The notes under the pieces: model-generated
What the model was told of the DNA's origin: nothing
The model's input: only the letters and a program-made list of their open reading frames with translations
Database searches by the model: none
Assembly: GCA_945876285.1 (NCBI GenBank)
Contig: CAMCNO010000004.1
Coordinates: forward strand, 1 to 64,000
Length of the DNA stretch: 64,000 bases
Reading direction: 5' to 3'
From: an uncultured Clostridia bacterium
GTDB lineage: Bacteria; Bacillota; Clostridia; Oscillospirales; Oscillospiraceae
Translations under genes and position numbers: made by a program
Shown: one piece after another, positions 1 to 64,000 of the stretch
How positions within the stretch are numbered: the stretch's first letter is position 1
How the letters are laid out: every line of letters starts with the position of its first letter

Positions 1-464
1 ACGACATCGTCATGTGCGGCCGTCAGGCCATCGACGGTGATACCGCCCAGGTCGGTCCCCAGATCGCTGAGAAGCTGGGCCTGCCCCAGGTCACCTATGC
101 CGCCGACATCCAGAAGGATGGCGACACCATCACCGTCAAGCGTATGCTGGAGGACGGCTACATGACCATCAAGGTTCAGACTCCCTGCCTGCTGACCTGC
201 ATCAAGGAGCTGAACAACCCCCGCTACATGAGCATCGGCGGCATCTATGCCACCTACAGCAAGCCTCTGGATACCTTCGACTATGAGAAGCTGAAGGATC
301 ATCCTCTGATCGACGCCACCACCATTGGTCTGAAGGGCTCTCCCACCAACATCTTCAAGAGCTTCACGCCTCCCCAGAAGGGCGTCGGCATGATGCTGGA
401 GGGCGACGGTAAGGAGACCTGCGAGAAGCTGGCCGGCATCCTGGCCGCCAAGCACATCATCTGA
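1..464 (+). CDS. etfB: Electron transfer flavoprotein beta subunit (C-terminal part, cut by window edge)
   Basis: The reading frame is open from the first bases, so the gene starts outside the window and about 153 residues remain. EtfB pairs with EtfA to form the FAD- and AMP- or FAD-binding heterodimer that passes electrons between acyl-CoA dehydrogenases and other redox partners; in Clostridia it often takes part in flavin-based electron bifurcation. The fragment begins with the family motif CGRQAIDGDTAQVGP, the nucleotide-binding segment of EtfB, and continues to the usual C-terminus. etfA follows after 18 nt with a GAAAGGGG-type ribosome site, so the two are co-transcribed. Upstream genes, probably including an acyl-CoA dehydrogenase, cannot be seen. 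Confidence 0.93.
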   Translation, partial: DIVMCGRQAIDGDTAQVGPQIAEKLGLPQVTYAADIQKDGDTITVKRMLEDGYMTIKVQTPCLLTCIKELNNPRYMSIGGIYATYSKPLDTFDYEKLKDHPLIDATTIGLKGSPTNIFKSFTPPQKGVGMMLEGDGKETCEKLAGILAAKHII

Positions 465-482
465 GAAAGGGGATAAACGACT

Positions 483-1592
483 ATGTCTAATTTCAACAGT
501 GCTGATATCGCCGCTTTCAAGGACGTGTGGGTCTTCTGCGAGCAGCGTGAGGGCAAGCTGATGCCCACCGATTTCGAGCTGATCTCCAAGGGCCGCGACC
601 TGGCCAACGAGCTGGGCGTGAACCTGTGCGGCCTGCTGCTGGGCGGCGAGGGCATTGAGTCCGCCGCCAAGGAGCTGGGCGGCTACGGCGCGGACAAGGT
701 CTATGTCTGCGAGAGCCCCCTGCTGAGCGTCTACAACACCGACGCCTATGCCAAGGTCATCTGCGACGTCATCGAGGACCTGAAGCCCGAGGCGTTCCTG
801 ATCGGCGCCACCAACATCGGCCGTGACCTGGGCCCCCGCTGCGCGGCCCGTCTGCACACCGGCCTGTGCGCTGACTGCACCCACCTGGACGTGGATGTTG
901 CCAACTATATCCAGTTCCTGCGCGAGGCTTCCACTCTGGACGTGGACAGCCAGAAGTGGGACATGGAGGACCGCAACCTGAAGATGACTCGTCCCGCTTT
1001 CGGCGGTCACCTGATGGCTACCATCATCTGCCCCCGCTTCCGTCCCTGCATGGCCACCGTCCGTCCCGGCGTTATGAAGAAGAACGCCTATGACGAGGCC
1101 AAGGCCGCTGCCTGCGAGATCGTGAAGCCCGCCTTCACCCTGACCGAGGCCGATCTGAAGACCGAGGTCGTGGAGGTCGTCAAGGCTGCCAAGAAGCTGG
1201 TGGACCTGATCGGCGCTGACTATATCGTTTCCGTCGGCCGTGGTATCTCCAAGGACGTCGAGGGCGGCATCAAGCTGGCCGAGGAGCTGGCTGAGGTCCT
1301 GGGCGGCGTCGTGGGCGGCTCCCGTGCCACCATCGACTCCGGCTGGCTGTCCGCCGACCATCAGGTCGGTCAGACCGGCAAGACCGTGCATCCCAAGGTC
1401 TATGTCGCTCTGGGCATCTCCGGCGCTATCCAGCACAAGGCCGGTATGCAGGATTCCGAGTGCATCATCGCCGTCAACAAGAACGACACCGCTCCCATCT
1501 TCGAGATTGCCGACTACGGCATCTGCGGCGACCTGTTCAAGGTCACCCCGCTGCTGATCGAAGCTATCAAGGCTGCCAAGGCCGCGAAGTAA
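483..1592 (+). CDS. etfA: Electron transfer flavoprotein alpha subunit
   Basis: The product has 369 residues. The N-terminal half (about 1-200) is the Rossmann-like ETF domain with the segment GATNIGRDLGPR. The C-terminal half holds the FAD-binding domain, seen as GRGISKD near residue 255, SRATIDSGW near 280, the QVGQTGKTV stretch, and ALGISGAIQH followed by NKNDTAPIF. All are hallmark EtfA motifs and the length is normal for the clostridial form, which often carries extra residues. The ATG at 483 follows an AAAGGGG ribosome site. It is the last gene of the etfBA unit and is followed directly by a strong rho-independent terminator. Codon use is strongly biased, as expected for a highly expressed gene. 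Confidence 0.96.
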   Translation: MSNFNSADIAAFKDVWVFCEQREGKLMPTDFELISKGRDLANELGVNLCGLLLGGEGIESAAKELGGYGADKVYVCESPLLSVYNTDAYAKVICDVIEDLKPEAFLIGATNIGRDLGPRCAARLHTGLCADCTHLDVDVANYIQFLREASTLDVDSQKWDMEDRNLKMTRPAFGGHLMATIICPRFRPCMATVRPGVMKKNAYDEAKAAACEIVKPAFTLTEADLKTEVVEVVKAAKKLVDLIGADYIVSVGRGISKDVEGGIKLAEELAEVLGGVVGGSRATIDSGWLSADHQVGQTGKTVHPKVYVALGISGAIQHKAGMQDSECIIAVNKNDTAPIFEIADYGICGDLFKVTPLLIEAIKAAKAAK

Positions 1593-1605
1593 TGCGAAAA
1601 AAGGG

Positions 1606-1642
1606 CCTCCCCGGATGAAGTTGATCCGGGGAGGTTCTTTTT
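1606..1642 (+). terminator. Terminator after etfBA
   Basis: An 11-bp perfect stem (CCTCCCCGGAT at 1606-1616 with ATCCGGGGAGG at 1624-1634) has a 7-nt loop and is followed by TTCTTTTTG. It lies 13 nt past the etfA stop codon. Confidence 0.9.
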
Positions 1643-1686
1643 GTTTGAGGATTTTGGGGGATGGGAGGTGCCGGGGAAGAAGTGGC

Positions 1687-2379
1687 TTAGATTTCGGAAG
1701 AGATGTCCCGCACTGTCAACTGTTTTCCTTTCACGGAGAACTTGACCTCCATCCCCGCAAAGCCAAAGCCATACACCCGCTCCGGGTCCTCCTGGTAGTG
1801 GGGCCGGGGGTCCTGGGCCAGCACGCCCCGGAGGGCCTCCCGGCGGTTTTCAGGGACTTTTTCCAGCAGCTCCGGCGGGATGACCACCTCCAGCGTCTCG
1901 CCTGCAGGAACAGCGGCAAAGCCCCCCAGAGCCTCCGGGTGGCTGTCAGCGTATGGGATGTAGGGCTTGATGTCCAGGATGGGCGTGCCGTCCATCAGGT
2001 CAGCGCCCAGGATGCGCAGCACCGTGCCCCGGTCTGCCGTCTCCTCCATCCCCGCCAGCTTCACGCAGCTTAAGGCGATGGGGTTGGGCCGGAAGGGAGA
2101 GCGGGTGGCGAAGACGCCCATCCGCGTGTTGCCTCCCAGCCGGGGAGGGCGGACGGTGGGGGACCACTCCTTCCGCACCGCCTGGTCAAACACCCAGACT
2201 AACCAGATGTGGGAAAAGCCCTCCAGCCCCCGGAGGGCGTCCGAATTCCGAAATTCCGGCTCAAATACCACGGTGGCCTCCAGGCTGTCCACCAGGCCGC
2301 TCTGCCGGGGAACGCCGAATTTTGTGGAAAAATCGCTGTGGATGCGGGCAATGGGCCGCATGGTGAATTCCTGATGCAT
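1687..2379 (-). CDS. trmO: TrmO-like tRNA (t6A37) N6-methyltransferase, TsaA/YaeB family
   Basis: The product has 230 residues and belongs to the UPF0066/TsaA family. TrmO methylates the threonylcarbamoyl-adenosine at position 37 of tRNA, using S-adenosylmethionine. Family motifs seen are the N-terminal IARIHSDFSTKFGVPRQSG, the LEGFSHIWLVWVF segment, and GVFATRSPFRPNPIALS, which forms the beta-barrel active region. Two starts are possible: ATG at 2379 with GAGG six bases upstream, or ATG at 2361 with AGGA seven bases upstream. The second gives a start just before the conserved block. The gene stands alone, convergent with etfA. No partner in a pathway is apparent nearby. Confidence 0.88.
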   Translation of the reverse strand: MHQEFTMRPIARIHSDFSTKFGVPRQSGLVDSLEATVVFEPEFRNSDALRGLEGFSHIWLVWVFDQAVRKEWSPTVRPPRLGGNTRMGVFATRSPFRPNPIALSCVKLAGMEETADRGTVLRILGADLMDGTPILDIKPYIPYADSHPEALGGFAAVPAGETLEVVIPPELLEKVPENRREALRGVLAQDPRPHYQEDPERVYGFGFAGMEVKFSVKGKQLTVRDISSEI

Positions 2380-2437
2380 ACCGCGCCTCGTTTCTCATAA
2401 GTTAAAACCATTATACAGGATTTTGCCCGGAAAGAAA

Positions 2438-2474
2438 ACAAAAAACGAGGACTCCGGCCGATGCCGGAGCCCTC
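2438..2474 (-). terminator. Terminator of the Asn-rich lipoprotein gene
   Basis: The inverted repeat GAGG-n-CTCCGGC / GCCGGAG-n-CCTC spans 2447-2474. Read on the minus strand it ends in a run of T (CGTTTTTTG). It lies just downstream of the lipoprotein stop at 2493. Confidence 0.85.
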
Positions 2475-2492
2475 TCATCGGTGCGAAAACGT

Positions 2493-2861
2493 TCAGCGGA
2501 TGTTGCTGCCGGAGGACCGGTTGGCAGTGCCGTTGTTGCCGGTCAAGGCCCGGCCGGCGTCATCCAGAACGTCTCTGGTGCCGTTGCCGATGTCCTCCAG
2601 GACATCGCCGGTGTCATCCACCAGGCCGCCGTTGCCGTTATTCATGGTGCCGTTGTTGACGCCGCCGTTGGCGGTATTCCCGTTGTTGGCGGTGCCGTTG
2701 GTGCCGTTCTCGGCGTTGTTGCCGGCGGTGTCGCCGGTAACGGCGCTGTTATTTTGATCGTTGCCGTTCTGACCGTTGTTGTTCTTGCCGTTGCCGCCGC
2801 AGGCGGTCAGGGAAAACACCAGGAACAGGGAGGCCAGCAAGAGCGTCAGACTTCTTTTCAT
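2493..2861 (-). CDS. Asn/Gly-rich lipoprotein of unknown function
   Basis: The product has 122 residues. It opens with a lipoprotein signal peptide ending in the lipobox LTAC with Cys21, so it should be anchored to the outer face of the membrane. Residues 22-80 are low-complexity, dominated by Asn, Gly and Thr (repeats of the type NGT and NNG), and probably act as a flexible spacer. The C-terminal part (about 80-122) is short and acidic, with LVDDTGDVLEDIGN and RDVLDDAGRAL. Short lipoproteins with this kind of tail are common in Oscillospiraceae, but I do not recognise a named family. It is divergent from perR. The ribosome site AGGAGGAGA precedes the ATG. Confidence 0.75.
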   Translation of the reverse strand: MKRSLTLLLASLFLVFSLTACGGNGKNNNGQNGNDQNNSAVTGDTAGNNAENGTNGTANNGNTANGGVNNGTMNNGNGGLVDDTGDVLEDIGNGTRDVLDDAGRALTGNNGTANRSSGSNIR

Positions 2862-2926
2862 GTCTTCTCCTCCTTTGCACGGGTCTTTGCAAACGCGATA
2901 CCCGAATCCTATTGTGCCCGTATATA

Positions 2927-2944
2927 TTTCAGAAATTCCTGAAA
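2927..2944. promoter_or_regulatory. Dyad between the lipoprotein gene and perR
   Basis: A perfect inverted repeat, TTTCAG-AAATTC-CTGAAA, lies in the divergent intergenic region upstream of the lipoprotein gene. It could be an operator, but no regulator can be assigned. Confidence 0.3.
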
Positions 2945-2970
2945 AACTTTCCTTTTTTAAAAATTCATGC

Positions 2971-2999
2971 TTGCAATTTCAGAGGAACTGTGTTATATA
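2971..2999 (+). promoter_or_regulatory. Promoter of perR-rubrerythrin operon
   Basis: A -35 TTGCAA (2971-2976), 17-bp spacer and -10 TATATA (2994-2999) form a good sigma-A promoter. The predicted start of transcription near 3006 lies inside the Per box at 3005-3019. Confidence 0.75.
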
Positions 3000-3004
3000 A
3001 ATAA

Positions 3005-3019
3005 TAGTAATTATTACTA
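3005..3019. promoter_or_regulatory. Per/Fur box (operator)
   Basis: TAGTAAT-T-ATTACTA is a perfect 7-1-7 inverted repeat, the classic Fur-family operator layout, close to the PerR consensus. It overlaps the predicted transcription start and ends 17 bases before the perR start codon, so the regulator should repress its own operon. Confidence 0.85.
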
Positions 3020-3036
3020 ATAAGGAGGGCGTCAAG

Positions 3037-3432
3037 GTGCAGCGGTTTTCACAGCAGCGGGAGCGGATCTACGAGGCCGTGCGGACATCCATGGAGCATC
3101 CCACCGCCCAAATGGTATATGACGCGCTGCGGCCGGAGATGCCCCGGTTGAGTTTGGGGACCGTCTACCGGAACCTCCACCAGATGGCCCAGGAGGGCCG
3201 CCTGCGGGAGCTGGAGGGCTCCGTGGCCCGGTTTGACGCCGTGCTGCCGCCTCACGCCCACATCCGCTGTGTCCGCTGCGGACAGGTGGCGGACCTGGCG
3301 CTGCCCTATGACCCGGCGCTGGACCGGGAGGCGGTGGGAGGCGGCTGGGCCGTCACCGGATATGAACTTGTATTCAACGGCGTCTGCCCCACCTGCGGGG
3401 CAGAGCAGCTGTCAGAAAATCAAAGAGTATGA
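3037..3432 (+). CDS. perR: Fur-family peroxide-responsive repressor (PerR-like)
   Basis: The product has 131 residues, normal for the Fur family. An N-terminal winged helix (about 1-78) contains [12 protein letters not shown] and [13 protein letters not shown], the recognition helix region. The C-terminal dimerisation domain has the metal ligands HAH and two CxxC pairs (CVRC and CPTC) for the structural zinc. The start is GTG, placed by the AAGGAGGG ribosome site at 3022-3029. A perfect 7-1-7 operator overlaps its promoter. Rubrerythrin follows after only 13 nt, and this coupling is typical of PerR, which senses peroxide by iron-catalysed histidine oxidation. A different Fur paralogue cannot be wholly excluded. 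Confidence 0.85.
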
Positions 3433-3445
3433 AAGGGGTATTTTT

Positions 3446-3979
3446 ATGGAACTGAAGGGAAGCAAGACGGAGGCCAATCTGTGGATCGCCTTCGCGGGGG
3501 AGTCCCAGGCCCGGAATAAGTACGACTATTTTGCCAGCAAGGCCAAGAAGGAGGGCTACGAGCAGATCGCGGCCATCTTCCAGGAGACGGCTCTGAATGA
3601 GAAGGAGCACGCCAAGCTGTGGTTCAAGGCACTCAGCGGCATTGGCACCACCGAGGAGAACCTGGCGGCTGCCGCCGCCGGCGAGAACGAGGAGTGGACC
3701 AAGATGTACGCCGACATGGCCCGCACCGCCGAGGAGGAAGGTTTTCTCGCACTGGCCGCCCAGTTCGAGGGCGTGGCGAAGATCGAGAAGACCCATGAGG
3801 AGCGCTATCTGAAGCTGCTGGACAACCTGAAGAAGGGCGAGGTCTTCAAGAAGGGCGAGAAGGTCATGTGGTTCTGCCGCAACTGCGGCCATGTGGAGGT
3901 CGCCGAGAGCGCTCCCGAAGTTTGCCCCGTGTGCAACCATCCCCAGGCCTATTTCCAGGTGAAGGCCACCAACTATTGA
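3446..3979 (+). CDS. rbr: Rubrerythrin
   Basis: The product has 177 residues. Rubrerythrin is a cytoplasmic non-haem iron peroxidase that reduces hydrogen peroxide in anaerobes. Residues 1-135 form the ferritin-like four-helix domain with diiron ligands in [18 protein letters not shown] and the later EKTHEERY motif. The C-terminal rubredoxin domain has two Cys pairs, CRNC and CPVC, which bind a single iron. The ATG at 3446 follows GAAAGGGG. The open frame extends further upstream, but that part overlaps perR and is not coding. It is the last gene of the PerR-controlled operon and a bidirectional hairpin follows. Confidence 0.95.
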
Positions 3980-3992
3980 GTATCACGCAAGC

Positions 3993-4018
3993 AAAACCGC
4001 CGCTTATGCGGCGGTTTT
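3993..4018. terminator. Terminator after rubrerythrin
   Basis: An 11-bp perfect stem, AAAACCGCCGC / GCGGCGGTTTT, has a TTAT loop. The A and T flanks lie within the stem. Confidence 0.85.
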
Positions 4019-4136
4019 ACTGCTTATGGGCAGAAAAGCAGTGATTTTCCCCGTATGTTCGGCTTTAGTGGGCTAAACTACCAAAAAGCCATTTTTCAAT
4101 GCCGCAGTTTTCCCCAAACATTTGTGAAAAACGCCG

Positions 4137-4165
4137 TTGACGGAACGGAAAAAACCAGTTATTAT
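4137..4165 (+). promoter_or_regulatory. Promoter of ptsH
   Basis: A -35 TTGACG (4137-4142), 17-bp spacer and -10 TATTAT (4160-4165) lie about 75 nt upstream of the ptsH start codon. Confidence 0.65.
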
Positions 4166-4240
4166 GATGATATCAGAATCAAGAATTGTCTTGCTATGCG
4201 AAGCTGGGAATAACTTGGTATAGAAAAGGAGAGCTGTGTC

Positions 4241-4504
4241 ATGTATACTCAGGAGATCACTGTCAACAACGAGGTAGGTCTGCATGCCAGACCCGCGACT
4301 TTCTTCATTCAGAAGGCCAATGAGTTCAAGAGCGGCATCTGGGTCGAGAAGGAGGACCGCCGCGTCAATGCCAAGAGCCTGCTGGGCGTTCTGTCCCTGG
4401 GCATCGTGAAGGGCACCGCCATCACCCTGATCGCGGACGGCTCCGACGAGAAGGAAGCCGTGGCCGCCCTGGTGGACCTGGTGAACGATAATTTCGGCGA
4501 GTAA
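4241..4504 (+). CDS. ptsH: HPr phosphocarrier protein of the PTS
   Basis: The product has 87 residues, the normal HPr length. It carries phosphate from enzyme I to sugar-specific IIA proteins. His15, the site phosphorylated by enzyme I, lies in VGLHARPAT. Ser46, the site for HPr kinase in Gram-positive bacteria, lies in NAKSLLGVLSLGI, so the protein can also serve as a CcpA co-repressor in its Ser-phosphorylated form. It is monocistronic: it has its own promoter, no enzyme I gene beside it, and a terminator after it. The AAAGGAGAG ribosome site precedes the ATG. Confidence 0.95.
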   Translation: MYTQEITVNNEVGLHARPATFFIQKANEFKSGIWVEKEDRRVNAKSLLGVLSLGIVKGTAITLIADGSDEKEAVAALVDLVNDNFGE

Positions 4505-4521
4505 GAAATACGGAACCCCAT

Positions 4522-4556
4522 GCGGTCCTGCCTGGCGCGGGACCGCGTCTTTTTTT
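4522..4556 (+). terminator. Terminator after ptsH
   Basis: The stem GCGGTCC / GGACCGC (4522-4528 with 4540-4546) is followed by GTCTTTTTTT. Confidence 0.85.
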
Positions 4557-4563
4557 GCGTGTC

Positions 4564-4592
4564 TTGCGTGGGTGGGCCGCATATGATATAAT
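4564..4592 (+). promoter_or_regulatory. Promoter of the DUF4234-DUF2752-uvrC operon
   Basis: A -35 TTGCGT (4564-4569), 17-bp spacer and perfect -10 TATAAT (4587-4592) start just after the ptsH terminator. Confidence 0.7.
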
Positions 4593-4647
4593 CGGCTATA
4601 CAAATATTCGGAAAGGAGCTTCGGCGGTATGCCGGAGGGTGACGGAT

Positions 4648-4995
4648 ATGGTGGAGAAGAAAAATATCGCGCTGTGCATCGTGTTTACCGTGCTGTCCTG
4701 CGGACTGTACGGCTGGTACTGGCTGTACTGTCTGGCAGAGGATACGAACCGCCTTACCGGGCGGGAGGGCGCTATGTCCGGCGGCCTGGTGCTGCTGCTG
4801 ACCATCGTGACCTGCGGCATCTACGGCTGGTACTGGCTCTATGTCTCCGGCGAGGCTCTGGAGCAGTATGAGGTCAGCCGCGGCGGAATGGGCGGCGGAC
4901 ACCTAGGCATCCTGTATCTGCTGCTGGGCATTTTCGGCTTCGGCATCATCTCCTACGCGCTGATGCAGTCCGAGCTGAACAAGTATGCCGCGTAA
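4648..4995 (+). CDS. DUF4234-like small membrane protein
   Basis: The product has 115 residues from the ATG at 4648, which follows GGAGGGTGA. The open frame reaches further upstream, but that part runs through the promoter. Three hydrophobic segments are visible. The first two are internal repeats, each with the pattern CGLYGWYWLY or CGIYGWYWLY, and the third (ILYLLLGIFGFGIISYAL) is near the end. This glycine- and tryptophan-rich layout is that of DUF4234 proteins, whose function is unknown. It overlaps the next gene by 11 nt and both precede uvrC. No functional tie to DNA repair is evident. Confidence 0.75.
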   Translation: MVEKKNIALCIVFTVLSCGLYGWYWLYCLAEDTNRLTGREGAMSGGLVLLLTIVTCGIYGWYWLYVSGEALEQYEVSRGGMGGGHLGILYLLLGIFGFGIISYALMQSELNKYAA

Positions 4996-5338
4996 GCGGC
5001 CGACGCTGTATCAAACCGGCGCGGGGCTTCTCTGCGCCGGTTTGCTTTACGGATTCGTGCTGATTCCCCTGGGCGTGCGCATCCCCTGTTTGTTTTACCG
5101 CTTCACGGGCCTGCGCTGCCCCGGCTGCGGGGTCACAGACCTGTGTCTGGCGCTGCTCCATGGGCACTTTGCTCCCGGCTATAACTGGGGGCTGGTGCTG
5201 GCGTCCCCGGCGCTGGTGTGGCTGCTGGTCCGGCTGTGGAAAAACGGCGCCTGCGGAAAGGCGGAAAAGACCGTCAGTGCCGCTTTGTTGGCGTTTCTGC
5301 TGGCCTGGGGCGTAGTGCGGAATCTCTGGGGACTATAA
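4985..5338 (+). CDS. DUF2752 membrane protein
   Basis: The product has 117 residues. Hydrophobic segments lie at about 10-35, 65-85 and 95-115. Between the first two is the family signature FTGLRCPGCGVTD, matching the CPxCGxTR-type motif of DUF2752. The paired cysteines suggest metal binding or redox activity, but no function is known. The start overlaps the preceding DUF4234 gene by 11 nt, implying translational coupling. DUF4234 and DUF2752 genes often sit together in Firmicutes, which suggests a shared membrane role. Confidence 0.78.
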   Translation: MPRKRPTLYQTGAGLLCAGLLYGFVLIPLGVRIPCLFYRFTGLRCPGCGVTDLCLALLHGHFAPGYNWGLVLASPALVWLLVRLWKNGACGKAEKTVSAALLAFLLAWGVVRNLWGL

Positions 5339-5357
5339 AGGAAAGGGGGCGCATTCT

Positions 5358-7187
5358 GTGACAAAGGACGAGCTGAAGGAAAAAGCAAACGACCTGCCCC
5401 TCAGCCCCGGCGTCTATCTGATGATGGACAAGACCGGGAAAGTCATCTATGTGGGCAAGGCGAAAAAACTGAAAAACCGGGTCAGCCAGTATTTCCAGGA
5501 CAGCGCCTCCCATACCGCCAAGACCCGCCAGATGGTGAGCCAGGTGGACCATTTCGACACCATCTTCGTCTCCAGCGAGTTTGAGGCCCTGGTGCTGGAA
5601 AACTCCCTTATCAAGCGCCATATGCCCCGCTACAACATCCTCTTGAAGGACGACAAGGGCTATCCCTTTGTCCGCCTGTCCCGGGAGGCCTATCCCCGGT
5701 TCACCATGACGAACCGGGTGGCCAATGACGGCGCCCGGTACTTCGGCCCCTTTGGCGGGCGGTTCGAGACGAGGCAGGCTCTGGACGCGGTGCTGTCCGC
5801 CCTGCGGCTGCCCACCTGCAGCCGGAAGTTCCCCAAGGACATCGGTGCGGAGCGGCCCTGCCTGAACTTCCACATGGGCCGGTGCGATGGCTTCTGCCGC
5901 CCGGACATGACGGCGGAGGAGTATGACCGCCGTATCCATCAGGCCTGTCAGCTGTTGGAGGGCAAGTCGAAGCAGCTTTTGCGGGAGATGACGGAGGAGA
6001 TGGAGGCGGAGGCCGAGGCCCTGCGGTTCGAGCAGGCGGCGGCGCTCCGGGACCGCATCAACGCCATCAGCGCCCTTTCCAAAAAGCAGACGGTCATAGC
6101 GGGCCTCTGCGCCGACACGGACATCTGGGGCTTGTACCGGGGCAGCGCCAAGTGCTGCTATGCAGTGCTGCACATGGAAAACGGCAACCTGGCGGGCCGG
6201 GAGACGGAGCTGTTCACCGCCCCCATGGAGGAGACGGAGGCGGAGATGCTCTCCGCCCTGACGGCCCAGTATTACCTGCCCCGGGCCATCCTGCCCCATG
6301 AAATTCTGCTGCCCTTCGAGACGGAGGGCTACTGTGACGACCTGTCCGAGGTCCTGACGAAGCGGGCGGGCCACAAGGTCTGGGTCCACGTCCCCCAGCG
6401 GGGCGAAAAGGCGGAGCTGCGGGCCATGGCCCAGCGGAACGCGGCGGAGGAAGCCGAGCGGGCCACCACCGCCGAGGAGCGCACCGCCCACACCCTGGAG
6501 CTGCTGGGCAAGCTGCTGGATTTACCTGCGCCGCCAAAGCGGATGGAATCCTTCGACATCTCCAATACCGGAAAGAGCGACATCGTGGCCTCCATGGTGG
6601 TGTACAGCGGTGTGCGGCCCCTGAAATCGGCCTACCGCCGGTTCCGCATCCAGTCCCTGGAGGGCCATCCCGACGACTACGCTTCCATGCAGGAGGTGCT
6701 GTCCCGGCGGCTCCAGCGGGCGGCGGACGGAGATGAAAAGTTTTTGCCCCTGCCGGATGTGTTCCTCATCGACGGCGGCGAGACCCATGCCCGGGCCGCC
6801 CTGGAGGTAGCAAGGAGATTTGATGTACAAATCCCCATTTTCGGCATGGTGAAGGATGACCGCCACCGCACCCGGGCCCTGGTGACGCCGGACGGCCGGG
6901 AAATCGGCATTGGAAACTACCAGCCGGTGTTTACCCTCATCGGGCAAATTCAGGAGGAGACCCACCGCTTTGCCATCACCTACCACCACGAGAGCCATAC
7001 CAAGAGCGCCATGAAGTCCGCCCTGGACGGCATCCCCGGCGTGGGACCCAAGCGGCGGGAGGAGCTGCGGAAGCGATTCGGCACCATCAAAGCCATCAAG
7101 GAGGCGGATGTGGAGACCCTGGCCGCCGTGGTGCCCCGGAGCGCGGCGGAGGCGGTGTGGAAGCACTTCTATGAAAACGAGCAGTAA
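5358..7187 (+). CDS. uvrC: UvrABC system protein C (excinuclease subunit)
   Basis: The product has 609 residues, normal for UvrC. It makes the two incisions on either side of a DNA lesion during nucleotide excision repair, together with UvrB. The GIY-YIG nuclease domain is at about 14-95 (PGVYLMM, then KVIYVGKAKKLKNRV). A UvrB-interacting UVR motif lies at about 200-240, the RNase-H-like second nuclease domain contains SFDISNTGKSDIVASMVVY near 395, and a helix-hairpin-helix pair (DGIPGVGPKRREELRKRF) lies near 557. The start is GTG at 5358 behind GAAAGGGGG. It is the last gene of its operon, 19 nt after the DUF2752 gene. Confidence 0.96.
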   Translation: MTKDELKEKANDLPLSPGVYLMMDKTGKVIYVGKAKKLKNRVSQYFQDSASHTAKTRQMVSQVDHFDTIFVSSEFEALVLENSLIKRHMPRYNILLKDDKGYPFVRLSREAYPRFTMTNRVANDGARYFGPFGGRFETRQALDAVLSALRLPTCSRKFPKDIGAERPCLNFHMGRCDGFCRPDMTAEEYDRRIHQACQLLEGKSKQLLREMTEEMEAEAEALRFEQAAALRDRINAISALSKKQTVIAGLCADTDIWGLYRGSAKCCYAVLHMENGNLAGRETELFTAPMEETEAEMLSALTAQYYLPRAILPHEILLPFETEGYCDDLSEVLTKRAGHKVWVHVPQRGEKAELRAMAQRNAAEEAERATTAEERTAHTLELLGKLLDLPAPPKRMESFDISNTGKSDIVASMVVYSGVRPLKSAYRRFRIQSLEGHPDDYASMQEVLSRRLQRAADGDEKFLPLPDVFLIDGGETHARAALEVARRFDVQIPIFGMVKDDRHRTRALVTPDGREIGIGNYQPVFTLIGQIQEETHRFAITYHHESHTKSAMKSALDGIPGVGPKRREELRKRFGTIKAIKEADVETLAAVVPRSAAEAVWKHFYENEQ

Positions 7188-7225
7188 AAAATTCCTGTCT
7201 GACATACCAGACAGGAATTTTTTTA
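7186..7225. terminator. Bidirectional terminator between uvrC and a membrane protein gene
   Basis: A 12-bp perfect stem, AATTCCTGTCTG / CAGACAGGAATT (7190-7201 with 7208-7219), is flanked by A on the left and T on the right, so it can serve both convergent genes. Confidence 0.9.
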
Positions 7226-7738
7226 TCGAAAGAACCGTTTCCGCAGCTTGAGGCGCCACAGGATCGTCAACCGTTCCAGTGCCCGGTCCATCACCAAAAA
7301 CGTGACGTTGGCGAGGAGCAGCAACAGCAGATTCATCCAGCGGGAGGCGTCCAGCAGGTCCGCCGTCAGGCCCATCAGCCGCAGCACAAGGCCGTACAGG
7401 ACGGCGATGACGGCGTTGCACACCGCCAGCTTCACCAAAAGCCGCACAGGGCGGGAATGGATACAGTCCAGCCGGGGCCGCAGCAGGGGATACCAGCCGA
7501 AGAACGCGAACACCAAGGCGGTCTCCCGGTCCGGCACCAGCAGCAAGGCCAGAATGGCGGCGGCGCCGTAGGCCGCCGCGGCGGTCTTTGCGCCGTATTC
7601 CTCCAGAATGGGCAGGAGGACAGCCATGGCCAGAATAGGCCCGGCAAACATGCCGATGCCCAGAATACCGCCCAACAGCAGCATCGTCACCGCCAGGGCG
7701 CACAGCAGCCCGCAGAGGGCGATCTGTTTGCTTTTCAT
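7223..7738 (-). CDS. Polytopic membrane protein of unknown function
   Basis: The product has 171 residues with about five hydrophobic segments, including an N-terminal one (LCGLLCALAVTMLLLGGILG) and a late one (WMNLLLLLLANVTFLVM). The C-terminus is basic (KLRKRFF), consistent with a cytoplasmic tail. The overall pattern, a small five- or six-helix protein starting with a Lys-rich leader, resembles substrate-binding S components of ECF transporters and DUF2232-like proteins, but no signature allows a firm call. It is monocistronic, convergent with uvrC and divergent from purA. The ribosome site is a weak AAGGAG-type sequence upstream of the ATG at 7738. Confidence 0.7.
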   Translation of the reverse strand: MKSKQIALCGLLCALAVTMLLLGGILGIGMFAGPILAMAVLLPILEEYGAKTAAAAYGAAAILALLLVPDRETALVFAFFGWYPLLRPRLDCIHSRPVRLLVKLAVCNAVIAVLYGLVLRLMGLTADLLDASRWMNLLLLLLANVTFLVMDRALERLTILWRLKLRKRFFR

Positions 7739-7929
7739 TCTAAATTCTCCTTGCGGCGTAATTCACAATTTTTTCTTTCCACATTTGCCGTTACGGGATT
7801 TCATACCATGATAAAAACACTATTATCATAATACATTTCGAATAAAGGCGCAAGCAGGGCTGGCACATTTTCCACGGCCAAAAGGTCGACCTATTAGCAA
7901 AAATTATCCTCGATATAACAAGTTTGTTC

Positions 7930-7958
7930 TTTACTTATGGGAAAAGTGTCGATATAAT
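7930..7958 (+). promoter_or_regulatory. Promoter of purA-purB
   Basis: A -35 TTTACT (7930-7935), 17-bp spacer and perfect -10 TATAAT (7953-7958) lie about 60 nt upstream of purA. The remaining part of the 280-nt gap (7739-7929) is AT-rich, and I see no purine riboswitch core in it. Confidence 0.7.
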
Positions 7959-8020
7959 AACTTAGGTTGGGCATTCATGCCTGCTTCATTACACAAAATA
8001 AAACCGGGAGGTTTTTGATT

Positions 8021-9295
8021 ATGTCGAATTGCGCCATCGTAGGCATCAACTGGGGCGACGAGGGCAAGGGCCGCATGGTGGACCTGCTCACCAGCGACTA
8101 TGACGTGGTCGTCCGCTATCAGGGCGGCGGCAACGCCGGCCACACCGTCGTCAACGACAAGGGCAAGTTCGCCCTGCACCTGCTGCCCTCCGGCATTTTC
8201 CGGGATGGCGTGGTGAACGTTCTGGGCAACGGCGTGGCTCTGGACTGCGAGAACCTGTGGACCGAGATGCAGGACGTGATGTCCAAGGGCGTGTCCATCA
8301 CCCCTGAGAACCTGAAGATCAGCGACCGTGCTTCCCTGCTGCTGCCCTGGCACCGGGACCTGGACGGCCTGGAGGAGGCCCGCCTGGCGGACAAGAAGTA
8401 CGGTTCCACCAAGCAGGGTATCGCTCCCTTCTACTCTGACAAGTATCAGAAGAAGACCGTCATGGCCGGCGAGCTGCTGTATCCCGAGAAGATGTGGGAG
8501 CACCTGGAGGGCATCCTGGAGTGGAAGAACCTGACCCTGGAGCGGGTCTACGGCGCCAAGCCCTACACCATGGATGACCTGAAGAAGTGGGTGGCGGAAT
8601 TCGGCGAGAAGATCAAGCCCTTCATCTGCGACACCGGCGCGTTCCTGCGCCAGGCCAACAAAGAGGGCAAGAGCATCCTGTTCGAGGCCCAGCTTGGCTC
8701 CCTCCGGGACCTGGACTACGGCATCTATCCCATGACCACCTCCTCCAACCCCATCGCCGCTTACGCCCCCGTCGGCTCCGGCTATCCCGAGGCCAAGATT
8801 GAGAAGGTGGTGGGCGTGGTGAAGGCCTACTCCTCCTGCGTGGGCGAGGGTCCCTTCACCTGCGAGTGGTTCGGCGAGGAGGCTGAGAAGCTCCGGGAGG
8901 CCGGCGGCGAGTACGGCGCCAAGACCGGACGGCCCCGCCGTGTGGGCCCCATTGACATTGTGGCTACCCGCTACGGCATCCAGTGCCAGGGTGCGACTGA
9001 CATCGCCCTGACCAAGTTGGACGTGCTGAGCTATCTGGACGAGATCCCCATCTGCGCCCGCTATGAACTGAACGGTGAGCAGATCGACTACTTCCCCTTC
9101 CCCGTGGTCCTGCCCGACGCCAAGCCCGTCATGACCACCATGCCCGGCTGGAAGTGCGACATCTCCGGCGTCCGCAAGTGGGAGGACCTGCCCGAGGCCG
9201 CCCGGAACTATGTGGAGTATGTGGAGCAGCAGATCGGCTGCCGCATTACCTACGTCTCCGTGGGTCCCGAGCGCGACTCCATCATCATTCGATAA
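8021..9295 (+). CDS. purA: Adenylosuccinate synthetase
   Basis: The product has 424 residues. It joins IMP and aspartate with GTP hydrolysis to make adenylosuccinate, the first step from IMP to AMP. The N-terminus shows the P-loop-like INWGDEGKGRMVDLL and the family block GGNAGHTVV. The segments RASLLLPWH, STKQGIAPFY and TGRPRRVGPIDIVATRYG are also characteristic. The start is ATG at 8021, behind GGGAGG; 18 further codons upstream are in frame but run back toward the promoter. purB follows after 75 nt, so both AMP-forming steps are encoded together. Codon use is strongly biased. Confidence 0.96.
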   Translation: MSNCAIVGINWGDEGKGRMVDLLTSDYDVVVRYQGGGNAGHTVVNDKGKFALHLLPSGIFRDGVVNVLGNGVALDCENLWTEMQDVMSKGVSITPENLKISDRASLLLPWHRDLDGLEEARLADKKYGSTKQGIAPFYSDKYQKKTVMAGELLYPEKMWEHLEGILEWKNLTLERVYGAKPYTMDDLKKWVAEFGEKIKPFICDTGAFLRQANKEGKSILFEAQLGSLRDLDYGIYPMTTSSNPIAAYAPVGSGYPEAKIEKVVGVVKAYSSCVGEGPFTCEWFGEEAEKLREAGGEYGAKTGRPRRVGPIDIVATRYGIQCQGATDIALTKLDVLSYLDEIPICARYELNGEQIDYFPFPVVLPDAKPVMTTMPGWKCDISGVRKWEDLPEAARNYVEYVEQQIGCRITYVSVGPERDSIIIR

Positions 9296-9304
9296 TGAAC
9301 CACC

Positions 9305-9332
9305 GCAAGAGGAGACTGCCGTCTCCTCTTGC
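9305..9332 (+). other. Intercistronic hairpin between purA and purB
   Basis: A perfect 12-bp stem, GCAAGAGGAGAC / GTCTCCTCTTGC, encloses a TGCC loop. It has no T-run after it, so a full terminator is unlikely. A role in mRNA stability or partial read-through control between purA and purB is possible. Confidence 0.6.
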
Positions 9333-9370
9333 GCCGTCTCACAACAAAATCAGGAAAGGTTGACCTTGCT

Positions 9371-10789
9371 ATGTCTAAAGACCGTTATGAATCCCCTCTG
9401 GCGTCCCGGTACGCCTCCCAGTTCATGCTGCACCTGTTCTCCGCCGATATGCGCATCCAGACCTGGCGCCGCCTGTGGGTGGCCCTGGCCCGGGCGGAGC
9501 ACAATTTGGGCCTCCCTGTCACCGCCGAGCAGGTGGCGGAGCTGGAAGCCCATCTGACCGATATCGACTATGAGATGGCCGCCGCGCGGGAGAAGGAAGT
9601 CCGCCACGACGTGATGGCCCATGTGTACACCTACGGCAAAGTAGCCCCCTCCGCCGCTGGCATCATCCACCTGGGTGCCACCAGCTGCTACGTCACTGAC
9701 AACGCCGACCTCATCATTTATCGTGAGGGCCTGCGATATCTCCGGGGTGAGCTGATCGCCGTGCTGGCGAACCTTAGCAAGTTCGCGGAGCAGTACAAGG
9801 CCACCCCCACCCTGGGCTACACCCACTACCAGCCCGCCCAGCTTGTCACCGTGGGCAAGCGGGCGACCCTGTGGATGCAGGACCTGCTGGCTGACCTGGA
9901 GGAGCTGGACTTCGTGCTGGAGAACATGAAGTTCCTGGGCTGCCGGGGCACCACCGGCACCGAGGCCAGCTTCATGGACCTGTTCGAGGGCGACGGCGAG
10001 AAGATCGACGAGATGAACCGCCAGATCAGCGCCGAGTTCGGCTTTGACAAGTGCTTCCCCGTCTGCGGCCAGACCTATCCCCGCAAGGTGGACAGCCGCA
10101 TTCTGAACTGCCTCAGCTCCATTGCCCAGAGCTGCTACCGGATGGCAAACGACATCCGTCTGCTCCAGCATGACCGCCAGGTGGAGGAACCCTTCGAGAA
10201 GAACCAGATCGGTTCCAGCGCCATGGCCTATAAGCGCAATCCCATGCGGTCCGAGCGCATCTGCTCCCTGTCCCGTTACCTGATGGCCGACGCCATGAAC
10301 GCTCCCATGACCGCCTCTGTCCAGTGGCTGGAGCGAACGCTGGACGACTCCGCCAACCGCCGTATCTCCATGCCAGAGGGCTTCCTGTGTGCCGACGCCA
10401 TCCTGCGCTTGGCCCAGAACGTCACCGACGGCCTGCATGTCAACGAGAAGGTGGTGGACGCCACCGTCCGGGAGTACCTGCCCTTCATCGCCACCGAGAA
10501 TCTGATGATGGAGGCCGTGAAGCGGGGCGGCAACCGCCAGGAGCTGCACGAGATCATCCGCACCTGCTCCATGGCCGCCACGGCCAGGATGAAGGAGGGC
10601 GAGAAGTGTGACCTGCTGCACCGTCTGGCCGCTGAGCCCGCCTTCGGCATGACCGAGGCGGAGATGGAAGCCGTCCTGACCCCCAGCGCCTACATCGGCC
10701 GCTGCCCGGATCAGGTGGACGCTTTCCTGGCCCAGGTAAAGCCCCTGCTGAGCCAGGCCAGTGAAGAAAAGCCCGAGATCAACCTGTAA
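9371..10789 (+). CDS. purB: Adenylosuccinate lyase
   Basis: The product has 472 residues. It removes fumarate from adenylosuccinate and from SAICAR, serving both the AMP branch and de novo purine synthesis. It belongs to the fumarase/aspartase superfamily; the signature GSSAMAYKRNP is at about residue 280, and the conserved HDVMAHVYTYG and THYQPAQLVTVGKR blocks are present. The length and the extended C-terminal helical region match the clostridial and eukaryote-like form of the enzyme. The ATG at 9371 follows AGGAAAGG. An in-frame extension of 14 codons upstream runs into the intercistronic hairpin and is unlikely to be used. Confidence 0.95.
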   Translation: MSKDRYESPLASRYASQFMLHLFSADMRIQTWRRLWVALARAEHNLGLPVTAEQVAELEAHLTDIDYEMAAAREKEVRHDVMAHVYTYGKVAPSAAGIIHLGATSCYVTDNADLIIYREGLRYLRGELIAVLANLSKFAEQYKATPTLGYTHYQPAQLVTVGKRATLWMQDLLADLEELDFVLENMKFLGCRGTTGTEASFMDLFEGDGEKIDEMNRQISAEFGFDKCFPVCGQTYPRKVDSRILNCLSSIAQSCYRMANDIRLLQHDRQVEEPFEKNQIGSSAMAYKRNPMRSERICSLSRYLMADAMNAPMTASVQWLERTLDDSANRRISMPEGFLCADAILRLAQNVTDGLHVNEKVVDATVREYLPFIATENLMMEAVKRGGNRQELHEIIRTCSMAATARMKEGEKCDLLHRLAAEPAFGMTEAEMEAVLTPSAYIGRCPDQVDAFLAQVKPLLSQASEEKPEINL

Positions 10790-10802
10790 GATATTTACCC
10801 CC

Positions 10803-10834
10803 AGCCGGGGCCGCTGATGCGGCCCCGGCTTTTG
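10803..10834 (+). terminator. Terminator after purB
   Basis: A 12-bp perfect stem, AGCCGGGGCCGC / GCGGCCCCGGCT, has a TGAT loop and is followed by TTTTG. The T-run is short but the stem is very stable. Confidence 0.8.
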
Positions 10835-10892
10835 CATTTCCTTCCCCATTTACGCATACCTTGTCTATATCGGAACAGGGAGGGGACAAGGG

Positions 10893-12233
10893 ATGCTGAA
10901 CGCCGTCAATGAATTGCTGTGGGGCCCCGGAACGCTGGCGCTGCTGCTGGGCACCGGGGTGTTTCTGACATTGCGGATGCGGCTGCTGCCCTGGCGGCGG
11001 CTTAGCTTTGCCCTGCGCTCCGCCCTGGGCCGGGAGGCCCGGCAGGCGGGAAGGGACGGCGTGTCCCCCTTCTCCGCCCTGATGACGGCCCTGGCCGCCA
11101 GTATCGGCACCGGGAACATCGTGGGCGTCGCCACAGCGTTGGTGGCTGGGGGGCCGGGGGCGCTGGTGTGGATGGAGCTGTCAGCCTTGTTCGGCATGGC
11201 AACCATCTTTTCAGAAAGCCTTCTGGCGGTGCTGTACCGGCGGCGGGATCGCCAAGGCCAGTGGGTGGGCGGGCCGATGTATGTACTGGAGGCCGCTTTC
11301 GGGCGGCGGAACGGCGGGATGCTGGGAACGGTGTTCGCCCTGTTCGCCGTGGGGGCGTCTCTGGGTATCGGCAGCATGACCCAGTCCAACTCCATCGCCG
11401 GAGCGCTGGAGAGCGCCTTTGGCCTGCCCGTGTGGACCGTGGGGGCGGTCACGGCGATTTTGGCGCTGGCAATCATTTTAGGCGGCATTCACAGTATTTC
11501 CAAGGTGGCCGCCGCCCTGGTCCCTGTGATGGGGGCCATCTACCTGGCGGCAGGGCTGGCGGTGATTTTCGGCAATCTGGGGAACCTGCCCGGCAGCGTG
11601 GCGGAGATTTTCCGGTGCGCCTTTTCGCCCCGGGCGGCGGCTGGCGGCGTGGCCGGATGGATGACCGCCGCCCGGTGGGGCGTGGCGAGGGGCGTGTTTT
11701 CCAATGAGGCAGGCCTTGGCTCGGCGGGTATTGCCGCCTCGGCGGTGGACCGCGCTGACCCGGTGCGGCAGAGCTACGTCAGCATGACAGGCGCTTTTTT
11801 CGATACCATCGTCATCTGCACCGTCACCGGCCTTGCCATCTGCTGCTCCGGGGTGTTGGGCACTGTGGACAGTGCCGGGCTGCCCGTGGACGGCGCGGCG
11901 CTGACCATCCTGGCGTTCCAGACGGTGCTGGGGCCCTGGGGCGCCCGGTTCGTGTCGGTGTCCATCGTGCTGTTCGCCTTCGCCACCATTGTGGGCTGGG
12001 AGTATCAGGGGGAAGTGACCTTCACCTACCTCACCCGGGGCCGAGGGCGGCTTTTCTACCGGGTGGTGTACGCCCTGTCCGCTTTCCTGGGGGCGGGACT
12101 GGAGCTGGGAACGGTATTCGCCTTTGCCGACATCTGCAATGCGCTGATGTGCGGGCCGAATCTACTGTGTCTGGCGGCCATGAGCGGGGAGGCCTGCCGC
12201 GCCATCCGGAAAAAACCGGGGAAAAAACTGTGA
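10893..12233 (+). CDS. Sodium:alanine symporter, AGCS family
   Basis: The product has 446 residues with about eleven predicted membrane helices. Proteins of the AGCS (DagA/AlsT) family take up alanine or glycine with sodium. Family signatures include ALAASIGTGNIVGVATALVAGGPGA near residue 65, where the first half binds the substrate and sodium, the GGPMYVLE block near 127, and EAGLGSAGIAASAVDRADPVRQ near 272. The substrate (alanine, glycine or glutamine) cannot be told from the sequence. The ATG follows GGGAGGGGAC. It has no close neighbour in an operon and lies between purB and the G3E GTPase genes. Confidence 0.93.
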   Translation: MLNAVNELLWGPGTLALLLGTGVFLTLRMRLLPWRRLSFALRSALGREARQAGRDGVSPFSALMTALAASIGTGNIVGVATALVAGGPGALVWMELSALFGMATIFSESLLAVLYRRRDRQGQWVGGPMYVLEAAFGRRNGGMLGTVFALFAVGASLGIGSMTQSNSIAGALESAFGLPVWTVGAVTAILALAIILGGIHSISKVAAALVPVMGAIYLAAGLAVIFGNLGNLPGSVAEIFRCAFSPRAAAGGVAGWMTAARWGVARGVFSNEAGLGSAGIAASAVDRADPVRQSYVSMTGAFFDTIVICTVTGLAICCSGVLGTVDSAGLPVDGAALTILAFQTVLGPWGARFVSVSIVLFAFATIVGWEYQGEVTFTYLTRGRGRLFYRVVYALSAFLGAGLELGTVFAFADICNALMCGPNLLCLAAMSGEACRAIRKKPGKKL

Positions 12234-12248
12234 ATTTTTGCGATTTGG

Positions 12249-12276
12249 TTGCATTTTCCCATTTTCGTGGTATCAT
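12249..12276 (+). promoter_or_regulatory. Promoter of the G3E GTPase pair
   Basis: A -35 TTGCAT (12249-12254), 16-bp spacer and -10 TATCAT (12271-12276) lie about 40 nt upstream of the first GTPase gene. No obvious Zur-type dyad is seen in the short leader. Confidence 0.5.
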
Positions 12277-12316
12277 AAGTGCTGTTCATGAAATTTTGTG
12301 AAAAGGACTTGATACC

Positions 12317-13528
12317 ATGACGAAAATCGACATTATCTCCGGCTTTTTGGGCGCGGGCAAGACGACCCTCATCAAAAAGCTGCTGGCAGAGGCCTTCCCC
12401 GGCGAGAAGCTGGTGCTGATCGAGAATGAATTTGGCGAGATCAGCATTGACGGCGGCTTCCTGAAGGAATCTGGCGTCCAGATCTCCGAGATGTCCTCCG
12501 GCTGCATCTGCTGCTCCCTGGTGGGCGACTTCAACAAGGCGCTGAAGGAAGTGGCGGACCAGTTCCATCCCGACCGCATCCTCATCGAGCCCTCCGGCGT
12601 AGGCAAGCTCAGCGACGTCATCGTGGCGGTGGAGAACACCGTGGCCGACGTGCCTGAGATGAAGCTGAACAGCTTCGTCACCGTGGCCGACGCCACCAAG
12701 GTGAAGGTCTACATGAAGAACTTCGGCGAGTTCTACAACAACCAGATCGAATCCGCCGGGGCCATCATCCTCTCCCGGACCCAGAAGCTGAGCCAGGAGA
12801 AGCTGGAGGCTGCAGTTGCCCTGCTGCGGGAGAAGAATTCCGACGCCGCCATCCTGACCACCCCCTGGGATGCGCTGGACGGCAAGGTGATCCTCTCCGC
12901 CATGGAGAAGGTGTCCCTGGCGGACGAGCTGCTGGCGAAGATGCGGGAGGAGCATGAGGCCGAGGAGGCCGAGCATGAGCACGAGCATCACCATCACGAC
13001 CATGAGGAGCATGAGCACCATCACCACCACGATCACGACGAGGACGAGTGCGACGATCCCGACTGCGAGTGCCATCATCACCATGATGACGATGATGACG
13101 AGGAGGAACACGAGCACCACCACCATCATCACGACCATGATCACGAGGAGCACGAGCATCACCATCACGACCATGACCATGAGCATCATCATGACCACGA
13201 CCATGAGTGCGACGACCCCAACTGCTCCTGCCACCATCACCATCATCACCATGCCGACGAGGTGTTCACCTCCTGGGGCAAGGAGACGCCCAAGCCCTTC
13301 GCCAAGGCCGACATCCAGCGCATCCTGACCGCTCTGGACTCCGGCGAGTACGGCAAGATCCTGCGGGCCAAGGGCATCGTCAGCGGCGAGAACGGCCAGT
13401 GGATCGAATTCGACTACGTGCCTGAGGAGCACGACGTCCGGGCGGGCCATCCCGACTACACCGGCCGCCTGTGCGTCATCGGCGCGGAGCTGAAAGAGGA
13501 CAAGCTGGCTGAGCTGTTCGGCCTGTAA
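12317..13528 (+). CDS. G3E-family (COG0523) GTPase with a His-rich metal-binding insert
   Basis: The product has 403 residues. The N-terminal G domain has the Walker A motif GFLGAGKT (residues 9-16) and the COG0523 metal motif GCICC (62-66). Between about 213 and 312 is an insert packed with His, Asp and Glu, holding two near-identical Cys motifs, ECDDPDCEC (244-252) and ECDDPNCSC (297-305). The CobW C-terminal domain follows (about 315-403). Such proteins act as cytoplasmic metal chaperones or insertases, mostly for zinc, and the insert probably stores or senses metal. Nickel or cobalt roles (HypB, CobW) remain possible. It sits 19 nt ahead of a second G3E GTPase. Confidence 0.9.
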   Translation: MTKIDIISGFLGAGKTTLIKKLLAEAFPGEKLVLIENEFGEISIDGGFLKESGVQISEMSSGCICCSLVGDFNKALKEVADQFHPDRILIEPSGVGKLSDVIVAVENTVADVPEMKLNSFVTVADATKVKVYMKNFGEFYNNQIESAGAIILSRTQKLSQEKLEAAVALLREKNSDAAILTTPWDALDGKVILSAMEKVSLADELLAKMREEHEAEEAEHEHEHHHHDHEEHEHHHHHDHDEDECDDPDCECHHHHDDDDDEEEHEHHHHHHDHDHEEHEHHHHDHDHEHHHDHDHECDDPNCSCHHHHHHHADEVFTSWGKETPKPFAKADIQRILTALDSGEYGKILRAKGIVSGENGQWIEFDYVPEEHDVRAGHPDYTGRLCVIGAELKEDKLAELFGL

Positions 13529-13547
13529 TACCGGGAAGGAAACAACA

Positions 13548-14480
13548 ATGGCTGATATTCCTGTTTATCTGATCGCCGGCTTTCTGGACGGCGGCAAGAC
13601 CAATTTCATCAACGGCATCCTGGAGGACGGTTTCGCCCGCCAGGATAAGACCCTTCTGATCTGCTGTGAGGAGGGCGAGGAGGAGTACAACCCCAGAGCC
13701 CTGGATAACGTCACCGTTGTCACCGTGGAGGACGAGGAGGATCTGAAATGCTCCCAGCTCAAGGAATGGGAGAAGAAATACAAACCCAAGCAGGTCCTTA
13801 TTGAGTACAACGGCATGTGGCAGATGGAACGCCTTTACAGGGAAGTCCTGCCCGCCAACTGGGTGCTGTACCAGATCATGACCTTTGTCCAGGCGTCCAC
13901 CTTTGAGATGTACGCCAAGAACATGGGCCAGATGATGATGGAGAAGATCACCAACGCGGATATGCTGGTGTTCAACCGCTGCACCCCGGAGCTGCGGGAC
14001 GCCCTGCGCAAGCGGAACCTCCGCATGGTGAACCGCCGGGCGGACATCTATCTGGAGATGGAGGACGGCACCAGCGAGGACTACAACAACGACGATACCT
14101 GCCCCTTTGACCTGGAGCAGGAGGTCATCGACATCCCCGACGACGACTTCGGCGTCTGGTACGTGGACGTGATGGACCACCCGGACCGCTGGGCGGGCAA
14201 GACCGTTCACATGAAGCTCATCATGTGCCACTCCCAGAAGTACCCCGGCATCCACTGCCCTGGCCGCTTCGCCATGGTTTGCTGTGAGAACGACGTACAG
14301 TTCCTGGGCCTCATCGCCAAGGGCATGGATCTGAACCAGTACCAGAACCGGGACTGGATCGAGGTCACCGCCCGCATGGCGGTGGAGAAGCACGAGGCCT
14401 ACAAGGGCAAGGGCCCGGTGATGCACGTCATGTCCATCGGCCCCTGCGAGAAGCCCGCTCAGGAAGTCGTGACCTTCTGA
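13548..14480 (+). CDS. Divergent G3E GTPase with a YcgQ/TIGR03943-like C-terminal domain
   Basis: The product has 310 residues. The P-loop is GFLDGGKT (residues 11-18), but the GCxCC metal motif of its upstream partner is missing; the equivalent stretch reads LICCEEGEEEY. The C-terminal part (about 205-300) looks like the OB-type region of YcgQ/TIGR03943 proteins, with LIMCHSQKYPGIHCPGR, FAMVCCENDVQFLGL and WIEVTARMAVE. YcgQ normally works with the permease YcgR in metal homeostasis. Here it appears joined to a GTPase, and no permease gene is adjacent. I infer a role in metal handling together with the upstream GTPase; the domain match was made by eye and is moderate. Confidence 0.75.
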   Translation: MADIPVYLIAGFLDGGKTNFINGILEDGFARQDKTLLICCEEGEEEYNPRALDNVTVVTVEDEEDLKCSQLKEWEKKYKPKQVLIEYNGMWQMERLYREVLPANWVLYQIMTFVQASTFEMYAKNMGQMMMEKITNADMLVFNRCTPELRDALRKRNLRMVNRRADIYLEMEDGTSEDYNNDDTCPFDLEQEVIDIPDDDFGVWYVDVMDHPDRWAGKTVHMKLIMCHSQKYPGIHCPGRFAMVCCENDVQFLGLIAKGMDLNQYQNRDWIEVTARMAVEKHEAYKGKGPVMHVMSIGPCEKPAQEVVTF

Positions 14481-14489
14481 TGCGAACAA

Positions 14490-14524
14490 AAAAGAGGACC
14501 GGAAAAGCTCCGGCCCTCTTTTCA
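14490..14524. terminator. Bidirectional terminator between the GTPase pair and brnQ
   Basis: The stem AAGAGG-ACCGGA / TCCGG-CCCTCTT is flanked by an A run before and TTTTC after. It serves the convergent genes on both sides. Confidence 0.8.
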
Positions 14525-15796
14525 TACCTTTTTTCGTTCTATCAGCGCGCCGATGAAACCGCAAACTACCGCGGGCAGCACCCAGCCGAAGCCGAACTCC
14601 GCCAGAGGCAGCCGGGCCAGGAAGGGCAGGGACGCTCCGAAATCCGCCGCCGTGGTCAGAAGGCTGGTGAGAAGCGCCCCCAGCGCCGCCATGCGGAACA
14701 CCCAGTCGGAGCGGATGTGCCTGTCGAAGAAGGACAGGAAGATCAGCACCAGGGTGGGCGGATAGACGATGCTCAGAACGGGCGAGGCGATGGAGACGAT
14801 CTGGTCCAGGCCGATGCAGGAGACAACGGCGCTGAACAGGCAGATGGCGGCGGCTAGCCAGGAGTAGCGGAGCCGCCCGCCGGAGAGCGTGGAGAAGTAC
14901 CCTGCGGCGGAGCTGACCAACGCCACGGCGGTGGTGACGCAGGCCAGGGCCACCACCACGGAGAACAGCACGATGCCCGCGTAGCCCATGAGGTTGCGCA
15001 CGATAGCCACTACCAGAAAGGTGCGCAGGACGGAGAGGTCGAAGAAACGGGACATGGTGACGCCCAGATAGGTCAGCCCCAGATAGACCACCAGCAGCGC
15101 CGCGCCTGCTACCACGCCTGCGCCTGCCACCACCCGGAACATGGACTTGCCGTCGTGGCCCTTGGATCTGGCGCTTTTCAGTACGATGATGCCGAACACC
15201 ATGGCCGCCAGCACGTCCATGGTCTGGTAGCCCGCCTCGATGCCCGTGAAGGGTACATTGTCCACCAGCACCCGGTCAGGCACCGGGCCGATGGGATCCA
15301 GCACACCCTTGATGATGAGCACCAGCAGACCGATCAGGAGAGCGGGAGTCAGGATTTTACCCACAATGTCCACCACGGCGGATTCCCTCACGCAGAGGAA
15401 CAGAATCAGCAGGAAGAACAGGGCTGAGAACAGCACCGGGCTGAACCCGGAGACCAGCGGCGCCAGGGACATCTCATAGGTGGTGGCTGCAGTCCGGGGG
15501 ATAGCCAGCATGGGGCCGATGCACAGCACGATAGCGCTCATCAAAATGGCGGCAGGCACCTTTCCCAGCCGCCGGGTGATACCCTCCGGCCCGCCCTGGC
15601 GGAGGATGGCGAAGAGGGCCAGCAGAGCCAGGCCGATGTCCGCCAGGTAGTAGCAGACAAAGCCCAGGAACCATTGTTTGCCGCAGCCCAGGCCCAGATA
15701 GGGCGGGAAGATGACGTTGCCTGCCCCGAAAAACATGGAAAACAGGGCGAAACCGATGACAAAAATGTCCAGAAGGTCTTTGCGGGTGTGCTTCAT
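14522..15796 (-). CDS. brnQ: Branched-chain amino acid:cation symporter, BrnQ family
   Basis: The product has 424 residues with about twelve membrane helices and takes up leucine, isoleucine and valine with sodium. The conserved start (RKDLLDIFVIGFALFSMFFGAGNVIFPP) and the later segment AIPRTAATTYEMS are diagnostic of LIVCS/BrnQ proteins. The ATG at 15796 is set by an AAAGGAG ribosome site; the in-frame extension of 48 codons upstream overlaps the promoter region and is not conserved. It is divergent from a lipoprotein gene. With azlCD, ilvE and the VOR-like operon it adds to a branched-chain amino acid theme. Confidence 0.94.
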   Translation of the reverse strand: MKHTRKDLLDIFVIGFALFSMFFGAGNVIFPPYLGLGCGKQWFLGFVCYYLADIGLALLALFAILRQGGPEGITRRLGKVPAAILMSAIVLCIGPMLAIPRTAATTYEMSLAPLVSGFSPVLFSALFFLLILFLCVRESAVVDIVGKILTPALLIGLLVLIIKGVLDPIGPVPDRVLVDNVPFTGIEAGYQTMDVLAAMVFGIIVLKSARSKGHDGKSMFRVVAGAGVVAGAALLVVYLGLTYLGVTMSRFFDLSVLRTFLVVAIVRNLMGYAGIVLFSVVVALACVTTAVALVSSAAGYFSTLSGGRLRYSWLAAAICLFSAVVSCIGLDQIVSIASPVLSIVYPPTLVLIFLSFFDRHIRSDWVFRMAALGALLTSLLTTAADFGASLPFLARLPLAEFGFGWVLPAVVCGFIGALIERKKV

Positions 15797-15945
15797 GAAG
15801 GGCTCCTTTCCGGGACGACGATTTGGGAATTTCAAAAAAGTGAAAAAAGCGGGAACTTTTCGGAAGACATTTCCGTCTGAAGATGCGAGAGGCGAAGGGG
15901 TGTCCCCTTCGGAAGAAGAAATCAAATATGAGGAGAACATACGAG

Positions 15946-16731
15946 ATGAAAAAGAAACTGCTTGCCCTGCTGCTGGCCCTGTCTATGCTGGCGGCCCTGA
16001 CCGCCTGCGGCGGAAAGAAGGATGACGCCGGGACGCCGGAACAGGAAGTGACCGCTCCCGCTGAAGATGTGGATGGCACTGTTGACCAGCCCCAGGAGGA
16101 ACCGGAAGCCGGGGAAGAGGTCAGCGAGACCCAGGACGCAGACGGCAGCACCGTGGAAAATCTGCCCGCGGACCCGGAGAAAAAGCCGGAGGGCGGCAAC
16201 CTGCCTGCCGACACTACCCAGAAGCCGGAGAGCAAGCCCACCGAAAAGCCTGTCCAGAAACCCGTTGAAAAGCCCGCGGAGAAACCCGCCGAGAAGCCTG
16301 CTGAAAAGCCCGCGGAGAGCAAGAGCGTGGACCTGGCGGCTTTCTTCGAGACGTTTGCCTCCGGCGAGAACCGCCCTGCCATGATGCAGGCGGATGGCGA
16401 GGTGCTGGACGCCTTCTATCCCGGCCTGTCCAACATCAAGACCAATCAGTGCGGCGTGTACACCGCCATGATCTCTGCCGCCGTGGGCGAGTTGGCCCTG
16501 GTGGAGGTGGAGAACGCCGCCGACGTCCAGGCAGTGAAGGACATCTTCCAGGCCCGTATCAACTATCAGGTGGGCGATGATGAGAATCCCGGCGGCGCCT
16601 GGTATCCCCAGACCATCGAGGGCTGGAAGAACGGCTCCCGTATTGTCTCCAACGGCAACTATGTCATGCTCATCGCCCTGAGCGAGGGCGCGGACGACGT
16701 GGTAAACAGCTTCAACGCCCTGTTCACATAA
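15946..16731 (+). CDS. DUF4358-like lipoprotein with a Pro/Lys/Glu-rich linker
   Basis: The product has 261 residues. The signal peptide ends at the lipobox LTAC with Cys21. Residues 30-140 are a low-complexity linker; its last part repeats EKPAEKPAEKP several times and may span the peptidoglycan. The folded domain (about 145-261) has the DUF4358 look: a central YTAMISAAVGELALVEVENAADVQAVKDIF and an end of the type NGNYVMLIALSEGADDVVNSF. The function of this family is unknown. The ATG at 15946 follows AGGAGA. The open frame upstream is a chance extension. A terminator follows. Confidence 0.8.
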   Translation: MKKKLLALLLALSMLAALTACGGKKDDAGTPEQEVTAPAEDVDGTVDQPQEEPEAGEEVSETQDADGSTVENLPADPEKKPEGGNLPADTTQKPESKPTEKPVQKPVEKPAEKPAEKPAEKPAESKSVDLAAFFETFASGENRPAMMQADGEVLDAFYPGLSNIKTNQCGVYTAMISAAVGELALVEVENAADVQAVKDIFQARINYQVGDDENPGGAWYPQTIEGWKNGSRIVSNGNYVMLIALSEGADDVVNSFNALFT

Positions 16732-16744
16732 AAGAGTATCTGCA

Positions 16745-16780
16745 AAAAGGGACTTCCGCCGGCAGGCGGAAGTCCTTTTT
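16745..16780. terminator. Terminator between the lipoprotein and DUF362 genes
   Basis: An 11-bp stem, GGACTTCCGCC / GGCGGAAGTCC (16750-16760 with 16764-16774), is flanked by AAAAA on the left and TTTTT on the right, serving both convergent genes. Confidence 0.88.
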
Positions 16781-16782
16781 CA

Positions 16783-17904
16783 TCAGATTTTGACCAGCTC
16801 GTAGGCCCGGGTGCCCAGGCCCAGCTTTTCGGCGTGCTCCAGGCAGACCTGCCACTCGGTGTCCGGGTGGGCCATCTGGAAGTAGTCGCCCTGGTTGCAC
16901 AAACACTCGGAATCGTACAGCACGGAGTTGGGGATGGCCGTCTGGCCCAGCACCGCGTCTGCGCAGGCCTGGTCCAGAGCCACGGGATCGAAGGAGGCGA
17001 ACATACCCACATTGGGGACGATGGGCACGTCGTTCTCGCTGTGGCAGTCGCAGTTGGGGGACACGTCCATCACCAGGGACACATGGAAGCAGGGACGCCC
17101 GTCCACCACGGCCTTGGTGTACTCGGCGATCTTCTTGTTCAGAATGGCCGGAGCCTCGTCGTACATACACTGGATGGCGTCCTTGGGGCAGATAGCCAGG
17201 CACCGGGCGCAGCCCACGCACTTGTTGGTGTCGATGGTAGCCTTGCCGTCCTCGCCGAACTGGGGTGCGCCGTGGGCGCAGATCTTGGCGCAGGCCCGGC
17301 AGCCCACGCAATGCTTCTGCTTGACGAAGGGCTTGCCGGAGTTGTGCTGCTCCATCTTGCCCGCCCGGGAGCCGCAGCCCATGCCGATGTTTTTCAGCGT
17401 GCCGCCCATGCCCGCCTGCTCATGGCCCTTGAAGTGGGTCAGGGAGACGAACACATCGGCGTCCATGATGGCCCGGCCGATCTTGGCGGACTTCACATAC
17501 TCGCCGCCCTCCACGGGAACTTCCACCTCATCAGTGCCCTTCAGGCCGTCGCCGATGATGATGTGGCAGCCGGTGGAGTAAGGGGTGAAGCCGTTGACGT
17601 AAGCGGACTCGATGTGGTCCAGGGCGTTCTTTCGCCCGCCGACGTACAACGTGTTGCAGTCGGTGAGGAAGGGCTTGCCGCCCTTATCTTTGACCAGGTC
17701 CGCCACCACCTTGGCCCAGTTGGGCCGCAAATAGGCCAGGTTGCCCGGTTCGCCGAAATGCATCTTGATGGCGACGTATTTGTCCTCCATGTCGATGTCT
17801 CCGAAGCCTGCGGTCATCATCAGGCGGGCCAGCTTCTGAGGCAGGTTCTCCCGCCAGGAGGGGCAGCGGAAATCCGCGAAAAAGACCTTCGATTTTTCAG
17901 CCAT
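16783..17904 (-). CDS. DUF362 protein with two 4Fe-4S clusters
   Basis: The product has 373 residues. The DUF362 domain fills the N-terminal part, with KMHFGEPGNLAYLRPNW, and continues past the ferredoxin module. Two 4Fe-4S motifs are seen at about 206-252: CVGCRACAKIC and CVGCARCLAICP. Proteins of this type are cytoplasmic and common in anaerobes, but their reaction is unknown; the clusters suggest electron transfer. The ATG at 17904 has AAGGAG seven bases upstream and is preferred to the ATG at 17931, which has no ribosome site. It lies 23 nt after a small gene of unknown function and is probably co-transcribed with it. Confidence 0.85.
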   Translation of the reverse strand: MAEKSKVFFADFRCPSWRENLPQKLARLMMTAGFGDIDMEDKYVAIKMHFGEPGNLAYLRPNWAKVVADLVKDKGGKPFLTDCNTLYVGGRKNALDHIESAYVNGFTPYSTGCHIIIGDGLKGTDEVEVPVEGGEYVKSAKIGRAIMDADVFVSLTHFKGHEQAGMGGTLKNIGMGCGSRAGKMEQHNSGKPFVKQKHCVGCRACAKICAHGAPQFGEDGKATIDTNKCVGCARCLAICPKDAIQCMYDEAPAILNKKIAEYTKAVVDGRPCFHVSLVMDVSPNCDCHSENDVPIVPNVGMFASFDPVALDQACADAVLGQTAIPNSVLYDSECLCNQGDYFQMAHPDTEWQVCLEHAEKLGLGTRAYELVKI

Positions 17905-17927
17905 GTCGTTCTCCTTTTCTCTCTCAG

Positions 17928-18341
17928 TCATTCGTCCAAATCAACAGATATGTTGTCCGTTCCGTGCTGGTCAAATTCAGACAGGTATGCGTCGATGCGG
18001 TCCATGAGCGCGCCGTAATTCTCCCGGGTCAGGGGCTCGCCGTCCATGTCCCGCAGGGCCAGCTCCTCCGCCAGAATTTCGTAGAACACCACGTCCTCGT
18101 AGCTCTCGATGGCCTCGTGGATGCCGCCGTCGGCGAAGGCCCGGGAGGGGATCAGCTCTCCATGATACAGCTCTACCAGCTTGCTCATTTTGTGCTGGAG
18201 GCAGTGGGAGAAGATGAGGCTTTCCACCTCGTCGTACTCCTTGATGCGGTCGTCCTCCCGGGTGGAGTTCATCACCCAGTTGCCTATGTACACCAGATCC
18301 AGCAGATAGCGGTACTGCTGCTCCGTCAGTTCGATTTTCAC
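17928..18341 (-). CDS. Small protein of unknown function
   Basis: The product has 137 residues from a GTG start at 18341, set by GGGAGG nine bases upstream. The open frame upstream to 18383 has no ribosome site. The protein is acidic and seems all-helical, without a signal peptide or membrane segment. Recognisable stretches are LTEQQYRYLLDLVYIGNWVMN near the start and YEDVVFYEILAEELA in the middle. I do not recognise a named family, though similar short proteins occur in Oscillospiraceae. It is the first gene of a two-gene unit with the DUF362 protein and is divergent from murI. Confidence 0.72.
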   Translation of the reverse strand: MKIELTEQQYRYLLDLVYIGNWVMNSTREDDRIKEYDEVESLIFSHCLQHKMSKLVELYHGELIPSRAFADGGIHEAIESYEDVVFYEILAEELALRDMDGEPLTRENYGALMDRIDAYLSEFDQHGTDNISVDLDE

Positions 18342-18447
18342 GGCTATACACCTCCCAAGGTGAAATGGAACGTTATTTAACATGATTATAGCAGAGGGAA
18401 AGGTAAAATTCCATATAAAAAACAGGGTAAAAAGGCTAAAATCTGTC

Positions 18448-18476
18448 TTGCTACAAATCCTCCCTCATAGTATAAT
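18448..18476 (+). promoter_or_regulatory. Promoter of the murI operon
   Basis: A -35 TTGCTA (18448-18453), 17-bp spacer and perfect -10 TATAAT (18471-18476) lie about 50 nt upstream of murI. Confidence 0.8.
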
Positions 18477-18528
18477 ATATAATCCTGGTGCGATTCGTGC
18501 CGGAACAGCATTGGAAGGAGGAACGGCC

Positions 18529-19344
18529 ATGGATGCACGGCCTATCGGCGTATTCGACTCCGGCCTCGGCGGCCTGACGGCGGTGCGCTCCCTGCGGCAG
18601 ATTTTGCCGGAGGAAAACCTCATCTATTTCGGGGATACCGCCCGGGTGCCCTACGGCGGCCGCTCCAAGGAGACGCTGCTGAAATACGCCCGGCAGGATG
18701 TGCGGTTTCTGCGGTCCTTTGACCTGAAGGCCATCCTCATCGCCTGCGGCACCGTGTCCACCACATCGCTGGACACCCTCCAGGCGGAAAACGACCTGCC
18801 CATCGTGGGCGTGGTGGAGCCGACCTGCCGCCGTGCCTTGCTGGTGACGAAAAACAAGAAGGTGGGCATCATCGCCACCCTTGCCTCCATCCGCTCCGGC
18901 GCCTACGAGGCCACGCTCCGACGGCTGGACCCAGACGTGGAGGTCATCGGCAAGCCCTGCCCGCTGTTCGTACCCCTGGTGGAAAACGGACGCATCCAGC
19001 GGGGAGACGTAGTCATCGAGACGGTGGCGAAGGAGTATCTGGAGACGCTGAAAGCCACGGGTATCGACACCCTGATTTTGGGCTGCACCCACTATCCGCT
19101 GCTGACGGACATTATCTCCGATGTGATGGGCCCGGACGTGACCCTGGTTTCCGCCGGAGAGGAATCCGCCTTTGAACTGAAACGGATGCTGAAAGCGGAG
19201 GGCCTCCGGGCGGACGAGAGATGCCAGGGAGAGCCGGAGTTCTATGTCAGCGACCGTCCGGAGGATTTCGAGCGCATTGCCTCGGTGTTCCTGCGGGAAA
19301 ATATGCGCCATACGGCACGGAGGATCAACATTGACCAGTATTGA
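18529..19344 (+). CDS. murI: Glutamate racemase
   Basis: The product has 271 residues. It makes D-glutamate for peptidoglycan. The N-terminal motif PIGVFDSGLGGLTAVRS is followed by YFGDTARVPYG, and the two catalytic cysteines lie in IACGTVST and LGCTHYPLL. The length is typical. The ATG at 18529 follows GGAAGGAGG; the long in-frame extension upstream covers the promoter and is not coding. The next gene (DUF1934) starts within its last codons, so the two are translationally coupled; argS follows 31 nt later. Confidence 0.95.
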   Translation: MDARPIGVFDSGLGGLTAVRSLRQILPEENLIYFGDTARVPYGGRSKETLLKYARQDVRFLRSFDLKAILIACGTVSTTSLDTLQAENDLPIVGVVEPTCRRALLVTKNKKVGIIATLASIRSGAYEATLRRLDPDVEVIGKPCPLFVPLVENGRIQRGDVVIETVAKEYLETLKATGIDTLILGCTHYPLLTDIISDVMGPDVTLVSAGEESAFELKRMLKAEGLRADERCQGEPEFYVSDRPEDFERIASVFLRENMRHTARRINIDQY

Positions 19345-19774
19345 TGAGAATAAGCTGCCGGTGCTGCTGTCCATCCGGGGAGAGCAGTATTTTGACGATA
19401 TCGACCCCGACGCCACGGAGCTGATGACCGAGGGGATCATGGAAGTAACGGATGACGGTATCGTGCTGTCCTATGAGGAGAGCGAGCTTACCGGCATGGA
19501 GGGGACGACCACCACCTTCGAGGTCAAGGGCCCCCGGGTGACGCTGACCCGCAGCGGCGCGGTGAACTCCCAGATGGTGTTCGAGGAGGGACGGCAGCAT
19601 ACGTCCCTGTATGAAACGCCCTTCGGCGAGCTGTCGGTGGATATCCAGACCAGCGAACTGAAGCACAACCTGTCCGAGCGGGGCGGCCTGATGGAAATTA
19701 AGTATTCCATCGCCGTGGAGCATACCGTGACAGGCCGGAACTGTTTTAAAATTCGGGTCAGGCGGAAACATTGA
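19331..19774 (+). CDS. DUF1934 beta-barrel protein (YwiB-like)
   Basis: The product has 147 residues if translation starts at the TTG at 19331, which has GGAGG seven bases upstream (19319-19323) and lies 14 nt inside the 3' end of murI. The frame is open further upstream, but those codons are inside murI and have no ribosome site. The protein has the DUF1934 layout, a small lipocalin-like barrel, with VLLSIRGEQYFDD, then IVLSYEES, RVTLTRSGAVNSQMVFEEG and PFGELSVDIQT. YwiB of Bacillus sits next to argS in the same way, supporting the assignment. Its function is unknown. Confidence 0.85.
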   Translation: MTSIDENKLPVLLSIRGEQYFDDIDPDATELMTEGIMEVTDDGIVLSYEESELTGMEGTTTTFEVKGPRVTLTRSGAVNSQMVFEEGRQHTSLYETPFGELSVDIQTSELKHNLSERGGLMEIKYSIAVEHTVTGRNCFKIRVRRKH

Positions 19775-19805
19775 GATAGATTCTGAACAGAAGAGGTATT
19801 TTGAT

Positions 19806-21551
19806 ATGATCAACATGGTACAAAACGCGAAGGACCAGGCGGCGGCCCTGGCGATGGCTGCCTATCAGGCGGCAGTGGCTGACGGCACCCTGCCCCAGGC
19901 CGAGGTAAAGACCGCTCCTGTGGAGATTCCCAAGGACACCGCCAACGGCGATTTCACCACCACCTTTGCCCTGGCGGCCTCCAAGGCGCTGCGGCAGCCG
20001 CCCCGGAACATCGCCCAAGCGCTGCTGGACCACATGAAGCTGGAGGGCACCTACTTTGCCTCCGCCGAGATCGCGGGCCCCGGCTTCCTGAACTTCCGGC
20101 TCAACGACAGCTGGTATGAGGGCGTCTGTGCCGCCGTGGAGGCCGAAGGCGAGACCTACGGCACCAACGATGGCTTGAAGGGCAAGAAATATATGGTGGA
20201 GTTCGTCTCCGCCAACCCCACCGGCCCCATGCACATGGGCAACGCCCGTGGCGGCGTGCTGGGCGACACCCTGGCTGCTGTGCTGACCGCCTGCGGCGCC
20301 GACGTGACCCGGGAGTTCTACGTCAACGACGCCGGCCACCAGATCGACAAGTTCGCCCACTCCATCGAGGCCCGGTATCTCCAGATCATCAAGGGCGAGG
20401 AGAATGTTCCTTTCCCCGAGGACGGCTATCAGGGCGGCGACATCCGCGAGTTGGCCCAGGCCTACTATGACCGCAGCGGCGACAAGCTGCTGAACGTCCC
20501 CGAGGCGGAGCGGCAGGAGACCCTGGCCCAGTTCGGCCTCAGTGTGAACCTGCCCAAGATGAAGACCGACCTCCAGCGGTATAAAATTGAGTACGACAAC
20601 TGGTTCTACGAGTCCACCCTCCACGAGAGCGGGTATGTTGCCGAGACGGTGGATATGCTCACCGAAAAGGGCTGGACCTACGAGAAGGACGGCGCCCTGT
20701 GGCTGAAAACCGCCGACATCATGCGGGAGAATCTGCTGAAGGCGGGCAAGAAAGAGAAGGACATTGAGAAGCTGGAGCTGAAGGACGACGTGCTGCGCCG
20801 GGCCAACGGCTTCTACACCTATTTCGCCGCCGACATCGCCTACCACCGCAACAAGTTTGCCGTCCGGGGCTTTGACAAGGTCATCAATATCTGGGGCGCC
20901 GACCACCACGGCCATGTGGCCCGGCTGAAGGGCGCGCTGGATGCCCTGGGCCTGAACGGCAGCGAGAAGCTGGACATCGTGCTGATGCAGCTGGTGAAGC
21001 TGCTGCGGGACGGCGAGCTGGTCCGCATGTCCAAGCGTACCGGCAAGGCCATCTCTTTGAGCGACCTGTTGGACGAAGTGTCCGTGGACGCTGCCCGGTG
21101 GTACTTCAACGCCAAGCCCGACACCCAGATGGAGTTTGACCTGGGTCTGGCCGTCCGGGAGGACAGCGAGAACCCCATCTACTACGTGGAGTATGCCCAC
21201 GCCCGTATCTGCTCGCTGCTGCGGGCGCTGGCCGAGGAGGGCGTTACCGTCCCCAAGCAGGCCGATGTGGATATGTCCATCCTGAACGGCGAGACGGAGC
21301 AGGCGCTTATCAAGCAGATCGCCCAGTTCTGCGAGGAGGTCAAGCTGGCGGCCCGGGACTACGACCCCAGCCACATCAACCGCTATCTCCAGGAGCTGGC
21401 GGCCTGCTTCCACCGCTTCTACAACGCCTGCCGCATCAAGGGCGAGGAACCCGCGGTGCAGGCGGCCCGTTTGAAGCTGGCGGACGACACCCGCGTGGTG
21501 CTGAAAAACGGCCTGAAGCTCATCGGCGTGGATGCGCCCGAAAAAATGTAA
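19806..21551 (+). CDS. argS: Arginyl-tRNA synthetase
   Basis: The product has 581 residues. It charges tRNA-Arg in the cytoplasm. The class I signature is seen as ANPTGPMHMGNARGG (HIGH variant) near residue 137, and the second signature as MSKRTGKAIS (KMSKS variant) near 409. The N-terminal additional domain and the C-terminal DALR anticodon-binding domain, with YVEYAHARICSLLRALAEEG, are both present and the length is normal. The ATG at 19806 follows GAGG. It is the last gene of the murI-DUF1934-argS unit and has its own terminator. A 626-codon antisense frame is a coding shadow. Confidence 0.96.
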   Translation: MINMVQNAKDQAAALAMAAYQAAVADGTLPQAEVKTAPVEIPKDTANGDFTTTFALAASKALRQPPRNIAQALLDHMKLEGTYFASAEIAGPGFLNFRLNDSWYEGVCAAVEAEGETYGTNDGLKGKKYMVEFVSANPTGPMHMGNARGGVLGDTLAAVLTACGADVTREFYVNDAGHQIDKFAHSIEARYLQIIKGEENVPFPEDGYQGGDIRELAQAYYDRSGDKLLNVPEAERQETLAQFGLSVNLPKMKTDLQRYKIEYDNWFYESTLHESGYVAETVDMLTEKGWTYEKDGALWLKTADIMRENLLKAGKKEKDIEKLELKDDVLRRANGFYTYFAADIAYHRNKFAVRGFDKVINIWGADHHGHVARLKGALDALGLNGSEKLDIVLMQLVKLLRDGELVRMSKRTGKAISLSDLLDEVSVDAARWYFNAKPDTQMEFDLGLAVREDSENPIYYVEYAHARICSLLRALAEEGVTVPKQADVDMSILNGETEQALIKQIAQFCEEVKLAARDYDPSHINRYLQELAACFHRFYNACRIKGEEPAVQAARLKLADDTRVVLKNGLKLIGVDAPEKM

Positions 21552-21555
21552 ATCC

Positions 21556-21590
21556 GCAAAGCCCGTGCCGCCCGGCACGGGCTTTGCCTT
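21556..21590 (+). terminator. Terminator after argS
   Basis: A 14-bp perfect stem, GCAAAGCCCGTGCC / GGCACGGGCTTTGC, has a GCCC loop. The T-run after it is short (CTT), and the -35 box of the azlC promoter begins at its foot. Confidence 0.75.
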
Positions 21591-21617
21591 GACATCGGGC
21601 GGTAATGGCGGTATACT
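21589..21617 (+). promoter_or_regulatory. Promoter of azlCD
   Basis: A perfect -35 TTGACA (21589-21594), 17-bp spacer and -10 TATACT (21612-21617) lie directly after the argS terminator stem. Confidence 0.82.
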
Positions 21618-21657
21618 TGCGAATACCCACAAGCACAATAGGAATTAGGAGAACGCA

Positions 21658-22362
21658 ATGGAGCGTCTGAACGAAAAACCAAATCAGATGACGGCGCTGA
21701 AAGCCGCCTTTCCCGCCACCATCCCGGTGTTGACGGGATACGCCTGTTTGGGGCTGGCCTACGGCTTGCTGATGGCGGCCAACGGCTACGGCCCGCTATG
21801 GTCCACCCTGATGAGCGCCATCGGCTTCGGCGGCAGTATGCAGTACGTGGCCATTACACTGCTGGTCACGGCCTTTGACCCCCTGCAGGCCTTTCTGCTG
21901 GCCCTCATGGTGAATGCCCGGCACATTTTTTACGGCATCAGTATGCTGGATAAATACAAGGGCCTGGGCAGGGTCCGTCCGTTCCTGATCTACGTCCTCA
22001 GCGACGAGACATTTTCCCTGGTCTCCACGCTGGAGCCGCCGGAGGGCGTAGAGCGGAAGGATTTTTATTTCTGGATATCCCTGCTGGATTACAGCTACTG
22101 GGTCATCGCCACGGCTTTGGGCGGCCTGCTGGGCCGCTTCCTGACCTTCGACACCACAGGCCTGGATTTCGCCCTGACGGCGCTGTTCGTGGTGCTGTTT
22201 CTGGAGCAGTGGAAGAAAAAAGAGAACCGGCCCGCCGGTGTGATCGGCCTCGCCTGCGCCGCTGTGAGTCTGGCGGTGTTTGGGGCGGGCAGGCTGGTCA
22301 TCCCCGCCATGGTGCTGATTCTGGCGGTGCTGCTGGGAGGGAGGAAGCGCTTATGTACCTGA
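21658..22362 (+). CDS. azlC: AzlC-family branched-chain amino acid exporter, large subunit
   Basis: The product has 234 residues with about six membrane helices. With AzlD it forms a two-component exporter of branched-chain amino acids and analogues. The family start is seen as ALKAAFPATIPVLTGYACLGLAYGLLM, and SAIGFGGSMQYVAITL and VNARHIFYG follow. The small partner gene overlaps its end by 10 nt, typical of azlCD and of the related ygaZH pair. The ATG at 21658 has GGAGAACGC upstream. Confidence 0.93.
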   Translation: MERLNEKPNQMTALKAAFPATIPVLTGYACLGLAYGLLMAANGYGPLWSTLMSAIGFGGSMQYVAITLLVTAFDPLQAFLLALMVNARHIFYGISMLDKYKGLGRVRPFLIYVLSDETFSLVSTLEPPEGVERKDFYFWISLLDYSYWVIATALGGLLGRFLTFDTTGLDFALTALFVVLFLEQWKKKENRPAGVIGLACAAVSLAVFGAGRLVIPAMVLILAVLLGGRKRLCT

Positions 22363-22688
22363 CGCCGTTTCAGACGCTTGTGATGATCCTGGCGGTGGCC
22401 GCCGGGACCCAGCTCACCCGCTGGCTGCCCTTCTGGCTGTTCCCGGAAAATAAGGAGCCGCCCCCGGTGGTGTCGTACCTGGGCCGGGTGCTGCCGGCGG
22501 CAGTGATGGGCCTGCTGGTGGTGTACTGCCTGAAAAACGTGACCTGGATGGCAGCGCCTCACGGCATCCCGGAGCTGCTGGCAATATTGGCGGTGGTGCT
22601 GCTCCACCGCTGGAGGGACAATGTACTCCTTTCCATTGCCGGAGGCACGGCGCTGTATATGGCGCTGGTGCAGCTGGTGTTTGCATGA
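22353..22688 (+). CDS. azlD: AzlD-family branched-chain amino acid exporter, small subunit
   Basis: The product has 111 residues from the ATG at 22353, which follows GGAGGGAGGAAG and overlaps azlC by 10 nt. It has four hydrophobic segments and the AzlD motifs TQLTRWLPFWLFP and YLGRVLPAAVMGLLVVYCLK. The C-terminal part contains LHRWRDNVLLSIAGGTALYMAL. It acts with AzlC in the membrane. The in-frame region upstream lies within azlC and is not coding. Confidence 0.92.
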   Translation: MYLTPFQTLVMILAVAAGTQLTRWLPFWLFPENKEPPPVVSYLGRVLPAAVMGLLVVYCLKNVTWMAAPHGIPELLAILAVVLLHRWRDNVLLSIAGGTALYMALVQLVFA

Positions 22689-22713
22689 TTTACGCCCAAA
22701 CCGCATACACTGA

Positions 22714-22743
22714 AACCGCGGCCCCGTGCCGCGGTTCTTTTTT
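22714..22743 (+). terminator. Terminator after azlCD
   Basis: The stem AACCGCGG / CCGCGGTT (22714-22721 with 22729-22736) has a 7-nt loop and is followed by CTTTTTT. Confidence 0.87.
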
Positions 22744-22759
22744 GGCGGGAGGCGTGCGA

Positions 22760-23296
22760 ATGCGGAAACGGCTGTTTTTCTGGGAACTGGGCGGCTTTTT
22801 GTTCACCGCTCTGGCGGGAACATTGCTCCATTTCGTCTACGAGTGGAGCGGCGGCAGCGTGTGGACGGCTGCGTTCTCCGCCGTAAATGAATCCACTTGG
22901 GAGCATATGAAGCTGCTGTTTTTTCCAATCTTTCTATACTCGGTGGCCCAGGTATGCGCTCTGGGAAAGACTTACCCCAACTTTTTGGCAGTGCGGGCGG
23001 CCAGCACCCTGGCAGGGCTGGCGCTCATTCCAATTTTGTATTATACCTACACGGGGATTTTAGGCCGTCACCTCATGTGGGCAGACATCGCCGTGTTTTT
23101 CCTGGCGGACCTGGGGGCCTTCTGGCTGGACTTCTGCCTGCTCCGGCGGGGACGGCTGTCGGAGCCGTGGCAGCAGGTGGCGGGGCTGGCGGTGCTGTGG
23201 GCGCTGGCGTTCTGCTTCGTGTGGTGCACCTTCCGTCCGCCTCACATTGCCCTCTGGCGTGACCCAACTACCGGGCTTTATGGGATTTCCTCGTAA
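22760..23296 (+). CDS. DUF6512-like membrane protein
   Basis: The product has 178 residues with five or six hydrophobic segments. The N-terminal part contains WELGGFLFTALAGTLLHFVYEWSGG and then AFSAVNESTWEHMKLLFFP, a pattern I associate with DUF6512 membrane proteins of unknown function. The conserved Asn-Glu-Ser-Trp-Glu-His run could be functional. The ATG at 22760 has GGGAGG eight bases upstream, and this ribosome site lies just after the azlCD terminator, so its own promoter is not clear and low-level read-through is possible. Confidence 0.75.
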   Translation: MRKRLFFWELGGFLFTALAGTLLHFVYEWSGGSVWTAAFSAVNESTWEHMKLLFFPIFLYSVAQVCALGKTYPNFLAVRAASTLAGLALIPILYYTYTGILGRHLMWADIAVFFLADLGAFWLDFCLLRRGRLSEPWQQVAGLAVLWALAFCFVWCTFRPPHIALWRDPTTGLYGISS

Positions 23297-23300
23297 ATAA

Positions 23301-23332
23301 ATTGCCTCTGCAGCCGCAGAGGCAATTTTTTA
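23301..23332. terminator. Bidirectional terminator between the DUF6512-like and GNAT genes
   Basis: An 11-bp perfect stem, ATTGCCTCTGC / GCAGAGGCAAT, has a 4-nt loop and is followed by TTTTTTAT. The GNAT stop codon lies in the T-run. Confidence 0.88.
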
Positions 23333-23800
23333 TCCGTTTTTCCGCTTTTCCATGGTCAGCAGGTTGTCAGCGCCTCGGGTGCGGTAGCCGTTGGGGTTCA
23401 CATAGCCCCGCTTTTCGTAAAAATCCAGAGCGTTCACGGAGGAGGTCAGCCAGATGCGATCCGCCTCCTCGCACCAACTATCCGATTCCAACACATCGAA
23501 AAGCTGGGTGCCCAGGCCCCGGCCAATGGCCTCCGGCAGCAGGAAGGCGGCGATGATCTCGCACTCCCGCTCTCCGGTCTGGACCACGGTCCCGGTGCCC
23601 ACGATGGCGCCGTCCTCCGTCATCACATACATGTGGCCGTCCCTGGCGATCTGGGCCACGGTCTCCGGGGTGTAGCGGTCATACAGCCAGTCAATTTCCA
23701 CCTTGGGGCAGTAGTGGGCGTTGACCTCCAGCAGCGTCCGGCGCAGGAGGGCGGACACAGCGCCCTCGTCGCCGGGTAAATACCGTCTGAGCTCCGCCAT
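23330..23800 (-). CDS. GNAT-family N-acetyltransferase
   Basis: The product has 156 residues. The acetyl-CoA-binding motif A is visible as AAFLLPEAIGRGLGTQLFDVLE near residue 90, and the C-terminal part ends in the usual FYEKRGYV segment. The substrate cannot be told. The start ATG (23798-23800) is one base after the stop codon of prfC, so the two are co-transcribed and probably coupled. A link between a small acetyltransferase and translation termination is not known; the pairing may be incidental. Confidence 0.87.
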   Translation of the reverse strand: MAELRRYLPGDEGAVSALLRRTLLEVNAHYCPKVEIDWLYDRYTPETVAQIARDGHMYVMTEDGAIVGTGTVVQTGERECEIIAAFLLPEAIGRGLGTQLFDVLESDSWCEEADRIWLTSSVNALDFYEKRGYVNPNGYRTRGADNLLTMEKRKNG

Positions 23801-23801
23801 G

Positions 23802-25382
23802 TCACACCGACAGGGAATCGGCCAACTCCAAGCCGGGATTGTGCTTCGTCAGGAAGCCCACGCTCCATTCGCCGCCGAAAGCCACCAGCAGCCGGTCCCG
23901 GAAGTCCTCCAGAATGGCGGAGCCGGTGCAGAGCACCAGGTCCTCGGGCTTGCAGGGGCAGCTCGTGATGAGCCGCAGGTGGTCATAGGGCAGGCCGGTC
24001 ATATAGAGGTCCACGCCGTACTCGCTCTTCATCCGGTACTCAAACACGTCGAACTGCAGCGTGCCCACCACGCCCACGATGACTTCCTCCAGGCCCGCGC
24101 CGGGAATTTTGAAGATCTGGATGGCGCCCTCCTGGGCGATCTGCTCCGTGCCCTTGATGAACTGCTTGCGCTTCATGGTGTCCTTGGGGGACACCCGCAT
24201 GAAGTGCTCCGGCTCAAAGGTGGGAATGCCGGAGTATTTGAATTTCTTGCCGGGGACGGTAATGGTGTCGCCGATGGCGAACAGGCCGGGGTCGAACACG
24301 CCGATGATGTCGCCGGCGTAGGCTTCTTCCACGATTTCACGCTCAGCGGCCATCATCTGCTGGGGCTGGGAAAGCCGCAGCTTCTTGCCGCTCTGAACGT
24401 GGTAATACTCGGTGTCCCGCTGGAACTTGCCGGAGCAGATGCGCATGAAGGCCAGCCGGTCCCGGTGGGCCTTGTTCATATTGGCCTGAATTTTGAAGAC
24501 AAAGGCGGAGAAATCTTCACTGAAGACGTCCACCTCGCCCTGGTCGCTGACCCGGGGCAGGGGAGGCGTGGTCATGCGGAGGAACTCCTCCAGGAAGGGC
24601 TCCACGCCGAAGGTGGTCAGGGCGGAGCCGAAGAACACGGGGGACAAGGTGCCGTTGCGGACGGCCTCCATGTCGAACTCCCGTCCGGCACCCAGCAGCT
24701 CCACTTCCTCCCGCAAGGCGTTGGCTTTCTTCTCACCAATCATGTCATCCAGAGCGGGGTCGTCCAGCGCCACTTCGGCGGAGCTGACCTTTTTGCCCCG
24801 CTCCTCGGCCTGGAAGAACAAAATGCGCTGCTTTTCCCGGTCATAGACGCCCTGGAACTCCTTGCCGCAGCCGATGGGCCAGTTGACGGCGTAGGTGTCG
24901 ATGCCCAGCTCCCGCTCCACCTCCTCGCACAGCTCCAGAGGGTCCCGGGTCTCCCGGTCCATCTTGTTGATGAAGGTGAAGATGGGGATGTGCCGCAGGG
25001 CGCAGACCTTGAACAGCTTCCGGGTCTGGGGCTCCACGCCCTTGGCGCCGTCGATGACCATGACGGCGCTGTCGGCGGCCATCAGGGTGCGGTAGGTGTC
25101 CTCAGAGAAGTCCTGGTGGCCCGGGGTGTCCAGAATGTTGATGCAGAAGCCGCTGTGCTGGAACTGCATGACGGAGGAGGTGACGGAGATGCCGCGCTGC
25201 TTCTCAATTTCCATCCAGTCGGAGGTGGCGGCCCGGGCACGCTTGCCCTTGACCTCGCCGGCCTGGGCGATGGCGCCGCCGTAGAGCAGGAATTTTTCCG
25301 TCAGGGTCGTTTTACCGGCGTCGGGGTGGGAGATGATGGCGAATGTCCGCCGCCGGGTAATTTCTTCTTGTAAAGTGGGCAT
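23802..25382 (-). CDS. prfC: Peptide chain release factor 3
   Basis: The product has 526 residues, normal for RF3. This GTPase recycles RF1 and RF2 after peptide release. The G1 motif SHPDAGKTTLTEKFLLYGGAI lies at residues 18-38, and the segment DWMEIEKQRGISVTSSVMQF is the effector region. DTPGHQDFSEDTYRTL (G3) and NKMDRE (G4) follow, and the C-terminal half matches the RF3-specific domains. The ribosome site AAAGGAGGCAG precedes the ATG at 25382. It is followed by a GNAT gene after one base. Confidence 0.96.
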   Translation of the reverse strand: MPTLQEEITRRRTFAIISHPDAGKTTLTEKFLLYGGAIAQAGEVKGKRARAATSDWMEIEKQRGISVTSSVMQFQHSGFCINILDTPGHQDFSEDTYRTLMAADSAVMVIDGAKGVEPQTRKLFKVCALRHIPIFTFINKMDRETRDPLELCEEVERELGIDTYAVNWPIGCGKEFQGVYDREKQRILFFQAEERGKKVSSAEVALDDPALDDMIGEKKANALREEVELLGAGREFDMEAVRNGTLSPVFFGSALTTFGVEPFLEEFLRMTTPPLPRVSDQGEVDVFSEDFSAFVFKIQANMNKAHRDRLAFMRICSGKFQRDTEYYHVQSGKKLRLSQPQQMMAAEREIVEEAYAGDIIGVFDPGLFAIGDTITVPGKKFKYSGIPTFEPEHFMRVSPKDTMKRKQFIKGTEQIAQEGAIQIFKIPGAGLEEVIVGVVGTLQFDVFEYRMKSEYGVDLYMTGLPYDHLRLITSCPCKPEDLVLCTGSAILEDFRDRLLVAFGGEWSVGFLTKHNPGLELADSLSV

Positions 25383-25422
25383 GAAACTGCCTCCTTTTGT
25401 TCACAAATGTACAGACTTAATA

Positions 25423-25451
25423 AATTTACCATAAGGAGCTCCTGTTTGCAA
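25423..25451 (-). promoter_or_regulatory. Promoter of prfC
   Basis: On the minus strand, a -35 TTGCAA (25446-25451), 17-bp spacer and -10 TAAATT (25423-25428) lie about 40 nt upstream of prfC. Confidence 0.5.
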
Positions 25452-25494
25452 GAGGTATCGGGGCAGGTGCTTCGTGAAAACCGGACTTTTGCGG

Positions 25495-25534
25495 CAAAAT
25501 AATAGTGCCGGAGAAAGAGCGCTTTCTCCGGCAC
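25495..25534 (-). terminator. Terminator of the 59-codon gene
   Basis: A 13-bp perfect stem, GTGCCGGAGAAAG / CTTTCTCCGGCAC (25505-25534), has an AGCG loop. Read on the minus strand it is followed by TATTATTTTG, a broken T-run. Confidence 0.65.
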
Positions 25535-25538
25535 TTGC

Positions 25539-25718
25539 TCACCGCATTTCGGAAACGATGTTGCCCACGGCGTGATCCACGGCGACACCCAGCTTGTGGA
25601 TACTTCTGCCCACCTGTGTTTTCATGGGATCACGGCCGCAGGGCACCATCATCCCCACCGCGGCGCCGGCCATCAGACCGGCACTCATACCGACCCAAAA
25701 TCCGGTACACATCTTCAT
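25539..25718 (-). CDS. Small YtxH-like protein
   Basis: The product has 59 residues. It opens with MKMCTGFWVGMSAGLMAGAA, a glycine- and alanine-rich single membrane segment, followed by GMMVPCGRDPMKTQVGRSIH and a helical tail. This is the layout of short YtxH-type envelope proteins, which have no clear function. The start ATG (25716-25718) has GGAG ten bases upstream (GAAGGAGTGACTGAAA). A strong hairpin follows the stop codon, which supports a real transcription unit. It lies between prfC and the divergent phosphatase gene. Confidence 0.72.
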   Translation of the reverse strand: MKMCTGFWVGMSAGLMAGAAVGMMVPCGRDPMKTQVGRSIHKLGVAVDHAVGNIVSEMR

Positions 25719-25786
25719 TTTCAGTCACTCCTTCATCGGCACAGGGCTAGTATGACCGAAAAGCGACAAAAAAACCGCCAGGGCAT

Positions 25787-25815
25787 TTGCCAAATCCTCC
25801 ATGAAGGTCTATACT
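25787..25815 (+). promoter_or_regulatory. Promoter of the phosphatase-GNAT gene
   Basis: A -35 TTGCCA (25787-25792), 17-bp spacer and -10 TATACT (25810-25815) lie about 30 nt upstream of the start codon. Confidence 0.75.
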
Positions 25816-25845
25816 ATTGCCAAATAAAAAATTTTTGGAGGCAGT

Positions 25846-26985
25846 ATGACGACCATTTATCTCATCCGCCACGCAGAGGCGGAGGGCAACCTGTACCGCA
25901 TTGCCCAGGGCCAGAAGAACAGCAACCTCACGGACCGGGGCTGGCGGCAGATTCGGGCGCTGGAAAAGCGGTTTGAGGACATCCATGTTGACGCAGTGTA
26001 CTCCAGCGACCTGTACCGCACCTGCGCCACCGCCAGCGCCATTTACAAGCCCAAGGGTCTGCCCCTCCACCGGGTGCCGGCGCTGCGGGAGATCAATGTG
26101 GGCGGCTGGGAGCAGCGCACCTGGGGCGACATCTACCGTCAGGACCCGGAGCAGATGGCCTATTTCAGCCGCCAATTCACCAAGTGGCACATCGAGGGGG
26201 CCGAGACGGCCCAGCAGGTGCTGGACCGGGTGCTGGGGGCTGTCCGCGCCATCGCGGCGGAGAATGAGGGCCGCACTGTGGCGGTGCTCTCCCACGGCTA
26301 TGCCATCCGGGTGCTGCTGGCGCATCTGCAGGGCTATTCCATGGAGGAGGCGGGCCAGACGCCCCACGGCGACAACACCGCCGTCTCCATGCTGGAGGCG
26401 GAGGACGGCACGCTGCGGGTGGTGTTCCGGGACGACAACAGCCACCTGCAAACGCCGGAGTTCCTGGCGGGGGAGAAGGTCCGCAAGCGGGCCAACGCCC
26501 TGGAGCCGGGGCTGTGGTTCCGGCCTTTGGAGCTGGAGGAGCAGGCGGACTGGTTTGCGGAGCTGGTATCCTCCGTTTGGCGGGACGCCCGGCCCTTTGA
26601 CCGGGAGCGGCTGCTGGCGGATGCCGAGCGCAGGACGACACTGACGGGTTACCTGGGCGAGGATCCTGTGGGTCTGGTGCAGGTGGGCCCGGAGCCGGGG
26701 TGGATCTCCCTGGCCTGTATCCGGGAGGACTGCCGCAAGCGGGGCTTCGGCGTCCAGCTTATCGGCCAGGCAGTGCTGCTGGCCCGGCAGGTGGGGGGCG
26801 AGAAGCTGTCCGTGCTTCTGGGACAGGACAGCGGCGCCCGGGACTTCTTTACGGATTATGGGTTCGCTCCGGCGGGGACCTTGGAGGATGGCCGGACGGT
26901 CTTTGAGAAAAATATTGCGTTTATTCCGGAATTTTTGGGAGAATACAGCGAAAACATTGACAAGGCGGACATGACCTCTATATAA
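25846..26985 (+). CDS. Histidine phosphatase fused to a GNAT acetyltransferase domain
   Basis: The product has 379 residues. Residues 1-200 are a histidine phosphatase (phosphoglycerate mutase-like) domain: the phospho-acceptor His9 lies in LIRHAEAEGN, and the second catalytic His is in AVLSHGYAIRVL. Residues about 225-379 form a GNAT domain, with CIREDCRKRGFGVQLIGQAV as the acetyl-CoA-binding motif and FFTDYGF near the end. The two domains are in one frame with no gap. Substrates are unknown. The ribosome site TTGGAGGCAG precedes the ATG. A strong promoter for the next gene is buried in the last codons of this gene. Confidence 0.88.
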   Translation: MTTIYLIRHAEAEGNLYRIAQGQKNSNLTDRGWRQIRALEKRFEDIHVDAVYSSDLYRTCATASAIYKPKGLPLHRVPALREINVGGWEQRTWGDIYRQDPEQMAYFSRQFTKWHIEGAETAQQVLDRVLGAVRAIAAENEGRTVAVLSHGYAIRVLLAHLQGYSMEEAGQTPHGDNTAVSMLEAEDGTLRVVFRDDNSHLQTPEFLAGEKVRKRANALEPGLWFRPLELEEQADWFAELVSSVWRDARPFDRERLLADAERRTTLTGYLGEDPVGLVQVGPEPGWISLACIREDCRKRGFGVQLIGQAVLLARQVGGEKLSVLLGQDSGARDFFTDYGFAPAGTLEDGRTVFEKNIAFIPEFLGEYSENIDKADMTSI

Positions 26986-26986
26986 T
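26957..26986 (+). promoter_or_regulatory. Promoter of the riboswitch-antiporter unit
   Basis: Perfect -35 TTGACA (26957-26962) and perfect -10 TATAAT (26981-26986) are separated by 18 bp. It lies within the 3' end of the upstream coding region. The predicted start near 26993 is directly before the riboswitch aptamer. Confidence 0.85.
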
Positions 26987-26995
26987 AGCTGACGT

Positions 26996-27090
26996 AAAAG
27001 GGAGTAGCCTGCGCCGTTTGGCGTGGTGTGGTCCGTCATCACGGCGGCGGAAGACCGCTGCCCGGGACATGTCGAAAAGGCGAGACTTTT
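26996..27090 (+). promoter_or_regulatory. yybP-ykoY (Mn2+) riboswitch aptamer
   Basis: The RNA opens with AAAAGGGAGTAGC and ends with GGCGAGACTTTT, matching the conserved 5' GGGGAGUAGC-type and 3' AAGACCUUU-type ends of the yybP-ykoY class. The outer P1 helix forms between AAAAG (26996-27000) and CTTTT (27086-27090). An internal CGTCATCACGG segment and a stem of the form GCGGCGG / CCGCTGC are consistent with the rest of the fold. This class binds Mn2+ and turns on efflux genes. Its 3' strand is shared with the terminator that follows, giving an on-switch. Confidence 0.85.
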
Positions 27091-27156
27091 ACTGTACACA
27101 TGCAGCGGGGCTTGGCCCCGCTATCTCCGTGTGCAGGAAAAGTCTCGCTGTTTTTT
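27080..27156 (+). terminator. Riboswitch-controlled terminator
   Basis: GCGAGACTTTT (27080-27090) pairs with AAAAGTCTCGC (27138-27148), with an inner hairpin AGCGGGG / CCCCGCT, and is followed by TGTTTTTT. The 5' arm includes the 3' strand of riboswitch helix P1, so ligand binding and termination exclude each other. Confidence 0.85.
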
Positions 27157-27176
27157 GCGAAAATACAGGAGGAAGT

Positions 27177-28133
27177 ATGAATATTTGGGTAACGGTTTTG
27201 CTATTTCTGTTGGGCTTGCTGCTGATCGTCAAGGGCGGCGACTGGTTTCTGGACGGCGCTGTGTGGATCGCGGAGGCCACAGGCGTGCCCCGGTTCATCA
27301 TCGGCGCCACCATCGTATCTCTGGCGACCACCCTGCCGGAGCTGACGGTGTCCGTCACCGGCGTGCTCCAGGGTGAGGTGGACCTGGCGGTGGGCAACGC
27401 CGTGGGCTCCGTCACCGCCAACCTGGGCCTGATTTTGGGCATCTCCGTGCTGTGCCTGCCCTCGGCGGTGAGCAAGAAGCAGTTCAATTTGAAGGCCATC
27501 CTGATGGTGGCCGGCGCGGCGCTGCTGCTGGTGCTGTGCCGGGGCGGCGTGCTGCCCTTCCTGCCCAGCCTGGTGCTGTTCGCCGTGTTTGCCGTGTACC
27601 TGTGGAACAACATCGTGGACGCCCGGAGCGGCATGGCGGAGAGCCGTTCGGAGCGTCCCGCCCGACGGACCACCTCTCATCGCCAGATGGTGATGAAGCT
27701 GGGCATGTTCGCCATCGGCATCATCGCCATCGTGGTGGGTTCCCGGCTCCTCATTGATTACGGCAGCGAGCTGGCGCTGCTGCTGGGTGTGCCCGCCAGC
27801 ATCATCGGCGTGACTATGGTGGCCATCGGCACCTCCCTGCCGGAGCTGGTCACCACCCTGACGGCTATCGCCAAAAAGGAAGCCTCCATGTCCGTGGGCA
27901 ACATCGTTGGCGCCAATGTCATCGACCTGACGCTTATCCTGCCGGTGTGCTCCGCCGTCTCCGGCGGAAAGCTGACCATCGGCGCCCAGACCACGACGCT
28001 GGATCTGCCGGTCTGCCTGACGCTGTGCTGCATCGCGGTGATCCCGCCGCTGCTGAAGGGAAAGTTTTACCGCTGGCAGGGCGTGCTGATGCTGGCTCTG
28101 TACGCCGGCTATGTGGTAATGCTGGTAGCGTGA
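27177..28133 (+). CDS. CaCA-family cation antiporter (probable Mn2+ or Ca2+ exporter)
   Basis: The product has 318 residues and ten predicted membrane helices. The two inverted sodium/calcium-exchanger repeats carry the alpha motifs: ATIVSLATTLPELTVSVTG with GNAVGSVTANLGLILG in the first, and TMVAIGTSLPELVTTLTA with GNIVGANVIDLTLIL in the second. Such proteins exchange Ca2+ or another divalent cation for Na+ or H+. Here a yybP-ykoY riboswitch upstream points to manganese as the physiological signal and probable substrate. The ATG at 27177 follows AGGAGG; the in-frame extension upstream lies within the riboswitch and is not coding. Confidence 0.92.
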   Translation: MNIWVTVLLFLLGLLLIVKGGDWFLDGAVWIAEATGVPRFIIGATIVSLATTLPELTVSVTGVLQGEVDLAVGNAVGSVTANLGLILGISVLCLPSAVSKKQFNLKAILMVAGAALLLVLCRGGVLPFLPSLVLFAVFAVYLWNNIVDARSGMAESRSERPARRTTSHRQMVMKLGMFAIGIIAIVVGSRLLIDYGSELALLLGVPASIIGVTMVAIGTSLPELVTTLTAIAKKEASMSVGNIVGANVIDLTLILPVCSAVSGGKLTIGAQTTTLDLPVCLTLCCIAVIPPLLKGKFYRWQGVLMLALYAGYVVMLVA

Positions 28134-28140
28134 CAACAAA

Positions 28141-28175
28141 AACCGCCTGTCAGGAAGCCTGACAGGCGGTTCGTT
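28141..28175. terminator. Bidirectional terminator between the antiporter and Nudix genes
   Basis: A 14-bp perfect stem, AACCGCCTGTCAGG / CCTGACAGGCGGTT, has an AAG loop. An A run lies before it and CGTTTATTTT after. Confidence 0.88.
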
Positions 28176-28777
28176 TATTTTACAAGCTCCCGGACGATGC
28201 GCCCGGTCATGCCCCAGATGACGTGGCCTTCATACCGCCACACCGGCACCTCCACCCGGCCCCGGCTCCAGGGGTAGTCCCGGGCGATGCCCAGCTCCTC
28301 GTAGGGGAAGCCCTCCGGGCCCTGGGGGACTAATTCGTAGGCATAGACCTCCGGTGCTGTGGTCTGGAAGAACGCAAAGGGGACGGTGAATATCTCTGCC
28401 ACCTCCGCCGGGGAGGGGCGCATGGATTCCAGCCCCGCCGGGGACACCAGACCCAGTACCGGGTGCAGCAAAAAGCCCCGCTGATTGCAGATGAAATCCG
28501 GCGTGCCCAGAAGCGACACTTCGGAGGACGGAATGGACAACTCCTCCGCCGTCTCCCGCAGGGCACAGTCTATGATGCTTTCCCCCGGCTCCGCCCGTCC
28601 GCCGGGGAAGCAGACCTCGCCGCCCTGGCGCAATCCGGCGGCCCGGACCTCAAACAGCAGGTGCAGACCGTCGTCCTTTTCCACCAGCGGGCAGAGGACA
28701 GCGTAGCGGTGCCGGGCGCCCATCAGTCCCGGCTCATGGCCACCAAAGCGGCGGCGCAGCTCCTCCAGCTCCCTCAT
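28175..28777 (-). CDS. Nudix hydrolase (CoA-diphosphatase-like)
   Basis: The product has 200 residues. The Nudix box GGRAEPGESIIDCALRETAE runs from about residue 59, with the catalytic Glu pair at 78-79; the usual Gly at the end of the box is Ser81. The layout resembles the UPF0035 CoA-diphosphatase group (NudL/YeaB type), which hydrolyses coenzyme A derivatives. The start overlaps the end of the lipid kinase gene by four bases (ATGA), so the two are translationally coupled. Other nucleoside diphosphate substrates cannot be excluded. Confidence 0.88.
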   Translation of the reverse strand: MRELEELRRRFGGHEPGLMGARHRYAVLCPLVEKDDGLHLLFEVRAAGLRQGGEVCFPGGRAEPGESIIDCALRETAEELSIPSSEVSLLGTPDFICNQRGFLLHPVLGLVSPAGLESMRPSPAEVAEIFTVPFAFFQTTAPEVYAYELVPQGPEGFPYEELGIARDYPWSRGRVEVPVWRYEGHVIWGMTGRIVRELVK

Positions 28778-29670
28778 CCCAGCAGCATGGTCATGGCCCG
28801 CTGGCAGTTGGCGATGTCCACTGCCGGGGCGCTGGCGGCGTACTCACCGTCCAGGGACCAGGGCAGGTCCTCCTCCGTCTCCAGATGGATGGAGGAGACG
28901 TGGCGGAACACCAGGCCCTGGCTGTCATATTCCTGGTTCAGCAGGGCCAGCACCAGATTCTGCAGGTCCTGGGCGGTCTTGGGGTTGGGGATGAGCAGCA
29001 GCTCGAATTTTCCGTCGTCCAGCACCACCCGCTCCGGGTCCAGCTTCATCAGCCCGCCGATGGAGGTGGAGTTGCACACGGCGCCGAACAGGTACTCTCC
29101 GTCCAGCACCTCGCCGTCGGCGGTGAGACTGACCTGATACGGACGCAGGGAATTCAGGTCCTTCATCCCCTCCAGGATATAGGCGAAGTGGCCCAGGGCG
29201 TTTTTCGCCGCCTGGGGCGCGGTGTAGGAGCTTTTCGTAAAGGCACCGAAGGAGGCGACGTAGACGAAGTGCCGCCCATTCCAGCGGCCAATGTCCAACT
29301 GCCGGGGCGCGGCGGACACCATGGCCTCGGCTGCCGCAGCGGGCTTTTTGGAAATGTGGAGGCTGGAGGCAAAATCATTGGTGCTGCCCTGGGCAAGATA
29401 CCCCAGAGGAGGCCGCTTTTCCAGCGTCATCAGGCCGGAGATGACCTCGTTCAGGGTGCCGTCTCCGCCCACGGCCACCACGGCGTCGTAGTCCGCGCCC
29501 TCCCCGGCGGCAATGGCAGCGGCCTCGCCGGGGGCGTCGGTGTCCCGGATGGACAGCAGCCAGCCAGCCCGGCAGAAAATCCGGGCGGCGTCGAACAGCG
29601 GGCCCCGGGGCTTGCTGCGGCCCGCCCTGGGGTTGACGATCATCAACAGTTTTTTCTGCTCCATGATCAT
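28774..29670 (-). CDS. Diacylglycerol kinase-like lipid kinase (DagK/YegS family)
   Basis: The product has 298 residues. The catalytic domain begins with LLMIVNPRAGRSKP and carries the signature VAVGGDGTLNEVISGL near residue 65. The substrate-region motif PLGYLAQGSTNDFASSL follows, and the C-terminal beta domain is complete. Members phosphorylate diacylglycerol or related lipids at the membrane face. The start ATG at 29670 has AGGAGG five bases upstream; a second ATG two codons later is possible. The downstream Nudix gene overlaps it by four bases. Its promoter shares a -35 box with the divergent permease gene. Confidence 0.9.
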   Translation of the reverse strand: MIMEQKKLLMIVNPRAGRSKPRGPLFDAARIFCRAGWLLSIRDTDAPGEAAAIAAGEGADYDAVVAVGGDGTLNEVISGLMTLEKRPPLGYLAQGSTNDFASSLHISKKPAAAAEAMVSAAPRQLDIGRWNGRHFVYVASFGAFTKSSYTAPQAAKNALGHFAYILEGMKDLNSLRPYQVSLTADGEVLDGEYLFGAVCNSTSIGGLMKLDPERVVLDDGKFELLLIPNPKTAQDLQNLVLALLNQEYDSQGLVFRHVSSIHLETEEDLPWSLDGEYAASAPAVDIANCQRAMTMLLG

Positions 29671-29725
29671 AAGACCTCCTGTATGAAACAGATGAAAACG
29701 AGCACGTTAATGGCATGTAAAACAC

Positions 29726-29754
29726 AGTATATCACGGGGAAAACGGGATTGCAA
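29726..29754 (-). promoter_or_regulatory. Promoter of the lipid kinase-Nudix operon (shares its -35 box)
   Basis: On the minus strand, -35 TTGCAA (29749-29754), 17-bp spacer and -10 TATACT (29726-29731). Because TTGCAA is its own reverse complement, the same six bases are also the -35 box of the divergent permease promoter. Confidence 0.72.
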
Positions 29755-29777
29755 TTCCTGTTGCCGCCGTGTAGAAT
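29749..29777 (+). promoter_or_regulatory. Promoter of the AI-2E-type permease gene (shares its -35 box)
   Basis: A -35 TTGCAA (29749-29754), 17-bp spacer and -10 TAGAAT (29772-29777). The -35 is the palindrome shared with the divergent promoter at 29726-29754. Confidence 0.72.
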
Positions 29778-29807
29778 GGTGATAAGAGAAATACAGGAGG
29801 GAATGTC

Positions 29808-31022
29808 ATGCCGCAGAGAAAGAGATACGTTCAAATGGGCCTGACGGTGTTCTGCACGGTGGGCGCCATCCTGCTGTTTTACGACACCCTGTTCGGCCAC
29901 CGGGTGCTCCAGAAATTCTGGAGGCAGTTTATGTCTGCCATTGCCCCCATTCTCTACGGCTGCTTTATGGCCTATCTGCTGGCTCCTATGGTGAATTTTT
30001 TCGAGGAGCTGTCTCCCCACGCCAAGGGGGCCAAGCTGAAGAACCGGCGTGCGGCAATAGGTCTCCGGGCGGTGAGCATCCTGCTGACCTGGACGGTCAT
30101 CGGTATCCTGCTGTATCTGCTGGCCTCCGTGCTGCTGCCGGAGCTGTATAAGAGCATCTTCCAGCTCATCACCAACGCGGAGCTGTATTACCGTACCATC
30201 AGCGGCTGGATCGAGCACCTGTTGGAGACCAACCCGGCGCTGGAGCAATGGGTGGTGACCCAGCTCAACACCTACTACACAGACATCAACACCTGGCTCA
30301 CGAAGGAAGTGCTGCCCCAGGCCCAGACGGTCATGGCGGCCGCCGCCGGCGGTCTCATGGGCGCGGTCAGCTTTTTGAAGAACCTGCTGGTAGGCTTCAT
30401 CGTCTCTATTTACCTGCTGGCGACCAAGGAGCTGTGCGCCGCTCATGCCCGCAAGGTGGTGTACAGCCTGAGTCCCAAGGATACGGTGCATTGGATTCTG
30501 CGGGGCGTTCATAAGGTGGACGACATCTTCTCCGGCTTCGTCCGGGGCAAGCTGCTGGATTCCCTCATCATCGGTATTCTGTGCTTTATCTGCTGTTCCA
30601 TCCTGAAATTTCCCTATACGCCCCTGGTGTCGGTTATCGTGGGCATCACCAATATCATCCCCTTCTTCGGCCCCTTCCTGGGCGCCATTCCCAGCACGTT
30701 CCTGATCCTACTGGTGTCCCCCATGAAGGCGCTCTACTTCGTCATCTTTATCCTGGCCCTCCAGCAGCTGGACGGCAACGTCATCGGCCCCAAGATTTTG
30801 GGGGACAAGACGGGCCTTTCCAGCCTATGGGTCATCATCGCCATCTTAGTGGGCGGCAGCTTTTTCGGCCTGCCGGGGATGTTCTTCGGCGTGCCGGTGT
30901 GCGCCTGCCTGTACAGCGCCGCCACCTTCTTTGTGGAGGTCCGCCTGCGGAAGAAGGACCTGCCGGTGGACACCGCCGCCTACGGCAAGGACGTGCCGGA
31001 CAAGCAGGAAAAACAGTCCTGA
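29808..31022 (+). CDS. AI-2E family transporter (PF01594-type membrane protein)
   Basis: The product has 404 residues with about eight membrane segments and a long central soluble-looking part (about 125-195). The C-terminal half shows the family pattern: GFVRGKLLDSLIIGILCFI, then VGITNIIPFFGPFLGAIPS, QLDGNVIGPKILGDKTGLS and LPGMFFGVPVCACLYS. Despite the family name, members have varied roles, including sodium-proton exchange and peptide or autoinducer export, so the substrate is open. The ATG at 29808 follows AGGAGGG. It is monocistronic; no terminator hairpin is clear right after it. Confidence 0.9.
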   Translation: MPQRKRYVQMGLTVFCTVGAILLFYDTLFGHRVLQKFWRQFMSAIAPILYGCFMAYLLAPMVNFFEELSPHAKGAKLKNRRAAIGLRAVSILLTWTVIGILLYLLASVLLPELYKSIFQLITNAELYYRTISGWIEHLLETNPALEQWVVTQLNTYYTDINTWLTKEVLPQAQTVMAAAAGGLMGAVSFLKNLLVGFIVSIYLLATKELCAAHARKVVYSLSPKDTVHWILRGVHKVDDIFSGFVRGKLLDSLIIGILCFICCSILKFPYTPLVSVIVGITNIIPFFGPFLGAIPSTFLILLVSPMKALYFVIFILALQQLDGNVIGPKILGDKTGLSSLWVIIAILVGGSFFGLPGMFFGVPVCACLYSAATFFVEVRLRKKDLPVDTAAYGKDVPDKQEKQS

Positions 31023-31046
31023 ATGCGAAAACGTGGAAAAAAGTGC

Positions 31047-31075
31047 TTGCAATCAGGCACACCATCGTGTACAAT
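31047..31075 (+). promoter_or_regulatory. Promoter of the peptide-type ABC operon
   Basis: A -35 TTGCAA (31047-31052), 17-bp spacer and -10 TACAAT (31070-31075), with a TG before the -10, lie 160 nt upstream of the first gene. Confidence 0.75.
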
Positions 31076-31077
31076 AC

Positions 31078-31217
31078 AGCCTTGTGGGTGTTTGTCAGGA
31101 AAATAACGAACACCCGCAAGGCTCATTTGCAAGGACAACTGAATAGAGCCGAAATTTCTGTCATGGCCCCACAGGCCACACTGACCCTCTGCCGTCCATG
31201 GGCGGTACGGCAGTGAT
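31078..31217 (+). promoter_or_regulatory. Structured 5' leader of the ABC operon
   Basis: Near the predicted transcription start is a 15-bp stem, AGCCTTGTGGGTGTT / AACACCCGCAAGGCT (31078-31092 with 31109-31123, one G-U pair). A second inverted repeat, CTGCCGT / ACGGCAG, lies close to the ribosome site. Neither has a T-run. I do not recognise a known riboswitch class. Confidence 0.45.
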
Positions 31218-31234
31218 GTAAAGGAGAATGCGAC

Positions 31235-32761
31235 ATGAAGAAGAAATTTTTGGCGCTCGTTCTTCTGATGACCCTCCTGGGCACTGTACTCAGCGGATGC
31301 GGAGACGGCAGCGCAGCAGAGACGCAGAAGAGCCGGGCAGATACCAACGAACTGGTCGTTGGTATCGCACAGGATCTTGACGACAGTCTTGACCCTCACA
31401 AAACCGTGAAGGCAGGAACCCGAGAAGTCATGTTCAATGTGTTCGAGGGGCTGATGAAGCCCACTCCAGACGGAGATTTGACCCCTGCCATCGCTGAAAA
31501 GTACGAAGTATCCGAGGACCGCAGAACTTACACCTTCCATCTGCGGGAAGGCGTGCAGTTCCATAACGGCGAAATGGTGACGGCAGAGGATGTGGTATAC
31601 TCCATCCAGCGCTGCGCCGCCGCCACTGAGACAGGTATTGTCCAGGTGGAGGCGTTTTCTGTTATTGACGACCTGAAGGCGGTGGACGAGCGCACCGTTT
31701 CTATCACCATTTCCGAGCCCAGCAATGAGTTCATTTCCTACTTGACCACTGCCATCCTGCCCGCCGGTTACGACAAGCAGGGTACCGACCCCGTGGGCAC
31801 CGGCCCCTTCAAGTTCGTCTCCCGCACCGCCCAGGATTCCGTGGTGCTGGAGAAGTTCGACGGGTACTGGGGAACCCCCGCCCAGCTGGACAAGGTGACG
31901 CTGAAGATCATGGAGAACGCGGACAGTTTGATGATGAGCCTCCAGAGCGGCGCCATCGACCTGTGCGCCCATCTCACCAGCACCCAGGTGGCCCAGCTGA
32001 AGGAGAACTTCAACGTGGCCGAGGGCACCATGAACCTGGTGCAGGCCATGTATCTGAACAACGCCGTGGTGCCCTTTGACGATGTGCGGGTGCGCCAGGC
32101 TGTCAGCTATGCCGTGGACAAGCAGGAGATCATCGACCTGGCCTTTGACGGCTACGGCAGCCCCATCGGCTCCAGCATGTATCCCGCCTTCGGCAAGTAT
32201 TTTGACGACAGCCTGACCAATTACTATACCAAGGACGTGGAGAAGGCCAAGGCCCTGCTGGCGGAGGCCGGCTATCCCGACGGCTTCGACATGACCATCA
32301 CCGTCCCCAGCAACTACAAGCCCCACATGGACACCGCCGAAGTGCTGGTGCAGCAGTTGGCGGCAATCGGCGTCAACGCCACCATCGAGCCCATCGAGTG
32401 GGAGAGCTGGGTGTCCGATGTGTATGTCGGCCGGCAGTTCCAGTCCACCGTGGTGGGTGTGGACGCCTCCAACATGACCGCCCGGGCCCTGCTGGAGCGG
32501 TTCACCTCTGATTACGGCAAGAACTTCATCAACTACAACAACGCGGAGTACGACGCGCTGTTCCAGCAGACCCTGACCGCCTATGACGACGCGGAGCAGA
32601 CCGCCATCTACAAGCAGATGCTGGCGAACCTTACCGAGAACGCCGCCAACGCCTATATCCAGGATCTGGCGGACCTGGTGGCTGTCCGCAAGGGCGTGGA
32701 GGGCGTGACCTTCTACCCCATCTACGTGCTGGATCTGGCGAACCTCCAGTACACAGCTTAA
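31235..32761 (+). CDS. ABC transporter substrate-binding lipoprotein, peptide/nickel type (SBP_bac_5)
   Basis: The product has 508 residues. The signal peptide ends at the lipobox LSGC with Cys22. The mature part is a family-5 binding protein, with LVVGIAQDLDDSLDPHKT near the start, VFEGLMKPTPDGDLTPAIAEKYEVSEDRRTYTFH early on (split here only for reading), and VRQAVSYAVDKQEII near residue 290. It catches the substrate outside the cell and delivers it to the two permeases encoded next. Peptides are the likeliest ligands, but nickel, opines and glutathione use the same family. The ribosome site AAAGGAG precedes the ATG. Confidence 0.93.
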   Translation: MKKKFLALVLLMTLLGTVLSGCGDGSAAETQKSRADTNELVVGIAQDLDDSLDPHKTVKAGTREVMFNVFEGLMKPTPDGDLTPAIAEKYEVSEDRRTYTFHLREGVQFHNGEMVTAEDVVYSIQRCAAATETGIVQVEAFSVIDDLKAVDERTVSITISEPSNEFISYLTTAILPAGYDKQGTDPVGTGPFKFVSRTAQDSVVLEKFDGYWGTPAQLDKVTLKIMENADSLMMSLQSGAIDLCAHLTSTQVAQLKENFNVAEGTMNLVQAMYLNNAVVPFDDVRVRQAVSYAVDKQEIIDLAFDGYGSPIGSSMYPAFGKYFDDSLTNYYTKDVEKAKALLAEAGYPDGFDMTITVPSNYKPHMDTAEVLVQQLAAIGVNATIEPIEWESWVSDVYVGRQFQSTVVGVDASNMTARALLERFTSDYGKNFINYNNAEYDALFQQTLTAYDDAEQTAIYKQMLANLTENAANAYIQDLADLVAVRKGVEGVTFYPIYVLDLANLQYTA

Positions 32762-32797
32762 TTCTTGCTCCCAAAGAGAGAAAGGAGACGATGACCT

Positions 32798-33745
32798 ATG
32801 AAGTACGCGGCGAAGCGTTTATTGATGCTGCTCGTCACCATGGTCATCGTCTCCTTTTTGGCGTTTTTGGCCTTTGACCTGATCTCCGGCGACCCTGCTA
32901 CCGCTATGCTGGGAACCCAGGCCACGCCGGAAAGTGTGGCGGCCCTCCGGGAGGAGCTGGGCCTGAACCGGCCCTTCCTTGTGCGCTACGGCGAGTGGCT
33001 GCTGGGCTTTTTCACCGGAAACCTGGGCACCTCCTACAACTATAAGCAGCCTGTATGGGACCTGATCGGCACCAAGGTGATGGTAACGCTGTGCCTCAGC
33101 GTCCTGAGCTTCCTGCTCATCACCATGGTGTCCATCCCATTGGGGCTGTGGTCGGCCCGGCGGGCCGGAGGGCGGCTGGACGGCGTCCGGACGGCGGTGA
33201 ACCAGCTCTGCATGGCGGTGCCGCCTTTCTTTACAGGCATTCTGCTCTCCTGGGTGTTCGGCGTGATGCTGCACTGGTTCGTGCCGGGCAGCTTCCCGGG
33301 ACTGGAGCACTTCGGCAGCGCCCTGAAATACCTGTTCTTCGCGGCGGTGGCTATCGCCATCCCCCGCATCGCCATGACGGTGCGGATGCTCCGCAGCACC
33401 ATTATGAGCGAGATGCAGAAGGACTACGTCCGCACCGCCATCTCCCGGGGCAACGACCGGGGCGAGGTGCTGCGGCGCCATGTGCTGAAAAACGCCCTGG
33501 TGCCGGTGGTGACCTTTCTGGCCCAGACCATGGCGGAGATCGTGGCGGGCAGCATTGTGGTGGAGCAGGTCTTCGCCATCCCCGGTCTTGGGCGGATGCT
33601 GGTGACCTCCATCTCCAACCGGGACTACCCCACGGTGCAGGCTATCGTGGTGATCCTGGCGTTCTGGGTGGTGCTGGCCGGCACGGTGGCAGACATCGTG
33701 AACCAGTGCATCGACCCCCGTTTGAGATTGGGGGGTGACGCATGA
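32798..33745 (+). CDS. ABC transporter permease, OppB/DppB type
   Basis: The product has 315 residues and six membrane helices. The start MKYAAKRLLMLLVTMVIVSF and the later DLISGDPA and GLNRPFLVRYGEWL blocks are those of OppB/DppB permeases. The coupling segment that contacts the ATPases is near residue 210 (DYVRTAISRGNDRGEVLRRH). It forms the membrane channel with the next gene product, whose start overlaps its end by four bases. The ribosome site AAAGGAG lies a little far from the ATG. Confidence 0.93.
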   Translation: MKYAAKRLLMLLVTMVIVSFLAFLAFDLISGDPATAMLGTQATPESVAALREELGLNRPFLVRYGEWLLGFFTGNLGTSYNYKQPVWDLIGTKVMVTLCLSVLSFLLITMVSIPLGLWSARRAGGRLDGVRTAVNQLCMAVPPFFTGILLSWVFGVMLHWFVPGSFPGLEHFGSALKYLFFAAVAIAIPRIAMTVRMLRSTIMSEMQKDYVRTAISRGNDRGEVLRRHVLKNALVPVVTFLAQTMAEIVAGSIVVEQVFAIPGLGRMLVTSISNRDYPTVQAIVVILAFWVVLAGTVADIVNQCIDPRLRLGGDA

Positions 33746-34554
33746 AAAGGAAGACAATGAACGGCTACCTGCGGGTGGGCCTGATTTTGACCGGCTTCCT
33801 GGCGGCTCTGATATTGCTGGGCATGTTCTGGACGCCCTACGACCCCCAGGCCATGTCCGTTGGTCCCAAGCTGGCGCCGCCGTCCCTCCAGCACCTGATG
33901 GGCACCGATAAATTCGGCCGGGACATTTTCAGCCGGGTGCTCCAGGGGGCGGGGACCACTTCTATTATCGCCCTGTCCACGGTAGCCATCGGCGCCGTCT
34001 GCGGCACGGCTGTCGGCGCCCTGACGGGCTACTTCGGCGGCCTTGCCGACGAGATTCTGATGCGCCTGAACGACGCACTGACGGCGTTTCCCAGCATCCT
34101 GCTGGCCCTGGTGGTCATCTCCATTCTGGGCCCCGGCAAAAAGCGCAACGTCATTCTGGCCCTGGGGCTGGTGTTCATCCCCAGCTTCGCCCGCATCACC
34201 CGCACGGCCTTTGCCAGCCTGCGGGACGCCAATTACGTAAAAAGCGCCCGGCTGATGGGGGCGTCGCCCGCCCGCATCCTGCTGGTGCATATCCTGCCCA
34301 ATACCGTCTCCGTGCTGCTGCCCGCCGTCACCATCGGCTTCAACAACGCGGTGCTGGCGGAGGCGTCCATGAGCTTTCTGTGCATCGGCGTGACCCCGCC
34401 GGACGCGTCTCTCGGCTATATGCTCTCCGAGGCCCAGGGGATGCTGAACGCCCCCTGGTACGTCATCGGCACAGGCCTTATGATCGTGCTGATGGTGTTC
34501 GGCGTGGGCCTCATCGGCGAGGGCCTGCAGCGCCGGGACAAGGGGGTGGCCTGA
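33742..34554 (+). CDS. ABC transporter permease, OppC/DppC type
   Basis: The product has 270 residues with six membrane helices. The motif [20 protein letters not shown] near residue 52 is the diagnostic OppC/DppC segment, and the coupling helix is seen as [20 protein letters not shown] near 165. It pairs with the OppB-type permease. Its first bases overlap the upstream gene by four and its stop codon overlaps the start of the ATPase gene by one, so the operon is translationally coupled throughout. Confidence 0.93.
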
Positions 34555-35345
34555 TGCTGGAAATTCGTGATCTGCATGTGAAATTCCACAACCGGGACCG
34601 GGAGGCCGTGGCCGGCGTGTCTCTCACCATCCACGACGGCGAGATTTTGGGCCTCGTTGGTGAATCCGGCTCCGGCAAGAGCGTCACCGCCATGAGTGTG
34701 GCGGGCCTGCTGCCCCGGAAAAGCTGCGACTACTCCGGCCAGGTGCTGCTGGACGGCACGGAGCTGCTCCACGCCGACCGCTCTCTGCTGCGGCAGGTCC
34801 AGGGCCGGGACATGGGCGTGGTGTTCCAGGAGCCGATGACGGCCATGGACCCGCTGATGAAAATCGGCCATCAGGTGGAGGAGGTCCTCCACATCCATAC
34901 CGATAAGAACAAGCAGGAGCGCCGCGCTATGGCCCTGGAGGCCCTGGCCGCCGTGGAGCTGCCGGAAGTAGAGGTGGTGTACGAGAAGTACCCCCACGAG
35001 CTCTCCGGCGGAATGCTCCAGCGGGCTATGATCGCCGCGGCCATCATCCAGCGGCCCAAGCTCCTGCTGCTGGACGAGCCCACTACCGCCCTGGATGTGA
35101 CCATCCAGGCGCAGATTTTGGAATTGCTGAAAAAGCTGAACCGGGAATCCGGGATGTCCATGCTGTTCATCTCACACAACCTGAACGTGGTGCGCAAGCT
35201 CTGCCGCCGGGTGGCGGTGATGCAGCGGGGCGTTCTGGTGGAGGAGGGGGACACCGAAGAGGTGTTCCACGATCCGCAGCATCCCTATACCCAGCGGCTC
35301 ATCGCCGCCATCCCCACCCGCAAGCGGAAGGAGGATGCCCCATGA
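34554..35345 (+). CDS. ABC transporter ATPase, OppD/DppD type (short form)
   Basis: The product has 263 residues. Walker A is GESGSGKS (residues 36-43), the signature is LSGGM (150-154), and Walker B is LLLLDE (170-175). OppD proteins usually reach about 330 residues and end with an oligopeptide-type C-terminal extension carrying a cluster of cysteines. Here the chain stops soon after [16 protein letters not shown], so that extension is nearly absent. The start ATG at 34554 overlaps the permease stop by one base; the longer frame upstream lies within the permease gene. Confidence 0.92.
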
Positions 35346-36076
35346 ACGAGGAACTGGTGCTCTCCGTTTCCCACGTCAGCGGCGGCTACCACGAGGGCGG
35401 CCGGTTCCGCAAGGGGACCTATCAGGAGGTCCTCCATGACGTGACCTTCGACGTTCACCACGGCGAGATACTGGGGCTGGTGGGGGAGTCCGGCACGGGC
35501 AAATCCACCCTGTCCCGGGCCATTCTGGGGATGATAAAACCTGACCAGGGCAGCATTACCCATTACACAAAGCGCCCTCAGATGATTTTTCAGGACCCGT
35601 ACAGCTCCCTGAACCCCGCATATACTGTGGAGTGGATCCTGGAGGAGCCCCTGCGTATCTATGGCAAGTATGACGGCCCGGAGCGCAAGCGCCGGGTCCG
35701 GGAGATGCTGCGCCGGGTGGAGCTTCCGGAGGAGGTGCTGGCGGCGAAGCCGGCGGAGCTGTCCGGCGGCCAGCGCCAGCGGGTCAGCATCGCCACAGCC
35801 CTCATCCAGCGCCCCCGGTTCCTCATTGCTGACGAGCCTGTCAGCGCCCTGGACGTGACCATCCAGGCTCAGGTTTTAGAGCTGCTGAAAACCCTGCGGG
35901 ACGAGCTGGACTTGAGCTACCTGTTCATCTCCCACGACCTGAATGTGGTGTACCAGCTCTGCGACCGGGTGCTGGTGATGAAGCATGGTCGCATCGTGGA
36001 GCAGGGGACGGTGGACGAGATTTTCGACCATCCCAAAGAGGACTATACCAAGCAGCTTCTGGCTGCCGCTGAGTAA
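35342..36076 (+). CDS. ABC transporter ATPase, OppF/DppF type (short form)
   Basis: The product has 244 residues. Walker A is GESGTGKS (residues 48-55), the signature LSGGQRQRV is near 139, and Walker B is RFLIADEP near 160. It forms the second nucleotide-binding subunit of the transporter. As with its partner, the C-terminal extension usual in OppF is missing; the chain ends with [16 protein letters not shown]. It overlaps the upstream ATPase gene by four bases. Confidence 0.92.
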
Positions 36077-36134
36077 CTTTTTCGATTCTGCGCGAATTTC
36101 CCTGAGATACGAGACTGATGAAATTGAAACACCT

Positions 36135-37250
36135 ATGAAAAATTTTTTCCTGCAGCATAAAAAACTCCATATCTGGCTGCTGGCGGACCTCGGGCTGCTG
36201 GCGCTGTTTGCCCTGCTCCGGGAGAGCCGGGCGGCCATGAATGGCTTTGTACACAATTTTTCCACCCCCATCCGCCGCCTTTTAGGGCGGCTGTGCTACC
36301 GGGTGGACTTCTCCGTGGCGGAGCTGCTGTGCATTCTGCTTGTGCTGGCGGTCATCGCCTATGCGGTGTGGAGCGTTGCCGCCGTGGCCCGTGCCGGAAA
36401 AGAGAGGCGTGGCCGCCGGGCCTACACCGCCCTGCTGGGCGCCGCCTGCGGGGCGCTGACCCTGGGGGCGGTGTTCTGCTGGTTCTGGGGCGCGGATTAC
36501 TATACCGACAGCTTCCAGGAACGCTCCGGCATCTACGCCCAGCCCGTGGCGGCGGAGGACCTGCTGGCGGTGACGGTGTACTTCGCCCGCCAGACCGCCC
36601 TGACGGCGGACGCCGTGGAGCGGGACGGGAACGGCGTGTTCGCCGTCCCCCGGGAGGACATCCTCTCGGACAGCCCTCACGCCTACGACGAGCTGGAAAA
36701 GCAGTTCCCGTTTCTGGAGTTCGATGACCTGGGGGTCAAGCCCGTACGGCTGTCCCGCGTCATGAGTGTCCTGGATTTTACCGGCGTGTATTGCCCCTAC
36801 ACCGGGGAGTCCAACGTCAACATCGACAGCCCTGCCTGTATGCTGCCCGCCACGGCGGCCCATGAGATGGCCCACCAGCGGGGCTACGCCTCGGAGCAGG
36901 AGTGCAATTTCCTGGCAATTTTGGCGTCCACCACCTGCGGGAATGACACCTATGTCTACTCCGGCTGGCTGATGGGATACATCTATCTGAGCAACGCCCT
37001 GTACCGGGTGGCGCCAGAGACCTACTGGGCCATCCGGCAGGCCCTGCCGGAGACGGTGGAGGCCGACCTGACGGACAACACCGCCTACTGGGACCAGTTC
37101 CGGGATACGGCGGCGCAGAAAGTGTCCAACAAGGTCTACGACGGGATGCTGAAAGCCTACGGTCAGGAGCAGGGCATCCAGTCCTACGGCACCGTGGTGG
37201 ATATGCTGGTGGTATACTACCGGGACGCGGCGGCCCAGGCATTGCAATAA
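36135..37250 (+). CDS. DUF3810 membrane protein with a metalloprotease-like HEMAH motif
   Basis: The product has 371 residues. Three hydrophobic segments lie in the first 125 residues, and a large extracellular-type domain follows. It contains HEMAHQRGY near residue 237, an HExxH-type zinc-protease motif, and EQECNFLA about 10 residues later, whose Glu could be the third zinc ligand. This is the DUF3810 pattern. The function is unknown, but a membrane-bound peptidase would suit a place behind a peptide transporter. The ATG at 36135 has only a weak ribosome site, and the gap from the ATPase gene is 58 nt. Confidence 0.82.
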   Translation: MKNFFLQHKKLHIWLLADLGLLALFALLRESRAAMNGFVHNFSTPIRRLLGRLCYRVDFSVAELLCILLVLAVIAYAVWSVAAVARAGKERRGRRAYTALLGAACGALTLGAVFCWFWGADYYTDSFQERSGIYAQPVAAEDLLAVTVYFARQTALTADAVERDGNGVFAVPREDILSDSPHAYDELEKQFPFLEFDDLGVKPVRLSRVMSVLDFTGVYCPYTGESNVNIDSPACMLPATAAHEMAHQRGYASEQECNFLAILASTTCGNDTYVYSGWLMGYIYLSNALYRVAPETYWAIRQALPETVEADLTDNTAYWDQFRDTAAQKVSNKVYDGMLKAYGQEQGIQSYGTVVDMLVVYYRDAAAQALQ

Positions 37251-37251
37251 C

Positions 37252-37288
37252 AAAGGACCGTGAAACGAGCGTTTCACGGTCCTTTTTC
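37252..37288. terminator. Bidirectional terminator at the end of the ABC operon
   Basis: A 15-bp perfect stem, AAAGGACCGTGAAAC / GTTTCACGGTCCTTT, has a GAGC loop and is followed by TT. It lies between convergent genes. Confidence 0.9.
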
Positions 37289-37296
37289 AATACATA

Positions 37297-38727
37297 TTAC
37301 CAGGGGTGCTCCGCCCGGGACTGCGCCTCCGTCATGGCGAAGTAGTTGTAGCTGATGGCGCGGCCGCTGTCGCCCCAGGTGGTGTCGATGTGGTACTCGG
37401 TGCCGTCCAGCGTAGCTACCGTCCAGATGTGGGAACTGTTGGAGAGGGCGGTGCAGTCGATGCCCTCCAGCTTCAAAAGCAGGTTGTAGGCGCCGGTGTA
37501 GCCGTCGCAGACGGCGGTGCCCAACGCAAACAGGCTGTATGGTGTGTGGCTGATGGAGCCGTCCCCTGCCTGGTAGTCGTAGACGGTATTTTCACAGACC
37601 CAGGTGTAGTAGACCCGGGCCTTTTCCAGCTCTGTCATACCGGAGGTGATCTGCTGGTCGGCCCAGAGCTGGTCGTGGACTTCGATAGCGGCCTCCATGG
37701 CGGCGGTGCGGTACGCCTGCGCCCGGTCTCCGGTGCCTGCGGCAGAGAAGGTCAGCGTCATGTCGCCTGCCAGGGAGTAGGAGCAGGACACGGCGTTGTA
37801 GCCCTGCTCGCAGTAGCGCTTTACAGTGGACAGCGCCTGCTGCATCACCTGCCGGGCTTTCACAGCGGAAAGACTGGGATAGCGGAGCGTCAGGGTGTTT
37901 CCCCCCCGGGAGAGCATATAGCGGACATCACTGTCCATTTCCTCTTCGGCGGTGGGGGAGGCAATATAGGTCCCCGGTTCTACCAGGCTTGCCAGGGTGG
38001 TGCCCTTGGCGCTGTACGCGTAGGACAGGTCCCAATCCAGCGTCACCCGCAGGGCGGGGTCCACCAGCCGGGTCAGCATGGCGGCGGCAGCGCCCCGGGT
38101 AATGGTGCTGTCCGGCAGGAAGGTGCCGTATGCGTTCACACCTGCGCAGACGCCGGTGCGGTACAGGGTCAGAATGTCCTGCTGATAGGGGGTGTACTCC
38201 GTCACATCGGTGATGAAGCGGCGGGTGGCGTAGCCCTCTGTTACCAGCTCACTGTTGATGGCAGGCAAAGCCCCGGCAGGCAGGAGGTTTGCCAGCACAT
38301 GGGCCATCTGGGCCCGGGTGGCGGCGTTGGTGAGTTGGCCGTCCAGCTCCGTGCCCAGGATACCCTCCGCCTGGAGGTAGAGAAGATAAGGGATGGCAGC
38401 GGCCTGCCCCTCCGTCCGATAGGCGGCGGGGCCCAGCTCCGGGTCTCCGGTGCGGTACAGGCTGCGGATGCGGCCCGCGAAGATGACGGCTTGTCCCACC
38501 GTGAGAGAGTCGTTCAGACCGAAGGTCCCGTCGGTCTTTCCCACGGACAGGCCGTACTCATACAGGGCGGAGACGTTATGGTAGAAGACAGAGTCGGCGG
38601 TCAGGTCGGAAAACTGCTGGCCGTAGGTCTTGCTGCGGACAAAGTTGTCCATGGAGTCCTCAGCGGCCAGGGCGGGAACGGTCAGCAGCAGGCACAATGC
38701 CAGCAGTAGGGGAAGGCGCTTTTTCAC
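37297..38727 (-). CDS. Secreted SLH-repeat protein with a transglutaminase-like domain
   Basis: The product has 476 residues. A signal peptide (about 1-21) ends in ALAAED. Residues 30-235 hold three S-layer homology repeats, with the typical YGLSVGKTDGTFGLNDSLTV and GVNAYGTFLPDSTITRGAAA, which bind the cell wall. The C-terminal transglutaminase-like domain (about 340-476) has a full catalytic triad: Cys in GTAVCDGYTG, His in SSHIWTV and Asp in YHIDTTWGD. It is thus a wall-bound enzyme, perhaps a peptidase or cross-linking enzyme. It lies 27 nt downstream of the LCP gene and is probably co-transcribed with it. Confidence 0.88.
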   Translation of the reverse strand: MKKRLPLLLALCLLLTVPALAAEDSMDNFVRSKTYGQQFSDLTADSVFYHNVSALYEYGLSVGKTDGTFGLNDSLTVGQAVIFAGRIRSLYRTGDPELGPAAYRTEGQAAAIPYLLYLQAEGILGTELDGQLTNAATRAQMAHVLANLLPAGALPAINSELVTEGYATRRFITDVTEYTPYQQDILTLYRTGVCAGVNAYGTFLPDSTITRGAAAAMLTRLVDPALRVTLDWDLSYAYSAKGTTLASLVEPGTYIASPTAEEEMDSDVRYMLSRGGNTLTLRYPSLSAVKARQVMQQALSTVKRYCEQGYNAVSCSYSLAGDMTLTFSAAGTGDRAQAYRTAAMEAAIEVHDQLWADQQITSGMTELEKARVYYTWVCENTVYDYQAGDGSISHTPYSLFALGTAVCDGYTGAYNLLLKLEGIDCTALSNSSHIWTVATLDGTEYHIDTTWGDSGRAISYNYFAMTEAQSRAEHPW

Positions 38728-38754
38728 GGCAGTCTCCTTTCAGCTTCGGCGGGG

Positions 38755-39759
38755 TCAGCCGGGGATGTGCAGGTCCGCCGCCGTCCGGTCCTCCACATAG
38801 GGGTTCAGGTATTGGTTCACCAGGGCCAGGGTCTCTTCCTGATCCAGGTAGATGTACGGGGACTTCCAGTCGCCGGGGAGGGTGGAGAAGTCAATGTTCT
38901 CGGCGCCGATGGTGATGGCCTCCCGGCCCAGCCAGGCCAGATTGCCCAGGCTCAGGTCCGTCTCCACATATTTCTGGAAGATTTTCACAAAGCTGTCCAC
39001 TTTGGTCAGATTGGACACGGTGAGGGTCTGCTTGGCAACGGCCTTCAGAAAGTTCTGCTGGGTCTGCATCCGGCCCAGGTCCTCGCTGCCGTAGCCGGTG
39101 CCGTCGTTGTTGTGGCGGAAACGGACCACCTTCAGGGCGTCGGCGCCGCTTAAATGCTGGGTGCCTTTGGTGAAGTGGATGTGCAGGTCCTGAACAGGGT
39201 CATCGTAGTCCATGTCCACAGGGACCGTGAAGTTCACGCCGCCGATGGCGTCCACTAAGGCCTCAAAGCCCCGCAGGTCCACCAGAACGGTGTAGTCCAC
39301 CGGGATGCCCAACTGATCGGAGACCACCTCGGCCAGCTTTTTCATGCCGCCGATGTTGTAGGCGGCGTTGATCTTGTGGCTTTTGCCGTTGAAAACGGCC
39401 TTGGTGTCCCGGGGGATGCTGACGCCGTAGATGTAGCTGGTGGCTGCGTCCACCGCCACCAGAATGTTGGTGTCGCTGCCGCCATTACCGTCGTCCACAC
39501 CGGAGACCAGGATGGTGTAAAAGTCCGCCTTCCGCTCCAGGTGGGAGCGCAGGGCCTCCTGGGCGGCGTCCTCCGCGCCGGAGGCGGCGTCGGTTTCGGA
39601 AGATACTGGCTGGTCGGGCGGCAGCTCCTGCTTCTGTTCCGGCGCCCGGAACAGGCAGCGGATCCCGGCATAGACGGCGGCCAGCACGAACACGGCCAGA
39701 AGCAGCAGGGGAACAGGGCTGCGTCTGTGCCGCTTGCGGAGATGGCGAGGGTTGGACAT
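38755..39759 (-). CDS. LytR-CpsA-Psr (LCP) family protein
   Basis: The product has 334 residues. A basic N-terminus and one membrane segment (PLLLLAVFVLAAVYAGI) precede the extracellular LCP domain. The conserved stretches are SGVDDGNGGSDTNILVAVD, GVSIPRDTKA, HKINAAYNIGG and VVRFRHNNDG followed by DLGRMQTQQNFLKAV. LCP enzymes attach wall teichoic acids or other anionic glycopolymers to peptidoglycan. The start at 39759 (MSNPRH) is preferred because the upstream in-frame extension covers the promoter; AAGGAG is 11 bases away. An SLH protein gene follows, fitting an envelope operon. Confidence 0.92.
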   Translation of the reverse strand: MSNPRHLRKRHRRSPVPLLLLAVFVLAAVYAGIRCLFRAPEQKQELPPDQPVSSETDAASGAEDAAQEALRSHLERKADFYTILVSGVDDGNGGSDTNILVAVDAATSYIYGVSIPRDTKAVFNGKSHKINAAYNIGGMKKLAEVVSDQLGIPVDYTVLVDLRGFEALVDAIGGVNFTVPVDMDYDDPVQDLHIHFTKGTQHLSGADALKVVRFRHNNDGTGYGSEDLGRMQTQQNFLKAVAKQTLTVSNLTKVDSFVKIFQKYVETDLSLGNLAWLGREAITIGAENIDFSTLPGDWKSPYIYLDQEETLALVNQYLNPYVEDRTAADLHIPG

Positions 39760-39813
39760 GGGAAACAACGCTCCTTTACTCGAAAGCGATCGATTTACAT
39801 AATACTGCACCTC

Positions 39814-39842
39814 ATTATATAGCCCGTCCCGGAAAAACACAA
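39814..39842 (-). promoter_or_regulatory. Promoter of the LCP-SLH operon
   Basis: On the minus strand, -35 TTGTGT (39837-39842), 17-bp spacer and perfect -10 TATAAT (39814-39819). Confidence 0.65.
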
Positions 39843-39843
39843 G

Positions 39844-39872
39844 AGAAAAATAGCGGCGGAGCCGCTATTTTC
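39844..39872 (-). terminator. Terminator of spoIIID
   Basis: An 11-bp stem, AAAATAGCGGC / GCCGCTATTTT, has a GGA loop. Read on the minus strand it ends in TTTTTCTCTT. Confidence 0.85.
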
Positions 39873-39912
39873 CAAGAATCACAATATTTTCATGTAATGG
39901 CAAAACCGATCT

Positions 39913-40161
39913 TCAGATGCCCCGGTATTTTTTCCGGGTGGCGATGCCGCCCCGGATGTGCCGCTGGGCCTTGTTGACGTCCAGCACTTCCTTGACCTGT
40001 AAGTACAGCGGGCGGTTGAACAGGGGCAGCCGCTCGGAAATGTCCTTGTGGACGGTTGACTTACTGATGCCGAATTTCTGCGCGGCGGCGCGGACCGTGG
40101 TCCGGTTCTCTATGATGTAAAGAGCCAGGCGTTCCGCCCGCTCCTCCATGTTTTCCTTCAA
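39913..40161 (-). CDS. spoIIID: Sporulation transcriptional regulator SpoIIID
   Basis: The product has 82 residues when started at the TTG at 40161. SpoIIID is a small DNA-binding protein that acts with sigma-E in the mother cell during sporulation. The helix-turn-helix region AAAQKFGISKSTVHKDISERL and the basic tail NKAQRHIRGGIATRKKY are near-identical to the family. Starting at TTG gives LKENMEERAERL at the N-terminus, which lines up with the usual MKEYIEERVLEV. An in-frame ATG at 40194 would lie inside the predicted sigma-E promoter, so it is unlikely. The ribosome site is GAAGG or the GGGGAG further up. Confidence 0.92.
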   Translation of the reverse strand: MKENMEERAERLALYIIENRTTVRAAAQKFGISKSTVHKDISERLPLFNRPLYLQVKEVLDVNKAQRHIRGGIATRKKYRGI

Positions 40162-40192
40162 AACACCTTCACTCCCCGCCTCTTGTTGATTC

Positions 40193-40219
40193 ATCCTATG
40201 CGGGGGAGGAAAGGCTTAT
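40193..40219 (-). promoter_or_regulatory. Possible sigma-E promoter of spoIIID
   Basis: On the minus strand, ATA (40217-40219), 16-bp spacer, and CATAGGAT (40193-40200), close to the sigma-E -10 consensus CATACAAT. The match is six of eight at the -10. The start of transcription would be near 40186. Confidence 0.4.
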
Positions 40220-40221
40220 GC

Positions 40222-40253
40222 CGAAAAAAGAAAACGCCCGGAATGGGCGTTTT
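40222..40253 (-). terminator. Terminator of the YgiQ-type gene
   Basis: The stem AAAACGCCC / GGGCGTTTT (40231-40253) has a GGAAT loop. Read on the minus strand it is followed by CTTTTTTC. Confidence 0.88.
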
Positions 40254-40262
40254 CCTGTATCG

Positions 40263-42224
40263 TTACCGTTTCTTCCGGCGGGGGCGGCTGTTCTCCCGTC
40301 TCTCGCCGGGACGGCTCCGGCGGGGTGTGGGCTTGCCCTGCGTTTTTCCGCCTTTCCGGGATAGAGCTTTCACGGCGGTTTTCCCGTTTTCCTGTTTGCC
40401 GGGTTTTCCGGCATCCTTCTTCGGCGGATAGGGCCGGATAAGGCACTCCTTGCCGAAGCCGATCAGGTCCTGCCGCCCCGCCTTTTCCAGAGCCTCCCGG
40501 ACAAGGGCGTAATTCTTCGGGTCCCGGTACTGGATGAGGGCCCGCTGCATGGCCTTCTCATGGGGATTGGTGGGCACGTACACCGGCTCCATGGTCCGGG
40601 GGTCCAGGCCGGTATAGTACATGACGGTGGAGATGGTGGAGGGAGTGGGGTAGAAGTCCTGGACCTGCTCCGGCATATAGCCCAGGTCCCGCAGGTACTC
40701 CGCCAGCTTGACGGCCTCCTTCAGCGTGGAGCCGGGGTGGCTGCTCATGAGGTAGGGAACCACGTACTGCTTCATGCCCAGCTTTTCGTTGAGCCGCTGG
40801 TACTTGGCGATGAACTTCTGATAGACGGCGTTGGGCGGCTTGCCCATCATTTTCAGCACCGGGTCCGCCACATGCTCCGGCGCCACCTTTAACTGCCCGG
40901 AGATATGGTGCTTCACCATTTCCTTTAAGAAGGTGTCGTCCTTGTCGCACAGCAGGTAGTCGAACCGGATGCCGCTGCGGATGAACACCTTTTTCACCCC
41001 CGGCAGCGCCCGGAGCTTTCGCAGCAGCTCCAGATAGTCCCGGTGGTCCACCTGCAGATTCTTGCAGGGCGTGGGGAACAAACACTGGCGGTTAGGGCAG
41101 ACACCCTTCGTCAGCTGCTTTTGGCAGCTGGGATGGCGGAAGTTGGCGGTGGGGCCGCCCACGTCATGGATGTAGCCTTTAAAGTCCGGGTCCTGGATGA
41201 CCTCCTTGGCCTCGTCGATGATGGCCTCGTGGCTCCGGGTCTGGACGATGCGGCCCTGATGGAAGGTCAGGGCGCAGAAGGAGCAGCCGCCGAAGCACCC
41301 CCGGTTGCTGGTCAGGCTGAACTTGACTTCCTCGATGGCGGGGACGCCGCCCGCCTTTTCGTAGGAGGGATGGTAGGTCCGCATATAGGGCAGGGCGTAG
41401 ACATGGTCCATCTCCTCCGTGGTCAGCGGCTCCTGGGGCGGGTTCTGCACCACCCAGCAGCCTTCCTTTTCATAAGGTTCCGCCAGCCGCTTGGCGATGA
41501 AGGGGTCCGTGTTGCAGTATTGCTTGTAAAAACTCTGGGCATAGGTCTTTTGGTCAGCACACAGGGCCTCGTAGGAGGGCAGGGTCAGGGCGTCGTAGAC
41601 GCTCTCCAAACTCCGGGTCTTGTAGACGGAGCCGCGGATGTAGGTAATGTCGGAGATGTCCAGGCCGCTGTCCAGAGCCTCCGCCACCTCCACGATGCTC
41701 CGCTCCCCCATGCCGTAGAGCAGCAGGTCCGCCTGGGAATCCAGCAGCAATGAGCGCTTCAGGGAGTCAGACCAGTAGTCGTAGTGGGCCAGGCGGCGGA
41801 GGCTGGCCTCGATGCCGCCGACAATGACGGGTTTGTGGGGGAAGGTCCGGCGAATGAGGTTGCAGTAGACCACAGCGGCATGGTCCGGCCGCTTGCCGAT
41901 CACCCCGCCGGGCGTGAAAGCGTCCGTCTTGCGGCGGCGCTTGGACACGGAATAGTGGTTCACCATGGAGTCCATGTTGCCGCCCATCACCAGGAAAGCC
42001 AGGCGGGGCTCTCCCAGGGCCAGAATGCTCTCCGGGTCCTTCCAGTCGGGCTGGGAGATGATGCCCACCTTGTACCCCGCGTCCTCCAGCACCCGGGAGA
42101 TGATGGCGTGGCCGAAGGTGGGATGGTCCACATAGGCATCGCCGATCACATATACAAAATCACACTGTTCCCAGCCCCGGTGCTTCATATCCGGCCGGGA
42201 AATGGGCAAAAAGTCTCGTTCCAT
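40263..42224 (-). CDS. YgiQ-family radical SAM protein
   Basis: The product has 653 residues. The radical SAM cluster motif CFGGCSFC is near residue 312, within LTSNRGCFGGCSFCALTFHQ. The N-terminal part carries the YgiQ-specific region (PDWKDPESILALGEPRLAFL), and a DUF3362-type C-terminal region follows, with PEQVQDFYPTPSTISTVMYY. The last 60 residues are rich in Lys, Arg and Pro and probably disordered. The reaction of YgiQ is unknown. Like other radical SAM enzymes it may release 5'-deoxyadenosine, the proposed substrate of the pathway at 44-47 kb. It is monocistronic. Confidence 0.93.
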   Translation of the reverse strand: MERDFLPISRPDMKHRGWEQCDFVYVIGDAYVDHPTFGHAIISRVLEDAGYKVGIISQPDWKDPESILALGEPRLAFLVMGGNMDSMVNHYSVSKRRRKTDAFTPGGVIGKRPDHAAVVYCNLIRRTFPHKPVIVGGIEASLRRLAHYDYWSDSLKRSLLLDSQADLLLYGMGERSIVEVAEALDSGLDISDITYIRGSVYKTRSLESVYDALTLPSYEALCADQKTYAQSFYKQYCNTDPFIAKRLAEPYEKEGCWVVQNPPQEPLTTEEMDHVYALPYMRTYHPSYEKAGGVPAIEEVKFSLTSNRGCFGGCSFCALTFHQGRIVQTRSHEAIIDEAKEVIQDPDFKGYIHDVGGPTANFRHPSCQKQLTKGVCPNRQCLFPTPCKNLQVDHRDYLELLRKLRALPGVKKVFIRSGIRFDYLLCDKDDTFLKEMVKHHISGQLKVAPEHVADPVLKMMGKPPNAVYQKFIAKYQRLNEKLGMKQYVVPYLMSSHPGSTLKEAVKLAEYLRDLGYMPEQVQDFYPTPSTISTVMYYTGLDPRTMEPVYVPTNPHEKAMQRALIQYRDPKNYALVREALEKAGRQDLIGFGKECLIRPYPPKKDAGKPGKQENGKTAVKALSRKGGKTQGKPTPRRSRPGERRENSRPRRKKR

Positions 42225-42253
42225 AGGGAATCCTCCCTTGTGTTGATGGTATC

Positions 42254-42282
42254 AGTATAACAGACAGCGCGAAAAATGTCGA
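42254..42282 (-). promoter_or_regulatory. Promoter of the YgiQ-type gene
   Basis: On the minus strand, -35 TCGACA (42277-42282), 17-bp spacer and -10 TATACT (42254-42259). Confidence 0.65.
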
Positions 42283-42295
42283 TATGGGAAACATG

Positions 42296-42322
42296 GAAAC
42301 GCCCCGGCCTGTGGCCGGGGCG
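42296..42322 (-). terminator. Terminator of the aminotransferase gene
   Basis: A 10-bp perfect stem, CGCCCCGGCC / GGCCGGGGCG (42300-42322), has a TGT loop. Read on the minus strand it is followed by only TTTCC, so the T-run is weak. Confidence 0.6.
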
Positions 42323-42328
42323 CTTGCG

Positions 42329-43492
42329 TTATTTCTTCAGCTTTTTCATGGTTTCCAGCCGGGTCAGGGCCTCGTTCAGCGTCTCGTCGTTCTTGGCGAA
42401 GTGCATCCGAATGAGGTGGTTCACCGGTTCCCGGAAGAAGCTGGAGCCGGGCACAGCGCCCACGCCCACTTCCCGGGCCAGGTCCTCGCAGAATTGGAGA
42501 TCGCTGTCATAGCCGTACTCGCTGATGTCCAGCAGGACGTAGTAGGCGCCCTGAGGGTCGTTGTGGGCGATGCCCAGGGTATCCAGTCCCTTCAGGAACA
42601 GCTCTTTCTTGTGGGTGTACTTGGCAAGGAGCTCGTCATAGTAGTCCTGACCGAAGCTGAGCGCAGGCATGACAGCCTCCATCAGCGGCGCGGCGCAGCC
42701 CACGGTCAGGAAGTCGTGGACCTTCTTGGCACGGTCAATGATCTCCGCCGGGGCGATGATGTAGCCCAGCCGCCAGCCGGTGATGGAGTAGGTCTTGGAC
42801 AGGGAGGAGCAGGAGAGGGTCCGCTCCCACATTCCCGGCAGAGTGGCAAAATAAGTGTGGGTGTGAGGCGCGTACACGATATGCTCGTACACCTCGTCGG
42901 TGATGACATAGGTGTCGTACTTCTCAGCCAGGTCCGCGATGATCTGCAGCTCCTCCCGGGTGAACACCCGGCCGCAGGGGTTGGAGGGATTGCACAGCAC
43001 CAGCGCCTTGGGATGCTGGCGGAAGGCGTCCTCCAGCACCTCCGGGTCGAAGGTGAAGGTGGGAGGCACCAGCGGCACGTAGATGGGCTCCGCGCCGGAG
43101 AGGATGGTATCCGCGCCGTAGTTCTCATAGAAGGGGGAGAAGACGATGACCTTATCGCCAGGATTGGTGACGGTCATCATGGCGCACATCATGGCCTCGG
43201 TGGAACCGCAGGTGGCAACAATTTCGGAATTTGGGTCGATGGAGCGGCCCATGTAGTGAGTCTGCTTCTTCGCCAGCGCCTCCCGGAAGTTCTGGGCGCC
43301 CCAGGTGATGGCATACTGGTGGGGGCCTTCGTGGGCCACCTCCGCCAGACGGTCCAAAATGGCCTGAGGCGGGTCAAAGTCGGGGAAGCCCTGGGACAGG
43401 TTTACGGCGTCGTATTGCAGGGAGACCCGGGTCATCCGGCGGATGACAGAGTCGGTAAAGCTGGCAGTACGGGTGGAGAGAGGCTGGGGCAT
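42329..43492 (-). CDS. PLP-dependent aminotransferase, class I/II
   Basis: The product has 387 residues. It is a fold-type I aminotransferase of the aspartate or aromatic/methionine group (Aro8/YbdL-like). The PLP-binding lysine is Lys233 in SSLSKTYSITGWRLGY. Other family markers are NLSQGFPDFDPP, PSNPCGRVFTREEL and TDEVYEHIVY. The amino-donor specificity cannot be told; aspartate, aromatic amino acids and methionine are all possible. The start ATG at 43492 has a plausible ribosome site, AAGGAG. A 6-5-6 dyad lies upstream. Confidence 0.9.
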   Translation of the reverse strand: MPQPLSTRTASFTDSVIRRMTRVSLQYDAVNLSQGFPDFDPPQAILDRLAEVAHEGPHQYAITWGAQNFREALAKKQTHYMGRSIDPNSEIVATCGSTEAMMCAMMTVTNPGDKVIVFSPFYENYGADTILSGAEPIYVPLVPPTFTFDPEVLEDAFRQHPKALVLCNPSNPCGRVFTREELQIIADLAEKYDTYVITDEVYEHIVYAPHTHTYFATLPGMWERTLSCSSLSKTYSITGWRLGYIIAPAEIIDRAKKVHDFLTVGCAAPLMEAVMPALSFGQDYYDELLAKYTHKKELFLKGLDTLGIAHNDPQGAYYVLLDISEYGYDSDLQFCEDLAREVGVGAVPGSSFFREPVNHLIRMHFAKNDETLNEALTRLETMKKLKK

Positions 43493-43519
43493 AGCGGGTC
43501 AACTCCTTGTGTTCATTGG

Positions 43520-43536
43520 TATGATGCTATATCATA
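43520..43536. promoter_or_regulatory. Dyad upstream of the aminotransferase gene
   Basis: TATGAT-GCTAT-ATCATA is a perfect 6-5-6 inverted repeat 28 bases upstream of the start codon. Read on the minus strand its TATGAT can serve as a -10 box, so a bound regulator would block the promoter. No -35 box is clear. Confidence 0.4.
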
Positions 43537-43592
43537 CAGAAACCGTAGGGAAAAAACCAGCCCCTTTTGGAAAAAATTTGACGAAAAAGGCG

Positions 43593-44231
43593 TTAATACG
43601 TAAAAAAGCCGTGGCCCATTTCCTGATTCCAAAGCCCCCAGCAGTTCAGCGTGCCGGTGTCCTCCACGTTCCATCTGGGCCACCAGGTCAAAAATTCCTC
43701 GTCCAGTCCCTCCGTGGGGGTCTCCGGGCTGTAAAGGAGAAACTCTGTTCCCTCTTCCAGTCCGTAGGCTTCAGCGGCGATATAGCGGATGCCTTCCTCG
43801 ATCCACTCCTCGCCGGGAGTCTCCTGAACAGTCAGCTCCTCCATAGACATGGCCCAGGTGTGGCCGTCCACCTGCCGGATGTCTCCAAATTTGCCGGAGA
43901 AGGTGGAGATGTAGCAGGAGCCGTTGGGGTAGCCCTCGCCTTGGTCGCCCATTTCCGAGTCATGGTATGCTCCGGCAAAGGAGCCGTCCCGCTCCAGCGT
44001 GAGGCCTGTGCACCAAGCGCCCGCGCCGCTGGCGAACGTCAGGTCCAGAGGCAGCGCGTCGGGGAGGATATCGGCCTCCTGTGCCGGAACCTCCGGCTGC
44101 TCTGCGGGAGTCTGCGGCTGCTCTGCGGCAGGCTCCTGCGCCTGGGCCGGGGGCTCCGTCTGTGTTGCCCCGCACCCGGTCAGCAGGACCAGGCAAAGCG
44201 CCAAAAGTTGAAGCAGTTTTTTTGTTTTCAA
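43593..44231 (-). CDS. Lipoprotein of unknown function
   Basis: The product has 212 residues. The signal peptide ends with the lipobox LLTGC, with Cys20. A linker rich in Gln, Pro, Ala and Glu runs from about 21 to 58. The folded part (about 60-212) has LTFASGAGAWCTGLTLERDG, later SGKFGDIRQVDGHTW and, at the end, TGTLNCWGLWNQEMGHGFF. I have seen the last motif in other clostridial hypothetical lipoproteins, but I cannot name a family or function. It has its own promoter, on the opposite strand from and beside that of the nitroreductase operon. Confidence 0.78.
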   Translation of the reverse strand: MKTKKLLQLLALCLVLLTGCGATQTEPPAQAQEPAAEQPQTPAEQPEVPAQEADILPDALPLDLTFASGAGAWCTGLTLERDGSFAGAYHDSEMGDQGEGYPNGSCYISTFSGKFGDIRQVDGHTWAMSMEELTVQETPGEEWIEEGIRYIAAEAYGLEEGTEFLLYSPETPTEGLDEEFLTWWPRWNVEDTGTLNCWGLWNQEMGHGFFTY

Positions 44232-44261
44232 AACGGGTCCCTCCTCGTGTGGTTTTGGGAA

Positions 44262-44290
44262 ATCATATCACGCTGTAAACTTTATGTCAA
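44262..44290 (-). promoter_or_regulatory. Promoter of the lipoprotein gene at 44 kb
   Basis: On the minus strand, perfect -35 TTGACA (44285-44290), 17-bp spacer and -10 TATGAT (44262-44267). Confidence 0.8.
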
Positions 44291-44305
44291 CTGCAGACGA
44301 TCCTC

Positions 44306-44334
44306 TTGCACGGCGGCAAAAATTGCGGTACACT
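44306..44334 (+). promoter_or_regulatory. Promoter of the nitroreductase-aldolase-mtnA-deoD operon
   Basis: A -35 TTGCAC (44306-44311), 17-bp spacer and -10 TACACT (44329-44334) lie about 30 nt upstream of the nitroreductase gene. Confidence 0.75.
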
Positions 44335-44362
44335 GAAAAAAAACCGAAGGGGGTTTATTCAA

Positions 44363-44887
44363 ATGACAAATGAGACATTGAAGGTTCTGAAAGAGCGCCG
44401 CAGCATCCGCAAGTACAAGGCGGAGCAGATTAAGGACGAGGAGCTGAACGCCATTCTGGAGGCCGGTACCTGGGCCGCCAGCGGTAAGGGCCTGCAGTCC
44501 GCTGTTATGGTGGTGGTGCAGGACGCGGAGACCATTGCCATGCTGTCCAAGGCCAACGCTGAGATCCAGGGCAAGCCTGGCGCGGACCCCTTCTACGGGG
44601 CGCCCACGGCAGTCGTTGTCTTGGCAGACGGCGAAGCCGCCAACTGGCTCCAGGACGGCTCCCTGGTGATGGGCAATCTGATGATTGCCGCCGCGTCCAT
44701 CGGCGTGGGCTCCTGCTGGATCAACCGGGCCAAGGAGTATTTCGATATGCCCGCCGGTAAGGAAGTGCTGAAAAAGTGGGGCCTGGACGAGAAATACCGG
44801 GGCGTGGGTATCTGCGTCCTGGGCTACGCCGACGGGCCCGCTCCCGCACCCAAGCCCCGGAAGGCCGACTACATCCGCCGGGTGTGA
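44363..44887 (+). CDS. Nitroreductase-family flavoprotein
   Basis: The product has 174 residues, typical for an FMN-binding nitroreductase. The start MTNETLKVLKERRSIRKYK contains the Arg-Arg-Ser-Ile-Arg FMN phosphate motif, and the C-terminal part has GVGSCWINRAKEYF and KYRGVGICVLGYAD. Members reduce nitro compounds, quinones or flavins with NAD(P)H; the natural substrate here is unknown. The ATG at 44363 follows AAGGGGG; the frame upstream includes the promoter. The aldolase gene begins three bases after its stop codon, so it is the first gene of the putative nucleoside-salvage operon. Confidence 0.9.
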   Translation: MTNETLKVLKERRSIRKYKAEQIKDEELNAILEAGTWAASGKGLQSAVMVVVQDAETIAMLSKANAEIQGKPGADPFYGAPTAVVVLADGEAANWLQDGSLVMGNLMIAAASIGVGSCWINRAKEYFDMPAGKEVLKKWGLDEKYRGVGICVLGYADGPAPAPKPRKADYIRRV

Positions 44888-44890
44888 GCC

Positions 44891-45553
44891 ATGACCTTCC
44901 AACAGGAACGGGAGGCCGTCTGCCGGGTGGGCAGGCTGCTGTATGACCGGGGCTATGTGGCCGCCAACGACGGCAACATCTCCGTAAAAGTGGCGGAAGA
45001 CCGGCTGCTCATCACGCCCTCCGGCGTCAGCAAGGGCCGGATGACCCCGGAGATGCTGCTGGTAACGGACATGGACGGCACAGTCATCGAGGGCGACCGC
45101 CACCCCTCCTCCGAGGGGAAGATGCACCTGGAGGTCTACCGGGGCAGGCCGGATGTGAACGCCGTGGTCCATGCCCATCCTCCGGTGTCTACGGCCTTTG
45201 CCGTCTGCCGCCGGGGGCTGGAGACGCCCTATCTCTCTGAGCTGGTGGCGGGGCTGGGGCAGGTACCCTGTACACCGTCCTTTGCCATGCTCTCCACCGA
45301 GGAGGTGCCCGAAAGTGTCCGTCCCTATCTGGCGGAGCATAACGCCCTGCTGCTGGCAAACCACGGCGCGCTGGCCTGGGGCGGCGATCTGTGGGAAGCC
45401 TTTGACCGCCTGGAGACGGTGGAGCATACGGCGAAAATTGTGCTGAACGCCCAGCTCCTGGGCGGTGGCATCCCATTGACGGAGGAGGAAGTATCCCGCC
45501 TCCTGGGACTGCGGGGAATGTACCGGACATTGCGGGAGGTACGCCATGGATGA
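44891..45553 (+). CDS. Class II aldolase (FucA-like), probable 5-deoxyribulose 1-phosphate aldolase
   Basis: The product has 220 residues of the class II aldolase/adducin family. The zinc ligands are in HAHPPVST and LLLANHGAL, and the catalytic Glu lies in [11 protein letters not shown]. FucA-type enzymes cleave a ketose 1-phosphate to dihydroxyacetone phosphate and an aldehyde. Its neighbours decide the likely substrate: mtnA overlaps its end by eight bases, and deoD follows. In DHAP shunts of other bacteria the same class of aldolase (Ald2) cleaves 5-deoxyribulose 1-phosphate or methylthioribulose 1-phosphate. A role in fuculose or rhamnulose breakdown is less likely, as no other gene of that type is present. 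Confidence 0.88.
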
Positions 45554-46619
45554 AAAGCTGCGGAAAGTGACCCATGTGGAGAATATCCGCTATGACAAGG
45601 CGGCGGAGGAGTTGGTCATTCTGGACCAGACCCTGCTGCCCAATGAGGAAACATTTCTCCGCCTGACCACGGCGGAGGAGGTGTACGACGCCATCAAGAC
45701 GTTGAAGGTCCGGGGCGCTCCGGCCATCGGCATCTGCGCCGCCTACTCCATGTATGTGCTGGCCCGGAGCATTCCGCAAGGGGAGGACTTTTACAGCGCA
45801 CTGGAGAAATACGGCGCCTACCTGAACAGTTCCCGCCCCACGGCGGTGAACCTGAGCTGGGCCATCCGGGAGATGCTGAAAACGGCGAAGGAAAATCTGT
45901 CTCTGCCCCGGGCGGAATTGCTGGAGGTGCTGTACGAAAAGGCGGCGGCTATCCACGCCGACGACATCGCCAAGTGTACCGCCATCTCCGAATACGGCCT
46001 GACGGTGGTGAAGGACGGTGACGGCATTCTGACCCACTGTAACGCGGGGCCTCTTGCCACCTCCCAGTATGGCACGGCGCTGGGCCCCATCCTGCTGGGA
46101 ACGGAGCGGGGCATGAAGTTCCGCGTGTTCTCCGACGAGACCCGGCCTCTGCTCCAGGGCGCCCGGCTCACCAGCTACGAGCTGCAGCGGGCCGGCGTGG
46201 ATGTGACATTGATTTGCGACAACATGGCCTCCATCGTCATGAAAAACGGTTGGGTTCAGGCCTGCTTCGTAGGCTGCGACCGGGTGGCCGCCAACGGCGA
46301 CACTGCCAACAAGATCGGCACCAGCGGCGTGGCGATCCTTGCCAAGCACTACGGCATCCCCTTCTACGTGCTGGGCCCCACCAGCACCATCGACATGGCC
46401 TGCCCCGACGGAGACCACATCCCCATCGAGGAGCGGGACCCGGACGAGATCAAAAATATGTGGTATGAAAAGCCCATGGCTCTGTCGGACGTGAAGTGCT
46501 ACAACCCGGCCTTTGACGTGACGGACCACACCCTGATCTCCGGCATCATCACGGAGAAGGGCATCTGCCGGGCACCGTATACGGAGAGCCTGGCGGCGCT
46601 GTTTGACAACAAAGCGTAA
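45546..46619 (+). CDS. mtnA: Methylthioribose-1-phosphate isomerase
   Basis: The product has 357 residues of the eIF2B-like/MtnA family. MtnA converts methylthioribose 1-phosphate, or 5-deoxyribose 1-phosphate, to the matching ribulose 1-phosphate. The catalytic Cys lies in [20 protein letters not shown] near residue 160, and the catalytic Asp in [17 protein letters not shown] near 240. PIGERDPDE-type residues near the end are also conserved ([10 protein letters not shown]). No other methionine-salvage gene (mtnB, mtnC, mtnD) is nearby, which argues against full methionine salvage. It overlaps the aldolase gene by eight bases. Confidence 0.93.
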
Positions 46620-46654
46620 AATCCGACATCGACTATACAAGGAGGAATCGAAAA

Positions 46655-47386
46655 ATGGCGGTCAAAGAATCTCCCTCTGCCAGCATTGTGGCGGAAGAAA
46701 ACGATATCGCGAAGGTGGTGCTGATGCCCGGCGACCCCCTGCGGGCCAAGTACGTGGCGGAGCATTATCTGGAGAACCCTGTCTGCTTCAACACCGTCCG
46801 CAATATGCTGGGCTACACCGGCACCTACAAGGGCAAGAAGATCTCTGTCATGGGCCACGGCATGGGCGTGCCCTCCGTAGGTATTTACAGCTATGAGCTG
46901 TATAACTTCTACGGCGTGGAGTCCATCATCCGCATCGGTTCCGCCGGCGGCATCGGCGACGATGTGAAGGTCCGGGACGTGGTCATCGCCATGGGCGCGT
47001 CCACCAACTCCCACTTCGCAGATCAGTATCAGTTCCCCGGCCAGCTCTGCGCTACCGCGGACTACGCTATGTTGCGGGACGCTGTGGCGGCGGCGGAAAA
47101 GCTGGACGTTCGGGCCGATGTGGGCCAGGTGTTCACCGCCGACCAGTTCTATAATGCCAATTCCACCGCGGCGGAGACCTACCGCAAGTTCGGTATTCTG
47201 GCGGTGGAGATGGAGGCGGCAGGTCTGTACTGGACCGCTCAGTACCTGGGCAAGAAAGCACTGGCCATCCTGACCATCTCCGACCACATCTTCACCGGCG
47301 AGGCCCTGTCCGCCGGGGAGCGGCAGGACTCCTTCCATGAAATGATGGAAATTGCTCTGGAGACTGCCTGGAAAGTGGCGGAATAA
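46655..47386 (+). CDS. deoD: Purine nucleoside phosphorylase, DeoD type
   Basis: The product has 243 residues of the hexameric DeoD family. It splits purine nucleosides with phosphate to a base and ribose 1-phosphate. The phosphate-binding part includes VVLMPGDPLRAKYVAEHYL, GHGMGVPSVGIYSYEL follows, and the catalytic Asp lies in LTISDHIFTGE. Placed behind mtnA and an aldolase, it may split 5'-deoxyadenosine or methylthioadenosine and so feed MtnA directly. Other hexameric family members act on inosine and adenosine, so this specificity is an inference. AAGGAGG precedes the ATG, 35 nt after mtnA. Confidence 0.92.
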   Translation: MAVKESPSASIVAEENDIAKVVLMPGDPLRAKYVAEHYLENPVCFNTVRNMLGYTGTYKGKKISVMGHGMGVPSVGIYSYELYNFYGVESIIRIGSAGGIGDDVKVRDVVIAMGASTNSHFADQYQFPGQLCATADYAMLRDAVAAAEKLDVRADVGQVFTADQFYNANSTAAETYRKFGILAVEMEAAGLYWTAQYLGKKALAILTISDHIFTGEALSAGERQDSFHEMMEIALETAWKVAE

Positions 47387-47399
47387 GAATTGAACATAA

Positions 47400-47436
47400 A
47401 AAATGAGAGGCGCTCGATGCGCCTCTCATTTTATTT
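47400..47436. terminator. Bidirectional terminator between deoD and ilvE
   Basis: A 13-bp perfect stem, AAATGAGAGGCGC / GCGCCTCTCATTT (47401-47431), has a TCGAT loop and is followed by TATTTG. Confidence 0.87.
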
Positions 47437-47446
47437 GTATAAGGTA

Positions 47447-48520
47447 TCAGCCCTTGCAGACGGGAACGATCCAGCCCTTGGTGTCGGGCAGCTTGCCCCA
47501 CTGGATACCGGTCATGGTATCGTACAGCTTCTGGGTGACGGGGCCGATCTTGCCGCCGGAGATGTCCACCTTGTCGCCCTTCCAGTCCAGCTCCTTGACG
47601 GGGGAGACGACGGCGGCGGTGCCGGTGCCGAAGACCTCGTTCAGGCGGCCCTCGTGGCCGGCCTTCATGATGTCAGCGATGGCCAGCTTGCCCTCGATGA
47701 CCTCATAGCCCCAATCCTTCAGCAGCTCGATGCAGCTGCGGCGGGTAACGCCGGGCAGCACGGTGCCGACACAGGCGGCGGTGTAGATCTTGTTGTCGAT
47801 CATGAAGAAGATGTTCATGGCGCCGACTTCCTCGACGTACTTCTTCTCCACGCCGTCCAGCCACAGCACCTGGGCGAAGCCCTTCTGCTCGGCCAGCTCG
47901 CCGGCCTTGATGGAGGCAGCGTAGTTGCCGCCGCACTTGGTGAATCCGGTCAGACCGGGAGCAGCACGGATGTACTCGTCTTCCACGTAGATGCGGACGG
48001 GGTCGATGCCGCTGGCGTAGTAGGCGCCGGAGGGAGAGCAGATGATGCAGAAGGTGTAGTTCTTGCTGGCGTGGACGCCCATGCCCACGTCGGTGGCGAT
48101 GATGAAGGGACGGATGTACAGGGAAGCGCCCTCAGAGTGGGGGACCCAATCCTTGTCGATCTCCACCAGGGCCTTGACGGCCTGGACATAATCATCCACG
48201 GGGACCTGGGGGATGCACATACGGTCGCAGGAGTCCTGCATCCGCTGGCCGTTGCACTCGGGACGGAACAGCTGGATGTTGTTGTCCGCGGTGCGGTAGG
48301 CCTTCATGCCCTCGAACAGCTCCTGAGCATAGTGGAACACCACGCAGGCGGGGTCCAGCATAAATGGGGCATAGGGCACGATGCGGGCGTCGTACCAGCC
48401 CTTGTCGGGCGCATAGTCCATCAGGAACATATGGTCGGAGAAAATTTTACCGAAGCCCAGCTTGCTCTCATCGGGCTTGGTCTTGGGGGTGGTTGTTTTG
48501 GTGATCTTGATATCCAGCAT
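47447..48520 (-). CDS. ilvE: Branched-chain amino acid aminotransferase
   Basis: The product has 357 residues of fold-type IV. It interconverts valine, leucine and isoleucine with their 2-oxoacids. The catalytic lysine is in FTKCGGNYAASIKAGE, and the PLP phosphate-binding loop is near FGTGTAAVVSPV. The C-terminal part ends with IQWGKLPDTKGWIVPV, typical of the long (eukaryote- and clostridia-like) form. The ATG at 48520 follows AAGGAGA; the in-frame frame upstream covers the leader. It lies just behind the VOR-like operon on the same strand but has its own promoter. Together the two could ferment branched-chain amino acids. Confidence 0.94.
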   Translation of the reverse strand: MLDIKITKTTTPKTKPDESKLGFGKIFSDHMFLMDYAPDKGWYDARIVPYAPFMLDPACVVFHYAQELFEGMKAYRTADNNIQLFRPECNGQRMQDSCDRMCIPQVPVDDYVQAVKALVEIDKDWVPHSEGASLYIRPFIIATDVGMGVHASKNYTFCIICSPSGAYYASGIDPVRIYVEDEYIRAAPGLTGFTKCGGNYAASIKAGELAEQKGFAQVLWLDGVEKKYVEEVGAMNIFFMIDNKIYTAACVGTVLPGVTRRSCIELLKDWGYEVIEGKLAIADIMKAGHEGRLNEVFGTGTAAVVSPVKELDWKGDKVDISGGKIGPVTQKLYDTMTGIQWGKLPDTKGWIVPVCKG

Positions 48521-48665
48521 AACAAACTCTCCTTCTATGAAAAATTGAAGTTTTGGGGGCAAAAAACGACAAAAGACTTCCGCACGATTCCGCGTAAAGC
48601 GAAATGGCGAAAGTCAAACTTCCATATCGTCCCGTATTCGGCGGCTGACATATTCGCCGTATCCA
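48521..48665 (-). other. Long 5' leader of ilvE
   Basis: About 145 nt separate the predicted transcription start from the ilvE start codon. No T-box (no AGGGUGGNACCGCG-type sequence) and no terminator hairpin with a T-run are visible. A 34-codon ORF lacks a ribosome site and is not rich in branched-chain residues. Confidence 0.4.
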
Positions 48666-48671
48666 CTTTCA

Positions 48672-48700
48672 TTTATACGCTGACGGCGGAACAAAGTCAA
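48672..48700 (-). promoter_or_regulatory. Promoter of ilvE
   Basis: On the minus strand, -35 TTGACT (48695-48700), 17-bp spacer and -10 TATAAA (48672-48677). Confidence 0.75.
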
Positions 48701-48740
48701 TCGGTAAAATGCACAGAATGACCGGAATACGGGGAGAGAG

Positions 48741-48775
48741 CCCCGGAGGGCCGGCTGAATGCCGGCTCTCCGGGG
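48741..48775 (-). terminator. Probable terminator of the VOR-like operon
   Basis: A 15-bp stem, CCCCGGAGGGCCGGC / GCCGGCTCTCCGGGG (one G-U pair), has a TGAAT loop. It lies 23 nt past the last stop codon, but no T-run follows on the minus strand. Confidence 0.55.
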
Positions 48776-48797
48776 GAGGTTCAGAGTTCGGAAAAGC

Positions 48798-49334
48798 TCA
48801 CTGCACGCAGGCCATGCCGCGGCGGAAAGCCTCGATGTTCAAAGGGATGAACTTGGCCTTGGGGCCGGCAAACATCTCCTCGATCATCTTCTCGATGGTC
48901 TCGGGCTTCAGGATCTTGGTGGCCGCCACATAGGCGCCCAGCATGACCATGTTGCTGACCTTGGCGTTGCCAACTTCCTCAGCGATCTGGGAGCAGGGGA
49001 CGTAATAGGCCGTCAGGTCGGGGCGGGATACCTTGTCGGTGACCACGTCGCTGTTGACGAACACGGTGCCGCCGGGGAGAACGCCTGCCTCAAACTTCGT
49101 AAGAGAGGGCTCGTTCAGGGCGATGAGCTCCGTGCAGCGGGCAAACACGGGGGAACCGACGGGCTTGTCGGACAGGACCACGGAGCAGTTTGCGGTGCCG
49201 CCCCGCATCTCAGGGCCGTAGGAGGGCGCCCAGGTGACGTTCAGGCCCTCGTCCATGCCGGCCTCCGCCAGGTTCTTGCCGATGGCCAGGCCGCCCTGGC
49301 CGCCAAAACCGGAAATGATGATTTCTTTTTTCAT
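48798..49334 (-). CDS. 2-oxoacid:ferredoxin oxidoreductase, gamma subunit (VorC/KorC type)
   Basis: The product has 178 residues. The start MKKEIIISGFGGQGGLAIGK and the block YGPEMRGGTANCSVVLSD are those of the gamma domain of pyruvate/ketoisovalerate/oxoglutarate ferredoxin oxidoreductases. With the delta, alpha and beta subunits encoded upstream it makes a four-part enzyme that oxidises a 2-oxoacid to acyl-CoA and reduces ferredoxin in the cytoplasm. It starts one base after the beta gene. Confidence 0.9.
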   Translation of the reverse strand: MKKEIIISGFGGQGGLAIGKNLAEAGMDEGLNVTWAPSYGPEMRGGTANCSVVLSDKPVGSPVFARCTELIALNEPSLTKFEAGVLPGGTVFVNSDVVTDKVSRPDLTAYYVPCSQIAEEVGNAKVSNMVMLGAYVAATKILKPETIEKMIEEMFAGPKAKFIPLNIEAFRRGMACVQ

Positions 49335-49335
49335 C

Positions 49336-50091
49336 TTATTTCACCTCCGCGTCGATAGCCTTGTCCTTGATGACTCCCAGAGGATAGTATGCGGCCATGT
49401 TCTCCTTCAGCCACTGGTTGGCCTTCAGCGGCGTCATGCCCCAGTTGGTGGGGCAGGTGGACAGCACCTCAATGAAGGTGAAGCCCTCCCGGTTCATCTG
49501 CTTTTCAAAGGCCTTCTTGATAGCCTTCTTGGCCTTGTTGATGTTGGCGATGTCGGTGACGCAGACACGCTCGGCATAGACGCAGCCGTCCAGGGTGGAC
49601 AGCATCTCCGCCACGCGGATGGGCATACCGGCCTGCTCCACGGTACGGCCGGACTGGCAGGTGGTGGCCCGCTGGCCGATCAGGGTGGTGGGGGCCATCT
49701 GGCCGCCGGTCATGCCGTAAATGGCGTTGTTGACGAAAATGGTGGTGAACTTCTCACCGCGCATGGCGGCGTGGACGATCTCAGCGGCGCCGATGGAGGC
49801 CAGGTCGCCGTCGCCCTGATAGGTGAAGACGCACTGGTCGGGATGGGTGCGCTTGATGCCGGTGGCCACGGCGGGAGCGCGGCCATGGGCGGCCTCCTGC
49901 ATATCGCAGGAGAAGTAGTTGTACGCGAACACGGAGCAGCCCACGGGGCAGACGCCGATAGCGTCATCCAGCAGACCCAGCTCTACCAGGGACTCCGCCA
50001 CCAGCTTGTGGATGATGCCGTGGTGGCAGCCGGGGCAGTAATGCAGCTCGTGGTCGGTCAGACCAGCGGATTTCTGATATACGATCGCCAT
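49336..50091 (-). CDS. 2-oxoacid:ferredoxin oxidoreductase, beta (thiamine diphosphate) subunit
   Basis: The product has 251 residues. The thiamine diphosphate motif is GDGDLASIGAAEIVHA through FVNNAIYGMTGGQ near residues 93-130. The N-terminal YCPGCHHG contains cysteines that bind a 4Fe-4S cluster, with further Cys in GVCPVGCSVF. It begins one base after the alpha subunit gene. VOR- and KOR-type enzymes cannot be told apart with confidence by eye; the ilvE gene next to the operon favours branched-chain 2-oxoacids. Confidence 0.92.
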   Translation of the reverse strand: MAIVYQKSAGLTDHELHYCPGCHHGIIHKLVAESLVELGLLDDAIGVCPVGCSVFAYNYFSCDMQEAAHGRAPAVATGIKRTHPDQCVFTYQGDGDLASIGAAEIVHAAMRGEKFTTIFVNNAIYGMTGGQMAPTTLIGQRATTCQSGRTVEQAGMPIRVAEMLSTLDGCVYAERVCVTDIANINKAKKAIKKAFEKQMNREGFTFIEVLSTCPTNWGMTPLKANQWLKENMAAYYPLGVIKDKAIDAEVK

Positions 50092-50092
50092 A

Positions 50093-51163
50093 TCACTTGA
50101 CCTCCTTCAAGGCCTTCTTGGCCGATTCGATCATTTCCTCGACAGTAGGCATCACGCCGCCGGCATGGCCCAGATAGGAAATGGGCTTCTGGCCTTCCAC
50201 GGCCAGGCGGACATCGTCGATCATCTGGCCGGAGGAGCTCATCTCCACGTCCAGGAACGCCTTGACGTGTTCCTTGGCGGCCAGCTCATGCAGCGCCTTC
50301 TCGGGGAAGGGCCACAGGGTGATGGGGCGGAACAATCCGGCCTTGATGCCCTCGGCCCTCAGGGCCTCCAGGGCGGTCAGGGCGATACGGGCGGGGGTGC
50401 CGTAAGCGGTGATGACCAGCTCGGCGTCCTCGCACTCCACTTCCTCCCAGCGGATCTCGTTCTTGACGATCTCCGCGTACTTCTCATCCAGGTGGCGGTT
50501 GTGCTCGTCGCACACCTCGGGATCCATGTACAGGGAGTTGATGACGTTATGGTGGTCCCGGCCCTTGCGGCCGCTGGCGGCCCAATCCTTGGGAGGCAGC
50601 TTCCGCTTGGGGATCTCCCGCCACTCGATGGGCTCCATCATCTGGCCGATCAGGCCGTCGCACACCACCATGACGGGGTTGCGGTACTGGTCGGCGATAT
50701 CAAAGGCCTCCTGCACGAAGTCCACGGTCTCCTGCACGTTGGAGGGAGACAGGACCACGGTGCGGTAGTCGCCGTTGCCGCCGCCGCGGGTGGCCTGGAA
50801 GTAGTCGCCCTGGCCCGGCTGGATGGTGCCCAGGCCCGGACCGCCGCGCATGCAGTTGATGATGACGGCGGGCAGCTCCGCGCCGGCGATGTATGTAATG
50901 CCCTCCTGCTTCAGGCTGATGCCGGGAGAAGAGGAAGAGGTCATGGCCCGCATACCGGCGCCGGCGGCGCCGTACACCATGTTGATGGCGGCCACCTCAG
51001 ACTCGGCCTGAACGAACACGCCGCCGTGCTCCGGCAGATGGACGGACATATACTCAGGGACCTCGCTCTGCGGGGTGATGGGATAACCGAAGAAGCAGTC
51101 GCAGCCGGCGCGGATAGCGGCCTCGGCGATGGCTTCATTACCTTTCCAAAGTTCCTTTGCCAC
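50093..51163 (-). CDS. 2-oxoacid:ferredoxin oxidoreductase, alpha subunit (VorB/KorA type)
   Basis: The product has 356 residues. The start has LWKGNEAIAEAAIRAGCDCFFGYPITPQSE, of which the last part, GYPITPQSE, is the substrate-binding motif of the family. The segment SSSSPGISLKQEGI and the GGPGLGTIQPGQGDYFQA loop are also characteristic. It forms the catalytic core with the beta subunit. The small ferredoxin-like delta gene precedes it by 17 nt. The order delta-alpha-beta-gamma is usual for VOR and KOR. Confidence 0.92.
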   Translation of the reverse strand: MAKELWKGNEAIAEAAIRAGCDCFFGYPITPQSEVPEYMSVHLPEHGGVFVQAESEVAAINMVYGAAGAGMRAMTSSSSPGISLKQEGITYIAGAELPAVIINCMRGGPGLGTIQPGQGDYFQATRGGGNGDYRTVVLSPSNVQETVDFVQEAFDIADQYRNPVMVVCDGLIGQMMEPIEWREIPKRKLPPKDWAASGRKGRDHHNVINSLYMDPEVCDEHNRHLDEKYAEIVKNEIRWEEVECEDAELVITAYGTPARIALTALEALRAEGIKAGLFRPITLWPFPEKALHELAAKEHVKAFLDVEMSSSGQMIDDVRLAVEGQKPISYLGHAGGVMPTVEEMIESAKKALKEVK

Positions 51164-51180
51164 GAATAACGACCTCCTTC

Positions 51181-51393
51181 TCAGAATTTTTCAACGGTGA
51201 TGATGGAATCGGGGCAGATCTTCGCGCAGCTGGCGCATCCGATGCACTGTTCCATGTCCGACACGGCGGCGGGATGGTAGCCCTTGCGGTTGATGGTCTC
51301 CTTGTCGATGATGACAATGTGCTTGGGACACACGGTGGTGCACAGCTCGCACCCTTTGCAGCGGTCGGAATTGAATGTGACTTTCGCAGACAT
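51181..51393 (-). CDS. 2-oxoacid:ferredoxin oxidoreductase, delta (2x4Fe-4S) subunit
   Basis: The product has 70 residues. Two cluster motifs, CKGCELCTTVCP (residues 12-23) and CIGCASCAKICP (50-61), bind two 4Fe-4S clusters that pass electrons to external ferredoxin. The length and position ahead of the alpha gene match the VorD/KorD subunit. The ribosome site AAGGAGGACC lies upstream. It is 33 nt after the ATPase gene. Confidence 0.93.
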   Translation of the reverse strand: MSAKVTFNSDRCKGCELCTTVCPKHIVIIDKETINRKGYHPAAVSDMEQCIGCASCAKICPDSIITVEKF

Positions 51394-51426
51394 AGTAATG
51401 TGGTCCTCCTTCCCCTTCTGCCGTGG

Positions 51427-52107
51427 TCATTCCCACGGCTTTTTCATTTTAATAGTGATCGGAAACACGGTTTCCGGCAGATCGGACAAAGCTGAAACGA
51501 ATTTTTCCTCGGCGACATGGCAGAGCACGGGGATGTTTGTCTCTTTGGACACCTCCGCCGCCAGGGCCGCGCCCTTGCGGATCTCCTCCTCGGTGGTCTC
51601 GCCGCACAGGTGGGTGTTGTTGACGATGCCGGTGCAGGTAAGACCCGTGGTGGCCTCAATGCCCTGGAGATAGCGGACGGCGGCTTCCGCGGTGCGGACC
51701 TCCGGCCGGTTGGCGTTGAGCACGTAGATGAGCTGGTAGTCCTCCTGGACGATCTTGGGCTGGAACCGGGCCAGCACCCGGGCGCCCACGGGGTCGCCGC
51801 CGATGTCCAGCACGCCCCGGAGACTGCGGTTCTCCAGAATGGCCAGCAGCTCCGCCGGCAGGGAGGGGACGTCGGCGTCAGAACAGGCCTGAGAGGAGGA
51901 GATGAGCCGGACTCCGGCCTCTTCCAGCAGGCTCCGCCGCTCTCTGGACCGGAAGTAGGGATTCACGATGTCCAGGTCGGCCAGCATCACGGAGGCACCC
52001 TCCGCCGCCAGGGCCAGCGCCAGGTTCACGGAGAACTCGGTCTTGCCGGTGCCGTAGTGGCCGGTGACGATGGAAATGCGGTGGGTACAGATGGCTGAGG
52101 CAGACAA
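51427..52107 (-). CDS. P-loop ATPase of MinD/CooC-like type, first gene of the VOR-like operon
   Basis: The product has 226 residues. The Walker A motif is GHYGTGKTEF near residue 16, followed by LALALAAEGASVMLADLDIVNPYF, where the Asp pair is the Walker A' or switch region. The overall layout is that of the SIMIBI class. Ancestral relatives insert metals or clusters (CooC, Mrp/ApbC) or position proteins. As the first gene of an operon encoding a three-cluster oxidoreductase, a role in cluster or cofactor loading is an attractive inference, but nothing in the sequence proves it. The ribosome site is GGAGGTG before the ATG at 52107. Confidence 0.85.
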   Translation of the reverse strand: MSASAICTHRISIVTGHYGTGKTEFSVNLALALAAEGASVMLADLDIVNPYFRSRERRSLLEEAGVRLISSSQACSDADVPSLPAELLAILENRSLRGVLDIGGDPVGARVLARFQPKIVQEDYQLIYVLNANRPEVRTAEAAVRYLQGIEATTGLTCTGIVNNTHLCGETTEEEIRKGAALAAEVSKETNIPVLCHVAEEKFVSALSDLPETVFPITIKMKKPWE

Positions 52108-52141
52108 ATGAACACCTCCAAAAAGAAGTTGTATTATTTTA

Positions 52142-52188
52142 CAATACGTTGTATGATGTCATTGTATACCTGCGATAGTATGATGTCA
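52142..52188. promoter_or_regulatory. Probable operator region of the VOR-like operon
   Basis: Two direct copies of GTATGATGTCA (52151-52161 and 52178-52188), 27 bp apart, flank the -10 and -35 boxes of the operon promoter. Next to them is the dyad ATAC-GTT-GTAT (52144-52154). FadR-type GntR proteins often bind sites of the GTNNNNAC kind. The divergent gntR gene is the obvious candidate regulator. Confidence 0.55.
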
Positions 52189-52189
52189 A
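52161..52189 (-). promoter_or_regulatory. Promoter of the VOR-like operon
   Basis: On the minus strand, perfect -35 TTGACA (52184-52189), 17-bp spacer and -10 TACAAT (52161-52166), about 55 nt upstream of the ATPase gene. Confidence 0.82.
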
Positions 52190-52196
52190 GAGGCTC

Positions 52197-52225
52197 TTGT
52201 TTTTTTCCAAAAAACGAATTATATT
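52197..52225 (+). promoter_or_regulatory. Promoter of gntR
   Basis: A -35 TTGTTT (52197-52202), 17-bp spacer and -10 TATATT (52220-52225). It lies back to back with the VOR-like operon promoter. Confidence 0.6.
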
Positions 52226-52263
52226 ATTAAAAGAAGAAGCGTACAGCAACGGAGGCACAGATT

Positions 52264-52947
52264 ATGGCGGAAATCAGAAAGACAAAGCTGTCGGAGCAGA
52301 CCTCTGACCGGCTGTATGAAATGATCGTGGACGAGCGGCGCTACGTACCGGGCAGCAAGCTGCCCAATGAGAACGAGCTGAGCGAGGCGCTGAAGGTCAG
52401 CCGCACCACCCTGCGGGAGGCGATTTCCTTCCTGGTGGCCCAGGGCGTTTTGGAGATCCGCCGGGGCAAGGGCACTTTTGTCAGCGAGGACTTGCCCGCC
52501 GCAGGCTTGGATCTGACCAGCCTGGCGGGGCTGCGGTCCCGGGTGCGGGCGAAGGACCTGTTCGAGATGCGGCTGATCTTTGAACCGGCCACCGTGGCCC
52601 TGGCCTGCCTGCGGGCTACGGACGATGAGCTGGTTCAGATCGAGAAAAAGGCCCGGCGGATGGAGCGCATTGCCGCGGAGGGAGGCGACTGGCCTCTTGC
52701 CGACCAGGAGTTCCACTGGGCCATCATCAAGGCGTCCCACAATGAATATATGCGGCGGCTGTATCCCATCATCAACAGCGCCGTCAATGAGATCCTGCAG
52801 ATCTCCCAGAACCGGCAGCATATGCAGGATATCGCAGTCAGCGATAACCGCCTGATTTTGGATTTCCTGCTGAAGCGGGACGAGGCGGGCGCCCGCCATG
52901 CCATGAGTATCCACATGAAACACCTGATCAATACGCTGCAGGACTGA
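52264..52947 (+). CDS. GntR-family (FadR-type) transcriptional regulator
   Basis: The product has 227 residues. The winged helix-turn-helix domain (about 1-75) has YVPGSKLPNENELSEALKVS and RTTLREAISFLVAQGVLEIR, followed by the wing GKGTFV. The C-terminal FCD domain (about 90-220), all helical with conserved Asp, Arg and His, is expected to bind a carboxylate ligand. The gene is divergent from the 2-oxoacid oxidoreductase operon, and the space between carries direct repeats over the operon promoter, so it probably controls that operon and itself. The ligand might be a 2-oxoacid. GGAGG precedes the ATG. Confidence 0.9.
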   Translation: MAEIRKTKLSEQTSDRLYEMIVDERRYVPGSKLPNENELSEALKVSRTTLREAISFLVAQGVLEIRRGKGTFVSEDLPAAGLDLTSLAGLRSRVRAKDLFEMRLIFEPATVALACLRATDDELVQIEKKARRMERIAAEGGDWPLADQEFHWAIIKASHNEYMRRLYPIINSAVNEILQISQNRQHMQDIAVSDNRLILDFLLKRDEAGARHAMSIHMKHLINTLQD

Positions 52948-53227
52948 AGATGTCCCGGGGGGGGCGGCGCGCCGCGCCGTCCTCTTCTTGTGGGCGCCCT
53001 ATCAAGAAAAGATGCTGTCCGCAAAGAAAATAGTACAGAATGTTAAGGACAAGTCTTGCGGCGACAGGATGGATATTTCAGAGCATAAGGGCAAAATAAA
53101 CAAAAAACGCAGAGAGAAAATGTGAGAAACAAACATAAAAAATAGAAAAAATTAGAAATGTAGTCTGTAAAATCCACAATTTTTAAGTGGTTATTCACAA
53201 ATTGTACACAAACTTTAACGAACCCCC
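52948..53227. other. Non-coding stretch between gntR and the cstA operon
   Basis: About 350 bases separate gntR from the next gene. Soon after the gntR stop is a run of eight G, followed by the perfect 12-bp palindrome GCGGCGCGCCGC (52964-52975). The rest is AT-rich and ends in the promoter of the cstA operon. I see no small gene, RNA motif or clear terminator. Confidence 0.5.
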
Positions 53228-53256
53228 TTAACAAAAACAATGAGAGCGTGTATAAT
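53228..53256 (+). promoter_or_regulatory. Promoter of the cstA operon
   Basis: A -35 TTAACA (53228-53233), 17-bp spacer and perfect -10 TATAAT (53251-53256). Confidence 0.8.
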
Positions 53257-53301
53257 ATCGACTGAACAGTGAGGATATGCGCATTTTGGAAGGAGAGGAG
53301 A

Positions 53302-53829
53302 ATGCTGCCCATGGAGATGACCCAGCAGGAACGATTGGATAAGCTGTTAAATGCCTACTCATACCACTACGATATTGCCCGGGATGTAACAGTGGAAGGC
53401 GGCAGCTTTCCCGCGACAGCGTTTTTCTTCCTCCGTGATGAGAACTATCTCATTAGCAAGAAGCACGTGCTCAGTGCCGTTGAGAACCATGAGTACGTCT
53501 ATTTTTATTTGACGGAGCATCTGGATGCCGCAACACTGCGGAAGCAGATCGAAGTGTCCAGAGAAGCGGGCATGAGCAACATCAAGCCCAACAGAGAGCA
53601 TATGTCCTCTTTTGTGACCCTGGTGATCCTGGCGGACACCATTGACCCGGAGGCGAAGGCGTTGATCAAAAAGACCCGCTTCCGCAAAAACTTTCGGCTG
53701 GCACTCCATGGCTGGATGGAGTATCACATAGCAGCAATGGAAATCTCAACAAACAGCTTCCTTTCCAATCCAGCCGGTAAGGAAGCACGCAAACTCCTGG
53801 AGGGGAACTTCCCCGCCGGGAAAGAATAA
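53302..53829 (+). CDS. Protein of unknown function encoded ahead of cstA
   Basis: The product has 175 residues from the ATG at 53302, six bases after AAGGAG; ATG codons at 53311 and 53317 are alternatives. It has no signal peptide or membrane segment. The sequence begins TQQERLDKLLNAYSYHYDI, continues with DVTVEGGSFPATAFFFLRDENYLISKKHVL and ends with a Lys-rich stretch (KKTRFRKNFRLALHGWMEYH is the clearest block). I do not recognise a domain. It lies 17 nt ahead of cstA and shares its promoter, so a role linked to the transporter, perhaps its regulation, is likely but unproved. Confidence 0.75.
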   Translation: MLPMEMTQQERLDKLLNAYSYHYDIARDVTVEGGSFPATAFFFLRDENYLISKKHVLSAVENHEYVYFYLTEHLDAATLRKQIEVSREAGMSNIKPNREHMSSFVTLVILADTIDPEAKALIKKTRFRKNFRLALHGWMEYHIAAMEISTNSFLSNPAGKEARKLLEGNFPAGKE

Positions 53830-53846
53830 GAAGGGAGAGTATATCA

Positions 53847-55559
53847 ATGAACGGCGTATTAGTTCTGATCATTGGCGTTGCTCTGCTGGCATGCGGTTAT
53901 ATTTTCTATGGCCGCTGGCTGTGCAAGCAGTGGGGCGTCGGTGAAAACAAAGAGGAAACCCCCGCGCATACCATGCAGGATGGTATCGACTATGTCCCCG
54001 CTCCGGCCCCCGTCCTGATGGGCCATCACTTCTCATCCATCGCCGGCGCCGGCCCCATCACCGGCCCCATCTCCGCTCTGAAGCTGGGCTTCGGCTGGCT
54101 GCCCTGCCTGGCGTGGATCGTCATCGGCGGTATCTTCTTCGGCGGCGTCCATGACTTTGGCGCCCTGTTCGCTTCCGTCCGTCACGGCGGCCGTTCCATC
54201 GGTGAGATCATCTCCGAGAACATGAGCAAGCGGGCCAAGATGCTGTTCCTGACCTTCGCTTACCTGACCCTGATCCTGGTCGTGGCTGCTTTCGCCTCCA
54301 TCGTGGCTGGTACCTTTGGTGCCACCTTCACCGAGGCTGGCGCTGTGGATCTGGTGGCTTCCGAGAGCAATGCCCGCGTGGCCATGGTCTCTCTGCTGTT
54401 CATCGTGATCGCCATCATCTTCGGCTTCTGCGTCTATCGCCGTAATGCCCCCATGGGCGTTGCTTCCGTGATCGGCGTTCTGGCTATCGTGGCCATCATT
54501 GCCATCGGCATGGTCTTCCATCCCATCTATCTGACCACCAAGACCTGGATGTGGATCTGCGGCCTGTACATCGCCATCGCTTCTGTCACGCCTGTGTGGA
54601 TCCTGCTGCAGCCCCGTGACTACCTGAGCTCCTTCCTGCTGTACGCCATGCTGGCTCTGGCTGTTATCGCTGTGTTTGTCGGCCATCCCTCTATGGCAAA
54701 CCTGCCCATGGTCCAGGCTGAGACCTGCACCACCCCCGTGTTCCCCGTCCTGTTCACCACCATCGCCTGCGGTGCTATTTCCGGCTTCCATTCTCTGGTG
54801 TCCTCTGGTACCACTTCCAAGCAGCTGAATAAGGAAACCGACGCGAAGCCCATCGCTTACGGCGGCATGCTGCTGGAGTGCGTCCTGGCTGTTCTGGTCC
54901 TCTGCGCTGTGGCCGGCTTTGCCAATGCCAACGGCGGCGACATCGGTGTCGGCCCCACCGTCCTGTTCGGCGGCGGTATCGCTGGCATGATCGATCCCAG
55001 CCACGGTGCTGTGTACAGCGTTCTGTACACCCTGCTGGTCCTGACCTATTCCTCCTTCTGCCTGACCTCTCTGGATACCGCCACCCGTCTGGCTCGTTTC
55101 ATGTTCCAGGAGTTCTGGCTGGATGGTTCCAAGGGTGAGACTCCCGAGAACGTCACCGGCTTCAAGAAGGTTATGTCCAACATGTATGTTGCCACCGGCA
55201 TCACCGTCGTCCTGGGCGTGTTGCTGGGCCTGAACGGCTATGGCAAGATCTGGGCTCTGTTTGGCTCTGCCAACCAGCTGCTGGCTGCTCTGGGCCTGCT
55301 GGCTGTGGCTACCTGGCTGGGCAACATCGGCAAGAACAACAAGATGTTCCTGATCCCCATGGTCTTCATGCTGCTGGTTACCATCTGCTCTCTGATCATC
55401 AACACCAAGACCCAGATCGGTCTGATCACCGCCGGTGGCGCTGACTGGGGTCCCTATGTCCAGGCTATCCTGGGCGTCCTGCTGGTGGTTCTGGCCGTGG
55501 TTCTGGCCATCGAAGGCTTCACTACCATCAGCAAGCAGAAGAAGGCTGCTGCGAAGTAA
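53847..55559 (+). CDS. cstA: Carbon starvation protein CstA (peptide/pyruvate transporter family)
   Basis: The product has 570 residues with about sixteen membrane segments. CstA-family transporters import peptides or pyruvate, often on nutrient limitation. Diagnostic parts are DGIDYVPAPAPVLMGHHFSSIAGAGPITGP near residue 47 (split when aligned), VHDFGALFASVRHGGRSIGEI near 110, and LTSLDTATRLARFMFQEF near 410. The short clostridial form (about 570 residues) lacks the longer tail of the enteric protein. Codon use favours GCT, TCT and GTC more than its neighbours, suggesting high expression. The gene upstream is co-transcribed and a strong terminator follows. Confidence 0.95.
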   Translation: MNGVLVLIIGVALLACGYIFYGRWLCKQWGVGENKEETPAHTMQDGIDYVPAPAPVLMGHHFSSIAGAGPITGPISALKLGFGWLPCLAWIVIGGIFFGGVHDFGALFASVRHGGRSIGEIISENMSKRAKMLFLTFAYLTLILVVAAFASIVAGTFGATFTEAGAVDLVASESNARVAMVSLLFIVIAIIFGFCVYRRNAPMGVASVIGVLAIVAIIAIGMVFHPIYLTTKTWMWICGLYIAIASVTPVWILLQPRDYLSSFLLYAMLALAVIAVFVGHPSMANLPMVQAETCTTPVFPVLFTTIACGAISGFHSLVSSGTTSKQLNKETDAKPIAYGGMLLECVLAVLVLCAVAGFANANGGDIGVGPTVLFGGGIAGMIDPSHGAVYSVLYTLLVLTYSSFCLTSLDTATRLARFMFQEFWLDGSKGETPENVTGFKKVMSNMYVATGITVVLGVLLGLNGYGKIWALFGSANQLLAALGLLAVATWLGNIGKNNKMFLIPMVFMLLVTICSLIINTKTQIGLITAGGADWGPYVQAILGVLLVVLAVVLAIEGFTTISKQKKAAAK

Positions 55560-55613
55560 GCATCCTGCTTCCAAGAAAACCAACGGAGTTTTGCCAGTCT
55601 CCGCTGAATGAAA

Positions 55614-55643
55614 GGACTGCCGCGAAAGCGGCAGTCTTTTTTT
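55614..55643 (+). terminator. Terminator of the cstA operon
   Basis: The stem GACTGCCGC / GCGGCAGTC (55615-55636) has a GAAA tetraloop and is followed by TTTTTTT. Confidence 0.95.
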
Positions 55644-55644
55644 G

Positions 55645-55682
55645 CGCAAAACATCCGCCGCAGTCCGAAGACTGCGGCGGAT
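55645..55682 (-). terminator. Terminator of the aromatic amino acid operon
   Basis: A 13-bp perfect stem, ATCCGCCGCAGTC / GACTGCGGCGGAT (55653-55682), has a CGAA loop. Read on the minus strand it is followed by GTTTTGCG. Confidence 0.87.
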
Positions 55683-55694
55683 GGCTGTTGCTTA

Positions 55695-56123
55695 TTAGTG
55701 TTCACAGAGCAGGTGCAGGGCCTCCACATAGCCCGGCAGGCCGTGGCCCTTGATAGTAGCGATGCAGGCGGCGCGTATATAGGAGGTGTGCCGGAATTCC
55801 TCCCGGCCATCTGGGTCAGACACATGGACCTCCACCGTGGGGATGCCCACGGCTTTCACCGCGTCCAGCAGCGCCACGCTGGTGTGGGTGTAGGCGGCAG
55901 GATTGATGATGATACCGTCCACCTTGTCGAAGTAGGCCTGCTGGATGGCGTCCACCAATGCTCCCTCGTGGTTGGACTGGAAGAAGCTGATGTCCACGCC
56001 CAGCTTGTCGGCCTCTGTCTGAAGCATGTCGCACAGGTCCTGATAAGTGGCCTTGCCGTAGATCTCCGGCTGACGGATGCCCAACATGTTCATATTGGGG
56101 CCGTTAAGCACCAGAATGTTCAC
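55695..56123 (-). CDS. aroQ: Type II 3-dehydroquinate dehydratase
   Basis: The product has 142 residues from a GTG start at 56123 behind GGAGGG; the longer frame lies inside the aroEK gene. The enzyme removes water from 3-dehydroquinate in the third step of the shikimate pathway. Family markers are ILVLNGPNMNMLGIRQPEIYG, with the catalytic Tyr, SNHEGALVDAIQQA, and NPAAYTHTSVALLDA. The later VHVSDPDGREEFRHTS region carries the substrate-binding residues. It overlaps the end of aroEK by 20 nt and is the last gene of the operon. Confidence 0.95.
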   Translation of the reverse strand: MNILVLNGPNMNMLGIRQPEIYGKATYQDLCDMLQTEADKLGVDISFFQSNHEGALVDAIQQAYFDKVDGIIINPAAYTHTSVALLDAVKAVGIPTVEVHVSDPDGREEFRHTSYIRAACIATIKGHGLPGYVEALHLLCEH

Positions 56124-57348
56124 AAAAATCCCTCCAGATGGCGGCAGCGGTTTCCTCCACCGTGCCGCTGTTTTCAATGGCCGCATCCCGGAAGCGGGCA
56201 TAGAACGGCGCACGCGTTTCCCATAAGGCGTGCAGGTCCGTGGACTGGGAGACAGGGCGGCCGTCGGTGGGCAGGATGTCCAGATCCCGGATCAGGTGAT
56301 AGATGCGGCCGTTCTGGTGAAGCGGCGCGTAATTGCGCTGGTCCATAATGACGCCGCCGCCGGTGAGGATGATCTTGCCGGAGAGCTTTCCCGCCTCCTC
56401 CGTCTCCTCACGCTCCAGTGCCCGGAAGGCGGCTTCGCCGTCCCGGGCAAAGATCTCCGGAATAGAGCAGCCCGCCCGGGCCACAATGCGCTGGTCCACA
56501 TCCACTGCCTCCCGGCCTGTCAGCTTTGCCAGGGCCTGACCCACGGTGGTCTTGCCGCAGCCGGGCATGCCGATCAGGACGATGTTGGTGCATTCCTGCC
56601 GCAGCAGCGCCAGGATGCGTTCATTTTCGCTGTCGGGGATGGACTTGTCAAAGAAGTGCTCCTCCGCCGCCTTGGCCTGGGCCACCAGCATGGGCAGACC
56701 GTCGGAGCAGGGGATACCCAGTTCCTCCGCCTGCAGCAGCAGGGCCGTGCGACGGGGATTGTACACCACGTCCAGCACGCCGGAGCACCGGTGGAAGGCC
56801 GTCAGGTCCACTGCTGCCGCGCCGTTGTTGGGATACATCCCCACCGGGGTCGTGTTTACCACGATATCCGCGTCGGCGTGGCGGCTGAGGTTGCCGTAGT
56901 TGTTCTCGCCGGAGCGGGAGATGACCACCACCTCCCGGGCACCCAGCTTTTTGACGCAGGCCACGGCGGTCAGCGAGGCCCCGCCGCTGCCTAATACCAC
57001 CGCTTTCTTTCCAGCGAAGGAGATGCCCGCCCGCTCCGCCATCCAGCAGAAGCCGGCGGCGTCGGTATTAAAGGCGTACAGCTTGCCGTCAGCCCGGCGG
57101 GTCAGGGTGTTGACGCTGCCGATAGCCTCGGCCATGGGGTCGATGACGTCGCACAAGGGCATCACATCCCGCTTATAGGGGATGGTGACATTCAGTCCAC
57201 CGATGTTGGGCTGGGCGAGGAAACCCGCCAGCTCCTCTGGCTCCAGCTCGATGAGACGATAGCCCTGGCAGCCTAGCGCGGTGTGGATGGGCACGGACCA
57301 GCTGTGGCCCAGCCTCCGGCCCAAAAGGCCGTAAATCTTCTCCACCAT
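56104..57348 (-). CDS. aroEK: Shikimate dehydrogenase-shikimate kinase fusion
   Basis: The product has 414 residues. Residues 1 to about 245 are shikimate dehydrogenase: LLGRRLGHSWSVPIH binds substrate, NVTIPYK (53-59) holds the catalytic Lys59, and the NADP-binding loop is VVLGSGGASLTAVA. Residues 250-414 are shikimate kinase, with Walker A GMPGCGKT (260-267), an Asp-rich VDVDQRIVARAGCSIPEIF, and RALEREE. One protein thus makes two consecutive steps, from dehydroshikimate to shikimate 3-phosphate. Separate aroE and aroK genes are the rule; the fusion occurs in some Clostridia. It lies three bases downstream of pheA. Confidence 0.94.
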   Translation of the reverse strand: MVEKIYGLLGRRLGHSWSVPIHTALGCQGYRLIELEPEELAGFLAQPNIGGLNVTIPYKRDVMPLCDVIDPMAEAIGSVNTLTRRADGKLYAFNTDAAGFCWMAERAGISFAGKKAVVLGSGGASLTAVACVKKLGAREVVVISRSGENNYGNLSRHADADIVVNTTPVGMYPNNGAAAVDLTAFHRCSGVLDVVYNPRRTALLLQAEELGIPCSDGLPMLVAQAKAAEEHFFDKSIPDSENERILALLRQECTNIVLIGMPGCGKTTVGQALAKLTGREAVDVDQRIVARAGCSIPEIFARDGEAAFRALEREETEEAGKLSGKIILTGGGVIMDQRNYAPLHQNGRIYHLIRDLDILPTDGRPVSQSTDLHALWETRAPFYARFRDAAIENSGTVEETAAAIWRDFCEHSGA

Positions 57349-57351
57349 CGG

Positions 57352-58488
57352 TCAAACTTCGGCGTAGCTGCCCAGGAAGTTGAAGCTGGCGCAGCTCCGC
57401 TCCATCTCCTGCAGCATGGGCAGGACGCCGGGGGCCTGCACGTCGGCCTCCAGCTCCAGGAAGAACATGAACTCGAAGTTCCGGCCGCTGACGGGGCAGG
57501 ATTCCAGCTTCGTCATGTTGATGTTCAGCGCCGCCAGCTTGGACAGGATCTCATACAGGGCACCGGGCTTGTTGTCGCAGGCGATGATGAGGCTGATGCG
57601 GTTGGCACCGGCGTAGATGACGGGCTCCTTGGTGATGCAGAAGAAGCGGGTGTAGTTGTTGTCGCTGTTCTGGATGTCGTCGCTGACGCACTCCAGGCCG
57701 TACAGCGCCGCACAGGGGTGGGAGGAGATGGCGGCGGCGTGGCGACTGCCGCTCTCAGCCACCATCTTGGCGGCTACGGCGGTGTTGGCGCAGGGCACCA
57801 CCCGGACGCCATTGAGCCCGTTCAGGAACTTGGAGCACTGGCCGATGGCCTGCTCGTGGGAGTAAATTTCTGTAATGTCCTCCAGCTTCACACCGGGCAG
57901 GGCCAGCAGCTCATGGCGGATGCACAGCCGGGTGGAGCGGACCACGGACAGCTTGTGAGACTGCAGCAGCTCGTAAACAGCACGGACGGAGCCGTTGGAG
58001 CTGTTCTCAATGGGCAGCACACCAAATTTGCACAGGCCGGACTCCACAGCGGATACCACTGCGTCAAAGGTCTTGACGTACACGATGTTGCCCCGGGGCA
58101 GGATGCGGTCGCAGGCCACCTGGGAGTTGGCACCCTCCACGCCCTGGCAGGCCACCAGGCCTGTCTGGGGGAACACGGGGCCGCCGGCGGCCAGGGAGGC
58201 CTCCACCCGGGCGGCAACCTTGGTGGGCGCGTCAATCAGCTCCGCCTGCCGGGACCGGGCCAGCTCGAACAGCGTGGAGAACAGGTGGTAGGCGTACTGC
58301 TCCTTCTCCCCGGCCTTTTCCGTGACCTTGGCCAGAATTTCCCGCTCCCGCTGCTTGTTCAGGATGGGCAGGTGGTGCTCGTTCTTGTAGGCGGCCACCT
58401 CCTCGCTCAGGGCCATGCGCTGGAGAAAGAGGTCCAAAAGCTGGTCGTCCACTGCGTCGATTTTGACGCGAATATCAGAAAGTTCCAT
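57352..58488 (-). CDS. pheA: Chorismate mutase-prephenate dehydratase (P-protein)
   Basis: The product has 378 residues. Residues 1-85 are an AroQ-type chorismate mutase (IRVKIDAVDDQLLDLFLQRM). The prephenate dehydratase domain follows (about 105-285), with the NNYTRFFCI motif that holds the catalytic Thr-Arg-Phe. The C-terminal ACT domain (about 298-375) reads ESCPVSGRNFEFMFFLELE, a variant of the usual ESRP motif, and would bind phenylalanine for feedback control. The enzyme turns chorismate to phenylpyruvate. It overlaps aroC by 14 nt. Confidence 0.95.
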   Translation of the reverse strand: MELSDIRVKIDAVDDQLLDLFLQRMALSEEVAAYKNEHHLPILNKQREREILAKVTEKAGEKEQYAYHLFSTLFELARSRQAELIDAPTKVAARVEASLAAGGPVFPQTGLVACQGVEGANSQVACDRILPRGNIVYVKTFDAVVSAVESGLCKFGVLPIENSSNGSVRAVYELLQSHKLSVVRSTRLCIRHELLALPGVKLEDITEIYSHEQAIGQCSKFLNGLNGVRVVPCANTAVAAKMVAESGSRHAAAISSHPCAALYGLECVSDDIQNSDNNYTRFFCITKEPVIYAGANRISLIIACDNKPGALYEILSKLAALNINMTKLESCPVSGRNFEFMFFLELEADVQAPGVLPMLQEMERSCASFNFLGSYAEV

Positions 58489-59566
58489 GGTTTCCCTCCA
58501 AAAGTAAGTCTAGTAATACCGTCGCGGTAACGGCCTCCACCACCGGGACGGCCCGGTGGGCGATGCAGGGGTCGTGACGGCCCCGGATGACCAGCTCAGC
58601 TGGTTCTTGTGCTGACAGACTGACGGTCCGCTGAGCCTGAGAGATGGAAGGCGTGGGCTTCATCGCCACCCGCAGCGTGACAGGCATGCCGGTGGTGATG
58701 CCGCCCAGGATACCGCCCGCCCGGTTGGTCTCCGTGACGATTTTGCCGTTTTCCACTGTAAAGGGGTCGTTGTTTTCAGAGCCGTGGAGCCGGGCGGAGC
58801 CAAAGCCCAGACCAAACTCCACGCCCTTGACGGCGGGGATGCCGAACAGAGCAGCAGCGAGGCGGTTTTCGATGCCGTCAAACATGGGGTCGCCCAGTCC
58901 GGCAGGCAGGCCGACGGCGGCACATTCGATGACGCCGCCCACAGAGTCCAGATGCTCCCGGGCCTCCAGAATCAGGGCCTGCATCCGCTCTCCGGCCTGG
59001 TCGTCCAGCACCGGGAAGGCCTTGGCGGCCACCTCGTCAAAGAGGGCGGCGGAGGGACGCAGGGGAAAAGGAGAATCGGTTTCCGTGCCCACGGAAGCAA
59101 GGTGGGCGCCCACGTAAATACCACGCCGGGCCAGAATCTGCTTGGCAATGCCGCCGGCGATGCACAGGGGCGCCGTCAGGCGGCCGGAGAAGTGTCCGCC
59201 GCCCCGCATGTCCGCCTGCCCGCCCCACTTCATCCAGGCGGTATAGTCCGCATGGGAGGGCCGGGGCTTGTCGGCAAGCTCGCTGTAATCCGAGGAGTGC
59301 TGGTCGCTGTTCTCAATGATGGCGCACAGCGGCGCGCCGCAGGTGACGTTGTTTTCAAGGCCGGAGAGAAAGATGGGCGTGTCCGCTTCCTTTCTCATGG
59401 TGGACAGGCGGCTCTTTCCCGGCTTCCGCCGGTCGAGAAACGCGTTCAGCTTCTCCATGTCGATGGCTTCCCCGGCGGGGAGCCCGTCGATATTTACGCC
59501 GATGGCCCTGCCGTGAGACTGGCCGAAGACCGATACCCGCAGCAGCTTTCCAAATTCAGAGGACAT
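58475..59566 (-). CDS. aroC: Chorismate synthase
   Basis: The product has 363 residues. This FMN-dependent enzyme makes chorismate in the last step of the shikimate pathway. The N-terminal motif reads VFGQSHGRAIGV, with Gln where most family members have Glu (GESHG). RPSHADYTAWMKWGG, RGGGHFSGRLTAPLCIAGG and GGILGGITTGMPV are further hallmarks. The start ATG at 59566 has GGAGGTG upstream and overlaps the end of aroA by 11 nt; the longer open frame lies within aroA. Confidence 0.95.
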   Translation of the reverse strand: MSSEFGKLLRVSVFGQSHGRAIGVNIDGLPAGEAIDMEKLNAFLDRRKPGKSRLSTMRKEADTPIFLSGLENNVTCGAPLCAIIENSDQHSSDYSELADKPRPSHADYTAWMKWGGQADMRGGGHFSGRLTAPLCIAGGIAKQILARRGIYVGAHLASVGTETDSPFPLRPSAALFDEVAAKAFPVLDDQAGERMQALILEAREHLDSVGGVIECAAVGLPAGLGDPMFDGIENRLAAALFGIPAVKGVEFGLGFGSARLHGSENNDPFTVENGKIVTETNRAGGILGGITTGMPVTLRVAMKPTPSISQAQRTVSLSAQEPAELVIRGRHDPCIAHRAVPVVEAVTATVLLDLLLEGNHGTF

Positions 59567-60728
59567 CAAAAACACCTCCCAGTTGCTTGTAGTCCTCCCA
59601 GAAGGAGGGATAGGATTTTTTGACTGCCTCCGCACCAAGGATGGTGACCGGGGCGGCGGAGTGGGTGGCGGCGATGGCTGCCGCCATGACGATGCGGTGG
59701 TCGTTGGCGCCGTCCACCGTGCCGCCGGTAAAGGACGTGATACCTTGGACCGTCAGGCTGTCGGGGCCGTCTTCCGCCTTGCCGCCCAAAGCGTTCAGCA
59801 AGGCGGCGGTGGTGGCGAGGCGGTCGCTCTCCTTGATGCGGAGCCGGGCGGCGTTGACAAATCGGGTGGTGCCGTTCCGCATCGCCGCCATTACCGCCAG
59901 GGGCGGCAGCAGGTCCGGGCAGCCGGACACATCGATGTCCACATCGCCGGACTTCGCCAGCTTCCAGTAGAGGGAGGCCACCACCCGGTCACCCTGAGCA
60001 GAGCCGGGGTTCAGGCCCTGAATGGAGACACGGTTCTCCAGGAAGTTGGCGGCGTACCAGAAGCCCGCCTGGGACCAGTCGGATTCCACGGCGATGTCCC
60101 GGGCGGTGTAGGTCTGCTTCCCGGGGATATGGAAGACCGCATAGTTCTGGTTTTCCACGGCGATGCCGAACTTTTCCAGCATATCCAGCGTCATGTCCAC
60201 ATATCCGCTGGATTCCAGCGGCGTGGTGATTTTAATAGTGGAATCTGCCGACAGCAGGGGCAAGGCGTACAACAGTCCCGTGACGAACTGGCTGGACACA
60301 TTGCCGGGCAGGCGGTACACGCCGGGAGTCAGCGTCCCCCGGACGGTGAGCACGCCATCCGTTTGCTCGTAAAAAATGCCCTTTTCATCGAAAATATCAA
60401 AGTAGGGCTGCTGGGGGCGTTCCATCAGGCGGCCATGTCCGGTGAATACACCGCCGCCTGCCACCGCCAGCGCGATAGGGATGAGAAAGCGGAGGGTGGA
60501 GCCGGATTCGCCGCAGTCCAGGAAAGGCAGCTCCCCGTCGGGGCGGGGGGCTTTCAGGGCTTCCACACAGCGTTTCGTGGCCTGAATGTCCTGAGAGTCG
60601 CTGAGATTTGACAGTGTGCCTGCGCCGCCAGCCAGCGCCATCGCCAGCACCGCCCGGTGGGCCATGGACTTGCTGGCGGGAGGCGTCACAGCGCCGTGCA
60701 GCTTTTGGGGTGTGATGCGGATATCCAT
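59556..60728 (-). CDS. aroA: 3-phosphoshikimate 1-carboxyvinyltransferase (EPSP synthase)
   Basis: The product has 390 residues, slightly short for the family (about 427). It joins shikimate 3-phosphate and phosphoenolpyruvate. The N-terminal part contains GAVTPPASKSMAHRAVLAMALA, with the catalytic Lys in SKSMAHR, and DCGESGSTLRFLIPIAL follows, holding the phosphate-binding residues. The late stretches LRIKESDRLATTAALLNALG and DGANDHRIVMAAAIAA are also conserved. It starts one base after aroB ends. Confidence 0.95.
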   Translation of the reverse strand: MDIRITPQKLHGAVTPPASKSMAHRAVLAMALAGGAGTLSNLSDSQDIQATKRCVEALKAPRPDGELPFLDCGESGSTLRFLIPIALAVAGGGVFTGHGRLMERPQQPYFDIFDEKGIFYEQTDGVLTVRGTLTPGVYRLPGNVSSQFVTGLLYALPLLSADSTIKITTPLESSGYVDMTLDMLEKFGIAVENQNYAVFHIPGKQTYTARDIAVESDWSQAGFWYAANFLENRVSIQGLNPGSAQGDRVVASLYWKLAKSGDVDIDVSGCPDLLPPLAVMAAMRNGTTRFVNAARLRIKESDRLATTAALLNALGGKAEDGPDSLTVQGITSFTGGTVDGANDHRIVMAAAIAATHSAAPVTILGAEAVKKSYPSFWEDYKQLGGVFDVL

Positions 60729-60729
60729 G

Positions 60730-61797
60730 TCAGCCCTCCAGTCCTGCCCGGATAATGGGCAGCAGGTCCGCTACCGGGACCTTTTTCAGTTCACAGACGC
60801 CGATTTTCTTCGGGATGACCAGGGTGATATCCCCGCCTGAGCGCTTTTTGTCCGCCAAAGCTGCCTCGGCAAGTGTTTCGGCGGAATATTCTGACCCGGT
60901 GGGCAGGCCGTTTTTGGCAAGGCAGGCGGCAATGCGGGCGGCGATGGGGTCCTCGGTCCAGCCCAGGGCTTCAGCGCTTCGGGCAATGATGGCAAGGCCT
61001 GCCGCTACTGCATGGCCGTGAGGGATGGCGTAACCGCTGCACTTCTCAATGGCGTGGCCTACGGTGTGGCCCAGGTTCAGCAGCTTCCGCTCGCCCTGCT
61101 CCTTTTCGTCCCGTTCCACCACACCGGCCTTGTACCGAATGCACCGGGCAATGACCTCTTCCGGCGCGGCGGTGAGGGTGCCGTCCTCAAACAGGGCGAA
61201 CAGGCTTTCGTCGTCCAGCACGCCGGTCTTGATGGCCTCGGCAGCGCCATCCGCAAAGACCTCCGCGGGCAGGGAGCGGAGGCAGTCCGTGTCGCACAGG
61301 ACCGCCGTTGGCTGGAGAAAAGCGCCTGCCAGGTTCTTGCCTGCCGCCAGGTCGATGGCGGTCTTGCCGCCCACGGAGGAATCCACGGCGGAAAGCAGGG
61401 TGGTGGGGAGCTGGACACAGCGGATACCCCGGAGGTAGCAGGCGGCGGCAAACCCCGCCATATCCCCGGTGACGCCGCCGCCAAGAGCGGCCACGCAGTC
61501 GGTGCGGGTCAGGCGCTGCTCCGCCAGAAACTCCAGAATGGCGGCTAGGGTGGTAAAGTTTTTGCTGCCCTCCCCGGCGGGGAAGGTATACGAACAGACG
61601 GTGAACCCGGCACCCTCCAGGCTGCCGGTCACCGTCTTGAGATATAAGGGGGCCACGGTGCTGTCGGTAATAACGGCAACGCGGCAGGGAGCCAGCACCT
61701 CCCGGAGGCGCTGACCGCAGGTATGCAGCAGTCCGCCGCCGATGGAAACCTCATAGGCGGGGGCGGTATGGACTTGGATGGTCTGAATGGAGGACAT
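60730..61797 (-). CDS. aroB: 3-dehydroquinate synthase
   Basis: The product has 355 residues. It turns DAHP to 3-dehydroquinate using NAD and a divalent metal. The NAD-binding and active-site segments ALGGGVTGDMAGFAAACYLRG, PTTLLSAVDSSVGGKTAIDL and LNLGHTVGHAIEKCSGY, which holds the metal-binding His, are present. The enzyme is the second of the shikimate pathway. The gene begins 39 nt after tyrA and has a GGAGGGAC ribosome site before its ATG. Confidence 0.95.
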   Translation of the reverse strand: MSSIQTIQVHTAPAYEVSIGGGLLHTCGQRLREVLAPCRVAVITDSTVAPLYLKTVTGSLEGAGFTVCSYTFPAGEGSKNFTTLAAILEFLAEQRLTRTDCVAALGGGVTGDMAGFAAACYLRGIRCVQLPTTLLSAVDSSVGGKTAIDLAAGKNLAGAFLQPTAVLCDTDCLRSLPAEVFADGAAEAIKTGVLDDESLFALFEDGTLTAAPEEVIARCIRYKAGVVERDEKEQGERKLLNLGHTVGHAIEKCSGYAIPHGHAVAAGLAIIARSAEALGWTEDPIAARIAACLAKNGLPTGSEYSAETLAEAALADKKRSGGDITLVIPKKIGVCELKKVPVADLLPIIRAGLEG

Positions 61798-61836
61798 AGG
61801 GTCCCTCCTTATTATAATATGGAAGCGAATAAAGCG

Positions 61837-62673
61837 TTAGTTCCCGCCTGCGCTGGCCTTCTTTTCCCGGCCGTCCTTCAGAAGAGCGTGGAGCGTTTCC
61901 GCATCCCGGTTTTGCAGGGCCTCCTGGTATTCCGTCAGATGGCGGATCAGCTCACCGACCTCCTTGGTCAGGTAGTCGGCGTCGTCCAGGAACAGCTCCG
62001 TCCACATGTCCTCGTCCAGCCGGGCCACACGGGTCATATCCCGGAAGCTGCCGGCGGAGAAGCCCCGGCGGCGCTGGGCCTCGGGGGACTTGATGTAGGC
62101 GCTGGAGACGATGTGGGCCAGCTGGGAGGTGTAGGCGATGATGCGGTCATGCTCGTCCGGCGTGGAGAAGGTCAGAGAGGCGAAGCCGATATCCAGGAAG
62201 AAGGCTTTCAGCATCTCCAGCAGCTGCATGTCCGTCCGCTTGTCCGGCGTCAGGATCATGGAAGCACCTACGTACAGATCCTCTGTGGCGGAGGTAAAGC
62301 CTCCCCGCTCCTTGCCTGCCATGGGGTGGCCGCCGATGTAGGCGAAACCGTACTGCTCGGCGATGGGGGCGATGCCCTCCACAACGACACGCTTCACGCC
62401 GCACAGGTCCACCAGAACGGCGGACTTGCTGATGACGTCCGCGTTTCGCCGCACCCACTCCACGGCGGCGCCGGGGCGAATGGCGACCAGAATAAGGTCG
62501 CACTGAGGCAGGTTCTCACGGGTCAGAGGAGCGTCGATGGCGCCGCACATCCGGGCCATCATCAAGGTCTCATCACTGCGGGCAATGCCGTACACCGTGT
62601 GGCCGGTGCGGGCCTTGATGCTTTTTGCCATGGAGCCGCCGATGAGCCCCAGACCGACGATACCAACATTCAT
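61837..62673 (-). CDS. tyrA: Prephenate dehydrogenase
   Basis: The product has 278 residues and lacks a C-terminal ACT domain. It oxidises prephenate to 4-hydroxyphenylpyruvate with NAD, the committed step to tyrosine. The NAD-binding motif is VGIVGLGLIGGSMAKSIKA at the start, and the catalytic His lies in GGHPMAGKERGGF near residue 132. The partner segment ILTPDKRTD follows. It could also accept arogenate; the sequence does not decide this. It lies four bases after the DAHP synthase gene. Confidence 0.94.
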   Translation of the reverse strand: MNVGIVGLGLIGGSMAKSIKARTGHTVYGIARSDETLMMARMCGAIDAPLTRENLPQCDLILVAIRPGAAVEWVRRNADVISKSAVLVDLCGVKRVVVEGIAPIAEQYGFAYIGGHPMAGKERGGFTSATEDLYVGASMILTPDKRTDMQLLEMLKAFFLDIGFASLTFSTPDEHDRIIAYTSQLAHIVSSAYIKSPEAQRRRGFSAGSFRDMTRVARLDEDMWTELFLDDADYLTKEVGELIRHLTEYQEALQNRDAETLHALLKDGREKKASAGGN

Positions 62674-62677
62674 GATC

Positions 62678-63691
62678 TCAGTCCTCCAAAGATTTCACCA
62701 TTTCGTGGAGCTTCAGCAGCTTCTTCGCCAGGGGGTCGAATACCTCGGGCTTCAGAGACTGGGGGCCGTCGCACAGGGCGCGGGCGGGGTCATTGTGGAC
62801 CTCGATCTGGAGGCCATCGGCTCCGGTCGCCACAGCGCCCATGGCCAGGGGCTCCACCAGCCAGCTCTTGCCGGTGGCATGGCTGGGATCGATGATGATG
62901 GGCAGGTGGGTCAGCTTTTTCAGAACGGGGATAGCGGCCAGATCCAGGGTGTTGCGGGTGTAGCTCTCGAAGGTGCGGATGCCCCGCTCGCAGAGGATGA
63001 CGTTCTCATTGCCGCCGGCCATGACGTACTCGGCGCTCATCAGCCATTCCTCATAGGTGGCGGACATGCCGCGCTTGATCATCACGGGCTTGTCCTGATG
63101 GCCCACGGCCTTTAAAAGGTCGAAGTTCTGCATGTTCCGGGCGCCGATCTGGATGACGTCCACATCCTTGAACAGGGGGAGCTGACTGAGGTCCATCAGC
63201 TCTGTGACGATGGGGAGGCCGGTCTCCTGCCGGGCGATCTTCAGGTACTCCAGGCCGATGGCGCCCAGGCCCTGGAAGGAGTAGGGAGAGGTGCGGGGCT
63301 TGAAGGCACCGCCGCGGAGCATGGTGGCGCCGCTGGCCTTCACGGCCTTGGCGATGGCCACCACCTGCTCCTCACTTTCCACGGAGCAGGGACCGGCCAT
63401 GATGGTCAGATTGCCGCCGCCGATCTGGGTGTTGCCCACCTGGATGACGGTGTCCTCGGGGTGGAACTTGCGGTTGGCGTTCTTGTAGGGCTCCTGGACC
63501 CGCTTCACATCCTCCACGATGTCCAGGGCGGAGATCAGGTCAATATCCAGCTTGGAGGTGTCGCCCACCAGGCCCAGGATGGTGTGGGCCTCGCCGATGC
63601 TGGTGTGGATGGTGACGCCCTTTTCCTGGAGCCAGGTGATGAGGCTTTCCAGCTGGTCACGGTTGGGATTTTGTTTCAGAATGACGATCAT
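62678..63691 (-). CDS. aroF: DAHP synthase (3-deoxy-7-phosphoheptulonate synthase), type with N-terminal regulatory domain
   Basis: The product has 337 residues. It joins phosphoenolpyruvate and erythrose 4-phosphate, the first step of the shikimate pathway. Residues 1-65 form a ferredoxin-like regulatory domain (MIVILKQNPNRDQLESLITW), as in the Thermotoga-type enzyme, that senses aromatic amino acids. The barrel follows, with IMAGPCSVESEEQ, LRGGAFKPRTSPYSFQG, and DPSHATGKSWLVEPL. The ATG at 63691 has AAGGAGG eight bases upstream. It heads an eight-gene aromatic operon behind a leader ORF and attenuator. An in-frame extension upstream crosses the terminator and is not used. Confidence 0.95.
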   Translation of the reverse strand: MIVILKQNPNRDQLESLITWLQEKGVTIHTSIGEAHTILGLVGDTSKLDIDLISALDIVEDVKRVQEPYKNANRKFHPEDTVIQVGNTQIGGGNLTIMAGPCSVESEEQVVAIAKAVKASGATMLRGGAFKPRTSPYSFQGLGAIGLEYLKIARQETGLPIVTELMDLSQLPLFKDVDVIQIGARNMQNFDLLKAVGHQDKPVMIKRGMSATYEEWLMSAEYVMAGGNENVILCERGIRTFESYTRNTLDLAAIPVLKKLTHLPIIIDPSHATGKSWLVEPLAMGAVATGADGLQIEVHNDPARALCDGPQSLKPEVFDPLAKKLLKLHEMVKSLED

Positions 63692-63728
63692 AACAGGTTC
63701 CTCCTTGAAAAATGACAAGTTTCGGTGT

Positions 63729-63761
63729 GAAAAAAGGCCCGCAGCCGGTTGGCTGCGGGCC
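63729..63761 (-). terminator. Attenuator terminator before the aromatic operon
   Basis: An 11-bp perfect stem, GGCCCGCAGCC / GGCTGCGGGCC (63736-63761), has a 4-nt loop. On the minus strand it is followed directly by TTTTTTC. It lies between the leader ORF and aroF, 38 nt before the aroF start. Confidence 0.92.
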
Positions 63762-63792
63762 CCCATGTACGGACAGTTTTGAAAAAACCGAC

Positions 63793-63891
63793 TTACATGC
63801 CCACGCGTTCAGCCAAACCGAAATAAGCCTTACCGGTAAAATAGGTAAAGCTAAAGTAGCGGTATTCAGCAGCGCGGGCGATGTTCGTCAT
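63793..63891 (-). CDS. Aromatic-rich leader peptide of the aro operon
   Basis: The ORF has 32 codons, starting at an ATG with AGGAG nine bases upstream. It contains the run EYRYFSFTYF and then AYF, so eight of 32 codons are Tyr or Phe and all lie between positions 10 and 24. The start, the ribosome site and the position ahead of a strong terminator are what a trp-type leader peptide needs. The sequence near the stop codon (63799-63814) can pair with the 5' arm of the terminator, which would act as antiterminator when a ribosome stalls at the Tyr/Phe codons. I read it as a regulatory peptide with no role of its own once made. Confidence 0.85.
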   Translation of the reverse strand: MTNIARAAEYRYFSFTYFTGKAYFGLAERVGM

Positions 63892-63930
63892 AGGGAAGTA
63901 CTCCTTTTTGCGTGCTCTTTAGATGTTTAA

Positions 63931-63939
63931 AGCATAACA
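63931..63939 (-). promoter_or_regulatory. Possible extended -10 promoter of the aro operon
   Basis: On the minus strand the sequence TGTTATGCT gives an extended -10 box (TGn-TATGCT), 40 bases upstream of the leader peptide start. The -35 region is poor. The remaining bases to the window edge (63940-64000) show nothing else. Confidence 0.4.
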
Positions 63940-64000
63940 CTTTGGGAAGGAAAAGGAAATCGTAAATTCCTCCAAAAATAAGCGGAGAAAGGAGGCAAAA

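Follow-up and report, generated by a model that had tools for sequence, protein, structure and literature searches.

The window (the whole 64,000-nucleotide stretch analysed) contains an operon for aromatic amino acid synthesis that is headed by aroF and preceded by a short ORF rich in Phe and Tyr codons, and the question raised by this locus is whether translation of the ORF could govern transcription of the operon behind it. Leader attenuators are classical in Proteobacteria, and accounts of aromatic operons in Firmicutes usually centre on T-boxes or TRAP. The earlier note had read the locus as attenuation of the pathway by both Phe and Tyr, a reading that the sequence analyses described below support. 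We regard the element as a ribosome-mediated transcription attenuator that would tie transcription of the operon to how much charged tRNA-Phe and tRNA-Tyr is available; based on sequence and computation, we give this a probability of roughly 0.9.

The leader, its terminator and the aromatic operon

Reading of the sequence bore out the earlier description of the leader: a 32-codon ORF is located at 63793-63891 on the minus strand, AAGGAG is found 9 nt before its ATG, and the translation, MTNIARAAEYRYFSFTYFTGKAYFGLAERVGM, confirmed the count of eight Tyr/Phe codons between positions 10 and 24 (codons 10, 12, 13, 15, 17, 18, 23 and 24). On the minus strand, AAGGAG, the leader ORF, the terminator with its T6 and the start of aroF at 63691 follow one another in this order (Table 1). 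The terminator that had been placed between leader and aroF at 63736-63761 plus T6 was present as given (GGCCCGCAGCC-AACC-GGCTGCGGGCC at 63761-63736, followed by T6 at 63735-63730). The locus has the parts of an attenuator, namely a short ORF predicted to be translatable, with a ribosome site, ahead of the operon; clustered codons for end products of that operon (eight Phe/Tyr codons, with both tyrA and pheA in the operon); an intrinsic terminator between the leader and the first gene; and an antiterminator incompatible with this terminator. The ORF, its codons, the terminator, the antiterminator, a hairpin within the ORF and the conservation of these parts are established by sequence and computation. 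A consensus scan of the window found no promoter and overlooked the terminator on the minus strand.

The aromatic operon said to lie behind the leader was matched by profiles as aroF-tyrA-aroB-aroA-aroC-pheA-aroE/aroK-aroQ, with aroF as its first gene and with the section after aroF spanning 55695-62673, all genes being on the minus strand. Since the aroQ match begins at residue 31-33, the true start of aroQ is later than the start of its ORF. It was further noticed that shikimate dehydrogenase and shikimate kinase are apparently encoded by one fused ORF of 414 aa (window 56104-57348).

Table 1. Positions of the leader elements and of the operon genes in the window
Feature	Position	Strand	Description and evidence
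Shine-Dalgarno AAGGAG	63901..63906	-	ATG 9 nt downstream
Leader ORF	63793..63891	-	32 codons + TAA; ATG at 63891, TAA at 63795-63793
GCCCGCGC	63872..63879	-	Local extra pairing with 63806-63799; no-ribosome fold
Segment P, GCUGAAUACCG	63860..63870	-	Codons 8-11, putative protector; pairs with C in ribosome-free fold; overlaps first Tyr codon
Segment A, AGCUUUACC	63844..63852	-	Ser-Phe-Thr codons, 5′ arm of intra-ORF hairpin; fold, alignment, codon counts
Segment B, GGUAAGGCU	63826..63834	-	Gly-Lys-Ala codons, 3′ arm of intra-ORF hairpin; fold, alignment, codon counts
Segment C, GGUUUGGCU	63811..63819	-	Gly-Leu-Ala codons, antiterminator 5′ arm; duplex and covariation tests
Segment D, GGCCCGCAGCC + loop AACC	63747..63761	-	Terminator 5′ arm and loop; pairs with C (antiterminator) or E (terminator)
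Segment E, GGCUGCGGGCC + U6	63730..63746	-	Terminator 3′ arm; sequence, covariation
aroF	62678..63691	-	3-Deoxy-7-phosphoheptulonate synthase; NF006421, 493.6 bits versus cut-off 335; TIGR01361 over cut-off
tyrA	61837-62673	-	Best match, below curated cut-off
aroB	60730-61797	-	Over curated cut-off
aroA	59556-60728	-	Best match, below curated cut-off
aroC	about 58475-59569	-	Over curated cut-off
pheA	57352-58488	-	Best match, below curated cut-off
aroE-aroK fusion	56104-57348	-	Best match, below curated cut-off
aroQ	within 55695-56213	-	Over curated cut-off; match begins at residue 31-33

Phe/Tyr-rich ORFs upstream of aroF

A strict rule (at least 6 Phe/Tyr in 10 codons plus a ribosome site) was applied to 242 non-redundant aroF upstream regions, six fetched loci having given no usable upstream region. 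Leaders were found in 126 regions, compared with 0 in the reverse complements and a mean of 0.8 (maximum 2) in 10 shuffled sets; at no fewer than 7 Phe/Tyr in 10 codons, the respective numbers were 73, 0 and 0.0. The presence of the leaders is not due to chance. They occur in many families and are often of quite different sequence, for example MKNSYSNASYFYFYYYFTYNR and MKIAVFYYAFYFFYYGKNTGAVCA, and the leader of Clostridium chromiireducens (L112) is MQKFYSFFYFTFWGFYFSAGYLFCRKLNNSFLMSV. A Trp codon is present in 28 of the 126 leaders, that of L112 among them, and with Trp accounting for 0.8% of leader residues no enrichment is shown.

By the same RNA logic, a stall anywhere at codons 9-21 would be answered, so that the leader might be an unspecific coupling element, in which any slow translation gives read-through and the Phe/Tyr codons reflect composition. 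We consider this very improbable, since F+Y had the largest excess of all 190 amino-acid pairs at aroF (126 versus 2.0 in three shuffled sets; the next pair, F+S, 41 versus 3.7) and both amino acids are end products of the operon.

Conservation in Oscillibacter and selection on the RNA

The genus of the window is Oscillibacter, or includes it. An AroF search of 60 genomes matched 47, and the best 30 loci were taken, all from the window's genus and its own included. In 28 of these best 30, again including the window, the leader core AEYRYFSFTYF-x-GKAYFGLAE or variants of it were located upstream of aroF, and in L028 and L030 aroF was present with no leader. Conservation of the Tyr/Phe codons in relatives, suggested earlier as a check, is evident both from these loci and from other families. 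With a covariance model of the element, 53 of 61 genus genomes gave a match at E <= 0.01; in 52 of the 61 there was a single strong copy (E <= 5.2e-16), and G003 gave a weak match only (E 0.005). The strong match lay directly before aroF in all 29 genomes having both a match and a mapped aroF. A second weak match in the window's own genome (G000:C2, E 0.009) was rejected, as it overlies an ordinary terminator, which adjoins a small ferredoxin-like ORF (named by eye).

Codon counts in 38 Oscillibacter-type leaders, picked by peptide pattern, revealed that GGT and GCT were each used in 38/38 in block B, and that GGT, TTG and GCT were used in 37, 33 and 35, respectively, in block C, whereas in the aroF genes of the same organisms GGT makes up 11% of Gly, GCT 4% of Ala and TTG 7% of Leu codons. 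AAG and the codons of block A are commonly used ones, TTT being the exception (38/38 in the leaders versus 18% of Phe in aroF). Between A and B, Tyr is encoded freely by either codon (29 TAT, 14 TAC). Holding of rare codons in the blocks, with the Tyr codons left free, indicates that the blocks are kept as RNA and Tyr is kept as codons.

The ORF also contains a strongly kept hairpin (63852-63844 with 63834-63826) that was absent from the earlier note. In the structural alignment, 40 of the 43 sequences had been selected through a pattern matching segments B and C, which biases B/C conservation upward; A:B pairs in 98.4% of cells there with little variation, and its covariation was not above controls (1 double-changed pair, 26/500 shuffles; 2 after a slide of +3). 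L001, L002 and L003 had been entered by hand, and in L054, L056 and L057 D was misplaced by MAFFT. Distant loci keep A:B with both sides changed, as judged by eye, for example ACU:AGU in L056 and GCC:GGC in L054, L073, L101 and L121. An alternative pairing of A with C was rejected, with 76% of cells pairing and one column pair never doing so. RNA running from the F/Y block through the stop folded better than synonymous-codon permutations within each leader, with a mean z of -0.97 (n=124 leaders), 35 of the 124 being below -1.64 and none above +1.64. An earlier control, which pooled the codons of all leaders and was open to G+C bias, had given a mean z of -1.23, with 42/126 below -1.64; the hairpin signal persists, somewhat weaker, once the control is confined within each leader.

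It is also conceivable that the nascent peptide itself halts the ribosome on a free ligand (e.g. free Phe or Tyr) rather than on uncharged tRNA, the RNA switch being the same; TnaC is an arrest peptide of this kind, responding to tryptophan. The peptide core is kept in most of the genus, as such a peptide would be, but for several non-aromatic codons the RNA level accounts for the conservation, rare synonymous codons being held there, and between families the peptides share little except F/Y runs. An arrest peptide is therefore quite improbable.

Pairing of the leader with the terminator

The conserved antiterminator consists of GGUUUGGCU (63819-63811) with AGCC(N)AACC, which comprises the upper part of the terminator 5′ arm together with the loop. 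The earlier note had proposed that GGCU (63811-63814) and GUGGGC (63799-63804) pair with the terminator 5′ arm. The position of GGCU was right and its pairing is conserved, but it makes up only half of the conserved segment; GUGGGC was also correctly placed, but it is a local extra outside the conserved antiterminator, its pairing with GCCCGC being present in the window and L002, with a similar form in L046 and L119 by duplex prediction.

In the same B/C-selected alignment, 95.8% of the cells pair between C and AGCC(N)AACC, and double changes are seen in 3 of 9 pairs (7/500 shuffles); sliding by -1 likewise yields 3, but with only 43.8% of cells pairing. For the terminator, 6 of 9 pairs are changed on both sides (0/500 shuffles). 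The proposed check for covariation in both alternative stems was thus positive for the terminator, and positive but weaker for the antiterminator. Distant loci have other sequences that are still complementary, for example CGUUUGGCU:AGCUAAACG in L056 and GCGUUCACUGC:GCAGUGAGUGC in L073 (Yanshouia hominis).

Duplex tests, which are independent of this alignment, were carried out with 133 non-redundant loci having a leader and a terminator. The duplex of each leader with its own terminator 5′ arm had a mean energy of -14.14 kcal/mol (n=133), versus -10.93 (sd 0.21) kcal/mol when terminators were swapped between loci (0/10,000 as good), -11.71 (sd 0.21) kcal/mol when swaps were restricted to terminators of like GC (0/5,000 as good) and -10.93 (sd 0.21) kcal/mol when the leader side was shuffled (0/60 as good). 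The mean z was -1.53 for the 5′ arm and -0.26 for the 3′ arm control. At single loci, the antiterminator test gave p<=0.05 in only 45/133 and p<=0.01 in 21/133. Cognate duplexes thus beat swapped, GC-matched and shuffled controls, and the complementarity between leader and terminator, first read from the window, is locus-specific. This locus-matched pairing of the ORF RNA with the terminator 5′ arm, together with the RNA-level constraint within the coding sequence, makes it hardly credible that a constitutive terminator of an upstream transcript merely adjoins an unrelated, ordinary small-protein gene, an explanation in favour of which it can be said that eight leader peptides matched no Pfam or NCBIfam family.

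The region 63692-63960 folds at -97.2 kcal/mol versus -69.1 kcal/mol for shuffled sequences (z -5.98), partly because it includes the terminator. In the fold of the whole leader, C is occupied by codons 8-11 (GCUGAAUACCG) and GUGGGC by 63879-63872 (GCCCGCGC), the latter sequence being not conserved across the genus alignment. In 45 Oscillibacter-type loci, two of them duplicates, the probability of C being paired upstream had a mean of 0.73 versus 0.58 for shuffled sequences, with p<=0.05 in 10; it was below the shuffled value in L007, L027, L044, L045 and L050. These predictions lend modest support to segment P acting as a protector of C. The predicted anatomy would fit the classical protector, antiterminator and terminator, the first Tyr codon lying within the protector.

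Ribosome position and the predicted switch

To model the effect of ribosome position, the RNA left free ahead of the ribosome was folded, starting 12 nt beyond the A site and ending with the terminator loop; this covered 132 loci, two of the original 134 having too little room between leader and terminator. Averaged over the 132 loci, D had a probability of 0.70 of being held by upstream RNA when the ribosome was on the first F/Y codon, and of 0.28 when it was on the stop, a fall that is partly trivial because less RNA is free at the stop, so that the shuffled spacer, with 0.50, is the fair control; the ribosome-free value was 0.46. A shift of more than 0.2 from stall to stop occurred in 111 of the 132 loci, and none shifted in the opposite direction. 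The model gives the expected switch over these loci. For the window alone, the in silico probability was 0.83 for a ribosome on the first F/Y codon, versus 0.67 with shuffled spacers, a small margin. By codon, the window values were 0.71-0.83 at codons 10-21, 0.68 at codon 22, 0.39-0.51 at codons 23-26 and 0.05-0.13 from codon 27 to the stop, and 0.32 without a ribosome. With the footprints that we assumed for the ribosome, one positioned on the stop codon of the window's leader touches only the 3′ edge of C.

By analogy with the classical leaders, RNA polymerase would transcribe the leader while a ribosome translates it, and the A:B hairpin most likely pauses the polymerase until the ribosome arrives, as does the 1:2 hairpin of trpL and hisL. 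When Phe or Tyr is short, the ribosome would halt on the first Tyr/Phe block (codons 10-18) and cover segment P, leaving C free to pair with D, and with C:D formed the polymerase would continue into aroF. When both amino acids are plentiful, the ribosome would pass C and reach the stop codon, so that C would be blocked, D would pair with E and transcription would terminate ahead of aroF. Translation of the leader, stalling, pausing and the physiological response are what we infer from this arrangement. A more extended proposal is that the leaders form an undescribed, class-wide Phe/Tyr family that is the usual control of aromatic entry in Clostridia, replacing the T-boxes used elsewhere, and, in addition, that in the Oscillibacter type a stall at the first block (codons 10-18) opens the operon and one at the second block (codons 23-24) half opens it, giving a graded answer; taken as a whole, this is rather doubtful and we put it forward only tentatively.

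Relation to known systems

The kind of mechanism is already known; what seems novel is how widely it occurs in Clostridia, how it apparently alternates with T-boxes, and the hairpin conserved within the coding sequence. In E. coli, trpL, pheL and hisL have end-product codons, an antiterminator opposed to a terminator and an early leader hairpin, a logic shared by the leader in the window, whereas the antiterminator arm is inside the ORF in the latter and after the stop codon in trpL.

C. glutamicum is described as having an aroR leader with Phe-Tyr-Phe before the aroF (DAHP synthase) operon, where ribosome stalling is reported to raise transcription when Phe is limiting and the supply of Tyr to be without effect (PMC11802643, PMC4046766). 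As described there, aroR resembles the leader in the window in being a peptide with Phe/Tyr before a DAHP synthase operon, but it is from Actinobacteria and has three regulatory residues, whereas the window's leader has eight mixed F/Y codons and is from another phylum. Attenuation has also been proposed for uORFC-13-1 of Acholeplasma, a uORF with Phe codon(s) plus a terminator before aroF that has 24 representatives and is described only from Acholeplasma and unassigned environmental sequence (PMC8632094). By this description it is similar to the window's element in consisting of a uORF and a terminator before aroF, and is set apart from the Clostridia leaders by its range. Naville and Gautheret (2010) stated that, ermC aside, they knew of no leader attenuator demonstrated outside Proteobacteria and Actinobacteria, and gave a His leader in bacilli (PMC2965389). 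Later, His leaders were predicted in the B. cereus group, relatives of C. difficile and Erysipelotrichales (PMC9413887), and a Leu/Ile leader of the S. aureus ilv operon is supported by mutants (PMC5794164). As far as these accounts go, the Firmicutes His and ilv leaders are classical leader-peptide attenuators like the window's element, but they concern other amino acids and operons in a few named lineages, whereas here Phe/Tyr leaders precede aroF in 31 of 49 sampled families. Among the papers listed by literature searches, most of them judged by title and beginning of abstract, none describes a Clostridia aroF leader; one attenuator survey could contain one.

A search of the window at 62500-64000 against Rfam with a lax threshold gave seven matches, all below the gathering score. 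The highest, trpB RF04312 (26.8 of 59 bits), was dropped as the family of the leader, 0/20 genomes having a match. At the gathering score, no Rfam match was found at any leader in 60 loci.

Leaders and T-boxes across Clostridia

In the best 80 of 594 named loci, including that of Oscillibacter valericigenes Sjm18-20 (L048), 53 had a leader plus terminator, 11 had an F/Y ORF lacking a clear ribosome site, 12 had none and 4 were counted as having a leader without terminator; in this tally and in the duplex set, L001, L002 and L003 are counted in the last class, their terminators having been missed by the finder because G-U pairs run into the U tract. For a census, 196 genomes were drawn evenly from the class, 143 of which had AroF and 126 of these were covered; in the class-sample AroF search the best 30 loci were retained, as in one further locus search. 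The 126 genomes comprised 68 with leader plus terminator, to which class the window's genome was set by hand, 17 with a T-box (including L263 and L264, which passed the ORF filter and had a T-box and no terminator), 7 with an F/Y ORF lacking a clear ribosome site, 1 with a leader without terminator, 28 with neither and 5 that were short or unusable; the T-box scan of leaderless loci left out L135, L138, L151, L152, L160 and L178. By family, the leader was found in 31 of 49, a T-box in 6 and both in 1. The F/Y leader is the commonest element before aroF in this Clostridia sample. The leader is not an isolated case, in view of the 68/126 census genomes with leader plus terminator and of the published relatives, C. 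glutamicum aroR and Acholeplasma uORFC-13-1.

A T-box reads tRNA charging with no need for translation. It is similar to the proposed attenuator in sensing tRNA charging and in being found before aroF, at 17 Clostridia loci, and differs from it in being independent of translation and absent from the leader-bearing loci scanned. T-boxes (RF00230) were found neither at 20 loci with F/Y ORFs, nor in the 22 scanned of the 68 leader-bearing census loci, nor upstream of aroF in the window. Those over the Rfam cut-off before aroF were in L226, L236, L237, L244, L249, L256, L259, L261, L262, L263, L264, L267, L268, L271, L272, L279 and L285, and all 17 loci are without a terminator-linked F/Y leader. 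There is thus an apparent exchange of tRNA-sensing systems at aroF. In the whole genome from which the window comes (G000), 13 T-box matches were noticed, 7 of them over the cut-off, with T-boxes elsewhere and the leader at aroF.

About half of the Clostridia genomes covered (68/126) would thus have a translation-coupled attenuator before aroF. If read rightly, the leaders would constitute a large new family for catalogues of regulatory RNA, two tRNA-sensing systems would exchange at one gene, and a close coupling of transcription and translation at the leader would be implied for Clostridia. If true, a sensor of Phe/Tyr supply would also be readily at hand for gut bacteria.

Of 29 phylum-level loci, one of which (L300) is from the family of the window, 13 including L300 had a leader plus terminator, 4 had a weak ORF only and 12 had none; for other classes, this amounts to 12 of 28 loci. 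No Rfam match was found in the 20 phylum-level loci scanned. In L053 (DULN01000009.1), the 3′ half of the leader is in a different frame relative to Oscillibacter, yet, as seen by eye, GGTTTGG and its terminator partner are kept. F/Y-run ORFs before aroF were also noticed in bins named outside Firmicutes, namely L110 (Treponema) and L065, L072, L096, L101, L105 and L108 (bins named Thermoguttaceae, Lentisphaerae, Oligosphaeraceae, Treponemataceae and Kiritimatiellae), which may reflect either transfer or mis-binning. Among 11 loci from such bins, only L110 passes the strict rule with a terminator.
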